Below are positions 1 through 64,000 of a stretch of DNA of 64,000 nucleotides, in pieces. The stretch comes from Geosiphon pyriformis (taxonomy: Eukaryota > Glomeromycota > Glomeromycetes > Archaeosporales > Geosiphonaceae), in the NCBI GenBank assembly GCA_016748015.1, contig JAAOMT010000198.1:176894-240893 (forward strand). The letters are read 5' to 3'. Every line of letters begins with the position of its first letter. The stretch's first letter is position 1. The notes below the pieces were generated by a model, which was given only the letters and a program-made list of their open reading frames with translations, made no database searches and had not been told where the DNA came from. A program made the translations under genes and the position numbers.

Positions 1-1753
1 GATTACTCATATATGCAAGATAGTAAAAATGGTGGTTCCACTGAATATGAAAAAGCAATACGTTTCTTAGAAACAGGTTGCCATTGTGGTTGTTTATCAA
101 AGGTTCCCAGAGAAAAATTTGCCGAATTACGTGAAGCGTTTCAAGCTCTCTCCAGATCCGAGCAAGATATATTTTTAATGGCCCAACTAAAAGCAATGAA
201 TGGTGGAGAAATAACTGCCAGTCGACGTCTTAAAAAGAAAGCGCGTACTAATAAGAGAACTTTTTATTATTGAGATCGCAATACGCCACTTTGTCAGAAA
301 ACGTATCTCAATATGTTGGGAATTGGTCGCACTCACTTCGAAAACGTTAGAAATCACTTAGCGACAAACGGTATAATACCACGCGTTCATGGTAACATAA
401 AACGAATACCGCGATGAAAAACCAAAATAACAATTGATATAACCGTTGCTATCGCTGTGAAGAACTTTCTCGAAAACTATGCTGAAATTCATGGATTACC
501 AAGTCCTGGTAGAAATGTCAACCGAATTACGCTTGTATTTTTACCAGCAGAAACGAGTTACAAATCGGTCTATCGTGATTTTATTGCAGGCCTCGAAAAC
601 GATAGCTCGTTGAAGGTGTTAAAATATGATGCATTCCGCAAGTTATGGCACCAATTAACGCCTTATATTCAAATCATGAGTCCAAGAACGGATTTATGTG
701 ACACATCCCAACATTTTCGGAACGGCTTACAGTATAATGCTCGTAAGGAAGAAGAAGCGAGAGACTTACTAAAAAAATTTAAAGAGCATTTAGTTAAGGC
801 CAAATTAGAAAGAAATTATTACAACAAAAATACGAAATTGGCAGAAGAACAAAGAAAATTGGTAGATGATAATTACGCCGTAACAGGAGGTAAAGCTGAT
901 TATTGTAGCGTTGACGCGACTGCGCATTACAGTTACGATTGAGCGCAAAATGTTCACGTACCCCATTCCGATCAACAAGTAAATAAAATTTACTATCTCA
1001 GTCCGCGTAAAGTACATTTATTTGGCATCCAAGATGAAGCAGTACGCGAACAAATCAATTACGTTCTTGATGAGAATGAAATAATAGGGAAAGGCCCTAA
1101 TGGCACCCTGAGCATGGTATTCAATGGAATTAAGAGACTGAATAAAGGCGAAAAAGATTACTTGTGATAATGCGGGTGGTCAGAATAAAAATAATGCCAC
1201 CATTTGATTTTACCTATATTTAGTAATTTGCGGTTATTACGAAAGTATCGAATTAAATTTCATGGTACCTGGACATACCAAATTTAAGTGTGATGGTAGT
1301 TTTGGATTGATTAAAAAGCTTTATCGAAAAACAACAGTAGATTGTGTGGATCACATTGTTGAAGTTGTGAAAAAATCAAGTACAGCGGGATTAAACAAAG
1401 TTCAGTGTTATGAAAACGGCAAAGGCTTTCAATACTTAGATCTTAATTCCGTGTTGGGGATTTTTTTTAAGAAATTGAGTGGTTTACAAAAGTATCAGCA
1501 TTTTCTATTTGAAGCAGCTCAACCTGGAGTTGTCAAAGCCCAGCTGGTTGCTAATGGTACTTATACTGAATTTAATTTGTTAAAAACTAGAAAAGCAAGT
1601 GTTTCTGAAATTACCAAAGAAATTAAGTCCTTTTCAATCCTAGTACTAACCCCTCCGCCTTTGGATTACAGAAGGCAAGAATACCTTTATCACAATATTC
1701 GTCCATTTGTCCGGGATGAATTCAAAGATATCACTTGTCCAGTACCAATCTAA
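1..1753 (+). pseudogene. DUF7869-like transposon-type protein, disrupted, 5' end off the window
   Basis: The frame is open from base 1 and can be followed to TAA at 1751-1753. One frame runs from 1 to about 1160 through TGA codons at 271, 415 and 940. The next runs from about 1160 to the end through TGA at 1205, so there is a single frameshift near 1155-1170 in an A-rich stretch. Visible motifs include PRVHGN, ENYAEIHGLPSPGR, a cysteine pair in TDLCDTSQHF, HYSYD followed by QNVHVPHSDQQ, then CDNAGGQNKNNA and PGHTKFKCDGSFGLIKK. This order (DN.GGQNKN then GHTKF..D..FG) matches the large DUF7869 family that I know as transposon-like proteins in animals and early-diverging fungi. Every TGA falls where tryptophan would fit. 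The protein may come from a fungal mobile gene carried by an endobacterium, or may be a fungal copy damaged by G-to-A changes. No terminal repeats were found. Confidence 0.6.
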
Positions 1754-1803
1754 TCTATACTGCCAATAAATAAACATATTTATATTACCGAAGCTATAGA
1801 AAT

Positions 1804-2782
1804 ATGAATAATCAAAACAAAATTGATTCCCTTTACACTTTTATCAAAGAACAAGTCAAACTCAAAGGGAAAAAATTAAAAATCATTGCTGATTGAGATG
1901 AATGTTTACAATCTAATAAGCCATTTTTATTGTGAGAAGCTGGGAAGAAAAATCTTTCTTTTGGGGATTATTTTAAAAGATTTTGAAGCAAAGCTGAAAT
2001 TGCTACTCATAGTCCTAAAGGGCATGGTTCTATGATTAATGCTGATGTAATAAATTCATGATAATGATCTTATATTGATAAAGATGATCCTAATGAGAAG
2101 ACAAATATTCAAAGATTAGCTTCGGGAGAATTAAAAAGAATAAGAAATGAAAAGGAAACCCAGCATTGTAGTGAACAACATTCTTTTTATGATCGTTCCC
2201 CTTTTTTGTCTATTGCAAGCTTTAAAAGAAGAACTAATTAGTGAATTAATTATTGTGACAGCCTTTAAAAAAAAAGGACATGCGAAAGGTTATCCAGTGG
2301 GGAAAAAGAAAAAATTTGACAAAACTTGGGGACAATTTCCACAAGCCAAGGTTGATTTTATTGAAACTAAGGTTGTTTTAGAACAAGAATTAGTTCAACC
2401 TACGAGATGGGATTATATTAAAGAGCATTATCCCAATTTTGATTTATATATTGATGATCATCCCCTTTCAATTGAGAAAACTAGCAAAATTATTCCCAAC
2501 AGCTCTTATGTATTACCAAAATTTGCTTGTAACAATTATCTCGAAGCTCCCAATATTTACCATCTTGAGACTAGTGCTACTGATCTCAAAAAAGGAGACT
2601 TTGCCATTGCTGTCTTAGAGATGAAAAATAACCAGTTAAAGAAAAAACTAAAATTTCTGCAAATACAAGAGAGAAACAGTTGAGTTTTTTGGATGATAAT
2701 TAGTGGATCACTAATTTTTATCTTAGTTGCTTTAGTAGTTAAAATTACAATAGTGCAGAAAAAACGTTTTAGAAAGAATTAA
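1804..2782 (+). pseudogene. Code-4 bacterial-type hypothetical protein with C-terminal membrane anchor, disrupted
   Basis: From ATG 1804 the frame reads through TGA at 1894, 1933, 1984, 2059 and 2065 (all plausible tryptophans) and one genuine TAA at 2062. A frameshift near 2200 passes to a second frame that continues, through TGA at 2681, to TAA at 2780-2782. Features in order: a lysine-rich start; KIIAD(W)DECLQ, resembling a DxD phosphatase-type loop; LYIDDHPLSIEKTSKI, resembling a second acidic HAD loop; a short coiled segment rich in K/L/Q; and a C-terminal hydrophobic helix (about 2687-2745) followed by KKRFRKN. The layout suggests a HAD-like domain with a tail anchor, but I do not recognise the protein and assign no function. 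Composition and lack of introns differ from the fungal genes downstream. Confidence 0.5.
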
Positions 2783-2786
2783 AAAA

Positions 2787-3150
2787 TTACTGACAAAGCA
2801 ATGACAAAGATCAGATCAAGCCATTATTTTTCGTTCTTGGTAAATTCATAAGTGATTTTTCTTTGTCTAAATATTCCTGAAGAGTTTGGGTATCATTGAT
2901 TTTAAAAACGTATGGAGCAATTTTTTCTTCTTGAGCTTTCTTTAAAATACTTCTAATGGTGCTGTAATTCTTGGGTTCCATAGTGGATTTAATAAATAGT
3001 TCTATTTAGTCCTATTGTTCTTTGGTGATGGTTTTGACAAAAGAAGTGGGTTTTGTTTCTACCTTTTGACCAGTTAAGACCTTAATGGATTGTTTCAGCA
3101 AACCAGATATGGTTATTAAGTAGGCTATAGATTTTTCTTTTTTAATTACT
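2787..3150 (-). pseudogene. Short bacterial-type ORF remnant, code 4, unrecognised
   Basis: Read on the minus strand from about 3150 to TAA at 2787-2789, the frame gives a lysine-rich protein with KVLTGQKVETKPTSFVKTIT, then MEPKNYSTIRSILKKAQEE and a C-terminal LPRTKNNGLI. It has one TGA (2811-2813) that would be tryptophan, plus two true stops (3012-3014 TAG, 3006-3008 TAA) that break it. It converges on the preceding ORF with only 4 bp between stop codons. That spacing is typical of compact bacterial genomes and not of the fungal genes in this window. I do not recognise the family. Confidence 0.35.
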
Positions 3151-3484
3151 TATTAATGTAAATTAGTTTCATATATTTTATTTTTATATAGAGATAATCC
3201 TATATTAATCCTGTTATGGTTTATATTTATCATATTTTGGTATGATAAAGTGAGTATTAAAATTAACAAGTTCATAAATTATGAATGAGCACCATTATTA
3301 CTTTTCAAAATGTCATTAGTTATACTGGTCAATTTACAGTCACATCATAATCAGTTTCTTATTTATGTTATATAATCAAATGTTTACTTTGTTTGGTTTT
3401 GTTGTAGTCTGTCCCAATTTATATAATTTTTGTTTTTATTTATGTTTATATTTTAAAACTTATTTTTTTTTTATTATGCAATTA
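3151..3484. other. AT-rich spacer, no gene seen
   Basis: The stretch is AT-rich with short poly-T tracts and no ORF. It lies between the code-4 block and the 3' tail of LINE copy A. The A-rich end of the LINE (on the minus strand) probably lies around 3465-3485. The junction between endobacterial-type and fungal sequence must be in or near this spacer. Confidence 0.5.
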
Positions 3485-3598
3485 ATAAGTAAAGCCTAAC
3501 TGCTATCTAGTATATAGAACCAAACTAAGTGGAACAAACTAAATGCAGCTTACACACTTTCTACATATGGCCAGCCACTTAGACCAGACAAGATTACA

Positions 3599-6500
3599 CT
3601 ACACATTTATGTGAACAGAAGCATTACCATCCAAACCAAAAAAAAAATGGCATATTTTGTATCTACCAAAATTAATAGCAAAAAAATCAATAACACTAAG
3701 TATATAAACAACTTCATCTGACAACTTAGATACCAAACAATAAGATAAGCCTAAAACTACACTACTATCTCTGACCAAACCAGCCTTCTCTATATCCACC
3801 CTATGCTTGAATTTAACAGACTATACCTTAGTGCAAAACAATTTGACCACAAACCTAACATATTCAATAATAGCCAATAAGACTTTTTCTTTCTCTTCAA
3901 AAGCCAAAGTAGTCTCAGCATACCAATCTTTGAACACAAAACTCTTATATACAGCAATAAACAGACCCAAGTCCAAAGAACTATTTGAAAGTAAATGCAA
4001 GACAACTAATATAGGTGAGCAAGAAAAACTTACCAAAAACACTTATCTTTTAGCAGTATTGGCTAAAATGTTCTTACAAAGTTTAGCATAATTAGAACAA
4101 GCAAAAACATGATTAGACAACTTTATCTCTTTACATAGCAAGCATAGCACTCCAGAATAGTCCTTGTCATACAACCTTTTTTTGACTACTACAGACAACT
4201 ATCTATGTACTATTTTTATTAAATAGGTGTGCAAATTGCCTAAGCTCTTGCTAATAAATCCAGAGAGCATGTAAGAATCAAAATGTCAGACCTTTAAAGT
4301 AACAGTCCAATATATCTCCTTAATCATAGCACCCGGAACAATATTATAACCAGAACCAGCCTTCTAACGAGCATGGCAAATCAACCAATAAAGATCACAA
4401 ACAAAATAACAAGCATTGTCTGACATAACAGTATTCTCAGCAACCAAAAAACAGTCTTGAACTCCAACTGATAAAAAAATTGAAGAAAAAACGGCCTTTT
4501 TTGCCATTTTATCAGTCTTAATATTGCCTGGAATCCCTGAATGACCTTTAATCTTCACCTATTTAACCAAAATGTTTTTATTTTTAATAAAATTAACAAT
4601 ATGTGATCTTTTAATCCAGCACTGATTGTAAAAATCAGACACTGCAATTTAAGTCTCTAATACATAAGCATCAATTGTAGGTTGGCTGTCTGAATATAAA
4701 ATCACAAAACAAGAAAAAGAAACACATTCTAAGACTAAAGCAATAGCTTGTAATTCAGCCAAAGTAAAAAACAAAAGTTCAAAGACTCTAATCCCAATAC
4801 CTATATCTATAGTCAAAAAATAGACAGCTATATTATTTGTCATCTCAGCTGAACCAGTACCCTTTAAGGACCCATTTGTATAAACCTTAATACAATTTAA
4901 CCAAATTTCCAAAAGACTACTATGAACACCAGTGTAAGTCTCAGAATCCAAGATATTCAATGCTAATAACCCATGAGTTTTGGTGACCATGACCTTAGTG
5001 AAAGCATACTTGTCCATAAAATTAGCTGTTAGAGTAAACCAGTAAGGAACAAGGCCTCTTAAATCCAATTTCTTCCACTGCTGAAATGTTTTCCAGTCCA
5101 TTACTCTTTAGAAGTCTATCACTAAAAGCAATACCAAATTGTCTCAAGGAGAAAACAGAATTATAATACAAAGAATGACCCAGGATGTCAGATATCGGAA
5201 ATCTGTTAGAGCCACAAAAAGCACTGGGCAAATTGTTTACCAAAAACATCTTATTTTCCAACAAGATCCTTATTATACCAGTTAAAAAATTATTCACTGA
5301 ATTAATTTTCAACCTGACAGAATGCTGTAAAAAATTCAAAAAAAACCACCTCAAAACTTGTAAATCTAAAAATCTATGCTCAAATAAACATTCAAAAATG
5401 CCATAGACATTAAAAAAGAAAACCAGTGAAGCCAACTTTCCTTCAGATTGTATCTGCTCAAAAGATTTCAAATTATACAAAAAAAGGTGATGTAAAATCT
5501 TATTTGGAAAATTTCGCAGCAACTTAGCCTTAGATCTGAAATTTTTTTTGACCATAACATTCTATTTGTAACACACACTCAATGAAACATAACTAAACTG
5601 TATCCAATAGCTAACTATAGGCTGAAAAACAACCAATGCCAAATAAGAAAATTGTTTATCTGTAATAGCTTTTCTAAGCACCACATTTGAAAAAAATCTA
5701 ACATCTGTATGAGCTTAGACCAAATTAGGCTTGAAGAAACCCTCAATAGACAAAAAAATCCCTAAGTACCTATGTAATTCACCACACTTAGCAATTAAGA
5801 TTGGCAAGTCATTAATCAAAAGTGAAGCAGTCTTGACACCTTGATTGATTGAAATAGCCACTGTCTTATCATTATTAATAAAAATGTTATTAACAACAAA
5901 GAATCTACTAGCAATATCCAAAATATTCTGTGTAGAAGCTTAACAGCTCCCAACCCAAATAGTATCATCAACAAAAATGCCAGCAGCCAAAAAGAAAGTT
6001 CTTTCTTCAATAGCTTAAACTTGGCCAGTGTTTACTACAAACTTTGTATTAATATGGTATTCAAATAAGTGTTTTTGTTTCTTAATCTTACATAAAAATG
6101 GATCATAGAATATCCACCAAAGAAATAAAAAGAAAATCCCACCTTAATCCAACTTATCATGTATCCTGTAATCAATTGAGAGGCCAAAATTCATTATAAC
6201 TTTGTTAATACAATTCTCATAAATACTACTAAAAAACTTGATAAACTGACTGCACATCTTAATATGATGCAAATTAATTTTCAAATGATACCAGCCCATA
6301 GAATCATAAGTCTTGTGCATGTTTTACAATACCAACAAAGTTCTCTATTCTTTTCCAAAGCATCTTCAACAACAGAACCAATGGCAAAAATTAGAGATTG
6401 AGTTAAAGTACTTTTTAACACCAAAAAATTGTCACTATAAAAAACATTAAATCTGCTGTATGCTAAAAATATCCAATTAGAAAGAATCTTAAACAAGATT

Positions 6501-8266
6501 TTACAGGCTGTTTCAATTAGTGCAATAGACTTAGTATTGATTAAAACACTATTCCATTTATAGAATTTAGGAATCATTGAAACTCATGCTTTTTTCCAAG
6601 AAGTCAGAACTGTATTTGAAGTTAAGCACAAATTTAACAGCTTTAAGAGACAAGATAACACCTTATTACTACAGTGTTTTTAAAGTTCATTAGGAATCCT
6701 TAATAATCCAGCAGCTTTATCATTTGGCAAATTATTAATACACAAAAACAACTTTTTCATATTAATTATTTTATCACACCAGAAAAAGCATCATCATGAA
6801 CATAATCCAAAGACATATATTAATGAAACCAATGATCAGACATTCTTAGAAGAACTGACTGTTTTCTTGTCCACCTTTCTATAATTTTATCTACTTTAAG
6901 TTTTACCTCATCAGATTTAACCACCAATTTATTTTCAATTACTAAGTGATCCAAAACAACTTTGTAAAATAAATGTTCAAAAACACTCTTAATCATCTAT
7001 CTTTTGTTAGAACAGAAGTTATCCATATGACATTCAATTGTTTTCTTAATGGCAGCATTCTCAAAAGTCTTTAATTCAAGATACTTAGAATTTTGATACT
7101 TTTTCTTGACTATTGACAAATATTTGACCAGATCCATTAAACTCATACCAACCAGAACCATGTCAGCAATTTTAGAAGCCTCTACTTTATTAATATCTGA
7201 TCAGACTCTTATGAGATGGTCAAAATTCAGATGATCTTCAGAACTCCAAACTTTCACAATTTTAGCAACAAGCAGTTCCAATTTGAAAAACTTAAAAGAT
7301 TGTTTGTTTTTTGAACAATTATATTCACTATACCAATGTTTAGAAAACACCACATTAGCAACCTGTACTATGGCATTTTTTAGCACCACCCACATTGCAT
7401 CCAAATCATTATCACTCTTTGTACTCTTAAACTTGTTTGAACTGCCAATAACTCAGCAAAAGCTCACTCTTTAAAATGCAACCAATAGGCCTCATTTACA
7501 TTATCTATCTTAAATTTTCACTGGTCCCAATTGGCTTGTTTGTAAACACTATTAAGACAAGCATCCAAGAAGCCTCCCAAACCAACTATAACTGAAATTG
7601 TTTTATGATCTGTATCAAAAAATTCTGACATATTATTGACTATATACAATATAACAATAGAAGCCAGGTTTCCACTCACAAAAATAAAATTCAGCACTCT
7701 TTTAATGCCCTTAGAATTGCTCCAAATAAAAGTTTTGGCCAACAAATGTCCCTTAAAAGTATTAACAAGACCCAGGTCTGAACAAAACTTAAAATTCACA
7801 CTTCTTTTAGATTCATTAAAGTTACTATTCACGACAGTAAAAAAGCTAGAATTAACTGCTCTAGAGATTAAGGAGTTGATAAAAAAAGCTTGGCCAAAAT
7901 GTGTATTAACAGAAGCACCAGCATATAGGCCTAAGATTGTAATTAAAAGCTTGTTTTTAAACAAAAGATGAACAAAGATTAACTGACCAGGAACTTCATC
8001 CATCTTTGAAATATACAGAGCCAAAAAATTGTTAATAATAATGGCAATCTCAGCACCAAGAAAACTCACATCCAAACCAGAAGTAAAAACCCAAATTTCA
8101 TCAAATTTATTCATGATCTATGGCCAAATATTAGATCTTAATTTGATTTTTGTAATAATTGAAACCATATTTCCTAATTCTTTATGCCAACAAACAATGT
8201 CTTTCTGCTTGGTAGAGACATTGATACTCTGAACATTACACATAGCAAATTTTCAGATTAGATCTA
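3599..8266 (-). pseudogene. LINE copy A ORF2 (endonuclease, reverse transcriptase, RNase H), broken
   Basis: The endonuclease part reads MNKFDEIWVFTSGLDVSFLGAEI and NSNFNES, like APE-type nucleases. The RT part includes SVLINTKSIALIETACKILF and the palm motif region ending TIWVGS, with a FVDD-type catalytic pair around 5960. A GELHRYLGIFLS motif follows. The RNase H-like region contains VYTNGSLKGTGSAE and ALVLECVSFSCFVILYSDSQ, where an aspartate has become asparagine in TNGS. The end reads FFFGLDGNASVHINV before the stop at 3599-3601. Numerous stops and frameshifts show it is not functional. RT, endonuclease and RNase H activities belong to target-primed reverse transcription. Confidence 0.75.
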
Positions 8267-10150
8267 TTATTGAGAGGACAAAAGTGCCAAGGAATCTGAA
8301 CCAGTACACAAATAGTCCAATTTTAACAAAACAAAACCAACAGAAACCTTAAGAGCTGATAACTTTGATTTCAAGCTGTCCACCTTCATGGTAAAAATTT
8401 TTGAACTACTCGAACCAAGAGTCAAGGCCATATTTACAACAACTGAAAAAAGAGCCATGGAAAACATCTGCAAAGCATCCAAAATCATATTTAAATTTGA
8501 ATTTGAACTCACAGACTCAACCACAACAAGAAAAGAAGATCAAAAAACAGACACCAAAGACACCAGATTGACCAGACTTAGTTTCTTAATAACATCTAAA
8601 ACTTGATTAGCCAGAAACTCCAAAAAATATTCTAGTAAAGCCAAACAATTATAAATTGAAGAGCTTTTTTGAGCAACCAATGTGCTTCCCTTATTATTTA
8701 AGGCACCAGAAGAAAAAAAACCAGACCCAAAACCAGAACCAAGATGAAAACCACCAAAAGAAGAAGTAAGTGAAACTACTTACACCCAAGACTTGCCACC
8801 AAAGACAACAGAACAAGAAATAAAAACACTCTTTTTTACATACAACTTAGCCAGCTAAAGATGATATTTCTCTGAAATGACCTTTTTAACAGTTTTTGAA
8901 AACCTAAAGGTGGACACAGTTGGTGTGTTATACTTTAAAGTAGAATGACTGAAATGTCCACATCCTTCATAACAAACCAAATCTAGTCTAGTCCAAGAAA
9001 ATTTAATATCACCAAAAATTGGCTCAGTGTAATATGCAGATTTCATTGCATCTTTAGACTCAAAGCCAACCATAGCACAGCAAATTCTATTGCCAGAATT
9101 CAAAAAACAATTTATAATACAAGTTTTTTCACCAGCTTCTTTCAAAAAAGTGCTCAAATTATAAGCAGTTGTTCCTATAGGCAAAGTAAATAACAAACCC
9201 CTAAACTAATCTCTTGATGCCCATGTATTACAATCTCTTACAGTCATAGCTACACACACTAAGTTTTTCTCAATCAAGAAGGATTATTTAACAGCCAACT
9301 GTTCAGTCTGACTCAATTTGGTAAATTCTATCACAGTCTTTTGCCACATTCCAATAAATTGAATTTTGATTAACACAATTTGTCCAAATTCGACAACTGC
9401 GGCGACGATCATTTCCTTAAGTGTATTTATGGGAATTTTTTTAATTATTACAGCCCGATCTGAATGAATTCCATATTTCTTAAGATTGGTGTTTATAATA
9501 ATCCCTTTTTCTCTGGTCAATAATGTGGTCTTTTTCATGTTGTTTTCTGAAGTAAAGATAGATCTGATGATCTCTTCAAATTTTGAGGAGGTAATGGCTC
9601 CTCTAAAACTATTGACTAATAAAAAAATTTTTCTGATGAGTTGAGTTTTAGCTGTGGCAAATTTGTCTTTTACTGTTGAAAGATTAATGTCTAAAGCAAA
9701 TAATTTTTTAACCAACACTTCTACAAAAGTCTTGATAATCTTCAGGTCAATTTATTTTTTGTCCAGAAAAATGAGCAAGTAAGGAGAGAGAGCAACTTTA
9801 TTATCATCCACATAAAAATTGAGAGAACTAAGTGAGGAGCCAAATTAGCACCAATATTAATATGCTTTGTCTCGAGAATAGTAGCAGCCGAACCTAGAAG
9901 AGACCCATTAGTCATGCTAGTCATGCAAACATCCTTATCATTACCAAACAGACTATTTATATTAGAATACACACTATCACCAGGCCCAAATTTACTCAAA
10001 GAGATATCCTTCTTATTACCAGAATGTTTAACATTACTAAAGAACAACTTTCTTCTTTTAAGAAAAGAAATCATCAGTAGAACCATGAAAGGAATCTTTG
10101 GGAGTCTTCTTTTTAGACATGGACCTACTTGTAGTAATCTTCAAATTCAT
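8267..10150 (-). pseudogene. LINE copy A ORF1 (gag-like, CCHC knuckle), broken
   Basis: It starts at ATG 10148-10150 with MNLKITTSRSMSKKKTPKDS and has an in-frame stop soon after. Recognisable pieces include VKKLFALDINLSTVKDKFAT, a segment with VIIKKIPINTLKEMIVAAV (compare VVVKKIPVGTLAEAM in copy B) and LLFTLPIGTTAYNL. A zinc-knuckle-like C..CGHFSHS lies near 8960. ORF1 proteins of LINEs bind the element RNA. The region ends in LALLSSQ followed by ATAATAG. This aligns with an ATGATGG overlap in copy B, so the ORF2 start and the original stop have both mutated here. Several frameshifts separate the pieces. Confidence 0.7.
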
Positions 10151-10544
10151 AAAAAATGAGTTATTAAGTAAAAAAATATTGATATAAACTAACAAAAAAA
10201 ATATAAAAAATTTTTTTTTCAGAAAATACACTTTTTAAAGATTTTTAAAAGTAAGAAAAAAAAAAGTTTTTTAATAAATATATTATTTGATTTTTTGCTT
10301 AATAAATTTAAAAAATGAGTTTTGTATTTTTTATTATGTTTTTTATATTATTATTTTTAATTAAATTGAGTTTTTTTATTAATAACTTTTTTTATAACTT
10401 TAATATTTTTAATTATTTTGTTTTTAAATTTGAAAATAATAGTATTTACAATTTTATTTGTAATATTTATTTTTAATTTGACTATTTTTTTAGTTAATTC
10501 AATCAATTTTAGTAAATTTATTTTTTATTTTTTTATTAATGCAT
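10151..10544. other. AT-rich spacer between LINE copy A and LINE fragment
   Basis: This is almost pure A/T with poly-T runs and no ORF or gene signal. It may include the 5' UTR of LINE copy A, but nothing in it could be matched by eye to the 5' flank of copy B. Confidence 0.5.
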
Positions 10545-10735
10545 TTAATGAATGAAGTCCAATTACTATTTAGTACATAGAACCAAACTAAGTGGATCAA
10601 ACTAAATGTGACTCATGCATTTTCTATATGTGGCTAATCATTCAGGCCAGACAAGACAACACTATATATCTATAACAACACATGAATTATTATCAAAACC
10701 AGAAAAAAAAAAACAAGGCCAATAGCAGCCAAAAT
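10545..10735 (-). mobile_element. 5'-truncated LINE 3' end fragment
   Basis: On the minus strand the fragment begins with a decayed version of the ORF2 C-terminus (compare CHFFFGLDGNASVHI in copy A). It continues through a 3' UTR clearly similar to 3485-3610: both contain the stretch corresponding to plus-strand ATAGAACCAAACTAAGTGGA, then CAAACTAAATG and CCAGACAAGA. It has the same orientation as copy A and lies about 400 bp from its 5' end. Severe 5' truncation is the usual outcome of aborted target-primed reverse transcription. Confidence 0.75.
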
Positions 10736-12048
10736 TTATTTTCTATTAAATTTATTAATATTTAATTTTTTTTTAAATTTTGATAAAAAATTTATAATAA
10801 TTTTTTATTAATTATAAAAGATTACTTAAGTTTAAATAATATTTTTAAAAAATATTGGTTTATTAATAAAAAAAATTTTTTTTTGTAATATTAAGTCAAA
10901 AATTTTTTATATATAAGTTTTTTAGTCTAATTTATTTAAAAAACTTAATTTTATAATTTTAAACAACTTATTTTTTATTTTAAAATATATAATTATAATT
11001 TTTTTATAATTAAATAAATATTTATTAATTATGTATATTTTTTATTTAATTTGTTACAATTATTAATGTTTAATAAATTAATAATAATAGTTTTATGCTA
11101 ATTTTTTTTAAATATTTTTGATTTTAATAAATTTAACTATTTATATATAAATTAAAATTAATTAATTATTAATTGTTTAATTATATTGTTTTTAGTATAT
11201 TCTATTTTGGTTTTTTGTTATAGTTTAATTAATAATAAAAAATATATTATTTATATTAATTTTTAATAACAAAGTTATAAAATCAGTTTTTCAATTTAAA
11301 GTTAAGTTTATTTTTTTTACTATTTTTTAAAATATTATTATTGGTTTTACAAATCGGAACTTTTAAGTTTAAATAGCACAAAAGTGTTTGAAACAAACAG
11401 AACTGTAATATAAAACTTCATTTTTCTTTGCTATTTTTTTAGTAAACAAGAGATTTAATACAATAAAAGAATTTTTTTTTAAAACAATTAAAATAAAAAC
11501 ATAAAAAATTACAATATATATTATAATTTTTTTTGAAATTTGAAATTTTGTGGTTTTTAATTTCTTCATACACAAATATATGTAAATAATACAAATTATA
11601 ATTAATTAAATAAAAATTACGTTTTAATTATAATCTCAACAATCTTGATGAAAAAGGCGAGAAAGAAACGTCATCTCGGCATAAGCCACTGCAGCTTCAT
11701 ATTCACACTACCCCCATACTAAGAATAGCCTTGTATTACCTTTAGTCCCAGTAAACAACTCCATCATCATCATCATACATGAAATTAGTGGAAGTCAACT
11801 GAACTTTCTGAAGATTCCACTCGTTACTGAGCAAAGACGATTTCTCATAATTGGTCAGCTCTCTATTTCAGGCTTTATGTTCCATTTCCAATAAAACTTT
11901 ATTCTTGCCTTGATTTTTGAATTGAAATCTTCCGATTAGAATTTTATGTTTGTTTACGATCCCAAGTTTATACTATAATATTAGCGCTCGAAAGATCCTT
12001 GCTCCGGTTTATTCGAAGCAAAAAATAGTATAACCCAATTTTTCAGAA
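10736..12048. other. AT-rich intergenic region upstream of the HECT gene
   Basis: From about 10740 to 11640 the sequence is extremely A/T-rich with poly-A/T runs and no credible ORF. From about 11640 the composition becomes more balanced, which is probably the promoter and 5' UTR of the HECT gene starting at 12049. No specific promoter element is claimed. Confidence 0.5.
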
Positions 12049-15000
12049 ATGGAGTACCCCTCAAATCTCTCCTCACGTTCAAGTTCAACATCCATAAGTA
12101 GCTTTGGAAACGGTGGGCCGGGTACGGCTTACGGAACCGCTAGTTCAAGTTCAAATAACCTCAGTGGACCTTTACCTAGTAATCATGGAAGCAATGGTGT
12201 CGCTGGTGGTTCTAGTGGTTATTCCTCATCGCCGTCTAATGTAACCATGGTGCGTGACTTTGAAGCCGCTTTTATCGCATGGTTTGGTCGGATATGTTGG
12301 AGATTTTGGTGATTTATGATGATCTATGAGCATTTGATTAATAAATCTCATTTTACAGATGATTGGAAAATGCATGTGCTGCGATAGGTAAACATTGCAC
12401 ATTTCGTTCCCCTCTTTTTATTTAGAGAGCTTTAATCAATTTTTTATTACAAAAAAGGGAATTATAATTTAATTTCATTATTAAAATTTACAGCAATTTG
12501 CGATTTCCAGAGTCAGTATCTTGTTTTCGATGTACAGTATGTCAAACCATTAATGATCTCAAACCTACTGCTCAAAAAGGTAGGCATCAATTTGAATAAA
12601 AAAACAAAACTTGGAACTCAAAAAACTTACGATATTTTACTTTGAATAGAAGAACCTATTTTACCCCTCACTTTAGATCGACTTCGGACAATGATCAACT
12701 CCTGTAAAAGCAATCATATTAGCAGAAACAGTGTAAACTACGAACTTTTAGAGCAGACCATACAAAAATGTTTCTCTAGCTGGCATGCTTTGAACGAGAG
12801 CTTTAGTAATGTAATTATGATATTTTACTTTCTTGATGCCTTTGCCATATTTTTTATTAGTGAGCATTAACACAGATAAGTTTTCTGTAAATTATTAGGG
12901 TCGGTCTGTCACTTTAGATGATTGTGGAGTTGCTCTGGATCAAGTGAGAGAGGCTTATCGGATCTTATTGGAGTTGGTATGTTTTATATTCTAACGCTAT
13001 TAAAAATTTTCGCATTATCTTCGATGTCTATCACACTTCTTAGTTAACAATAGAAATGATTGCCCTTTCTACCAGCCTGTAAGCGTCATTAGGGCAATGA
13101 TGAAATCAATTGAAAGTATATTAAAAAGGCCTGGAAGGTGGGTATAGTCATTTAAACTTTTTCTCATTTCCAAACAAGAGCTTGATTTTTTTGATTTTTT
13201 CTATAGGACATTAAAAAAGAAGGAAGAAATTAAGTTTTTAATGATAATTCTTGAGGTTGGTTTAGGCAAGATTTCATTATATGCACTAATTTTTTGCTTG
13301 TTATTCTATGCTTGATTGCTGATTTAAGTCTTTATACGTGATCTGATTTCTTTAGAATCCTCTATTATCACAACACAACTTCCCTCAAGAATCGCAATAT
13401 CACCATAATATTGTAAAGCGCATTTTTGGTCTTCTTTCTAATCTGAGTAACGAACTCCATCATTTCCTAGTAAATTGGTTTGCAAGGTAAAGCCAAAATA
13501 TGAATACTTTTTAATTCTTTAATATTCTCATTCTCACATCAATATGCTTTGTTTTTAGGCATTCAACTTCAACCTTTCGAAAGCGCGTTGATTTAGTAAA
13601 TGCATTCATTACTTTTCGACTAGCGAAACAACAGAGAACTCCTACTCCCACCCCAGGATCCCCCATATACAAATCAGATTGGCGAATTAGCTCTGCCGCA
13701 AGGGTTATGGCATTGTTGTGTATGTATCGAATATTGGACGTGAATTAAGTGAACCATTTCTCTGATCACCTTATTTATATTGATCGTGTGAATAAACATT
13801 TCATCGAATTTCCAGTTGCCGCAAATAAGCAACAAGCCAAAATCCCATTGTCTGAATTTTATAATACTATGCTTGATTATATTGACTTAATAGCGGACTT
13901 TGATACATGGGAACAAAGACAAGGGTCCGTTTTATAATTCAATCAAGTTTTTTTTTTTTAAAATTAATCATTGGTCGAATCATCACAAGATTTTTGCTGT
14001 CACAGGAAATTTGCTTTTTGTCAATATCCCTTTTTAATAAGCATGGGTGGTAAAATATCGATAATGGAATTTGATGCCAGAAGGCAAATGGAATCCAAAG
14101 CTAAGGTACGACAAGGAATACTAATTAGAAGACCTGACTCCCTAAGTCTACAACAAGGGCATCTGTTGTTGACGCGTTCCAGCTTCTAAATTTTTAGGAG
14201 GCATTTCTTAACATTTTTTTTCAAAGACGCGTAACGGCACCACATCTTGTCTTGAAAGTTCGTAGAGACTATTTAATTGAAGACTCTCTGAGCCAGATTG
14301 CAGCAAATGAAATGGATCTGAAAAAATCTCTGCGAATAGAATTTGTTGGGGAAGACGGGGTCGATGCTGGAGGCTTAAGAAAGGAATGGTTTTTGTTATT
14401 GGTGCGAGAGTTGTTCGATCCGTGTTTTGGTAGAATAAATTTTATCTTTCAATTGGTAGGCTTACCGCATTTATGTCCCAATATTACTTATGCTTATCAA
14501 TTCTTGAATTTTACATGTATCAGGCATGTTTACATGGGACGAGGACTCGAATCTCTGTTGGTTCAACCCAGCCAGTTTCGAGACAAGCGATCAATATTTT
14601 TTGGTCGGTGTTGTTATCGGCTTGGCTATATACAATTCTACTATATTGGACGTCCATTTCCCATTGGCTTGTTATAAAAAATTATTTAACACTACAGTTG
14701 GATTAGAGGACTTGAAAGTCTTTCGGCCTGTCAGTATAGTTATTTGACTCTTTTTGATTGGTTAGGCTTAGTTTTCATTTCTTTTAGTCATTTTAATTAT
14801 AGGCTTTTGCACGAGGACTAGAAAAATTACTCACGTTCGAAGGTGATGTTGAAGCAACGTTCTGTCGAGACTTTGTAGGTGAATATGAAGCATTTGGTGA
14901 GCTCCAACGAATTCCATTAATTCCAAGTGGAGAAAATAAACCAGTCACTAATGCGAATCGGGAAGGTGCGTGTCTTATGAACTCTAAAATTAAATTTGTG

Positions 15001-15718
15001 TTAAACTTACTCATATATATTTTATCCGTAGAATATGTTCATCGATATGTTAATTTCATTCTTAATGAGTCAATTTCGAAACAGTTTGAACCGTTTAAAC
15101 GCGGATTCAATCATGTCTGCGGCGGAAATGCATTATCTGTATGTACTCTAATCATATCAATCAAAATACATGATACTTATCATCAAAGGTCTTCATCTTT
15201 CGTTTATTTGAATCAGAAAGCTTGCACTTCATTAATGAATCTAACTTCTAAATAAAAAAAATTCCCAAGCTTTTCCAACCCGAAGAAATTGAACTCCTTG
15301 TTCGTGGTAGCGCAGAACCTTTAGAAATTGAGCAATTACGCGCCGTGACGGTCTACGATGGGTTTCGGGAAGATGAAGAAACTATTAAACATTTTTGGGC
15401 TATTTTCAAAGCTATGGATCCTTTGATGCAACGCAAATTATTGACATTTGTGACCGGAACTGATCGAATTCCCGCAACAGGTTTAGCGAACTTGGCGCTT
15501 AAGATATCGTGTATGGGTGAAGATAGCGAAAGGTTGGTTTATAATATGCCACCTACTTCTCAAAATTTCACAATTTTAAATTTCTTCTTGAACTTAGGTT
15601 TCCAATCGCTCATACGTGCTTCAACCAATTATGCCTTTATCGATATCGATCAAGAAAGAAATTGGAATCCAAACTGCTTAGGGCTATTCAAGAGAGTGAA
15701 GGGTTTGGTTTGAAATAG
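12049..15718 (+). CDS. HUL4: HECT-type E3 ubiquitin ligase, HUL4-like
   Basis: A HECT ligase takes ubiquitin from an E2 on a cysteine and passes it to a substrate. The N-terminus is serine/glycine-rich. After the first intron there is a zinc-ribbon-like CxCCDSNLRFP followed by [12 protein letters not shown], as in fungal Hul4 proteins. The middle includes SKFTFCQYPF-type sequence (here [19 protein letters not shown]) and a conserved ALLFAAN / [21 protein letters not shown] segment joined across an intron with GTATGT and TTTCCAG borders. The HECT domain runs from about 14250 to the end: [62 protein letters not shown]. The catalytic motif [10 protein letters not shown] holds the acceptor cysteine near 15616. 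The stop is TAG 15716-15718. There are many short introns. It is complete as far as I can see. Confidence 0.85.
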
Positions 15719-17329
15719 CATTTCAATTGTTTATAACTCGTGCTGGACGTCCATCTTTATATCCTTCCCATTCCGCTTTGAAATATGATGTCTACCTCCT
15801 TCCAGGTATCATATTTGAATCCGCTTGCTTCATTTTTGGAAATCTTTAAAGATTTTATAAAGAGGCTGTACATTATTTACATTAGATATCTAGTATAGTA
15901 ATTTTGCACTTTGCTGTATTCGTGTCCCGCATTTCAGCTTCATTAGTGATCACGTTGAATAAAATTATAATTAAAGACCAAAAGAAAGAAAATGTCTGGA
16001 AACTGCTTCATTTTTAATAGGATTTTATGTTTATATTGGAAGGCCTACACGCTCCAGGGAAAAGGTTGAAAAAAGAAATTATGAAACAATCATTCTAAAT
16101 CCATTTAAAAATTTAACTATTAAATTCTATATAATCTTGATATTTCTCACAAAAAATTTGTTTTCCCTTTGAAACGCCAACAAAAATGGATTGAAACTGA
16201 TAATCGCTATAGTGGTTTTTTCCAAGTTGATTTTGTGGAAAATAGACTGAAAGGAGGAATGATACAACTTGATATTTCTTAAATTTCCTGCGATAGGTAA
16301 TCTGCAAATAAAAAACCCTATCAAATTGCGGAAGGAAAGAGAAACGTTAGACAACAATTCCATCACTAAAAGAACCAGAAAATGGAGAAATACTCTAAAG
16401 CATAAAAATTAGGTCTACTAAGATATTGATGTTTTTCTCCTTTGAATGTTCAGCAACTATATTTTTCTTTGTCATCACGCACAAGGTGTCAGTGCTTGAC
16501 TCTATAAAAATCATCATACTTGCAAAGGATTGAAACGAACTAAAATATTTTTCGGTACTTTTTTGATTCTTCCTAGGAGCTTCGCGATTGATATATCGAA
16601 GCTCCGAGAAAGTATCTGTCTTTAGAAATAGAGGCTGTTTTCAAGCTTTTAGGAAAAAGTCGTGCTTACTTGTGTACTTTTCTGCGAGTGCCGCTGAAAA
16701 CTTTTGCTATCAATAAAAATACCAAGCAGTTGCTTAGTCAAAAGTGCCCTACCTCCTTTTTTGCTATCAGGCACCCTGCCTATCACATCATTGGCTTAAG
16801 CAAGGAAAGATCGCCGAAATAATTTTTCCAGATATCGCTGAGAAATTAAAAAATGTGGAGCCGCTTTTGTCCTCTTTTTATTTGGTGCTAGAGATACGGG
16901 CGTAGAGGTAATCTTTCTTGGTGGCTGCATTTTCGGCGGCAAGTCTCATAAGTTGTAGTCGCCGCTTTGCCTTCGACCTTTTCCAATGCATCTTCTCCCT
17001 CCATTCTCCAAAACTTGTGGTTCTCTCCGAAGATGACATTTCCACTATATGGACGTCTCTGCATGCTCTTACGAGATTGCTTAGGTGTGGCTCCTGCTAA
17101 TATCACTTAGGAAACCATTGATCAGGCGCTGACAGCACGAAACGAAATCATCAAACATAATGTACAATGACAACAAGGTATGCTAGCTCATTAATTTTCA
17201 GGAGTCTCGTATCTTTACTTGTAAAGATTTTAGTTTCTTAGAAAAAATTTCTACTACATATTTAATTTTTTTTCAATAAGGACAAACGCGTGCTATGACC
17301 TTTCCACCTCGAAACTAACCACAGAAACA
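15719..17329. other. Intergenic region between HECT gene and TnpB/Fanzor relic
   Basis: The first few hundred bases are probably the 3' UTR of the HECT gene. From about 16530 the sequence becomes more GC-balanced, like old coding or transposon DNA. At 16888-17106 the minus strand has an open frame with a basic, helix-like composition that I cannot assign. This more GC-rich stretch continues into the relic at 17330, so it may be the 5' part of the same mobile element, possibly rearranged. Confidence 0.35.
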
Positions 17330-17885
17330 ATAAGTGACCTATCCGCACAAGGTTACATCTGATGGCAAACTTACATATTTTGACAAACCAACGAATGGAA
17401 GGTTCGCGAGATCAAAGCGGGCAGCTCCATCAATGGAGTCTCTATTGATCCGATGTTCGCATACCCTTCGCTTGGTATTCCCTCCAAAGACATGGGTAAA
17501 TACACTCGGACGAATTGTTAACCTGTGCAAGTATAATGTCAAACTGCCTGTTTCTACTAAAAAACGTAAGAAACGCAGGACCCGGCGACTCAACAAATCA
17601 GTCTCGCATATACGACGAAGGATTGTGCGTCTGCAGCATGAAATCCATAGAAAGAACGATCGTGTTCTTCACTCGTGAGCTTCATCTCGCCAAGGCCGAG
17701 GAGTTGGGAATCCGCGTTGTCTTCCGAAATGAGGCTTATATATTCAAGACTTGTAACCGGTGTAGTAACAAAAAAGCATTAGAGGGTTCGAAGTGTACAA
17801 CTGCCGGAATGAAAATGGCCCTCGGAGGATCCTCCTTCAAACATTGCTTGGCGGAGTCTTGAGGGTTATTCAGTAAATAGTTTTA
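17330..17885 (+). pseudogene. TnpB/Fanzor-type RNA-guided nuclease relic (IS605 OrfB-like), decayed
   Basis: Three frames together resemble the C-terminal half of TnpB/Fanzor proteins. First, VSIDP at 17438-17452 with the downstream GIPSKDMGKYTRTNC corresponds to the RuvC-I region (xxDPGxRTF). Second, in another frame, RIVNLCKYNVKLPV then a lysine/arginine-rich KKRKKRRTRRLNKSVSHIRR and RLQHEIHRKND resembles the basic helix after RuvC-I. Third, ELGIRVVFRNEAYIFKTCNRCS at 17700-17767 is the typical RuvC-II/zinc-ribbon lead-in. It is followed in a shifted frame by VYNCRNENGPRRILLQTLL, matching the final C..C..RDxNgArNIll block with a small deletion. The part between the basic helix and the ribbon is missing. 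Functional Fanzors are known in fungi as RNA-guided nucleases. This copy is dead. Confidence 0.6.
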
Positions 17886-18556
17886 CTTAGCAATTTCTAG
17901 TATCACTTGATATATTTCTGTGTTACAATTCAATCCGAATTAAGTATTGAGCAAATCAAAATTCTACATAAAAGTGCGCGTCCTCTTTGGAAATGATATT
18001 AATCATTTGCTCTTCAGATTATAATTATAAGGAAGCATTTTGCGGGAGTTTGGCTTTTAATGAGTTTCAGACACTATTTAGATCTGTCAATTTATTTATA
18101 TGGATAGGTGTATCATACTAATACAACATTCATCATTTAGCAAGCGGAATCCTTAATGGATGACGATAATGTTTTTTTTTAACATGACTCCAAGCAGTGC
18201 ATTATCTTTGATTAGTTGAAAACACAATCACGTGAGGTTTCGCACCAATTTTCCAGGTTACACGAATATGATCAAATATTCTGCATTTCAATTAATTTAA
18301 TTATAGCGATAAACGTTTTGGTTTAAAAAGTTCTTTCCGAAAAAAAGCAGTTTCAGATAATAACACTTGAAATACCCATGTCAAAATTGCTAACATAACT
18401 GACAAATATTTTAGATAAAATAATAAGAGACAGAAATTTTCAGAGTTAAATCATCTACGCAAAATGAAACTATTAATGCCATGTACAATGAAATTATTTA
18501 TATAATACAGCGTCCTTTTCCCATTCCCATTCCCATTATGAGTAAACTCAAGGTTT
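17886..18556. other. Intergenic region, no gene seen
   Basis: This is moderately AT-rich sequence between the TnpB/Fanzor relic and the stop codon of the Ded1-like helicase. It probably includes the helicase 3' UTR. A short CCCATTCCCATTCCCATTC repeat sits at about 18518-18537. No ORF of interest is present. Confidence 0.5.
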
Positions 18557-21757
<3,201 letters not shown>

Positions 21758-22932
21758 ATTTCTCGAAGAATGAGTTGTAATGAATTGCAAAATAAACTAA
21801 AGAGAATCGAGTGAAGAATGAGGAGTATGAGTGATGCGAAGCAAGTAGACCAAAAGTATATTGCAAAGAGCAAAAAAGGGAAAGTAGAGTAAGTGAACGA
21901 CTGAATTGTACGTGATTGTTAAATCTGCCTCAGATGCGTGGGAGATTGAATGAATTTTCACCAAAAAAGCTTTTATTGTTAAAAAGTAGGACTTTATACA
22001 GTTTCCTAATAAGAAAAAAGAAGTGAACAAGTCTTTACTACCTTTAAATCTTTTAGAGTATTCTTCTTCCGATCCAATCTCAGCAATGAAGAGTTGTGAG
22101 CAACTGCCAGAAAAAGAGAGACTTTGGAATAGGAAAGGTTTAGAAAAAAAATTGTTAAATTTAAAAGGCAAGAGGCAAATGTTAGGATGTGTAATCTTTA
22201 TAAAGAATATAATTGATGATTGACCACCTTTTTAATGATTTTCTACTTAAACTTTAGTAGTTTATATCAAAGTGAGTTGATTCTGCATCGCAATTCCTTG
22301 TTTGTATTAAAATGGTGATCAAAAATACAACGTTTTCTTGCACCCCATTTTCCAAAAGTTTAAATCACAGCAATTTACCCGTTACACAATGTTCGTTGGT
22401 TTAGCGAAGAATATCAATCTTCTTAAAGCAAAATGTCAAAATGTATTTTCGTTTTATGCTGTGCCGTAAATCTGTAAATAATACAATGTCATAATGCCTA
22501 TTGAAAACCGCCAACATAGAATTCGTTAAGGTTACCCACCGAAAGTATCTGCGATTTTTGAGATTTTTTAGAAATCGATCTTAATTATTTTTTTTACTGA
22601 TGTCCCAATTGTTATGAATGACAAACCAACCGATTGGGATATTTTATTAGAGAACTTTTATGTATCCTTCAAGAAAATATAGAACACAATTTTGTGTTCT
22701 AACTTAATTGTTTGTGCTAAAGGGTACAAAGGTAAAACCACATCATCTTCAATAGAAATCCTTTAGATTTTAATCAAATTTAGATAATTCTTACTAATAT
22801 ATTTTTTTTAAATTTTTCTATGAAACTACGTTACACTAGTAGAGCATCAAGAAATTGGTGAATACGAATATTTTTGACAATCCTTACATTTCCAGCTGCT
22901 GGAAAATATATGTTCATCTAAGATGATCCTTC
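21758..22932. other. Intergenic region between Ded1-like and EB1 genes
   Basis: This contains the 5' flank of the helicase gene and the 3' flank of the EB1 gene. A minus-strand frame at 21797-22171 is phenylalanine/serine-rich with no family resemblance, and I do not consider it a gene. No other coding signal is present. Confidence 0.5.
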
Positions 22933-23398
22933 TTAAAATGTTTCGTCGTCATATTCACCTCCTTCTGCAGGATTAGCACCTTCCGGAGGAACTTCAAAGC
23001 CGTCCTAAAAAATATTTATAAAAAAAAACAGTTAGCAAACTTTTTCTAGGCTTAAATAAAGCATACCATCCAAAATACACCATGTAATATATAGTTTCCA
23101 ATTGCTATACAAGTCTACTTAACCCCCGTTACCTCTGTACTATACAAAATGGCTTGAATTTCTTTCAATAGCTGATTATCTGGTTCTTGATCGATTTGTT
23201 GTTGAACTAGAATTTCAATATCTCTCAGCTTCCCGAAATAAAAGTCACGTTCCTTTTCTAGTCCATCCACAGTCACTTTAAATTCGTCGATTTGTTTATT
23301 TAGCTCAATAACCTGATTGCTGTCGTGATGAAGACTAGGAGCTGAAAGAAACGAATTCAGGATTTATTAGGTGAGTGAGTGAGTGAGTGAGTGAGTGA

Positions 23399-23439
<41 letters not shown>

Positions 23440-24348
23440 AATAAAGCCAATTAAAAATTAATAAAATAAATTATTTTCTGCTATTCAGAAATATAATTAA
23501 TAGGAGATAAGTTTTTGGACAAAAATTTATTTACCAGCACTAAGAGCATGATGACCAACGTTACCAGTAGCAGGAGTAGGTCTCTTCGCACCCACTTTTG
23601 ATGTACCGCCACCGCCAACAGTTTTAACAGGGACAGGGCCTGGTCCACCACGTCGAGCTACAGCATCATATGCCCCACCAGGATAGAAGGTATCCCAATA
23701 TCTCTTCAACCATTGCAAAAATTCCAGATTATCTTGAAATTTGCATTTCACAAGACGCTCGACTGGAATTGTCTAAGTATATGGTTGTGCAAATATAAAT
23801 AAAAAATTTTCTACCCACTTAATAAAGTGTCAATCATGAACAAAAGTAAATTAATATATATATATATCACTTAAATATACTATATGGTACCTTATCAATC
23901 TTGTGTTTATCGAAAGCAGTCTGCAGCACTTTAAAGTTGGCAACATATTCGTACTCGTGTTTTGAAAAAAATTTTACCTTGTTCATTTGAACATCGCCTG
24001 AAAGTATTCGTATTGATGATATAATAAAAAATTATTCCAAAGCGAAAATCTAGCAAATATGGAACTTTAACTCGAAGAGCATAAAGATCAAAATGTTACC
24101 AAATATAGAATCAATAATTTGACAATGTGCAGCCCCTATAACATAAAATTAAAGTTCCAAGGTGACTGTGTAAGAATCGTAAGAGATCTGAAAATTTTCT
24201 GCATAAAATCAAAAGGGCACCATCTTAACCTGCCCTATGACCCCTTGTTTCGCTCGAATGTACCTGTACCGCACTGTTCAACTTTGGTATAGTTAATTTG
24301 CAGCAAGTCATTTATCCACGCCAACAGTTCGGTTCTTGATTCACCCAT
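22933..24348 (-). CDS. MAL3: EB1-family microtubule plus-end tracking protein (Bim1/Mal3)
   Basis: EB1 proteins bind growing microtubule plus ends through a calponin-homology domain and recruit partners through a C-terminal dimerisation domain. Start ATG 24346-24348 gives [20 protein letters not shown]. The CH domain continues with [20 protein letters not shown], then [20 protein letters not shown], and ends [20 protein letters not shown] basic, Gly/Pro-rich linker follows (23530-23690). The EBH coiled coil reads [20 protein letters not shown] and [10 protein letters not shown]. The end is acidic, [10 protein letters not shown], near to the EEY/F tail that CAP-Gly domains bind, but with F instead of Y as last residue. 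Stop is TAA at 22933-22935. About six introns; one contains a GTGA/GT microsatellite. Length fits the family. Confidence 0.92.
23371..23440. repeat. (GTGA)n/(GT)n microsatellite in an EB1 intron
   Basis: About seven GTGA/GAGT units pass into a run of GT dinucleotides with one GCGA interruption. It lies within an intron of the EB1 gene, just upstream (on the plus strand) of the exon encoding the basic linker. Length polymorphism between isolates is likely. Confidence 0.9.
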
Positions 24349-25349
24349 TATGATAAAGAATTATCTACAGCAGTTGCGCCGAATGACTTTTAAAATTGGT
24401 TTAAATTAAAAGTTAAAATGAATCAAGGAATAAGAAATAATTAGGAAAAAATGCACACACAAAATGAGTGATATTGTTATATATGGTTTTCGCAGCCTTC
24501 CGAGAAACTAAAGTTACAATTTATAATTTCTTAAAATTGACTGTTTAGTACTGATTGTTTGTATGACAAACAAAAAATGGGTTCATAATTGTTATGTAAT
24601 AAATTCAACGATGAACCAATCAGATCCTGAGAGACAAAAGTTTCCTCGACGAATGGTTGGTTAACCAAAAAAAAAAAAACCTCTGCATGATTATCCTAAA
24701 ATTAGTTCTTGATGCATTTTTTGTATACCTTTTTAAGAAAGATGAATATATTAAGAGAAAAATTATTATAAATAGTAAGATTTAAATTTAATATAATAAA
24801 AATAATATTTGTAGTTAAATATAAAATATTAATTATAATTAAATATAAATTTATATTATTTTTATTTAATATTAATTAACAAATAAGATATTTTTTTATA
24901 AAATTTATTTGTGTTTTTTATAATTTAAACTGTATAATGTAAATATATTTCAAGTTTACTATTTTTAATTAAAATTTTTTAACATTAATTTATAATTTTG
25001 TATTAAATTAAATTAAATTTTAAATTATATTATAATTAACTATATTTTTGATTTAATTTTATAATTATAATTTTTTTATGTAAATTTAAGTATTATACAT
25101 ATTATTTGTAAAATTTAAATAAATAATAATTTCAAATATAATTATTGTTATAAATAAAATTTTATTAAAAAAACTATTAAAATTTAAATTAAAAATAAAT
25201 ATTAAACAAAATTAAATAATATAATATAAATAAAAATGTATATAAGTTAATAACTTAATTTAAAATATATTTAAAAATAAAATATTATAAAAATTGTAAT
25301 TAATCATATTTAAATTTAAATTTAAAATTATAATAAAATAATAATTATA

Positions 25350-25393
<44 letters not shown>

Positions 25394-26079
25394 AATCATT
25401 AATTAATAGATAACCATTAAAAAAAATGTAAACATAATTAAAAAATAATATTTTTACATATTTTAGCCCATTTTTTAACAAAATTAATTATTTGTGTTGT
25501 TATTTATTATTAATTAATTAATATTATTTTAATAATATAAACTAAAACAAAAAAAATTTTAAATTTTAGTTATAATATACAAAAAATAAGTTTATTTAAA
25601 AATATTTATACTAATATTCTACAATATAATTAATAATTTTGTTTGGTAAACTTAAAAATAATATAAATAATAGAACATTTATTTTTAATCATCTTAATTA
25701 CCTTAGTATATTAATTCCAGCCTTTATAATACTAATTTTAACTTTTTAATAAAAATATTCTTTAGCAAAATATTTCAATTTAGATTGTTATTTACATAAT
25801 CTTTAGCAATTAAGGTCAATAAAATTAAGTTCCTAAACTGGGTACATGTACAAATAGATTTACTGATCTTCAATTTCATGTAAATTTTAATTTTTTAAAT
25901 AACATGGTGTGACTCTGTCCCGGGGAACTACTTTTGCATAAATAATGGCGAATCTGGTTAAACTCCTGTGATTGATAAAAGCAATGCTGATCTTTTCAAA
26001 ATTTCTTGATTTGGTGGTCTTTTAAAAAGACTACGAACCAAAAAATTATTTGCCAATCATTTTAAACAAAGTCTTCGAG
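24349..26079. other. AT-rich divergent intergenic region
   Basis: The region separates the divergently transcribed EB1 and kinase genes. From about 24740 to 25800 it is nearly pure A/T with no ORF. It contains an (ATT)n microsatellite around 25350-25388. About 150 bp next to each start codon are more balanced and are probably the promoters. No defined promoter element is claimed. Confidence 0.55.
25350..25388. repeat. (ATT)n trinucleotide microsatellite
   Basis: About twelve ATT units occur inside the AT-rich spacer between the EB1 and kinase genes. No gene is affected. Confidence 0.9.
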
Positions 26080-29000
26080 ATGGATAACTATGAAATTGTC
26101 AAAGAGTTGGGAGACGGTTCTTTCGGCAATGTACTTCAAGCACAGCATAAAAATACAGGTCTAGTGGTGAGCTACAATATTTTATTTACCTAGCTGAAAA
26201 CAACGTTTTTTTGATTTTTTTTCAACTTTTCGGAAGGAACTTGTTCCAGATGAACGGCAGTTTTCGCCCTTCAAAGAATTGAATTTCCATGCTTCCTTTT
26301 AATTCAAAATTGGATTATTTTCAAGCAATTCTTTGTATTGTTTTCGGATAAATTTTCGATCCCTTTTTTGAGTAAGGAAATTTATCGGATCAAACAGAAT
26401 TTCGTTGAATTGAAGAAATTCGCTTCTTTATTATATGCCTCTGCCATCTTGATCAAATATTATGTAAACCTTTCTTTTTATTTTTCATTAGGTGGCCATT
26501 AAGAAGATGAAAAAAAAGTTTTCATCTTGGGAAAAAGTTTGTGAGCTACGTGAATTTAAGGTGAGAGATCCCTATATGATCCTCGTGCTGTTATTAAATT
26601 AACCTGATTTTCTAATGATTTTTAGTCTTTGCGAGGTTTGCCTTCGCACCCCAATGTGATTGGCCTTCTTGAAGCTTTTCTAATACCTCAAACTCGGGAA
26701 TTAAATTTCGTATTTGAGTTTATGGAAGTAAATTTATATCAAGTTATTAAGGAAAGAAAAGGAAGACCTTTTAGTCAACAAGTTGTTCAATCAATCATGT
26801 AGGTTAAATTTCCTTTATTTAAACGACATCTTTAATCTATAATGTTCAATGAAGTTTCTGATTATTAGTTTCAAATTAATAACTTATTACATTTTCTACA
26901 TGATCAAAGGTTTCAAGTATTTCAAGGAGTATATCATATACATTCGTACGGTCTATTTCATCGTGACCTAAAGCCCGAAAATATTTTAATTTCGACAAAA
27001 AAAAAGCTCATTAACGATTTTCTGCAGCCAGACATTTCCTTGGAATCCAAAGAAAATCCGAATAATTATTCCGTTCAATTCAATTTATTCCAATCAAATG
27101 AAAGTATGGATATTCAAGAGTTAAATGAAAATTATGATAATATCGAATATATCGTTAAAATTGGTGATTTCGGTTTGGTAAGAGAAATCAAATCTAGACC
27201 GCCATATACAGACTATGTTAGCACCAGATGGTTAGTAAAAATAATTTATACATCATATATTTTCTCCAATTTCTCCACAGCTTACTATATTATGTTAAAA
27301 TTAATCTTTTGGGCATTAGCCAGACTGATTTCATTATCAATTCACCTATTCTAGGTATCGCGCACCAGAAGTTCTTCTTCGCTCAAATTTTTATTCTTCT
27401 CCGATAGATATTTGGGCACTAGGTGCCATTATGGTTGAACTTTATACATTGAAGCCGCTTTTCCCTGGTCAAAGTGAAGTGGATCAATTGTCGAAAATTT
27501 GTAGATTATTAGGAAGTCCGGGTCTTTCAACTGATTCTACTGGTGAGATTGGTGGATTAGGCGGTGGTGAGTGGAAGGAAGGTCTCAAATTGGCCAAGAA
27601 CATCGGTTTCAATTTTCCCACGGTAAGTACTCTTTTCCTTTCCTTCAAAAAATTGGCTTTTTAATAATACAAGTTTTATTTTAGACTCGGCCTGAACCAC
27701 CTTTAAAAATTTTTCCTCCATCGACCCCGGCAATTTTACTTCAATTAATCGCACAGTTATTACGATATAATCCAAGTCAACGTTTAACAGCCTTGGGTGC
27801 TCTTAAACATCCATATTTTGTTGAATCTAATATGATTTTTCAACCAACGGTTGTGCAGGAAATTTCAGTCATTGGATTCAACCTTACAGACAAAAAACGC
27901 AAGAATGAGAATTTCTCTGCTTTACGAAAGCTAGCTCAAGGAGTTAATTCTGTGCCATTCGAGAAAAAGAATACAAGATATTCATGGAGCAAAGCTGAGG
28001 AGACGTCAAAACAAGAAAAATTAGTCATGACCGAAACTTCGGGTGATAAGCTAACGAAAGACATTATTTCCCTACCTCCTTTGAACATTAATGCCGCAAA
28101 TCACTTTAAACTAGAAGAATTTGTGCTTCCATCCATCAAGGCAGTAAGTCCTTTCAGCTCAGAACAATCACTAGCTACTGATATTAAGCACCTTAACGGG
28201 GCTAATGGCGATCCGTCAGAACAAACATTATCGGAAGCAAATGGAACTTTATCTGATTTTGAATCTTTATATGATTCAATATTTGCCCCTTCAATTACCG
28301 GATGTCAAGCGGAATCTCGTTCAGATTCTTCGTTGTTAGGGACCCGATTACATAAGCATTCTGAATATCAAGTATTTTCAACTCAAAAATCAATCACCGA
28401 TAATTTCCCATCAACCAGGAAAAACTTTGGACACAAAAGAAGTCGTTCCAACACTGCTAGTCCAATCGATCAAATGGTAAAAGAGATCAATCATGTTAAT
28501 AATGGTGTGAATGAAACAAAAACTTTAGTCAATGGCCCAACAAATACCATAGATTTACACAGTTATCAACTGCCAGACGACGTGATCAAATTTTTCGGGG
28601 TCTCAGAAGACTCGAAAGGACCCACTAGAAAATCTTCATCCCCATCAAGGGATTTTATGAAAGTTCATCGAAGATATTCTTCAAATTCTGCCACATTGGC
28701 AGAAAATTCGTCGATTTACTCATTTGATACGAATAATCAAGGTAAGGACGGCTTCCGTCTACTTACCTCTAGCATATTTTGTCCCATTACCTTTTTCAAA
28801 TTCTTTTTAATGTCAAATAAAGCTACGGCGCCTTATGCCACCCGATATTATGGCCAGCATTTAATGAGTTGGCAACAGATGCGTCAACTAGAGAATGGGA
28901 CTTCTAGTATTAACGCCAAATTGGATGGAAACTTGGGGTATGCTACAATTTTGAGCAAATTAGAGTGTCCGACATTTCACTCATTTCATTTTGATATTAT

Positions 29001-29408
29001 AGCACATTAAAAAATACTCCATATACTTCATCAACAATCGATCAACACCAACTAAATCCTTCGGTCTCGGTGCCTAAGTTTCAACTTAAAAAACCCGATG
29101 CTTCTACAAACTTTTCACCTAATTTGACCAATGGATTCTTGTCTAACCTAAGAGCTGCGGTACGATTACATACATATTCACCTACGAAACATAAATCTAC
29201 GATCCCTCTTAACGAAATTGAAGGACCCTCCCTTTCAAGTTCCACATTACCCAATATTCTTCCAGCCATACCACCATTATCTTTATCACCAACCACCAAA
29301 TTAATTTCTAATGAAGATCTAAATTATACGAAGGTTTCTAGTGAAAGGAGGAATTCCTTCCGGGAAGATGTACTTGGTCACTCTCAATATAACGAATTTG
29401 CTCTGTAG
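26080..29408 (+). CDS. Ime2/MAK/ICK-type serine/threonine protein kinase
   Basis: This is a CMGC kinase of the RCK group (yeast Ime2, S. pombe Mde3/Pit1, animal MAK/ICK), which act in meiosis or cilium-length control. Start ATG 26080 gives [20 protein letters not shown] (glycine loop). Then [10 protein letters not shown] (lysine), [36 protein letters not shown], the catalytic loop [15 protein letters not shown], and the activation loop [13 protein letters not shown] with the TxY dual-phosphorylation site. [21 protein letters not shown] and the C-lobe follow. Between [10 protein letters not shown] and DFG there is a ~50-residue asparagine/glutamate-rich insert (about 26995-27155). After the kinase domain (ends about 27830) comes a ~500-residue low-complexity serine-rich tail with RRYSSNS and KRSRSN sites. 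The tail exons are joined by an intron near 28938-29005. Stop TAG at 29406-29408. About eight introns. Confidence 0.85.
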
Positions 29409-30921
29409 CGAATAACATTTAAATTCTCTTGGTGTAGCTATAACCTATAGCCTATCATTATATGGACTAATCGAGTGGTGTAACGAATCATTTGATTCGC
29501 TGTGTAGCCAATAGTTTTTCAATTGCATGTTACCCCGTTTTGGTTTAATGCTAGGATACTTGTAGGACGCGAAAAAATTTTTCGATTTACTAGCAGCACC
29601 CAAAATTCAATGGTGACCAAGCAACAAAATAAGTTTTTAATATGAGCGACAAATTGGTTTAACAAAAAAAATAAAGCCAATGAAAAAGTGAAAAAGAATG
29701 AGAAATGAAAAAGCAAAGTGTAATATTTTAATAAATTTACATTTTTACCAGCTTTTGCGAAATAAAAAAATAGTTTTATGGAAAGACTATCTAGATTTAC
29801 TATTTTCCAAGACAAAGAGAGACCATATATTAAAATCAAGATGGCTTTTACAATATAAATTAACAAAATCAACTAACCAGTTATAAAAACAATGGTATTC
29901 CAAAAAACCATGTCAATTTATTACAATGTTTAACATTCAAAAAATTTTGAAAATCAAATAACTGGTTAAATAATTTTAAGAAAAATATGTATATTTAAGT
30001 AAAACAAATAATGCACCATTAAATAACTTTTTTAAAATATTATAATAAACTTAAAAATATATTAAAAAAATATAATATATATATATATATATAATACAAA
30101 TAAAAATTATACTAAAATTAAAAACTTGAATTAATTAAAATACTTTTTAATTATTTAATATTATATATATATTAAACTTTAAAAAAACATAAAAAATTAT
30201 TTTTAAAAGTTTTAATTTTAATTATTTTAATATAATAATTATAATTTTTTTAAAAAAAAAACAAAAAAATATATATGTATATTAAAAATAAAAGTTATTA
30301 TTATTATTAATTAATATTAACTGTTTTTGTTATCAAATGATTTAAATAATAACTAAAAAAATTGGTAATCTTATGTTTAATAATATTAATAAAATTTGAA
30401 ATAATATTTTTAATAAATTGTTTTATTAATTCAAAAAGATAATATATATATCAAAATTTTAATAATTATAATACAATATAAAATACTTAAAAAAATTATT
30501 TTTATATTAATTAATACAAACAAACAAAAAAAACTTTTTTTATAAAATTATAAAATATAATATATATATATATATATATTAATATTTTTGCAACCAAAAA
30601 AAGCTAGTCGAAGAAATTGCTAATTACAACTGAAAATAATCCCACCAAATGGAATTTAAATAATTAGTATTTGAAACAAAATATTAATGTATTCTATTTA
30701 TTATTAAAAGTAATGCATAAATTGCTACAATGAGAAACAGTTTAAGACTTGATAACGATGGTTAGACAAATTTTTGAATTACATGTCGGACAATTGCAAT
30801 AAAAATTGCTTGCTATTATGATTATATGAAAAAAGTGTTTCAAATATCAGGTGGATTTGTAAAAATTTCTAATCGTTTGAATGTTCATTCTAATAATAAT
30901 AAGTTACATTCTAATATCTTT
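29409..30921. other. AT-rich intergenic region between kinase and PEX22 (convergent)
   Basis: This holds the 3' flanks of two convergent genes. The stretch 29930-30590 is almost pure A/T with (AT)n runs around 30074-30094 and 30557-30580. An open frame at 29519-29872 on the minus strand is hydrophobic and low complexity and is not considered a gene. Confidence 0.5.
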
Positions 30922-32002
30922 TTATCGTCGCCTTCTCATAAGTAGGGGATCCGAATTCAAAGAGCTTGTTAATAGGCTACTGCATATTTCGACATTATTC
31001 CATTGACTGGTATCAACTGTTGTAATATTATTGGTGGTGGAGTTGGTGTTGCTAGTGCTTCCACGGGTTTCAGTACGAGGTCTGTTTCTTGATGTTGTTG
31101 ATGATGGAATTGTATCATTTTTTGTAAAGAATCGATTCGTGTATATGGTGCTATTAGCATCCCTCTTAACCCAAACAACACGTTCAACGAAACCTCTTAC
31201 TAAATCTATGACATCAGAACCATCACCTTCAACGTGAACTGAAGCCTCCAAATGTCGAATTATATGAACCTTTCCTTCATCTTTCTCGCAAAATAAAACT
31301 TTTCTTTCATCAATAGTGTTAGGAATAAAAAAATTGGCATCACGAAATAGTGAAAGAATTTGATCTTTCTCTTTTTCGGTCTTGATGGAAGAGACAAGGT
31401 AGATGGTATAATTTCTAGTGAGAATTTCCAACAATGGAATAATATTTTCAATAAAAGCATAATTAGGTGAATCCGGATCGTTAGATGAGTTCCAAATGAG
31501 CGTCTATTTTAATGGATAATTTTAAAAAATCATAGTTTAAAAAGACACTAAAGAGTAATTAAAAAAATCCTTGACTTCTCTTACATTTCTCAATGATATA
31601 GACATTGATCTCTTTCTTGTTCTGACATTCCTATTTTGTTGTTGGGGCCTTTGGTGACGGAGAGTTGGTAGTTCAACAGGTGGACGCCTCCGTGGCCGTG
31701 ATTGACTTGGTGGTATTATAGGTCGTAAAGTCTAAAAACAGTAAAAAAAACAATTTTATTTACTTAAAATAAAGATAAAAAGAACAGTACAAAAGGTTTC
31801 GAGAAACTTTTAGACTTCTCACTTCATTTCTTTCCGCTTCACTCGTGGTTTCCTCCTCCCCGGAAGCTCTGTTTTCACGTCGGTCTCTAGGTTGCGACCT
31901 TTGGTAAAGGTAATACAATATACCAGCTGCTGCCACTGCTAGCGCTGCATAGGTATATATTGCCGAGTTTCTCCCCCTTGTGTTTGTCTTTGCCGAAGAC
32001 AT
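30922..32002 (-). CDS. PEX22: Peroxin-22-like peroxisomal membrane protein
   Basis: Pex22 anchors the ubiquitin-conjugating enzyme Pex4 to the peroxisome membrane for recycling of the import receptor Pex5. Start ATG 32000-32002 gives a short basic N-terminus (MSSAKTNTRGRNSAIYTYAA) and one membrane helix AALAVAAAGILYYLY, then a charged linker. After two short introns a proline/arginine-rich linker ends in RKRSMSISLRN. The soluble domain has the Rossmann-like pattern of Pex22: TLIWNSS, IIPLLEILTRNYTIYLVSSI, EKEKDQILSLFRDANFF, KVLFCEKDEGKVHIIRHL. It ends in a threonine/asparagine-rich stretch and LLTSSLNSDPLLMRRRR before the stop at 30922-30924. The topology (N-terminal anchor, cytosolic domain) fits. 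Pex22 is poorly conserved, so the call rests on architecture plus weak motif similarity. Confidence 0.7.
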
Positions 32003-32582
32003 TCTAAAATGAATTGAGATACTGTTTTAATTGTAAATTTTTGTGATCGTCGATTGAGCTGATCATTTTTCCTCAAATTTAGAAGGCCTCAACAGCCACA
32101 ACTGATACTAGCCACCTAATCTAACCGAAGATAATTGATAATTGATGAAGATTCAATATAAAACTTAGTCATTTATTAAATGATTTGTAAAATTTAAATA
32201 ATATGTATTTAATATTAAAGTATTAATTTTTATAGCAATTGTTTATTAAAAAACAAAAACAAGAATTAAATTATAAAATATTTTTATCAACTTTAAATAA
32301 GAATAAAGATTTTAATTATTTATACTTCAATCAAAAATTGTAATAAAAAATCAATTATAATTAATTACAGTATTTTTTTTAATTAAAAAGTTATATAAAG
32401 TTACTGAAAATTCTTTTTGTAAAGAACATAACATAATAGTATTACCTCTTTTTTGAATGTTACATTTGTTAACACAGCATAATAATTTTTTTTTAAACAG
32501 ATTCATGAAAATTTTCTCATCTCTTTATTATTTAAATCTTTTGGTAATTATATTAAGAAATGACTATCCCGAAAATTTTGAC
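32003..32582. other. Intergenic region between PEX22 and augmin-8-like genes
   Basis: This is AT-rich sequence between the PEX22 start and the stop of the next minus-strand gene. No ORF or repeat of note. About 100 bp beside the PEX22 start are more GC-balanced and may be its promoter. Confidence 0.5.
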
Positions 32583-34214
32583 TTAGTCTAATTTTTTTGG
32601 CCGGATTTTCTTTGAACTCATTTCAATGTTCTGAATTCGTAAACTTCTTTCTAGAGTTTCCGCCTCAGAAATTGCGTGAAGAAGAGCTTTACAATCATTC
32701 AACTCTTGAATCTTTTCTCTGGTGCTGGTGCAAAGTTGGTGCATTATTTGAGCTATTTCATGAACCTGTCATTCATATTGATTATTAAGATCCATAATTT
32801 TGCGTGGAAAAACATAAACTAAACTTGAATTCATTACCATGCTAGACTCAATTTTGCTATCTTCAATGATTTTAGCCACAGCGTCAGAGCATTCTTTTAT
32901 CTGTTCCGATAACGAAACTATAAAGAAAATTAATCAGATATTAGACCGTTTTAAAATTCTTTGAACTATTTAATAAGATTTTAGACCTATATCTCCAGTT
33001 TCGGCATTCATCACTGGCATCGCGACTATGGTATTTGACAAAGATGATGCAAAAGGAATGTAGCATGCTTTAAAATCTTCTAATTGTTGGACGGTTTGGT
33101 GTAACTGATCTCTCTAAGAAAAAAGAGAGAAAGAATTTACACGTACTCGAATAAAATATGTAGCGCAAAAAAAAAAACTTGGTGAATACCTGGACAGATA
33201 AAGTCTCTTGTAGCAATATGATCTCCTTTTCTAATTCAAATCTTCTTTGAGCTTCACTGAGTTCCTGTTTTTTCCGAACGAGTAATTCCCATGCTTCTAA
33301 TATCTGCGTCTAGGATATCCATATACAATTTAAATTTGTCATGGTACAAATTAAGTGAGAGTTTTCCGTATAGGAATTTACCTCTGCTGCTTGCTTTTGG
33401 AATTCAAAAGATTGAAAAGATTTGGCATTGATGAAACACCATTGATTTAAACGTGCATTTAACATTGCGACCTCATCATCCAGGCTCATAGAGAGATTAT
33501 CTTGCTCGCTGGCTTCAGAAGTCTTCTTACATTTCCAAAAAAAAACATAATCAATGTGGCATTTCCGAATTTCAACGAGATCACTTGTCGGAAACTAATG
33601 ACCGACCTTAGAGGAAGTCAATCCTTGAATTGACGAGATACTATAAGAATCACTTGATCGCTTGATGTCTAAAAAAAAGGAACGATTAAAATTTATATGG
33701 CCAAAACTGGTACCTGATTCTTTAAAGATTTAAATCAGATGAATTGGAATATTTGCTTTTATTTTTTATTTTTTGATGAAAAGGGTTAAGAAGTCACCTG
33801 ATCTCTTCGAAGCGTTAATGACTCTCGAAGTATTCTGTCTTTTTTTAATCAAAGACGGTTTCAATTCATCTAGAGTAGATGATCTAAGATTACCGGGGTG
33901 ATCCCTAGGAGTCGTTGTAGCTATGGGGGTAACATTCTTTGTATTTACATTCACCAATGGGCTTAAAGTAACCCTTTCTTTAGACTTGGTCAAGGAAGGC
34001 ACCTTCAGAATATTCTCGATAGAATCTTTGGGAGCTGCACTTAATTGTTTATTATTCAAGGTCTGCATATATCGCGAGGGTATCTCACGAACTATCCAAG
34101 AAATTCATTATTAAAATTAACTGTACTACAAGAAAACAGAAATCTTAAAAATATGGTTTTTAACAAACCTTTTTTCTTTCGTCCCGGTGTGCTTTTCGAG
34201 AATGAGGTAGCCAT
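32583..34214 (-). CDS. Augmin complex subunit 8-like protein (HAUS8 / QWRF family)
   Basis: Augmin binds spindle microtubules and recruits gamma-tubulin for branching nucleation. Subunit 8 (human HAUS8/Hice1, plant AUG8/QWRF) provides the microtubule contact. Start ATG 34212-34214 gives MATSFSKSTPGRKKK; after an intron come VREIPSRYMQTLNN and a basic, Ser/Thr/Pro-rich region ending KPSLIKKRQNTSRV, SKRSGDF. A later exon carries EVAMLNARLNQWCFINAKS, the QWRF-like signature (plant RLLQWRFANARA). Then FEFQKQAAETQILEAWELLV, LEKEIILLQETLSVQRDQL and LEDFKACYIPFASSLSNTIV, matching the conserved helical core in order. A C-terminal helical segment includes LSEQIKECSDAVAK and VHEIAQIMHQLCTSTREKIQ. An intron starting GTAATG and ending GACAG removes an apparent stop. 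Stop TAA at 32583-32585. About seven introns. Confidence 0.65.
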
Positions 34215-34660
34215 GGAAGGGTATAATACAAATGTTTATACATTCAAAATTTGTTGCTGTCATTTAAAATACCAATAATATTTATTTATTTGTTTTTATA
34301 AAAACAATGTTTTTTTTTGATGACAAAAAATGTCTTTCAAACTTTCATTTATGACATCATCTGTTTGTTAAATAAAAAACACGTATTAAATATAAAAAAA
34401 TCAATTATTACGTAAAAATATTTTTATTTACCTAATTAAATAATTATTTCATTTAATTATATATATATATATATATATATTATTATTATTATTATTATTA
34501 TTATATTTTTAATTGATTTATTTTGGTTAATTTATTTTTAAAAATTAAAATTAAAATATTTAAATTGGTTATTTAAATAAGTTAAAATATAATTGTTTTT
34601 TTTATTATTTTGAATTTATTTATAAAAAAAAAAAAAATTGTATTTAATAAAACTTCTTTC
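34215..34660. other. AT-rich spacer with (AT)n/(ATT)n microsatellite
   Basis: This lies between the augmin-8-like start codon and LINE copy B. About 34460-34503 holds (AT)n followed by (ATT)n. The rest is A/T-rich with no ORF. Confidence 0.55.
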
Positions 34661-34790
34661 TCTTTTTTATCCCAAATTCCTAAAAAAGAGTCAAAAGTTT
34701 TTTGAAAAAGAAGTTTTTACAATTCAGTATGATAAATCCAAACTGTTTCTGCTTGATTACAAGACTATTGTTGGTCTCAATATTGCTGTA

Positions 34791-36575
34791 ATGAAGAAGT
34801 CTGCCAAAGACTTTAGTGCTGATACTGTTAGTAAGGATGTTGCTTCTAGAAAAAAAAAAAAAGGTGGTGTTTTAAAGGACAGTGCAGCTCAGAAAATGGT
34901 TTTGTCTAATAAAGTGGTTGGTGGTTCTTGGGGGTCTGAGGCTGGAAATACCATTGAATCTGATAGTATGGACATGAAAGAGGAGTTTTTAGTTGAAAAG
35001 ACTAGTATAGATTATAGAAAAAGAGTTTTCTGGAAGGAAAAGACAATAACCAAACACCTAAAAAGCCTAAAATAGTTACTAAGCAAGCTTTAGGTAAACT
35101 GCTGGACAAAATCAACTTTTTGGGCAGTGATGATAATGACATCCTCTTGGATGGTCCTGTGGTTTTTCTTCCCTTCCTAAAAAACTTGGTCAATGTCTCT
35201 GTTAGAAAGTCTTTTGCTCTGGATATCAGTTTGGACAATGTTGTTAAGAAATCTACTCAGGAAAAGCTTGTGGTAATCAGGAAATTATTCTCAAAAATCA
35301 ATGGTTTTGGGGGGCCTCTACTCCCTCAAAATTTGCTGGGATCATCAAAGTGTCATTCACTTCTAATTTGAGTTTGGCGCAGGCTTCCAAAAAGGCTAAG
35401 AATGCAAAGATCTTGGTGAACACCAATCTCAAGAAACCTTCTGGGCACTTAGATTGAGCTGTGGTAGTTAAAAAAATTCCAGTTGGAACATTGGCTGAGG
35501 CTATGTGCACTGTGCTTTCTGAATTTGGTTCTGTTGTGTCAATCAAGATGTAGTTGGTAGGGCTATGGCAAAAGCTGTAGTAGAATTTACTCAATCGGAT
35601 CAGACTGATTTGGTCACAACCAGATAGTCTATCTTAATTGGAAAAGATGCTGTAAGAGTGACCAAAGCTAATTTAGACAAAGAATCATGAGATACAAGAG
35701 ATCAGCATAGAGCTTTGCTCTATATACTTCCAATAGACACCAATGCTCATGATATTTGGGACTTTATTGGCTTTGTGGATGGGAAAACTTGTACAATCAA
35801 TTGCCATTCTGTTACATATGCTCAGACCAAATGTGCCATTGTTTGTTTTGAGTCCACTGATTCACTAAATGCTGTCATGGAAACTACACTGGTTTTAAGA
35901 GGTGCTCATTTTTATTGGTCTCATTTTGGCTCAGCTGTATGTGCAATGTGTGGAAAGTTGGATCATACTTCTTTGGTCTGTGCTTCTGATAGGAATTTTT
36001 CTTCTGGTAAATTGCCATATCAGGCACTTTCAGATGCAGACAAGAGTAGACTGGCAGCCATTTATGCCAAATGTTTAGCTCCAGTTGCTCAGCCTGTTGC
36101 TTTTGGTGGTGCTTTATAAACAAGTATTGTAGGTAGGTCTTCTTTCCCTCCTTTTTCTGGCCATAATGGTTTGGTTAATTCTGGTTCCTCTTTGGAGATG
36201 AAGCCCACCCTGCAAGTGTTTTTAGAATTGAATGATAGGTTTGCTGCACTTGAGCACAGTCTTGCCAGCTTTGCAAAGTGTGTAAATAAGCTGGCTAAAA
36301 GATTGGACTCACCCGAACCAACAGTTTCTCAGCTTAGCTCTGGATGTCAGCCATTGGTAACCCCTTCATCACAAAATCAAGGGGCAAATATAGTGATAAG
36401 TAAGGGTTCAGGTGTGGCTACCAGTGGTAGGACTATTGTAGGAGCAGCAGTTTTTGATTCTTTAGTGGTCTCAAAAATAGAGAAAACTTTGAAGAATTTG
36501 TTGATTATAGTTATGGGTCTCTCAGCCAAAATGGACAATACTGGTTTGGTTCTTGCTATTTCCTTTTCTCAATGA
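34791..36575 (+). pseudogene. LINE copy B ORF1 (gag-like, CCHC knuckle), broken
   Basis: It begins at ATG 34791 with MKKSAKDFSADTVSKDVASR and a lysine run. It includes FALDISLDNVVKKSTQEKLV, FGGPLLPQNLLG, IPVGTLAEAMCTVLSEFGSV, LLYILPIDTNAHDI and FVDGKTCTINCHSV. The knuckle CAMCGKLDHTSLVC lies around 35940-35980. It is interrupted by TGA at 35456 and further stops near 35552, 35626 and 35687. It ends LSAKMDNTGLVLAISFSQ with TGA at 36573-36575, which overlaps the ATG of ORF2 as ATGA. The ORF1 product would coat the element RNA. Confidence 0.75.
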
Positions 36576-39500
36576 TGGATCTGGTTTGGAAATTTGCTAT
36601 GTGCAATGTTTATGGTCTCAATATCCCTGCCAAGCAGAAAGATGTTGTTTGTTGGCATGTAAGATCTGGAAATATGGTTTTTATTGTTATGGAAACAAAG
36701 TTGAGATCTAGCATTAGGCCATGGATTATGAACAAATTTGATGAGGTAAAAATATTTTCTTTGAGTTTGGACAAAAAGTTTCTTGGTGCTGGAGTGGTAA
36801 TTATTATGAACAATTTTCTTGTGCATTATGTTTCTAAGGTTGAGAAGGTTCTTGGTTGCCTTATTTCTGTTTGGCTCCTTTTTAAAGGCAAACTTTTGGT
36901 TACAGTTTTGGGTTTGTATGCTGGTGTATTGTCTAGAACTAGATTTGGTCAGGCCATGGAGATTAACTCTTTTATTGCAAAAGCTTTGAACTCCAACACT
37001 TTTGTGGTTCTGGGCGGTGACTTTAATGAGAATGATTCTAAAAAAAGTGCTAGTTTTAGGTTTTGTTTGGATCTGGGTTTAGTTAACTATTTTGGTGCAC
37101 ACCTACTGGTCAAGACTCTTACATGAAGCAATTCCAAAAGTGTTGAAAAGACAATTAATTATATTTTTGTTAATGGTAGTCTTTCTTTGGCAGTTGCTGG
37201 TCAGAATGTTGTCTCTGTCTCTGATTATTTTGACACTAATCACAAGGCTGTCATAGTGTTAATCAGTCTGGGTGGTCTTTTAGATGTACATTTGAACAGT
37301 TTGCACAAGCAGGCTAATAAGGATTGTTGGAAGTTCAGGATTGCAGATGCTAATAGTTCCAAATGGGCCAGTTTTAAAGAGTGTGCTTCTGTCAAGTTTT
37401 CCTCCATGTCTGATGAGTTCTCAGCTGCATGTGCTGGTGAAAATGTTGATTCTCTGTGGTCCTTGTTGGTAAAAGTGATGTTTAATTCAGCTGATGAAAC
37501 ATTTTCTAAGCAGTAATATTATGAGGTCAAATGTCCTTCCAACAGACAGTCTTCTAAGTTTTTTAAGCTGGAACTGTTAGTTGCTAAGTTGGTGAAGTCT
37601 CTTCAGTCTGGTAATGCTTCTAGAACTGATGCTCTTTTTAATACTTGGTTGATTGCTGATAATGTTAAGGCTCTTGAAATCCAGACCTTAATGGCTAATA
37701 GTGCCAGTAGTGCTGACATTTTTTGTTATCTGTTCAGGTTTAAGAAGGGTTACCATTGTTCCAAAATGCATTAGTCTAAAGCTGTGGAAACTACTACAAT
37801 CAAACGTGTTATTGATAGGAGAATGAAAAATTTTTGTTTGGACAAAGGCCGTATGATCAGAAGTATTTTGGATAAACCTTTTCACAAGGTTGTTCTTGAT
37901 TATTTGGTGGTAAATAATGAGCTGGTGTTGGATCCTGGTGAGATTAAATCCAAAGTTGATGAAATTATGAAAGGATAGACTAGGAAACGTTTAGTATCTG
38001 TGTTTCTTTTAGCTTTTTGGGCTTATCAGTATGCTCCTTTACAGCATGTAGATAACAATGCTTTCTCTGATGTTATGAATGTTATTGGTTTTGATGAATT
38101 TTTTCAAGTTGTCAAACATCTGCCAAATGGAAAGGCTGCTGGCTTCAGTAGTATTCTTAATGAATTGTGGAAGCATTGCAGTAAAGCCATTCTCAAAGGC
38201 TTGTTAGTTCTCTTGAATTTGTGCTTGAAGTTGGACATAGTTCCTGTTCTATGGAAAAGGGCCTGGGTCTCAATGATATCTAAGCCTTATGATTGGGATA
38301 GTGCATTAACAAACACTCACCCTATTGCTCTAATAGAAACTGCTTGCAAAATTTTTTCTAAGATCCTTTCAGATCAAATTTTTCTGGCTTGTAGTAAGTT
38401 TGGAGTGTTGCATGAGGATAATTTTTCAGTTCTTAGAGGTACCTTGATTCAGTCTCCTATTTTTGTTGTTGAATTGGTAGTGAAGGATGCTTTGGAAAAA
38501 GACAAAGGGGTTTGGCTGGTTTTATAAAACATGCACAAAGCATATAACTTAGTTGGCTGGCATCATTTGGAAGCTTGTTTGCGTCATATTAAAATGTGTA
38601 ATAGATTCATCAGGTTTTTTGGTGGTATTCATAGGAATAGATTAAACTGTGTTATAACAGATTTTGGCCTTTTGGATGATTACTGGGTGTTGGATGGTCT
38701 TGATCAGTGTGAGGTTTTCTTCCCCCTTCTCTAGTGGATCTTCTATAACTTCCTACTGTGTGAGATTAAGAAACAGGAGAATATATGTGGTTACTGGTTT
38801 GATACCAAGTTTGTTGTCAAGATGGACAGGGTAAACAATATAGATGAGATGACTTTCTTCTTTGCAGCTGGTGCTTTTGTTAATGATACTATCTGAATTG
38901 GGAGTAGCCAGGCTGCCACTCAATTTATATTAGATATTGCCAGTGATTTCTTTGTGATTAATGATATTTCAATTAATAATAACAAGACAGTGGCTATTTC
39001 TATTAACCATAGGGTCAAAAATGCTGTTCTTAGAATTAGCAGATTGCCTATTTTGATTGCCAAGTGTGGTGTACTTCATAGATACTTAGGTATCTTTCTA
39101 TCAACCAATGGTTTGTCCAAACCTAGTTTGGCTAAAGCTCAATCTGATGTCAAGTTCTTTTTTAATTTGGTGCTCTAGAAGACTATTTCAAACAAACAGT
39201 TCTTGTATTTAATTTCAGCTGTTCTTTAGCCTATTGTTAGCTACCATACTTAGTTTAATTTTGTGTCTTCTGCTATTTGTCAGCGTTGGGATGCTTTGGT
39301 TAAAAAGAGTTTCAAGTTAAAGGCTGGTTTGTCTTGTAATTTCCCAAATAAGGTGCTTTATCACTTTTTATTATATGGTCTAAAAACATTTGAACAAGTG
39401 CAGACTGAAAGGAAGTCTGCTTCTGTTATTAGTTTTTCTAATGCTTCTGAGATTGTTGGCTGAATGTTTGAACACTGTTTTCTGGATCTGCAAGTATTGA

Positions 39501-40679
39501 GTTGGGCCCTATTGAATTCACTACAGTATCCAGTAAAGCTATACATTGGTCTTTCCAACAATTTTTTGGCTGGGATAGTGTGAATATTTTTGGTTAATAA
39601 TATTTATATGAAAAACAATTTGCCTTGTGCTTTTCTTTATTCTAACAAATATCCTGTCTTTAGTGTCTTAGAGTCTTCTTTGTATTATGATCAGGTTAGT
39701 TTTTTAAAGAGATTTGGTGTGGCTTTCTGTGACAGACTCTTAGATAAGCATGATAAGATTCTAGATTGGCAGACATTCTGGCATTAAAAAAGACTGGATC
39801 CCAGGGGATCTGTGCCTTCTTGGTTTGTCTTGGTATCAAAGTTTTTGTGTGATGTGACTTTTTATTCAGCCTCCTCTAGTGGTGTTTCTTTGGTGGATGT
39901 CAATGATGTTTTGCTTTCGAGTCAGTTTTCTGATGTTAAAAATGGTCTGCTTGAGATCTAGTCAAATTTTATTTCTGTTTTTATGGATAGCTCTTTGAAA
40001 GGGCTTGGTTCTGTTGATGTGGCTGGAGGTGCTGCAGCATTCTTTCCTGAAATTGGGTTTGGTGTTAGTGTTAAAGTTGTGGGCCTCTTATCTTCTATGA
40101 TGACCAAGTTACAGACTGTTGCTTTGGTACTGGAATGTGTATCTTCTTTTTGTTCAGTGAAAGTATGCTTGAACAGTCAAGCTGCTTTGGATGCTTGTAT
40201 TTCAGAGTTAAATATGGGCTGTTCTGATTTTTGCAATTGCTGTTGGATAGAAAGAAGACACATTGCAAATTTGATTAAGTGCAAAAACATTTCTATTATT
40301 TGGGTAAAAGTCAAAAGACACTTTGGTGTATTGGATAATGTTAGTGCAGATGCTTTGACAGACACTTCTGTTCATTTGTTATTGCTGCTGCCAACTGGTG
40401 TGTGTAAACACTTTTTGATGACCAATGACATACCAATTTCTGGTAATATTCATCACTTTGTTTGAGACATTTTTAGATCAGTGAATCGTGCATGCTGAGA
40501 AATTGGTCTTGGTTCTAAGGTTCTGGGTGGTTTTTTTGTTTGTGATGTTGATTGGATTAGAACTGTGACTGTTTGGCATCTGAATTTGAATATGCTGTCT
40601 GGTTTTACAAGCTGAACTTTGGCTGGCTTGCGTTTTTTTTTACATGAAAGCTGTGTATGGTAGACTGTCTGTTATGGTG

Positions 40680-41690
40680 TTACTGGAGGTTTTTGGTCTC
40701 TTTTCTTGAATGTTGTAACTGTCTGTTGGTTGCAAATTCATGTTTTCTAGAAGTAGTTGAATCTCCAATAACTGAATTTATCTTTAAATTATCTCTCATA
40801 ATTTGAACTGCTGGGCTTATAAGTGAAATGGCCAATTCCTTGCCAGTTACTTTATGTAGTTACATTGTAGTAAACATCAACTCTTTCCCAGGAATTGCTT
40901 ATCTGAAAGCTCACTAAAAATGTGTAGTTACTTTGCTGTGAAAGTCAACTCTTCTACAGAAATCTCATCTGTAGACTACCCTAATAATTATAATAAGAAA
41001 AGAAAAGAAAAATAAAAGAAATGTAAAAGAAATAGGATTTTATCAAGAGAAACGTTTTCTATTCAGATCTGGAGTCACTAACAGTTTACTGAAATTGGTA
41101 GCTAATCAATTTCAAAACGTTAGTTGGGTTTTTGGAGATTTTTTAAGTGCAATATTTAGAAAAATTGGTTTTTCAAATTATTTGATATTTTATTTCTTTT
41201 TGTGTGTGTAGGAATGGTTCTAAGTAATAAATCTAAAGTAAGATATATTTTCTTGAAGAGAAAAGCTCTTCTTTTATACAACTTGTTGTAATACTAGTCT
41301 ATGAACTTGCACTTTTTCTCTTTGCTCAAATTTCGGCAAACTAAAGATACATTTTGATGAACTACAAGTTATTTCGCTGAACTATTGATTAATTTGGATG
41401 AACTATTCATAATTTTGGCAAATTTCTATAAATTTCGGCGAATTTCATATAAATTTCGGCAAATTTCTGTAAATTTTAGTGAATTTTAGAATGTTACAAA
41501 GTTCAGGGTATTGTGTAATTTGATCATCTTACTTTCTGTTGTACTAATTAGATTATTAATTGAATCGTGATATGTGATAAATTGATTAAATAATAAGTGA
41601 TAATTTGGATTGATATTAACATGTTAATTACTGATAGAAATTATAAGGATAATTTCATGCTAATTAATAGCTAAAATTCTACTGGTAACA
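40680..41690. mobile_element. ~1.0 kb non-coding insertion inside LINE copy B
   Basis: LINE protein similarity stops at ...GRLSVMV (40679) and resumes exactly at VRKRLYDK (41691). The codons ATG GTG | GTT AGG would be restored if about 1,011 bp plus one copy of a GTG repeat were removed. The ends are TGTTACTGG (40678) and CTGGTAACA (41690), so TGTTAC/GTAACA form a 6-bp inverted terminal match. TG...CA ends and a ~1 kb non-coding body with a TATA-like TTTTATACAA stretch (41274) suggest a solo LTR. A clear 4-6 bp target duplication is lacking, so a non-autonomous DNA element remains possible. Confidence 0.55.
41330..41490. repeat. Degenerate ~20-bp repeats around AATTTCGGCAAATTTCT
   Basis: Several diverged copies of a unit resembling AATTTCGGCAAATTTCTATA follow each other in the second half of the LINE insertion (near 41330, 41412, 41433, 41453 and 41470). 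They resemble an internal minisatellite and lie only in this inserted element. Confidence 0.6.
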
Positions 41691-42695
41691 GTGGTTAGGA
41701 AGAGGCTTTACGACAAGTACTATCCTGGTGTCTTGTGTTTACATTGTGGTAAGGTTGAATTCTCTGATCATGTATTCACTTGCAACAAAGAATCTGTCTC
41801 CTACAAGGAGATTTTATTTGAGTGTGTGGCTGGTTGGAAGTCTATTGCTGGTTCCTGTCTCCAAATTCCTTCCACAGTCTTGGTATCTCTTTTTTCGTGT
41901 GTGTTTAATATTGGTTTATATGCTCTTCTTTGCAAGAGTTTTGTGCTGGTGAGGTGGTTTGAGAAAGTTTTGCAGATATTTGAGGACTGCAGAGAGGCTG
42001 CTTGCATACTTGTTGATTTTGTATATAGTATAGGTATACATCACCGTTCTGTGTTGTGGGAGTTCAGATCCAGATTCAGAGCTGACATGGAAAAGGATAG
42101 TTTGGTTAGTGATTCGGAAGTGTTGCCAGTGGTGTCTTGTGGTGCAGTACGGGATTTGTCGGATGGTGTGGTTAGGCTGATTGGTATTGATGATTTTTTT
42201 GGAATCAGTTTTGGGTTCTGTAAGCCTTGTTTGTTTTTTTTTGGTTTGGATAATACGGCATCTGTTCATATAAGTATGTAGTGTTGCTTTGATTAGTCCG
42301 ATTAACTGGTCACATGTAGTAAGTGTGTGAGTCACGTCTAGCTGGAGTCCACAGTTTTGACTCTGTATACTAGATAGTGATTGGGCTACACTCGTTAAAC
42401 TGTTAATAAAAAAAAATTGTTTATAAACACATATATAAATAAATATTTGAAAAAAATTTAATTGTAATAAAATTTATGTTTTAATTATTAAAAAACAATT
42501 ATTTATATATTTTATAAAACATAAATATCAAACATATAATTTATATATTTAAGTAATCATAATTAATAATGTTTGCTTAAAATTTAATAAATTTTCAATA
42601 TTGAAAATTATCCAAGTTTTTAGCTTTCATATATGTGGTCTTATTCTAAATAGATTAAAATCTGATCATACTTTGAATTAACACAATTAATTGAT

Positions 42696-43070
42696 TCAAA
42701 GTTTTGAAAATATTGGTTTTTTCTTTATAACTATGCTTTCTGTTGCCTCCTTGATATCCTGTCAAAAAAAAAAATTGAAGAAATCAGAGAAGAAACATTG
42801 GGACTTTTTTTGTCTTGAAAAATATTTGTTCAAACCTTGGTATTCAACATTGAGGCGTTCCAAACTGCGGTATATCGCAGTCCTTCAGCCACCGAATGAT
42901 CACGTGAATAATTCAAAAGATGCCTATTTTCAATTCGAAATTGTAGAAATTTAAAAATAAAATGAAACCAATTATAAATTTTATATGTAAGATATTAATC
43001 TTACTTCGTGCCCATCGTTGCCACAGGTGATTTGGCAGCAATAAGAGTGGCCGTCTTGAAACCAGCAGCT

Positions 43071-43102
<32 letters not shown>

Positions 43103-44290
43103 TGAAAATCTTAAAATGATCCTAGAGACAATGAAGCATTTACTTGAACAAGATATTAAACATTTTTATTACCTAAAGCATCTTCTTTGTTTAAAAATGT
43201 TTTGCTCACTAAACCCATATTTAGAGCTTCATTTGAAGTGAAACTAAATAAATTGTAAATGAGTGATTAAAAAAACATTTTCGAAAAAAGTAGAAAGTCA
43301 TTTAGTTATCTCAATCTCCCCCAAAAAACTCGGATAAGCTCACTCGCGTCCAGTTAGACAAACTTCTCTCACGAAGCTATCATTTCCAATGACTTTGGGT
43401 AGGCGTTGTAAAGTACCTATTAATCGAACCAACGAGATTCAAATTTAATCCTTATGAATTAAGGAAAAGAAAAAAAAATCTCGAATCATTAAACATCTTT
43501 CTTACCAACATCAGCGGCCAAACCAACATCTACTTCCTTTTAACAAAAACTGGTGTAAATTTACACATCATATAAGAAAAGAGAAAAAATGGTTCAAAGA
43601 TTTAATGAGATTCATCGCATGGCACTAGCCTTTACGCTAAAAATAGCATCTTCAGTACAGTATCGAATATCACAAGCAGTTATCAAATCAACACCAGCCC
43701 CTATGCACCATTTGTGAACAATTACAATGACGGCTTTGTCACAACTCTCAATAGCGTTAAAAGTGTCTTGAAATTCCTGAACGGGTTGGAAAGAAATCAA
43801 TTTAGATTTGGTATGAAAATTGAATAACGGAAGAGCGAAAATTACCAGGAGTTCAAGACGTAATCGGTGTGACCGTCGAGCTGGATCTTCCACCGAGAAA
43901 TTAAGATCAGATAAGGAGGTTGAAACGACTAGGAAAGTAAAATTTGTGATTTAATGGATTTTCCCAAATGGGTTTTCAAAAGAATTTTTTAAGACTTTAA
44001 ATTTCACGCTTACGGTCAAGTCCAGCAGAAAATACTTTTCCAGCCCCTGATAATACGACAGACCGCACGTCTGAATCATGCTTTATCTCTCTAAAACACT
44101 CCTTCAAGTCGACCCACAAACTATTTTGGGCAATACCTTAAATTATCTTTGAGATCAAATTTTTGATGGATTCAAACATTTCTTACGCTGGGTTGAAAGT
44201 ATTTAGTTTTTCGGGACGATTTAGTTCCACTTGAAGAACGAACTCTGAGTGGTATGTCACTTTCAAAGTATCAAATTTGTATTTAAACAT
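42696..44290 (-). CDS. ECH1: Delta(3,5)-delta(2,4)-dienoyl-CoA isomerase, peroxisomal (crotonase family)
   Basis: The enzyme shifts conjugated double bonds so that odd-position unsaturated fatty acids can enter beta-oxidation. Start ATG 44288-44290 gives MFKYKFDTLKVTYHSEFVLQ and VELNRPEKLNTFNP. Then VRSVVLSGAGKVFSAGLDL (first oxyanion loop), QDTFNAIESCDKAVIVIVH, CIGAGVDLITACDIRYC and KEVDVGLAADVGTLQRLPKV. The acidic residues of the family, D in ACDIRYC and E/D in KEVDVGLAAD, are kept. After KSPVATMGTK a GTAAGA intron leads to HLLNYSRDHSVAEGLRYTAV and NASMLNTK. A last intron leads to DIKEATESIVIKKKPIFSKL and TGA at 42696-42698. SKL is a perfect PTS1, so the product is peroxisomal. Oddity: the usual HGGCIGGG/HGACIGGG reads HKWCIGAG. 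One intron contains a (TAA)n microsatellite. Confidence 0.88.
43072..43102. repeat. (TAA)n microsatellite in the isomerase gene
   Basis: About ten TAA units (TTA on the coding strand) form the pyrimidine/AT-rich end of an intron, immediately before the acceptor CAG of the exon encoding AGFKTATLIAAKSPVATM. Expansion could affect splicing; no evidence for that is visible. Confidence 0.85.
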
Positions 44291-44701
44291 ATTCGCAATG
44301 GTAATTTTGAACTTTAGTAACTAAAATAAAGCAAGCAAACTCTACGCGTGGTTTGTCAATGAGAACTTTTCAATATATTCAATGGGCACCTTTCTACGTC
44401 TTAATTTAATAATACATATATTTTGTTGTTTGAATTTTGGAATAGTATTTATTTCCAAATTCTTACCTTAATTACTAGCAGAAATTTAATAAACGTATTA
44501 TACTCCATACTCACCCAAGACATTAATGCTTCTCTTGCGTCTTTTTTTTATTTGAATTAAAATTTTACATTTAATTTTACTCTTTCATTCAAAACAATCA
44601 GAAAATGTAAAACAGTAAGAAAAGTCAACTATTCTGTAGTTCGCCAAAGACTTTATTAATGGTTATAGAGATTGATAAATTTAAAAAAAGATAGGATTCT
44701 T
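44291..44701. other. Intergenic region between the isomerase and CIA2 genes
   Basis: This is AT-rich sequence holding the promoter of the isomerase gene and the 3' flank of CIA2; both genes run on the minus strand. No ORF or repeat of note. Confidence 0.5.
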
Positions 44702-45405
44702 TCAATGAGAAATTGATTCATCACGAAAAGATGCGGTCGACAAACACTGATTAACAACTTCCAATAAATGAACATTCTCTAGTGCAGCAGCAACACGTTC
44801 TTTGTCGTTAAGTTGCTTATTAACTATATAAATTAGAAATATTTAAATTAAATTTGAAAAACATTAGGGAATATTCCCTTCTCAGAACTCTAGGCCAAAA
44901 AAACAATTTCTAATTGATTTATTGTTCTTACCTGCCAATTCAGACTGATGGGTTCCTTTCCTTACCTCTATATCTACCTTAAAACGCTCGGGTAAGCTAC
45001 GCAAAAGTCTCACTCTGATGCACAAGCCAATCAAAGTTGCCATAGAACAGTGGGGGATAGTAGGGGTGAATTCAACCAATACTTGGTTGTTATAGTTGTC
45101 TACCTTCACATGTTCAAGTTGTGTGACTTTGAGTTGTTCGAGAGTTAGAGGGTGTTCAGGATCAGTGATCGAACGAATCAAATCTATGGGGTGATTGAGA
45201 GAAAAACATTTAGCAAAAGGGGCTCAAAAAGTCAAAGGTGTTTGAAACTAAAAGATAAATTTTGAGGGAGAGGAACCTTACCAAAAATCTCTTGGGAATC
45301 TATGTCATCTATAGTATCTTCATTTTCTTCAAATTCAGTTTGTACTCGGCGGGAAATCTTCGTAGTTGCATAGACAGTTGGATTAGCATTAATGAGTTCG
45401 GGCAT
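44702..45405 (-). CDS. CIA2: Cytosolic iron-sulfur assembly component CIA2/CIAO2B (FAM96B/MIP18)
   Basis: CIA2 is part of the CIA targeting complex (with CIA1 and MET18/MMS19), which delivers 4Fe-4S clusters to nuclear and cytosolic proteins. Start ATG 45403-45405 gives [18 protein letters not shown], then an acidic [20 protein letters not shown]. After an intron come [38 protein letters not shown] with the conserved cysteine in [25 protein letters not shown] and GTHQSELA. After a second intron [28 protein letters not shown]. The protein ends with ~12 residues beyond the human protein ([11 protein letters not shown]). Stop TGA at 44702-44704. Length about 165 residues, as expected. The acidic stretch [22 protein letters not shown] is nearly identical across eukaryotes, so the call is firm. 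Confidence 0.94.
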
Positions 45406-45821
45406 GGAAAATTTATAGTAAATAAAAGGGAAAAAAGAACACCTGTGTTTTGGAGATTAAAATTTTCAAACTGATCGATCACATGTATAAAAAATTGAGG
45501 GCTGCGGATTCTGTTTCGTAAAAAAAAAACAAAATAATTAACCACAACATATAATGTCAAAGTATCATTTTATAGGAAAAGAAATTTTAATTTTTATCTT
45601 ATTGAAAATACACTTTTTGTCATTATGTCCCTAATTTTTTGTGAATAGCATTAATTTAAATTTTGGACAGTAAATTATTTCAGAAATTTTTTTTTCTCCT
45701 TTGTTACTAATATATTATTTTGATTACTAACTATTTTTTGTTCTTTTTTTCTTATCTTTACTATTTTATTTTATTTTTATTGTTGTTATTACTGTTTTTA
45801 TCATTTTTACTGTTTTTATTA

Positions 45822-45875
45822 TTATTATAATTATTATTATTATTATTATTGTTGTTGTTGTTGTTGTTGTTGTTT
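45822..45875. repeat. Compound (ATT)n/(GTT)n microsatellite
   Basis: A run of ATT triplets (about 45827-45850) passes directly into about eight GTT triplets (about 45850-45873). It lies in intergenic DNA and has no coding meaning. Confidence 0.9.
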
Positions 45876-46139
45876 TTATTATCATTACTGTTATTATTAT
45901 CATTATTTTTTATTATTTTCTTTTTAATTATTGTTTTAATTAACACAATTTGGATATTAAAGATTTTAAATATTAAAAAACAGAAATTATTTTTAATTAC
46001 ATATTATTATAATTATAATTATAATTATAATTATTATTATTATTAAGATATATTAAATTTTTTTTAATTTAATAAATACATTTTATTTTAAAAAAATTCT
46101 TAAAACAATAAATAAAATTAACCCAAATTTGTTTTTTAA

Positions 46140-46170
46140 TATAATAATAATAATAATAATAATAATAAAA
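46140..46170. repeat. (ATA)n trinucleotide microsatellite
   Basis: About nine ATA/TAA units in the AT-rich spacer between the CIA2 and Tra2-like genes. Confidence 0.85.
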
Positions 46171-47921
46171 TAAAACAAAAAATCTTAATAATAATTTAAC
46201 TATTTAAAATAAACAAAAGTTTTATAAATCTATTATTTAATTAAAAATGTTTTTATAAAATTATTTAACTTAATTTTTGTTAATATTATAAATAAAAAAA
46301 TTAATTAAATATTAATTATATAAAATAAAGTTAATCTAATATAATATATAATAATAAACTTATTTATTTTCAAAAAATTAATCAATAAATATTTTATTTG
46401 AATTTATAAAATATAAAAATAAGTTTATAAAATCTAAGTAAATAATTTTATTTATGTAATTTCTATTAATTTTACATTTTTATTCAATATTTTTTTATTA
46501 AAAAAATTATATAAAAATTAATTAACAAAATATTAATCTATATTGTTTATATTATTTATATTTGTAATTACAAAAACAATTTAATATTACAAAAAAACAA
46601 GTTAATACAATTAATTTTTAAAATCCAAAAAATCCAAAAAATCCAAAAAACTTAATAAAACAATAATTTGTATTTTACAAAAAACTTGTTTAATTATTTT
46701 TAAAATATCAAATATAATAAACAAAAAAATTATGTTTGGCTGAATTCGTTATCAATTTTAACAATTTTAATAACAAAAAAATCCAAAACATTAAAGAATC
46801 TGAAATGTATAAATGTCAAAATTTTAAAACTTTATAAATAAAAATTGTTTGAAATCTTGATTCTTATTAAAAATAGTAACATTGTCAATTATTGATATAT
46901 ATTACAATCCATCTACAAGCTGCAAAAATTTGAAAATTTTGGCAAAAGTAATTTAAAAACCAAGCTTGGTCTTCAACCACTTATCAATTATATGGGGCTA
47001 TTGAACTTTAGATTCACATTATTTTTCTACGTGATGTATTATATTTTGTGATAAAATCACGCGAGCATAATTCGAATTATGAAAAATTTCAAAAACCTGG
47101 CCTGTTGAAAGTTATTTTTACGATTACATAACAAATACTTCGAAGCAGCATCAAATTCCTGGAATAAGCTTAGGGAAGCTTGAGCAACCAACATAAATTT
47201 CATAAAGAATGATTAGCATAGGAATAACCTGCGAAACAGACTAATGGTCTGCTGAGAATGCTAGTTTTTATTGTTAGACATTAGTATTGATTAGAAGATG
47301 CAAAATATGATAATGGCTTACCTCACTTACCTTTCCTTCAAATTTCATGGTTTGAGTTTGGAATCTGTATCAACAGAAACGAATATTTTCACTAAATAAT
47401 GAAAGAATTGGTGAGCATTATAATTATTCAGTTGAGCAGGATTATTGAATATAGAGGATCTGTGTTGTTTGAGGACGAAAAGTGAATGACTATGTGTGGC
47501 GTGTGCCTTGTCGAAACATTGAAAAAACAACTTTTCTCGGCAATAGCGTTATAATTGTTGACTATTGACCGGTTAGTTGAAGGGTTGAAATTGAAACTAG
47601 CTGAATGCGTCCGTTTAAAGATGTTTTATTGTTGGAGTTTGCTGATTTTTAGTTGTCAGGTGAGGTACAAGTCGAAATTATCGGTTTTCCTCTGTTGAAC
47701 TTTAAGTTGAAGCTAAGTTGAAGGCTGACTGAACTGAACAGGAAGGAGATCGCATTCTTGTCGCCATAATTCTGTGTCGAGGGCGATTGAGATAAACAAA
47801 TAATACTGCAAATGAAATCACTAAAAACACAATTAGAATAATACACTGCTCATTTCTAAAGATGCTCTTTGAGGGGCAAAAATTTCCGCCCAACTCTTCG
47901 AATTGACCACAAGATATCTTC

Positions 47922-49216
47922 TTAATAAGGTGACCGAGGACGCGGGTAAGGATCGTAACGAGCTGTTGGCGGAGGGCGACGATCTCGATCATAAGCTCTA
48001 TCATAGGTTCGGTCGTATCCACGCTCGTATCCACGATCATATCCACGATCATAATAAGCTCTATCATACGCACGATCATAATAAGGATCACGTCCGTAAC
48101 CTCTAAGTGGTCTCTCATAACGATCGTATGGCCTATATTCATATCTAGGATCAAATCTGTCAACTCGACGACTTTCTAAAAACCATGAAATAAATTTATT
48201 GTATTGGTTTTATTTGCTCGAAATCTGAGGAAAAAAGAACTGAGAGCCAAACCATGTTCTTTACCTCTACGTTTAGGTGGGCCGTAGTATCGACCAGGTG
48301 TTGGGGTCCTAGCCTTGGAGCGGCGAGCCTTTTTAAGTATAAAAAGATGTTAAAGTCATTTATGATTTGTTTCTGAGTTGACATTTAAGGGAAGGGTAGC
48401 CTACTTTTTCAACGGTGATAACACGTCCGTGTATTTCTGTACCACTGAGGCCTTCTCTCGCGGCATCAGCTTCGTCAGTTGTGTCCATGGTTACAAACCC
48501 AAACCCACGAGATTCACGTGAATGCGGATCATACATGATTTGAGCTTTAGAGACCTTTTTAGGAATTTTGTAAACATTATCGCTTAAATATGGTGATAAT
48601 AATTGATTTAAATTTTTCTTAGAAAGTTAAAATGATCATTACCTTGCCATACTTTGTAAAGTATTCTTCCAAATCACGATCTTCAGTTCTGATCGATAAC
48701 CCGGTAACAAAAAGGTTATTACCGGGGTTCACATCTTCTTCCTCCGAGCTTCTACTATTAACGAAAGTTTTAGGAATAGCTCTAAAACTAAGTTGCAATT
48801 AAATCTTTGTCTAGTAAATCACAAAAATACCTTCTTTCTCGGGAAGAACGAGCCCTACGGGGAGACCTTGAATGAGATCTGCTTGTACTTCTCCTATCAT
48901 CACGTCTGTCGCTATGACGGTCATCATGCCTGTCATCATGGTGGCGATCACGGTGTCTATCCTCGCGGTCATCTCGGTGCCTATCTTCAGCATTATGTCG
49001 GTCATGATGCCTATCATCAAGACCACCTGGCGAGAAACTATCAGAACCATTTGCAGCTAACAACATAAGACAATTTTCAAAAAAATGGAGCATTATTAAT
49101 TTTTCAAAATTTCCAGTACTTTTGTGAATTTTAAATTAAACGATCTTGTCGTCATCATCAGAAAAAAGATTTTTCAAGGGTTCATAGCGATGCAACATAC
49201 CGTCTGCTTCACTCAT
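47922..49216 (-). CDS. TRA2: Transformer-2-like SR-type splicing regulator
   Basis: Tra2 proteins bind purine-rich exonic enhancers through one RRM and steer splice-site choice in the nucleus. Start ATG 49214-49216 gives MSEAD before the first intron. The second exon starts ANGSDSFSPGGLDDRHHDRH and is a long run of R/D/H repeats (RHDDRHSDRRDDRR) ending in a true RS segment, STSRSHSRSPRRARSSRERR. The RRM follows: NLFVTGLSIRTEDRDLEEYF (RNP2), KAQIMYDPHSRESRGFGFVT (RNP1) and GTEIHGRVITVEKARRSKAR, then TPTPGRYYGPPK, the linker typical of Tra2. The last exon replaces the usual second RS domain with YDR/YER-type repeats (GYDRGYERGYDRTYDRAYDR) and ends ARYDPYPRPRSPY. Stop TAA at 47922-47924. Four introns. 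The RD/RH bias of the first arm is unusual. Confidence 0.88.
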
Positions 49217-49759
49217 ATTTCTCAGCAAAAGTTTAAAGAAGCTATTAAAATAATTATATCAAGAGTGTGATAAAAGTTTGTAGGTGAACTTTCAGTTTTT
49301 CAAAGCTTTTTATGTAAAAAAAGCTTTACAAACAAGAAATTGTGTAGTTTGGAGAAAAGCAGACCCCAAAATAGTTTTTGAAACAAAGGGAAAAAATGAT
49401 AGCAGAATTTATTATTCCACTCGCCGAAAATCGATACTGTAATGGTAGTATAGTAGGCGACGTGGGTGCTACAGGCTTCTGTTTGTATTAGGATTCTTGT
49501 TCTGATTTGTGTGATATCAATGATTGATCTGCAAGATGATAAGATGATGCTGTTAGATGGAAGGTTCTTTAAATCACTCTATATCACTCTATGAAAGAAT
49601 TTTTTTTTTAATCCCAAGTCCCAGTGTGTCACATACACCCATTTAGAAACTATGGTTACAAAATCAATTATTTTCACTCTCTAAGTCATAATAAACATTT
49701 CAATTTAAATTTTGAGCTAAAAATTTTATTTCAGCCTCCTTCTTTTAAAGATGAAAATA
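49217..49759. other. Intergenic region between Tra2-like and COA8-like genes
   Basis: Promoter side of the Tra2-like gene and 3' flank of the COA8-like gene. No ORF of interest. A direct repeat ATATCACTCTATGAAAG / ATCACTCTATATCACTC occurs near 49575-49595. Confidence 0.5.
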
Positions 49760-50436
49760 TTATGATGTATTTTTTTGAAAGTAATTGATCGATGTATTTT
49801 TACATGATTTTTTAAAATGTTTGAAGGTAGCTTTAGCAGCTGGAAGTAGCATTACAAAATTCTCTTTCCACCATCGCTTATTATAAGCCATTTGACGTTC
49901 ATAAGCTTTGTCTAAAAATTCTTTATAGAATAAAGACATTTCTGAAGGTGTTGGCTTTTCACCAGTTTTTTTTATGACTAAACACACGATAAAAGGGTAT
50001 CAGCATACGAATTTAAATAATTCAGTAAAAGAGATTAGTTTGTTTATATGTCATTTTCATTTTTTAGAATAATCCAATATTGAAGTTGTTATTCACTTAC
50101 TTTGATTTTCAAATTCCTGTTTCTCCAAAATGAACAACTGATTATTACTTGACCAAAATTGCTGATTAAATCGGTCAACACGTTCTCTATGTAATCTCCA
50201 ATCACGATCCTTAAGATAATTTTATTAATTGAAAATACAAAACGTTAATAGTAACAGCAATCTTGAACAAAAGTTACCTCATTTGATTCTTTTTCCGCTA
50301 TATAATATTTAATGGGTCGCAGATTTGAAACCAAGTCAGGCGTACCAACAAAGTCTGATTTGGTAGAATTTGCATACTCGAAGGAAAAGAACTCCTTACT
50401 CTTAGCAAAATTTCCAACTATTTTAAGAGTCGCCAA
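49760..50436 (-). CDS. COA8: COA8/APOPT1-like mitochondrial cytochrome c oxidase assembly protein
   Basis: COA8 (apoptogenic protein 1) is a mitochondrial matrix protein that protects complex IV assembly. ATG 50434-50436 gives MATLKIVGNFAKSKEFFSFE, then KSDFVGTPDLVSNLRPIKYY and IAEKESNEV. This aligns with the human core [20 protein letters not shown]. After an intron: LKDRDWRLHRERVDRFNQQF and WSSNNQLFILEKQEFENQ, matching the NQQFWANQN..F.KEKEEF block. After a second intron: EKPTPSEMSLFYKEFLDKAY, ERQMAYNKRWWKENFVMLLP, matching the MADFYKEFL..N...H..YN..WYKRNF block. Stop at 49760-49762. The short basic/aromatic N-terminus could be a mitochondrial presequence. About 165 residues, which is normal. 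All three conserved blocks are present in order. Confidence 0.85.
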
Positions 50437-50962
50437 CGAAGGGAGAGTAAATATACATGGATTTTCCCTTTTTTTATCAAATTATTTTTCTAATTTAATG
50501 ATATTTTACCTTGGACCACAGTTGAAGGGTGATGTAGATTTTTAGGAGCGAACGCATACTTTAGTCGAAAGAAACCGCGCAAGGAATTGAGCATCTACAA
50601 ACCGGCCATTAGCTGACTCGTTTTGCTTATACCGCAAGATTTGTGATATCTGCTCTCAAAAATAAAAAGGACCAACTGTTTTGGAGAGCCAACGAAACTC
50701 CATTGTTCGTTTTCAATATGCTTGATTTGAACATTGAAAAGTTGGATTATAGTAATAGGAAGTAAAAATTATTAAAAATACTCGAGATCAATTTATATTA
50801 ATTGTTTCTGGAATGACCAGAATCTTTCCCGAACGGATTACGGTTATTTTATGGGTGCCATACACTCGGATGGAATATGATTCGCTTTCATTAGAATTTC
50901 CTAAGCTCCTAAAATATTAATAACCATGGATCGACTTGTTCAAAGAAATCGCGAAGTACACA
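50437..50962. other. Divergent promoter region between COA8-like and POM152 genes
   Basis: About 525 bp separate the two start codons, so both promoters lie here. No defined element is claimed. A short ATG frame from 50927 stops after 22 codons and overlaps the chosen POM152 start out of frame; it could be an upstream ORF. Confidence 0.45.
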
Positions 50963-53900
50963 ATGTCAATAGAACAAAACACACTATTAAGACGTCCAAG
51001 AGGAGGTGCTAGTCAAGAGCAATTTCAACCCTTCATATCAACTGCATTTATAAGTGCACCGACACAAAGACTTTGTGCCCTCTCTGCTTATGTTGTTATT
51101 TGGGCGATAAAAGTTTATCACTTGTTTCTTGGGGAGGTGTTTTTAGCTTCAAACTTACTTTCCTGTTGTGCCTTGGACTTGGTTTTTTTTGTGGTGCTGT
51201 GGGCCCTTCGAATACCGTGGCTTCAATTCCGGGGCCCATCCTTATTGCTTATCATTATATCCTCTTGTTTCCTGAATTTGACCTTATTTCATCCCCGCTG
51301 GGTAAGTTTTTCTTTGGGCTTAATTCGAAACTACTCTAGTCTTTATTTGGCACTAAAAGAGCGGTGAAAATTTAAATCAATTTCTCATAAATAAATCTGC
51401 TTTAATGTACATCTACCTATCCAACCTCTTTCATCATTACTCTTTCGAAAGCCGATTGATGTGGGATTGACTGCACCTATTAAAAATTTGGCGAGTTGGG
51501 GACCGATTTTTCGTAAGTTGATCATAATAATATATTCCTTCTGACAACAAATGTTTTTATAACTCTGAACCCTCTGACGCGTAACGTGAGCAAATCCCTG
51601 GCAAGCCAGGATAATTCCCTTCTGATTTGCATTGCCTGAATCAAAGCACTGCGCAGATTTAAGCACTCCTGTTATTGACAAACTAAATGGTTAAATAGTC
51701 CGGCAGCAATTCGCCAGATTTTGGGGCGATAAAGTGCGTGCTGTCAGCTCAGAAGATATCATCAAGATTAATGGTAAGGTTTCCTACTTATTAATTCAGT
51801 TCGTTGTCCTCCTTTACTCGTGTTCAATATTTAATATCTGTAAAGATGTCAGATTCAATTCCTCTCACATTAAGGGGAAGCACACTGTTCGATTTCTTCC
51901 TTTTGCGACGGCCAAAATCAATCCTGATGATTCCAAGCTCTGTTTGCAGAGGAAACCTCCACCAAAAAAATCAACCTCAACTGTTAATATTCCCATACTT
52001 TTTAACAAAACCATTCCAAGGGTCATTGAATATTCTCGCGTTGACCCTGAATCTGGAATCAAGATCCTACATAATTTTACTAAAAGAGATATAGAACTGC
52101 ACAGAATCATTGACAAAATACAAAATATAGCCTACGTGTTTATCCCTGTACAAGAACCGGGGGTTTATCGTCTTGAACAGGCCTGGGATTGGGATTGGAT
52201 TAATATTAAACTTTACCGACGCGAGGAAATAATTGCCTATTGTCCCGATGGCAGATTTTCTTCTGATGTTGGCCCAGACAGATGTCTTGACGATATTATT
52301 CCTGTTGAATTGATTTTACAAGGTGTTCCTCCTTTCAATGTTTACTATGAGCGAATTATAGGCGATACAACCGTCAATATGACAATTGATGGGATAACAC
52401 CCGAAAATGACGTTGTTCCAATTCGAAATTCTCAAGCTCCAGTATCGGCTGGGTATCAATGGGCTCGTGACCAAACAGTTAAACTTCCGATGAATTTGAC
52501 ATCAGAAACAGCCACTGAATACTCTTTAAAAATATTGCATGTTCGGGACTTCTTCAATAACACTCAAACCTATATCAATAGGAAAGACACTAGTGACGTT
52601 ATAAAATTTTTGGTTCACCCTCGTCCTTCAGCAAGGTTTCAATCTGATTCAACAATTAAAATCAAGCCCGGAGATTCCCCTAACATAGCAGTGGATTTAC
52701 ATGGCCAAGGTATGATGAAATAGAAACTTTTTTCTTTAGATATTTTGCACTCCTGATGCTGAGATAATCATTATATTATTTCTGCTGTCTTTTTCTCGAG
52801 CAGGCCCTTGGCGACTTCTAGTTGGATATTGGGCCGAAGATATTTCCCAAGGATCTGATAGCACTTCCACCAATACGAATGATACCCTCGAGTTTTTCTT
52901 GGAAAAACCTTCTGATGATATGATTACTGTAAAAAAACCAGGCCTATACAAATTACTCTCTGTTTCAGATGCTTTCTGTCCAGGTCAGATCTTGGCACCC
53001 TCTAGCTGTATTGTATTGGAAGTTCTTCCTCCCTCTGTCAAACTTGAATCAATTCCAATACCCGCTGGAGATTGTCCTGGGGAAATCGGCTTAGAAGTAA
53101 TCATGACACTTACTGGGTCACCTCCATGGTAATAACGTAGAATAAAAATTGGATCTTTTATTAAATGTATTTCTCACACTAGTTTTTTCAGGTTGCTCGA
53201 GTACTCGATTGTACATGAGGGCAAAGAAAGATCTATTCCCGTTCACATATTTAAATCCCGCCACTCCTTTACCATCCAACCAGAAACTTCAGGTCAACAC
53301 GATTACAAATTCAAGCGTTTAAGTGACTTCTATTACCGAGAAGGTATAGAAATCGGTCATACAGTGTCTCAGGTTGTTCATCCCAAACCTGATGCTATTC
53401 TTCGAGCTATACCTGGTAATCAATTGAACACCTGTGTGGGTAGTCAGGTGGATTTGGATGTCAAATTCTCAGGAACAGGGCCATTCACGTTGACGTTAGT
53501 CATCGACTTCTTTTTTACTTTTAACTGACATGGTATTATAATTCATTATTTTATTAATATCTTCATACTTTTTATTAGATATGATGTACTGTTCAATCGT
53601 CAAAAGAATATATTCACAATTGGTGATATTCAAGGACCATATTATGTTATTACCTCCCCACCTTTCGATAATCCCGGCACATATACAGTAACTCTGGAAA
53701 AAATAAAAGATTCAAAGGGTTGCAGTAAAATTCTGAAAGCTTCAGACGATATTATCATAAATGTTATGAAAGAGAGACCTTCGGTGGGATTTAGATTGGA
53801 AAATGAAGTTGTTACTTTTCTTGAAGGCGATTATGTTGATTTGCCGCTTCAACTCACTGGGAATCCATCATGGGAAGTGTCTTATCGATACCATGCCAGC

Positions 53901-55477
53901 ATAGACAAAGATATAACTATTGTACAACTAGAGGATCCGAACTCCCATCTGAAGGTTAACCAACCAGGGCAATACGAGCTATTAGAGGTTAAAGACCTTT
54001 ATTGTTATGGGAAAGTAATTCCTGAATTAAAATACGCCAATGCTAGCTGGCTGCCTCGACCCATCTTAAACATAGCCGAAGGTGAAGCCGAGCTCTTAAA
54101 ACCAGGATTTTATCAAAGAAGAAATGTATGTGAAGGGACTGAGGATAGTGTAGGCGTAATTTTGCAAGGTCGAGCTCCTTGGAGTCTAGAATATAGAATC
54201 CAGGCAAATGGCAATTATTCACAAAAACGAGAAGTCGTAGGTGGTTCAACAACTCGAATTCCTCTGCTTACCAAGTTACCTGGAAGATACCTTTACGAAT
54301 TTCAAAAATTATCAGATGATATATACACTACACCACACAACATATCTTTGACACTTGAACAAATTGTTATTAAAAATCCAAGTGCAAAATTTTTGCCTCG
54401 GAAAAGAGATTTTCATCATTGCGTCGGCAATGCTTTGAGTGAGGAAGAATCATTAGTTGTTGAACTTGAGGGCATGACCCCCTTCACTGTTTTATTTGAA
54501 ATTAGACATCAAAGTAGTAACCAGGTCGAAACTGTAACTGTTGACGAAATTTATACTACAACTTTAAAATTTCGTCCAAGGACGAAATTCCCATTGATTG
54601 GAAAGTATACGATCACTATACTTCATATTATCGATTCACACCATTGTGGACAAACTCCAGAAGGCCCTGATGTCAAATTGGAGTTGAATGTTTCTGATCT
54701 TGCTTCAATTGAGAGATTATTTTCTCCAGAGATTCATTGTGTTGGTGATTTATTAGTGTATTCTTTGAAGGGTAACTTCCATTTTTTTTTGATTTCTCGG
54801 TTTCCATTTTTCGTTTTTAATAAAATTTTACGTTCTCTTGGCCTACAGGAAGTCCCCCATTTAATATAACTTACACATATAACGGTGAAATCAAATACGC
54901 CTTCTCAGAAACTTCCGTGTTTACTTTTGGTGCTGATAAGCCAGGAAATATGACCATCACTAAAGTATGTCAACAGGCAGATATGTGCTGTGGATATCCT
55001 GTTGACTTCAATGAAGTAATTTATGATCTTCCAACCGCAATTGTTTCGGAGGGCAAAGATATTATCTCGGACATAAGAGAAGGGGATAAAACCGAAATTA
55101 TCGTCAACTTTCTGGGTGAGTATACGCAAATTTTTCATTTCTTCATTTTATCATTTCCAATTATAATGTTATCTGCCTATATATATATAGGAATACCACC
55201 TTTTCGCTTCACCTACACTCGTAGTGAAATATTACCAAACGGAAAAAAGGGAAGACCTGGTCGAGTAATTGAAACACAAGATATAATTAATGTTCGTGGA
55301 TATCAACATTCCATATTTACAGCACAACAAGGTAAATTCTTATAAACCTATGATCAAATTTCAAAGATTCAAAAGGCTAAACACTCATTTATTAACATAG
55401 GTGTATTCCAAGTGACCCATGTAGCGGACAAATATTGTGAATATCCACGTGATATTAATAAAAATCATCTAGACTAG
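50963..55477 (+). CDS. POM152: Nuclear pore membrane ring nucleoporin POM152
   Basis: Pom152 spans the pore membrane and forms the lumenal ring with a string of Ig-like folds. ATG 50963 gives MSIEQNTLLRRPRGGASQEQ, then PFISTAFISAPTQRLCALSA, the conserved APTQR lead into the first membrane helices, and VVLWALRIPWLQF before the last helix. A poorly resolved stretch (51310-51770) contains short exons, the last reading FWGDKVRAVSSEDIIKIND. The lumenal part starts SSHIKGKHTVRFLPFATAKI. Repeats follow, each with an LxGxPPW/F-type strand and a Y.l..v.D..C motif (LQGVPPFNVYYE, LTGSPPW, FSGTGPFTLT, LTGNPSWEVSYR, LQGRAPWSLEYR, LEGMTPFTVLFE, GSPPFNITYTY, FLGIPPFRFTYT). The end is THVADKYCEYPRDINKNHLD with TAG 55475-55477. 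At least nine introns. The start could be slightly further upstream. Confidence 0.88.
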
Positions 55478-55859
55478 ATTATTATATTAGCTAATTGAAA
55501 CCTAAATTGGGAACAGTAGCCGTTTCTTTCCAAAACTTGATGAAATTAATCACTGGAATAAGATCCTAACATCTCAAGATTTTCTAGGGATTAATTATTT
55601 ACTAAATTTAAAATTAACATACTGTCAAAATTAAATAAAGAAGCCATGAGTTTGATCGCAAGAGTCAAGTTAAATTCTAACACCTAATTTATCTACTTTT
55701 AATTTAGTAAACATTCAATTTTCTAACTAATTCATCTCCATAAATATATTTAAAAAATCTCGCTATGTATAGTTTTGGATTTATAATAAAAATGCATATA
55801 CAATAAAATTCATCACATCAATTAGTCTGATTGGTTTTTAAAGTCTTCCAGATGGCAGA
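55478..55859. other. Convergent 3' intergenic region
   Basis: 382 bp between the stop codons of POM152 (plus) and the Ca2+ ATPase (minus). It is AT-rich and must hold both polyadenylation regions. No ORF. Confidence 0.6.
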
Positions 55860-58800
55860 CTAGTTGCCATTTCTCCTAGCCATGTGGACAATATCGGAAA
55901 ATGATTTTTTGTTGCCAAGAGAGTTTTTTCTTGGTTTTCGGAGTGCAGAAAACACTGCAAGTTGATTGCGATGTTTAATTTCCTTACGAACATCCGTAAT
56001 GGCAGATTCCCATCTCATCTCAGAATGGGTGACCAAAGGTTTCCGTTCTTCGTTGAGAATGGCGTCGGGGACACAGCTATTTGGAAGGAAACGAATGATT
56101 ATGCCGACTGGGATTGAAAGGAATCCGATAAGTACGGTAGTAATCCATTGATACAAATTAAGACTTGTAGTTCCAAACGCCACACCACCATATTGGACAA
56201 TAAAGAATTGTCCAGCAATGACGACAATCTGAATTATAATAAAAACGTGATTGTGCAATATATTATGGAATATATTCAAGTGATCATCGATTCGTCGGCA
56301 ATTAAGTTCATTGAACACTTGTAGAAAAACGAACGTATTAAAAACAAGAGTTCTAAGCACAATTTTATCGTGCTTGCTATCGTCGAGATGGAATATTGCA
56401 GGTCCCTGATTAAGGAGGGCTAAATTGATGAAAATCTGGAAAGTGGCCTGTCCGATAATCATTTTCCACATACGATAACTAATTAAGGAAGCCGTCTTTT
56501 CCGTTGGATACCGGTTAAGGAGTTCATCGGTAGGTGGTTCGGTAGCTAATGCAAGTGCAGCAAGAGTGTCCATAATAAGATTGACCCAAAGAAGTTGCAC
56601 AGCAGAAAGCACTGATTCATTATCGTCGCTCAAGACAGCACTGGTGAAGGAAAGGACTACGGCTGTGATGTTGACGGTAAGTTGAAATTGTAAAAACTTT
56701 CGTACTGAATCATTGACTGCACGACCCCATCTCAAAGCATTGACGATAGAATTGAAGTTGTCGTCCATTAAAATAATCGAGGAAGCTTCTTTTGCAACCT
56801 CAGTACCAGTTATCCCCATACTGAAACCAACGTCTGCCATTTTCAAGGCGGGACCATCATTTGTGCCATCCCCAGTAACTGCTACAACTTCGTTCAGTTC
56901 CTGCAAGCACTTGACCACAATTGTTTTATCAGTCGGAGACGAGCGAGCAAGCACTTGGAGACGTGGTACCATCTTTATTTGCTCCTCATGAGAAAGAGCA
57001 CGAAATTCTGGGCCAGTAATTGCAATCCCTTTGTTATAAATTCCAGCTTCTTTAGCAATAGCTTTAGCAGTAGCAATATTGTCTCCCGTAATCATCCTCA
57101 CATAAACGCCAGCCTTCCTGAATGCTTCGACAGATTTAATAACACCTGGACGTAAAGGATCTTGTATTCCAACAATTCCTAAACAAATCAAGTTATCATT
57201 CGGAGGGTTTTCGTCATCAAATTTTGCAAACTCAGCACCAGATACTTCACGATAAGCGAGGCAAATTGTGCGCAGAGATTTGTTCGCAAAGTTAGTTATG
57301 ATTGTGTCAAACTTTGATCTTGCTTGCTCATCCAACTTTTTGTTACTTCCATCACCTTCAACGTATTCAGTGCAAGAAGCCAATACAATCTCTGAGGCTC
57401 CTTTGACGTAGATACGGTATTCCGCGTTATCACTGGACGAAATTTTGACAACAGTTGTCATGGACTTTTTCTTTGAGGCAAAAGGATAGACTTTAACAAC
57501 TTCTAAAGAGTTCCTTATTTCTCTATAATCTACGCCAAGATCTTTGCTAAATCCAAGCATAGCACACTCGGTTTTGGAGCTTACAAAAATGTGATTGAAT
57601 TAGTACAAGTCATAGTTTAATACAAAAAGATCAACCATTTTGAACTAAAGACATACCCAATAAAATCCACCTTGTCATTTTCATCTTTCCCTTCGAAGGC
57701 CGAGGAATTAATGGCTATAGCTTCCATAATGAGGTTGAAAGTCGAGGGATTGACTTGTTTTTTCCATTCGGGTATCTCTGATTGACTTTCGAAAGTCTTT
57801 TGAGCAAGAACACCTTGTACAACTGTCATCTTATTTTGAGTCAATGTGCCGGTCTTGTCAGAGCAAACCGCAGTAGCGTTACCCATTGTTTCGCTGTTTG
57901 AATTGAATAATGAATTAAACCAAAAATATTCAGTTTTTTGAGAAAGTGGTAAACTTAATCATACCATGCGGATAATACACGGACTAAGTTGTTATCTTTC
58001 AACATTTGAGTTGTGGCATAAGCAAGAGCGAGGGTAACCGCCATGGGTAACTTTAAATTCAAATGATTAGCTAAGCAGAGAATAATAAGAGCAGAAATTT
58101 GAAAATTTGAAAATCAGACCTACCCCTTCGGGAACTGCTACAACAACAATGGTAATTGCTTGGATAAAAATTTGAACAAGTGCAGCAAGAATTGTTTCAA
58201 AGTCAGGAAAGTGGTCAGACATAGCACCTGCGATGAAAAACTTGAGGGTCAGAGTGCTAAGAGAAACCCAAAGCGAAATAATAAATGTTAGTTAATATTC
58301 AAGATTGTTATAATAAATAGTAAAATCATTTGGCCTCAAAATGACCCACATTAACATGAGGAGCGCAGCAGATATGCCTAATCTTGCGATGTGTTCAGCA
58401 AGTATGTCCAGCTTCATTTGAAGAGGGGTCTCGTGATTTTCGTCGCTACGAAGAGCCTAAATTCAAATTCAAATTCAAATCCAAATACGTAAGATCTCTT
58501 GAATATTATGAAAAAAGTTTTCACGAAGGCCCACTCACCATCATAGTTTTTCCGAAGAAAGAATTTTGACCTATTAAACAGTATAAGATATTATGATCTT
58601 TAAAATTGAATTAATCAGAGATTCCTACTTACCAACAGCAATTACGACAACCTTTCCAACTCCTTCAAGGACTTTGGAACCACTCAAAACGAAAGGATCA
58701 CCACCAGATTCTAGATCATTCTTTTTCATAGTGTCTGATTCTCCGGTAGCACTCGATTCATCACAGGTTAAATTATGTCCACTCAAAAATATTCCATCAA

Positions 58801-59867
58801 CAGCGACAATATCACCTGGTTCAAGAAGCTATGTTTACGAAAAATATTATGTTATGATATAGTAAATAAAAAAAATTAGATGCAATAAAAATGGATAGGA
58901 GAAATATATAAATTTTTTATGCAAGGTATTACCAAAATGTCCCCAACATTAACTTCGTGAACAGAGATTTGTTGTTCCCTGCCATCACGTATGAGCTGAG
59001 AGAGAAAGATAATAAGAGTAAAAAATAGATAAACAAATTTTTATTATCCATGTACCTCGACATCACATTTACCTTAACAGAACGATCTTCTTTTTTCGCA
59101 TTTAACTTTTTGAATTGTTTTTCTTTTTGATAATCATTAATAGCGTTAGTAAAAACAACAGCTGCCACGGCAGTAAGAATAGCAACACCTATCGTAAAAA
59201 GATGATTAGAATATAGGTTCATCCAATAGCAATTAAGGATCTATTAAAAAAAGCACCTTCAACCCAACCAACACGTGGTTCTCCTTCAGTATGACGGGAA
59301 GAATAATCTTCGCTGATACCAACAGCCAGAGAGAACAAGGCTGCGATACTCAGCATGACTACAAAGGTAACAAGTTGTTTAAGATGTTTTTTAAAATTAA
59401 TCATGAGATATCGACATTGCCTTGATCAAAAATTTAACCATTAGATAGTAAGAAAAACTTACTCAAAGTTTTATCCTGATAAGCGTCCCATATTAAAGAA
59501 ATTAGAGATCTTTGCGCGACATCTGGTAAAACCTTTAAAAAAGGGATGATTTGATTGTCAGTTGAAGGACAATTTAGGAAGCTGTCAAAATTATCGATGA
59601 TGAGATATCATGTACATTTTTTCCATAGTATTTTCGCCTTTCTTTAAAAGGACCACTTTTTGAATCATCTAGGCCTTCATCAGAGCTCAACCCTACGGAA
59701 GGGTCTACCCGCAAACCCTGTAAAATTCGTTTGGTTCCGCCATATTCCTCCAACAATTCGGGATCTTTAGGGTCTACTAATTTGGCTAGTTGTTCTGGTG
59801 TAAATGCGAATGATTCTCCTTCCTCATTCAACAAACGTTCCTCTTCGTGATTTTGATGAGGTGGCAT
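55860..59867 (-). CDS. PMC1: PMCA-type calcium-transporting P-type ATPase (PMC1-like)
   Basis: This P2B ATPase pumps Ca2+ out of the cytosol; in fungi it usually sits in the vacuole or plasma membrane. Start ATG 59865-59867 gives MPPHQNHEEERLLNEEGESF, then AFTPEQLAKLVDPKDPELLE, ILQGLRVDPSVGLSSDEG and ERRKYYGKNV. Membrane helices follow (LVTFVVMLSIAALFSLAVGI; IGVAILTAVAAVVF), then the actuator domain split by introns. The phosphorylation site is DKTGTLTQNKM at about 57830. The large last exon (57560 to stop 55860-55862) has KGASEI, RMITGDNIATAKAIA, TGDGTNDGPALKMADVGFSM, GTEVAKEASSII and QLLWVNLIMDTLAALALATE, plus the final helices. The C-terminus WESAITDVRKEIKHRNQLAV then FSALRKPRKNS is basic-amphipathic and may be a calmodulin-binding autoinhibitor. 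About ten introns; complete length about 1,100 residues. Confidence 0.92.
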
Positions 59868-60569
59868 TTCGGAAACTTTTCTAACAACAGAATTTCTTAT
59901 ATATTAGATAAATAATGAGCCTGCTTTTTCTTGAATAACATATATAGACAAAGCAAAATAGCCGAATTAATGGGACACCAAGATTTTCAATATTATTTTA
60001 AGCTCTCTGGTACTTAATGAACTTACCGTCAGCGAGAGATAAAAATTAATGATTCCTCGGAAGAGATATTGGACAAAAAAAAGTGTTTACAAGGATATTT
60101 AATTAAATTTTTGATGTGGAACATGATTACAATGCAAAAATTAAAGTAAATTTGCTAACAATATATGGTCATGATCTGTTTTAAATTCAATTATATATAA
60201 TTGGTGAAATTCATGATTTCACGATTTACGTACAATTGATAACTGCTTGTTGTGTTTAGTGCAATCGGCCGATGATACATTAAATTGTTCCCGGGCTTAA
60301 AACTTTCCAGAATTCTATGGTCGAAACAGTTTTTATTCTAGAAATGGTTATATTAACCAGATCATGCAGAGTAAATTGGTCAACTTATTCGTTATTTATT
60401 AGAGTAGAATCATAATGATATCACTTAGTAGAATTTATTTTAGCTTTTTCTGTAAATTAAATTGAAAAAAATTTGTATGAATATGCTAAGGAACATTCTA
60501 AATATTAATTTGACTACAATTTTCAATTTCAGCTACGACATATAGATATCAATGATAACGTCTTTGAAT
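59868..60569. other. Intergenic region between Ca2+ ATPase and PUS4 genes
   Basis: Promoter side of the ATPase gene and 3' flank of PUS4. AT-rich, with no ORF, repeat or RNA gene recognised. Confidence 0.5.
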
Positions 60570-61927
60570 TTAATAGTCCGAGATGTTAATTTTCCTCTGG
60601 TTTCTATTTTGTTTGTTGATAGCATTGTATATGTTGTCAAAATCAAAGATATCTTCCCATTCTAAAGCATCAGTCAACTTAAATTCCCCTTGTTCCGTTC
60701 TCAACAAATCAACCATGCATGCCGCGCTGTCAAGTTCAGATCCCATATCACGAATTAATGATCGTATATAAGTTCCACTACTACACTTCAATTGGATTTT
60801 GAAAATCGGATATTTTTCACCATCTTCGTTGATTTGATCGATTTTTGTTGATTCTTCGTTTTCTTTATAGGTATACTTTATCCTTTTTGACTTGAGCTTT
60901 TTATTTTTTTCATTGAAATTATTTTCTTCCTTTTTGAAAGCACTTGATTCCTTTTCTTGATGGTTTTTCTCATCTAGATCTGTGCAATAATTTTCGTTTT
61001 ATTGATGAATATTTCCCTCTTTGGATTAAAATAAATTTTCTTAGAATTGATGGAATAATTTATTTCATTACCGTTATTTGTTGTAGGAGTATCACATTGT
61101 TCTTCAGATTCCTTTTTTTCATAATCTTCTTCATCTATATCATTTTTGGTTTCCTTTTGGGGAAAATAATTGTGATCTGTTGTAAAATCGAGAAGATTCA
61201 AAAAATGAATCTTGATTTCACGTCGAGGTATTTCTTTGGGTAATCCTTCATTTGATCGAGCATAATCATAAAGACGACGGCCATTCATACGAAGGGCGGA
61301 ATATCTAAAATTATAAATATGATAGATTAGTATTATATTCATAATCATGTTATTTTTCAAAAATAAAAAGTATTGGCCTGACTTTAAATACATCTTACAA
61401 GGGTGGAACCTGCTGGATAGCCCCAGTAAATTTGGGTAAAATGGCTTCGATCTTCTCTTTGGTGATGTGTTTGATTGAAGCTCTTTGGATTATTTTACCC
61501 TCCGAATCGTCAGTATCAGTAGAAATACCAAACATTCCAACAGCTTCATAAACCTAACTTACGTAATTAAAACAGAATGCGAAAGTCAATTTCGATGAAG
61601 CATAATTTTTAATTTTGTCAATTCTTGGAATTGGTCCAACAGAGAAACAAATCACAAACCTTATGAACACACCTTTTCAACGAAATTCGTATGCTTATTC
61701 AATTCCTTACAACCATCATTAACACCAATCACGAGAACACCTCTTGCAAGTGGATCCAAAGTACCTCCATGTCCTAATTTCACTATTTTTCTTCTGGTCA
61801 TCTCCAATTTCGTGACAGCAGCATGAACTCTAAAAACTTTATCAACTGCCTCAAGAACCTGCATACAGGTCTTATGGGCTGGTTTTTTCACAGCAAATAG
61901 TCCATGAAGGGGAATTTTTTTCGCCAT
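60570..61927 (-). CDS. PUS4: tRNA pseudouridine-55 synthase (TruB family, PUS4/TRUB1)
   Basis: Pus4 makes pseudouridine at position 55 in the T-loop of tRNAs. Start ATG 61925-61927 gives MAKKIPLHGLFAVKKPAHKT, the conserved substrate-loop lead. Then VKLGHGGTLDPLARGVLVIG, with the catalytic aspartate in GGTLDPLA, and EAVGMFGISTDTDDSEGKII across an intron. KFTGAIQQVPPLYSALRMNG and RRLYDYARSNE follow. A charged insert (about 60860-61200; EEDYEKKESEEQ and lysine-rich sequence) separates this from the end block CSSGTYIRSLIRDMGSELDS, AACMVDLLRTEQGEFKL, EWEDIF. All TruB motifs are present. The insert, near the region where eukaryotic Pus4 proteins vary, is low complexity and may contain an intron or be translated. 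Stop at 60570-60572. It is divergent from PRP38 with 170 bp between starts. Confidence 0.9.
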
Positions 61928-62097
61928 TGCTCATGTCTTGAGGCTCTGAATAAAATGCACTTTATTTAGCAGATGATATTTTTAAATTGTCGTGAAAAGA
62001 GTTGACTCTATGTGACTCAGAATTCTCGAATCTTCGGAGTCAATGAGTGCTACAATTAATATAAAATTATGGTTCTTTTGTGCGTTTGCAAACTTCG
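61928..62097. promoter_or_regulatory. Bidirectional promoter region of PUS4 and PRP38
   Basis: Only 170 bp separate the start codons of two divergent genes, so both promoters and 5' UTRs must share this interval. It contains a near-palindromic stretch GAGTTGACTCTATGTGACTC (about 61998-62017) and AGAATTCTCGAATCTTCGGAG. No transcription start or factor site can be assigned by eye. Confidence 0.5.
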
Positions 62098-63388
62098 ATG
62101 GCTAACCGCACAGTTTCTGATGCCATTGCGATTCACGGAACTAATCCACAATATCTGATAGAGAAGATAATAAGGTCCAGAATATACGACTCCTTATATT
62201 GGAAGGAGTCTTGTTTTGGTCTAACAGGTAAAGCTAATAAATATATCGATGTAAATCTCTTTTTAAATTAACACCAAGAACTACACTATTATTTTAGCCG
62301 AAACTCTTATTGATCGAGCGGCTGCTCTGACAAGTTTTGGGGGTCAGTACGGAAATCAAAAACCAACAGAGTTTCTTTGTCTCGTTCTTAAATTGTTACA
62401 ATTGCAACCTGGAAAAGATATTGTAGTAGAATTCCTCAGAAATGAAGACCACAAGCAAGTTTTTTCAATTTCATCGATTTTATTTAATGAGACTCACATT
62501 TATCGAATCTATTAATCTTAAAATTTTGAAATATGAAGATACCTTCGAGCTTTAGGGGCTTTTTATCTGCGACTTGTCGGAACTTCTCTTGAAATATATC
62601 AATATTTAGAGCCATTACTAAATGATTATCGTAAATTACGCAGGAGAACTTTAGGTAAAAAGAACTCAATATATTATTATGGAGTTCTTTAAAGATTGGC
62701 AAGTTTAATTTTTCTATTGGTAGGTGGTGATTTTGATATAATCTCTATGGACGAATTTATTGATGAACTTCTTCGTGAAGAGCGTGTATGTGATACTATC
62801 ATGCCTCGTATCACCAAACGCTACGTTCTCGAGGAAAATGAAGAGCTTCCCCCCAGGATCAGTGCTCTGGAGGAAGACTTAGAAGATGAAGAGGATGAAG
62901 TTGACTTTTTATCAAAGTCGGAAAAGTCGGCAGATAGAGATAATCATCGTGAAAAAGATGATTATGAATTCCACCAAAATTCTAGGCCTAGAAGTAGAAG
63001 TATTTCTTTATCTTCCCGAGGCGAGCGGCCTCCGCGAAAGTATAGGGATCTTTCTAGGGATGCATACGAGCGAGGTAATCAGAGGCTACGAAATTCACCT
63101 GTCCTGAAATAATATATATTCATATGTTTTTAACTATATATATATATATCAAATTAAGGGCGTACAAGACGTTCCAGATCCCCTGTGAAGAAACCCTCTA
63201 AATCATATTCAATGTCGCGATCCCGCTCCAGGTCAATCTCACGTTCTAGAAATCCACGCCGGAGCTACATTGACCGTAGTACAAGCAGAAATAGGCGAAA
63301 AAGGCATTACTCCCGAAGCCGAAGTAGAGAAACATATCATCATAGAAGATCTTATTCAAAGAGTAGAAGTCCCAGCCGCAGCGGATGA
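62098..63388 (+). CDS. PRP38: Pre-mRNA splicing factor PRP38 (PRPF38A-like)
   Basis: Prp38 is a U4/U6.U5 tri-snRNP protein needed for spliceosome activation. Start ATG 62098-62100 gives MANRTVSDAIAIHGTNPQYL, then IEKIIRSRIYDSLYWKESCF and GLTAETLIDRAAAL across an intron. SFGGQYGNQKPTEFLCLVLK, LLQLQPGKDIVVEFLRNEDH and KYLRALGAFYLRLVGTSLEI follow, then YLEPLLNDYRKLR and MDEFIDELLREERVCDTIMP. This is the full Prp38 domain. After it comes an acidic coil (ALEEDLEDEEDEVDF) and a long Arg/Ser-rich tail: SRPRSRSISL, then after an intron with a (TA)n run, SYSMSRSRSRSISRSRNPRR and SRETYHHRRSYSKSRSPSRS. Stop TGA at 63386-63388. The RS tail is found in animal, plant and many fungal PRPF38A proteins but not in S. 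cerevisiae Prp38. Five introns. Confidence 0.93.
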
Positions 63389-64000
63389 ACAAAATATATT
63401 TTATGGGGGTGGTATATCTCTTTGCCAATTTTTTGGATTGAACCCGTTTTTTCCATCTCATCCATTTCTTGTTCCTATTAATTCTTTGGGATTTCCGCTC
63501 AGCACTCTCTTCTGGGATAAAAGAAAGTATATATTCCCAATTAATTCAGAAATAATTGCCTAGTGAAACAACAATTTTTTTAAACCAAGCAAAAGATGGG
63601 TATTTTAATCTCCAAAATCAATCTTTAGTCACCCACTCAATTTTTCAATGGAACAATACAAGACTTCTAAGTCGCAATGATTGCTGGAATCTAAAGTTTA
63701 TTATATCATGATCTTGGATTGTTCAATAAATCAATAGGTAAAAAAATATCAAAGCTTCTTTTTTTATAAATTATATATTTACCTTTCCTTTATCGTTGGA
63801 ATTTGATTTTAGGACTTTGAATTCTCGATTTAAAAAGTTCACTAATTGTTTGTGTCAAAATAAAAAACTTTGTAGTAAATTTTGTATTATATTACATAAA
63901 AAAAATATGTTTAAAAATTAGAGACTATTTGTCATCAAAGTTTAATTTAACATGGTTAACAAATATTTACAAGTGGTTTTTATGAAAGTCTGGACATCAA
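63389..64000. other. 3' flank of PRP38, no gene seen
   Basis: AT-rich sequence to the window edge. The frame at 63270-63563 on the plus strand overlaps the PRP38 RS tail in another frame and ends in low-complexity sequence, so it is treated as a shadow. No repeat or RNA gene recognised. Confidence 0.5.

What the first reader, a model, noticed from the sequence alone, without database searches (positions are those of the whole stretch)
1..3150. Code-4 (TGA = Trp) endobacterial-type DNA next to fungal nuclear DNA
Seen: three consecutive intron-free, decayed ORFs share in-frame TGA codons at about eleven positions where tryptophan fits. The two distal ORFs converge with 4 bp between stops. True TAA/TAG stops and frameshifts are far fewer. 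Known: Mollicutes-related endobacteria of arbuscular mycorrhizal fungi use TGA for Trp, and gene flow from the fungus to these bacteria has been reported. Inference: this is a bacterium-to-fungus nuclear insertion, or an assembly chimera. Caution: LINE copy B also shows some TGG-to-TGA changes, so G-to-A decay could explain part of the signal.
Basis: partly seen in the sequence, partly recalled or inferred. Interest (0 to 1): 0.85.

Follow-up and report, generated by a model that had tools for sequence, protein, structure and literature searches.

The report
Fungal transposon with bacterial-code genes
A family of jumping DNA elements scattered through a fungus's chromosomes carries genes spelled in the TGA-means-tryptophan code of mycoplasma-like bacteria, next to cargo genes in the fungus's own code, which suggests that the element lives in, and jumps out of, a bacterium-like compartment inside the fungus.

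Summary
The code signal is real, but the object is not a one-off bacterial insertion or an assembly chimera. Window 1-3415 is the right part of a 5,654-bp DNA transposon (C376:174655-180308) with terminal inverted repeats (TIRs) and a 4-bp target-site duplication. The TIR occurs at 82 places (control 0); all 11 elements whose two ends I compared have a 4-bp duplication. The two long ORFs encode a DUF7869 protein (putative transposase) and an unknown protein (ORF B). Codons at conserved Trp columns of fetched copies: TGA 66, TGG 41, TAG 0 of 113 cells (DUF7869); TGA 45, TGG 8, TAG 2 of 65 (ORF B). Decay of TGG would give TAG as readily as TGA. The less broken copies show strong purifying selection with TGA read as Trp. 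Ordinary nuclear genes keep the standard code (0 of 150 scored WD40 matches with TGA). The element also carries standard-code cargo, a Crinkler-type kinase gene. None of 23 compared copies has TGG at the first conserved Trp, so the fungus could not make this transposase from them. Best reading: the family is maintained in a UGA=Trp compartment, most likely a Mollicutes-related endobacterium, and keeps inserting into the nucleus. That source was not found in any collection searched.

The parts
13..1753 (+). DUF7869 protein, putative transposase, broken by a frameshift near 1145-1155; TGA at Trp columns at 271, 415, 940, 1205
   Evidence: Pfam PF25273 E=1.1e-15; codon alignment; 116 and 96 matches of its two parts in the genome
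1804..2782 (+). ORF B, unknown protein (open relative of 328 aa on C258), TGA at Trp columns at 1894, 1933, 1984, 2059, 2681; stops at 2062 and 2065 and a frameshift before about 2210
2787..2981 (-). ORF C, small protein (MEPKNYS...), decayed; the four relatives read have no Trp, and most end in an NLS-like PRKKRK run
3185..3207 (.). TATATAG..ATAATCCTATA motif upstream of ORF C, similar to the motif just upstream of DUF7869 in other copies
   Evidence: seen by eye
3386..3415 (-). right terminal inverted repeat; its partner is at C376:174655-174684, 2.2 kb left of the window
3416..3419 (.). target-site duplication AATT, same 4 bases left of the left TIR

Best explanation
Shown: a TIR DNA transposon family in fungal nuclear chromosomes whose own genes (DUF7869 putative transposase, ORF B, and in other copies a HIT-domain protein and coiled-coil proteins) are written with TGA = Trp; for DUF7869, purifying selection in that reading is shown. 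Other cargo in the same element is in the standard code. Inferred: the family is maintained and translated in a UGA=Trp compartment of the same cell, most likely a Mollicutes-related endobacterium in the cytoplasm. Transposase made there acts on element DNA in the nucleus and inserts it at AT-rich 4-bp targets. Nuclear copies cannot make the protein and decay, unless mobilised again in trans, which is how cargo-bearing copies, a copy without DUF7869 and 0.4-0.5 kb MITE-like copies would spread.
For: TIR pattern at 82 places, reversed-pattern control 0. 4-bp duplication in 11 of 11, 3-bp and 5-bp in 0 of 11; shuffle p 0.00025. TGA with almost no TAG at Trp columns; HIT ORF on C330 with 15 TGA and 0 TGG. 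Pairwise dN/dS 0.05-0.43 over the pairs with a value, 0.07 at dS 1.05 for two fully open copies; private-change ratio at most 0.20 in 14 of 23 copies. Nuclear code standard: WD40 0 of 150 scored matches (of 437 candidates) with TGA, 4 with TAG. First conserved Trp over 23 copies: TGA 21, TAA 1, CTG 1, TGG 0. All 35 DUF7869 domain matches in the genome lie at places also listed for the window's own sequence, so no separate standard-code family was seen. No passive influx seen: the rpoB/RPB2 family gave 7 matches, exon-sized pieces at three loci, none with TGA; cox1 gave none. Crinkler N-terminal domain and kinase domain as cargo inside the TIRs, in three standard-code frames with 9 TGG and 0 TGA.
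Against: No endobacterial genome carrying the element was found: two scans of genome contigs and those of other collections were empty or gave only distant HIT proteins. These short-pattern scans find close relatives only, and the collections may hold no endobacterium of this fungus. No bacterial Shine-Dalgarno-like pattern stands out before the TGA ORFs. The ORF B of C150 has more TGG than TGA (6 to 3), and two of the five DUF7869 Trp columns are mostly TGG (15 to 7 and 17 to 7). The assembly shows no endobacterial or mitochondrial contig by rpoB and cox1, so neither could be looked at. Cargo split over several frames, presumably exons, fits a nuclear history of that part. Stretches in three fetched copies are withheld (N), and of the 116 and 96 matches only the best 20 each were fetched, so a standard-code copy could hide there.
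Confidence: 0.58

Rival explanations
1. The transposon is purely nuclear and the fungal cytosol decodes UGA as Trp for it, by a suppressor tRNA or efficient readthrough.
For: Constraint persists on the private changes of less broken nuclear copies; ORF C has an NLS-like end in relatives and the cargo looks split by introns, so the family is at home in the nucleus.
Against: WD40 repeats 0 of 150 scored matches with TGA. A pattern for tRNAs with a UCA anticodon matched 26 places against 22 for its control, and ARAGORN found no tRNA in the 11 of 26 that I fetched. No tRNA with that anticodon in the 93 loci or the window. Several UGAs per gene make plain readthrough very weak.
Confidence: 0.13
2. 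The UGA=Trp compartment is the mitochondrion, and the element is a mitochondrial plasmid or transposon that also inserts in the nucleus.
For: Many fungal mitochondria read UGA as Trp (recalled).
Against: No cox1 copy in the assembly, so mitochondrial DNA influx is not prominent; a mitochondrially made transposase would have to leave the organelle. The 15 of 15 TGA of the HIT ORF recalls Mollicutes bias but does not exclude mitochondria.
Confidence: 0.09
3. Pieces of endobacterial chromosome entered the nucleus passively, as NUMTs do, and the repeats reflect a repeated bacterial gene family.
For: TGA-coded ORFs in operon-like order, for example a start codon 9 bp after the previous stop on C355.
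Against: Shared ends with TIRs and 4-bp duplications, MITE-like and DUF7869-less copies with the same ends, no bacterial-looking rpoB.
Confidence: 0.06
4. A standard-code nuclear transposon that is decaying by G-to-A change.
For: The window copy is broken by frameshifts and stops; some copies are strongly decayed.
Against: TAG 0 of 113 and 2 of 65 cells at Trp columns; frames of 602 and 609 codons on C355 and C309 whose only stops are TGA; low dN/dS.
Confidence: 0.02
5. Horizontal transfer of a transposon family from a eukaryote with nuclear UGA=Trp, such as some ciliates (recalled), followed by bursts in the fungus.
For: DUF7869 was found in 0 of 14 prokaryote controls and some cargo is eukaryotic.
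Against: Copies differ at dS up to more than 1 and were each constrained, which asks for a lasting UGA=Trp home or very many separate transfers.
Confidence: 0.07

Closest known systems
Eukaryotic cut-and-paste TIR DNA transposons with 4-bp target duplications (such as the Sola superfamily, recalled)
   Same: TIRs of about 30 bp, 4-bp AT-rich duplication, one large putative transposase gene, MITE-like derivatives
   Different: Genes use TGA for Trp; extra TGA-coded ORFs; standard-code Crinkler-type cargo.
ISAzo13 family transposases
   Same: Pfam PF07592 and NCBIfam NF033519 match the same stretch (401-484 and 401-480) of the C309 protein weakly (E 0.087 and 0.063), a hint at a DDE fold
   Different: Far below both families' cut-offs
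Gene exchange between arbuscular mycorrhizal fungi and Mollicutes-related endobacteria (Naito 2015, Torres-Cortes 2015; seen only as cited in PMC5982333)
   Same: Same pair of partners and code is the likeliest setting
   Different: The cited flow is fungus to bacterium; here TGA-coded genes sit in the nucleus as a mobile family
Starship cargo transposons of fungi (a passage of PMC10386755)
   Same: Carry other genes as cargo
   Different: DUF7869 and TIRs here; elements of about 4-9 kb plus MITE-like ones
NUMT-like organelle or symbiont DNA inserts (recalled)
   Same: Foreign-code genes in the nucleus
   Different: Defined ends, TIR and target duplication, many copies

Membership tests
TIR DNA transposon (cut-and-paste) | Terminal inverted repeats shared by copies | tested here: met
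   82 TIR ends, control 0; both ends compared in 11 elements
TIR DNA transposon (cut-and-paste) | Target-site duplication of fixed length | tested here: met
   4 bp in 11 of 11; 3 and 5 bp in 0 of 11; the edge of the TIR was fixed after looking at the flanks
TIR DNA transposon (cut-and-paste) | DDE/RNase H-like transposase | tested here: inconclusive
   DUF7869 only; weak ISAzo13 hints; no convincing PDB relative
Sola superfamily | Sequence similarity to Sola transposases | not testable with these tools
   No Repbase sequences; Bao 2009 not held
Mollicutes-related endobacterial gene | UGA read as Trp | tested here: met
Mollicutes-related endobacterial gene | Relatives in endobacterial genomes | tested here: inconclusive
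   No relative in genome contigs; whether such endobacterial genomes are held is unknown
Passive symbiont DNA insert | Ragged ends, no TIR or target duplication | tested here: not met
Crinkler-type gene (cargo) | Crinkler N-terminal domain PF20147 | tested here: met
   E=2.4e-18 on a stop-free first piece

The most novel reading that the evidence does not exclude
A two-code shuttle transposon: an element that lives in a UGA=Trp endobacterium, whose bacterially made transposase works in the fungal nucleus, and which carries both bacterial-code genes and standard-code Crinkler-type genes between one pair of TIRs. It would be a natural route of gene traffic in both directions between endosymbiont and host chromosomes.
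Probability: 0.35. Interest if true: 0.97.

Novelty: new variant of a known kind. Interest (0 to 1): 0.87.

Why it matters
A nuclear transposon family whose transposase, in the copies examined, cannot be read by its host's own code forces the question of where the protein is made. It makes traffic between endosymbiont and nucleus testable by a simple code mark (TGA at Trp). It also ties effector-like Crinkler genes to a mobile vehicle: of the four Crinkler-domain matches in this genome, the strongest lies inside this element and the second lies about 2.5 kb from a DUF7869 match.

Tried and rejected
Searches outside this genome gave no close relative: genome contigs with DUF7869 and ORF B (49); viral contigs with DUF7869, ORF B (28), the TIR (56), a coiled-coil ORF (57) and the HIT ORF (79); phages with ORF B (29); plasmids with DUF7869. 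Plasmids with the HIT ORF gave two distant HIT proteins, 27-28% identity. PDB: DUF7869 and ORF B gave only unconvincing matches, best E 0.53 and 1.3; the HIT ORF matched HIT proteins, best E 0.00044. PHROGs and NCBIfam gave weak matches, mostly coiled-coil; NCBIfam models for the HIT ORF are far below cut-off. A suppressor tRNA was looked for without success. Structure prediction was not tried: its stated rule does not list loci from the genome search, and the window copy is broken inside the domain. I dropped ORF C as code-4 evidence (relatives read have no Trp). From the Trp-column count I dropped columns 2 and 488 of the C309 query, where C309 almost alone has Trp (column 488: CAG 11, CGG 5, TGG 1, TAA 1, CAA 1 of 19). 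In one search a copy can be counted twice where matches overlap; one search gives one row per copy. Papers: I saw search listings (21, 50, 51, 67, 68, 83, 88; one found none) and passages of PMC10507103, PMC11423566, PMC5982333, PMC4455052, PMC5199201, PMC10386755. What I saw there reports no such element; 'DUF7869' is in 0 papers of that library. Naito 2015, Torres-Cortes 2015 and Bao 2009 are not held.

Full report
What is in the window. Positions 1-3415 are the right-hand 3.4 kb of a 5,654-bp element that starts 2.2 kb outside the window, at C376:174655, and ends at C376:180308 (window 3415). It has inverted terminal repeats (left GGGGCAGACTGCAACAAAACCAGACAACGT; right the reverse complement of GGGACAGACTACAACAAAACCAAACAAAGT) and the duplicated target AATT on both sides. 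From left to right it holds a standard-code gene in three frames, presumably exons (no transcript or splice test was made), with a Crinkler N-terminal domain (PF20147, E 2.4e-18) and a protein-kinase domain (PF00069, E 4.3e-10); then the DUF7869 gene (PF25273, E 1.1e-15), ORF B and ORF C. The contig looks fungal: the window also holds domains of the nucleoporin POM152, a fungal protein as I recall, and a cation ATPase.

A family, not a chimera. The TIR pattern with up to 3 mismatches occurs at 82 places in the 124.7-Mb assembly, the reversed control at none. I fetched both ends of 11 elements: all 11 have an exact 4-bp duplication (ATAT 7, AAAT 2, ATTT 1, AATT 1), with 0 of 11 for 3 or 5 bp. 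The TIR edge was fixed after seeing the flanks. Since ATAT is common, shuffling right flanks gives 5.0 matches on average and p = 0.00025. Two of the eleven are MITE-like copies of 0.4-0.5 kb, and one (C330, 5.2 kb) shares only its ends with the compared elements by blastn and is absent from the match lists. Matches of the window's proteins number 25 (ORF B part), 96 (DUF7869 C-terminal part) and 116 (N-terminal part), lower bounds by the tool's own statement.

The code. I aligned the fetched copies codon by codon with the open C309 copy. At the five Trp columns shared by the family there are 113 cells: TGA 66, TGG 41, TAA 3, TAG 0, other 3. At other columns stops are TAA 32, TGA 20, TAG 13; all columns together hold 12,894 cells. 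In a table with one row per copy, the first Trp column reads TGA 21, TAA 1, CTG 1, TGG 0 of 23. For ORF B (10 copies, 7 columns, 65 cells): TGA 45, TGG 8, TAA 4, TAG 2, other 6; both TAG lie in one decayed copy, while the ORF B of C150 has more TGG than TGA (6 to 3). A TGG codon changes by G-to-A to TAG as easily as to TGA, so decay is rejected. On C330 a 436-residue ORF with a HIT domain (PF01230, E 1e-7) has 15 TGA and 0 TGG and 23 further matches in the genome.

Selection. Under code 4, dN/dS is 0.070 for C309 against C355 (dS 1.05; frames of 609 and 602 codons with no stop other than TGA) and 0.126 for C376 against C397. Over the pairs with a value it runs from 0.05 to 0.43; for many pairs dS is saturated and no ratio was given. 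Counting only changes private to one copy, the ratio is at most 0.20 in 14 of 23 copies (C376 0.13), 0.21-0.58 in 6 and 0.98-2.29 in 3 (C401, C249, C117, which have only 6, 1 and 3 synonymous changes). Codons with more than one change were counted as nonsynonymous, which raises the ratio. The less broken copies therefore each carry a constrained history of their own; they did not arise by neutral divergence from one dead nuclear insert.

The host reads UGA as stop. Of 150 scored WD40 matches (437 candidates), from a repeat with a conserved Trp, none contains TGA and 4 contain TAG. The 7 rpoB/RPB2-family matches hold no TGA. All 35 DUF7869 domain matches in the genome lie at places also listed for the window's own family. 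The copies examined thus cannot yield full-length transposase on standard cytosolic ribosomes, although elements with nuclear-type cargo, one without DUF7869 and MITE-like copies have inserted in nuclear chromosomes.

What it most likely is. A TIR transposon family that is translated in a UGA=Trp compartment within the fungus. Mollicutes-related endobacteria are the likeliest: they use UGA for Trp (recalled), and endobacteria are known in the cytoplasm of such fungi (passages of PMC10386755 and PMC5982333). Steps shown: transposon ends, target duplication, code, constraint on DUF7869, mixed-code cargo. Steps inferred: the endobacterial home, transposase acting in the nucleus, mobilisation of nuclear copies in trans, and that this fungus has such endobacteria at all. 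Against it: no donor sequence was found, no bacterial ribosome-binding pattern stands out, and no endobacterial or mitochondrial contig showed by rpoB and cox1, so the mitochondrion and a special cytosolic decoding remain open. A pattern for UCA-anticodon tRNAs matched at chance level (26 against 22 for the control); of the 26 I fetched 11, and ARAGORN found no tRNA in them.

Cargo. Left cargo differs between elements and lies upstream of a short shared motif just before the DUF7869 start codon. Four Crinkler-domain matches were found in the genome: the strongest is the cargo of this element, the second (C96:242829-243059) lies about 2.5 kb from a DUF7869 match, and the other two lie more than 13 kb from any place listed. 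ORF C changes place between element types and ends, in most relatives read, with PRKKRK-like residues, which would suit a nuclear protein (inference).

Placement. It works like a cut-and-paste DNA transposon; the DDE nature of DUF7869 is only hinted at (ISAzo13 models, E 0.063 and 0.087). Membership in Sola or another superfamily with 4-bp duplications could not be tested. As a TIR transposon it is a known kind; the foreign code of its genes makes it a new variant, and if the shuttle is real, more than that.

Noticed in passing
L082 3794-5101 (G000:C330:924743-926050, minus): 436-aa ORF with zinc-ribbon-like cysteines and a HIT domain, 15 TGA and 0 TGG, inside TIRs; 23 further matches in the genome, several close to DUF7869 copies.
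   Followed up: partly
L067 (C81:37600-38200) and L068 (C370:2169450-2170130): MITE-like elements of 0.4-0.5 kb with the same TIRs and ATAT target duplications.
   Followed up: partly
L034, L053, L054, L033, L017 upstream of DUF7869: A second element type (C309, C355, C294, C150) has an internal half-TIR-like sequence just before the DUF7869 start; in C309 and C355 ORF C lies upstream of the gene instead of at the right end.
   Followed up: partly
L050, L051, L052: Stretches inside or next to three copies are withheld (runs of N); they were left as they are and limit the copy census.
   Followed up: no
G000 whole assembly: No cox1 match and no bacterial-looking rpoB match: mitochondrial and endobacterial contigs seem absent from this assembly.
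   Followed up: partly
upstream of TGA-coded ORFs, e.g. window 1760-1803: Several TGA-coded ORFs share an AT-rich stretch resembling TAAAATTATTTATAT 10-40 bp before the start codon; it may be a promoter (by eye).
   Followed up: partly
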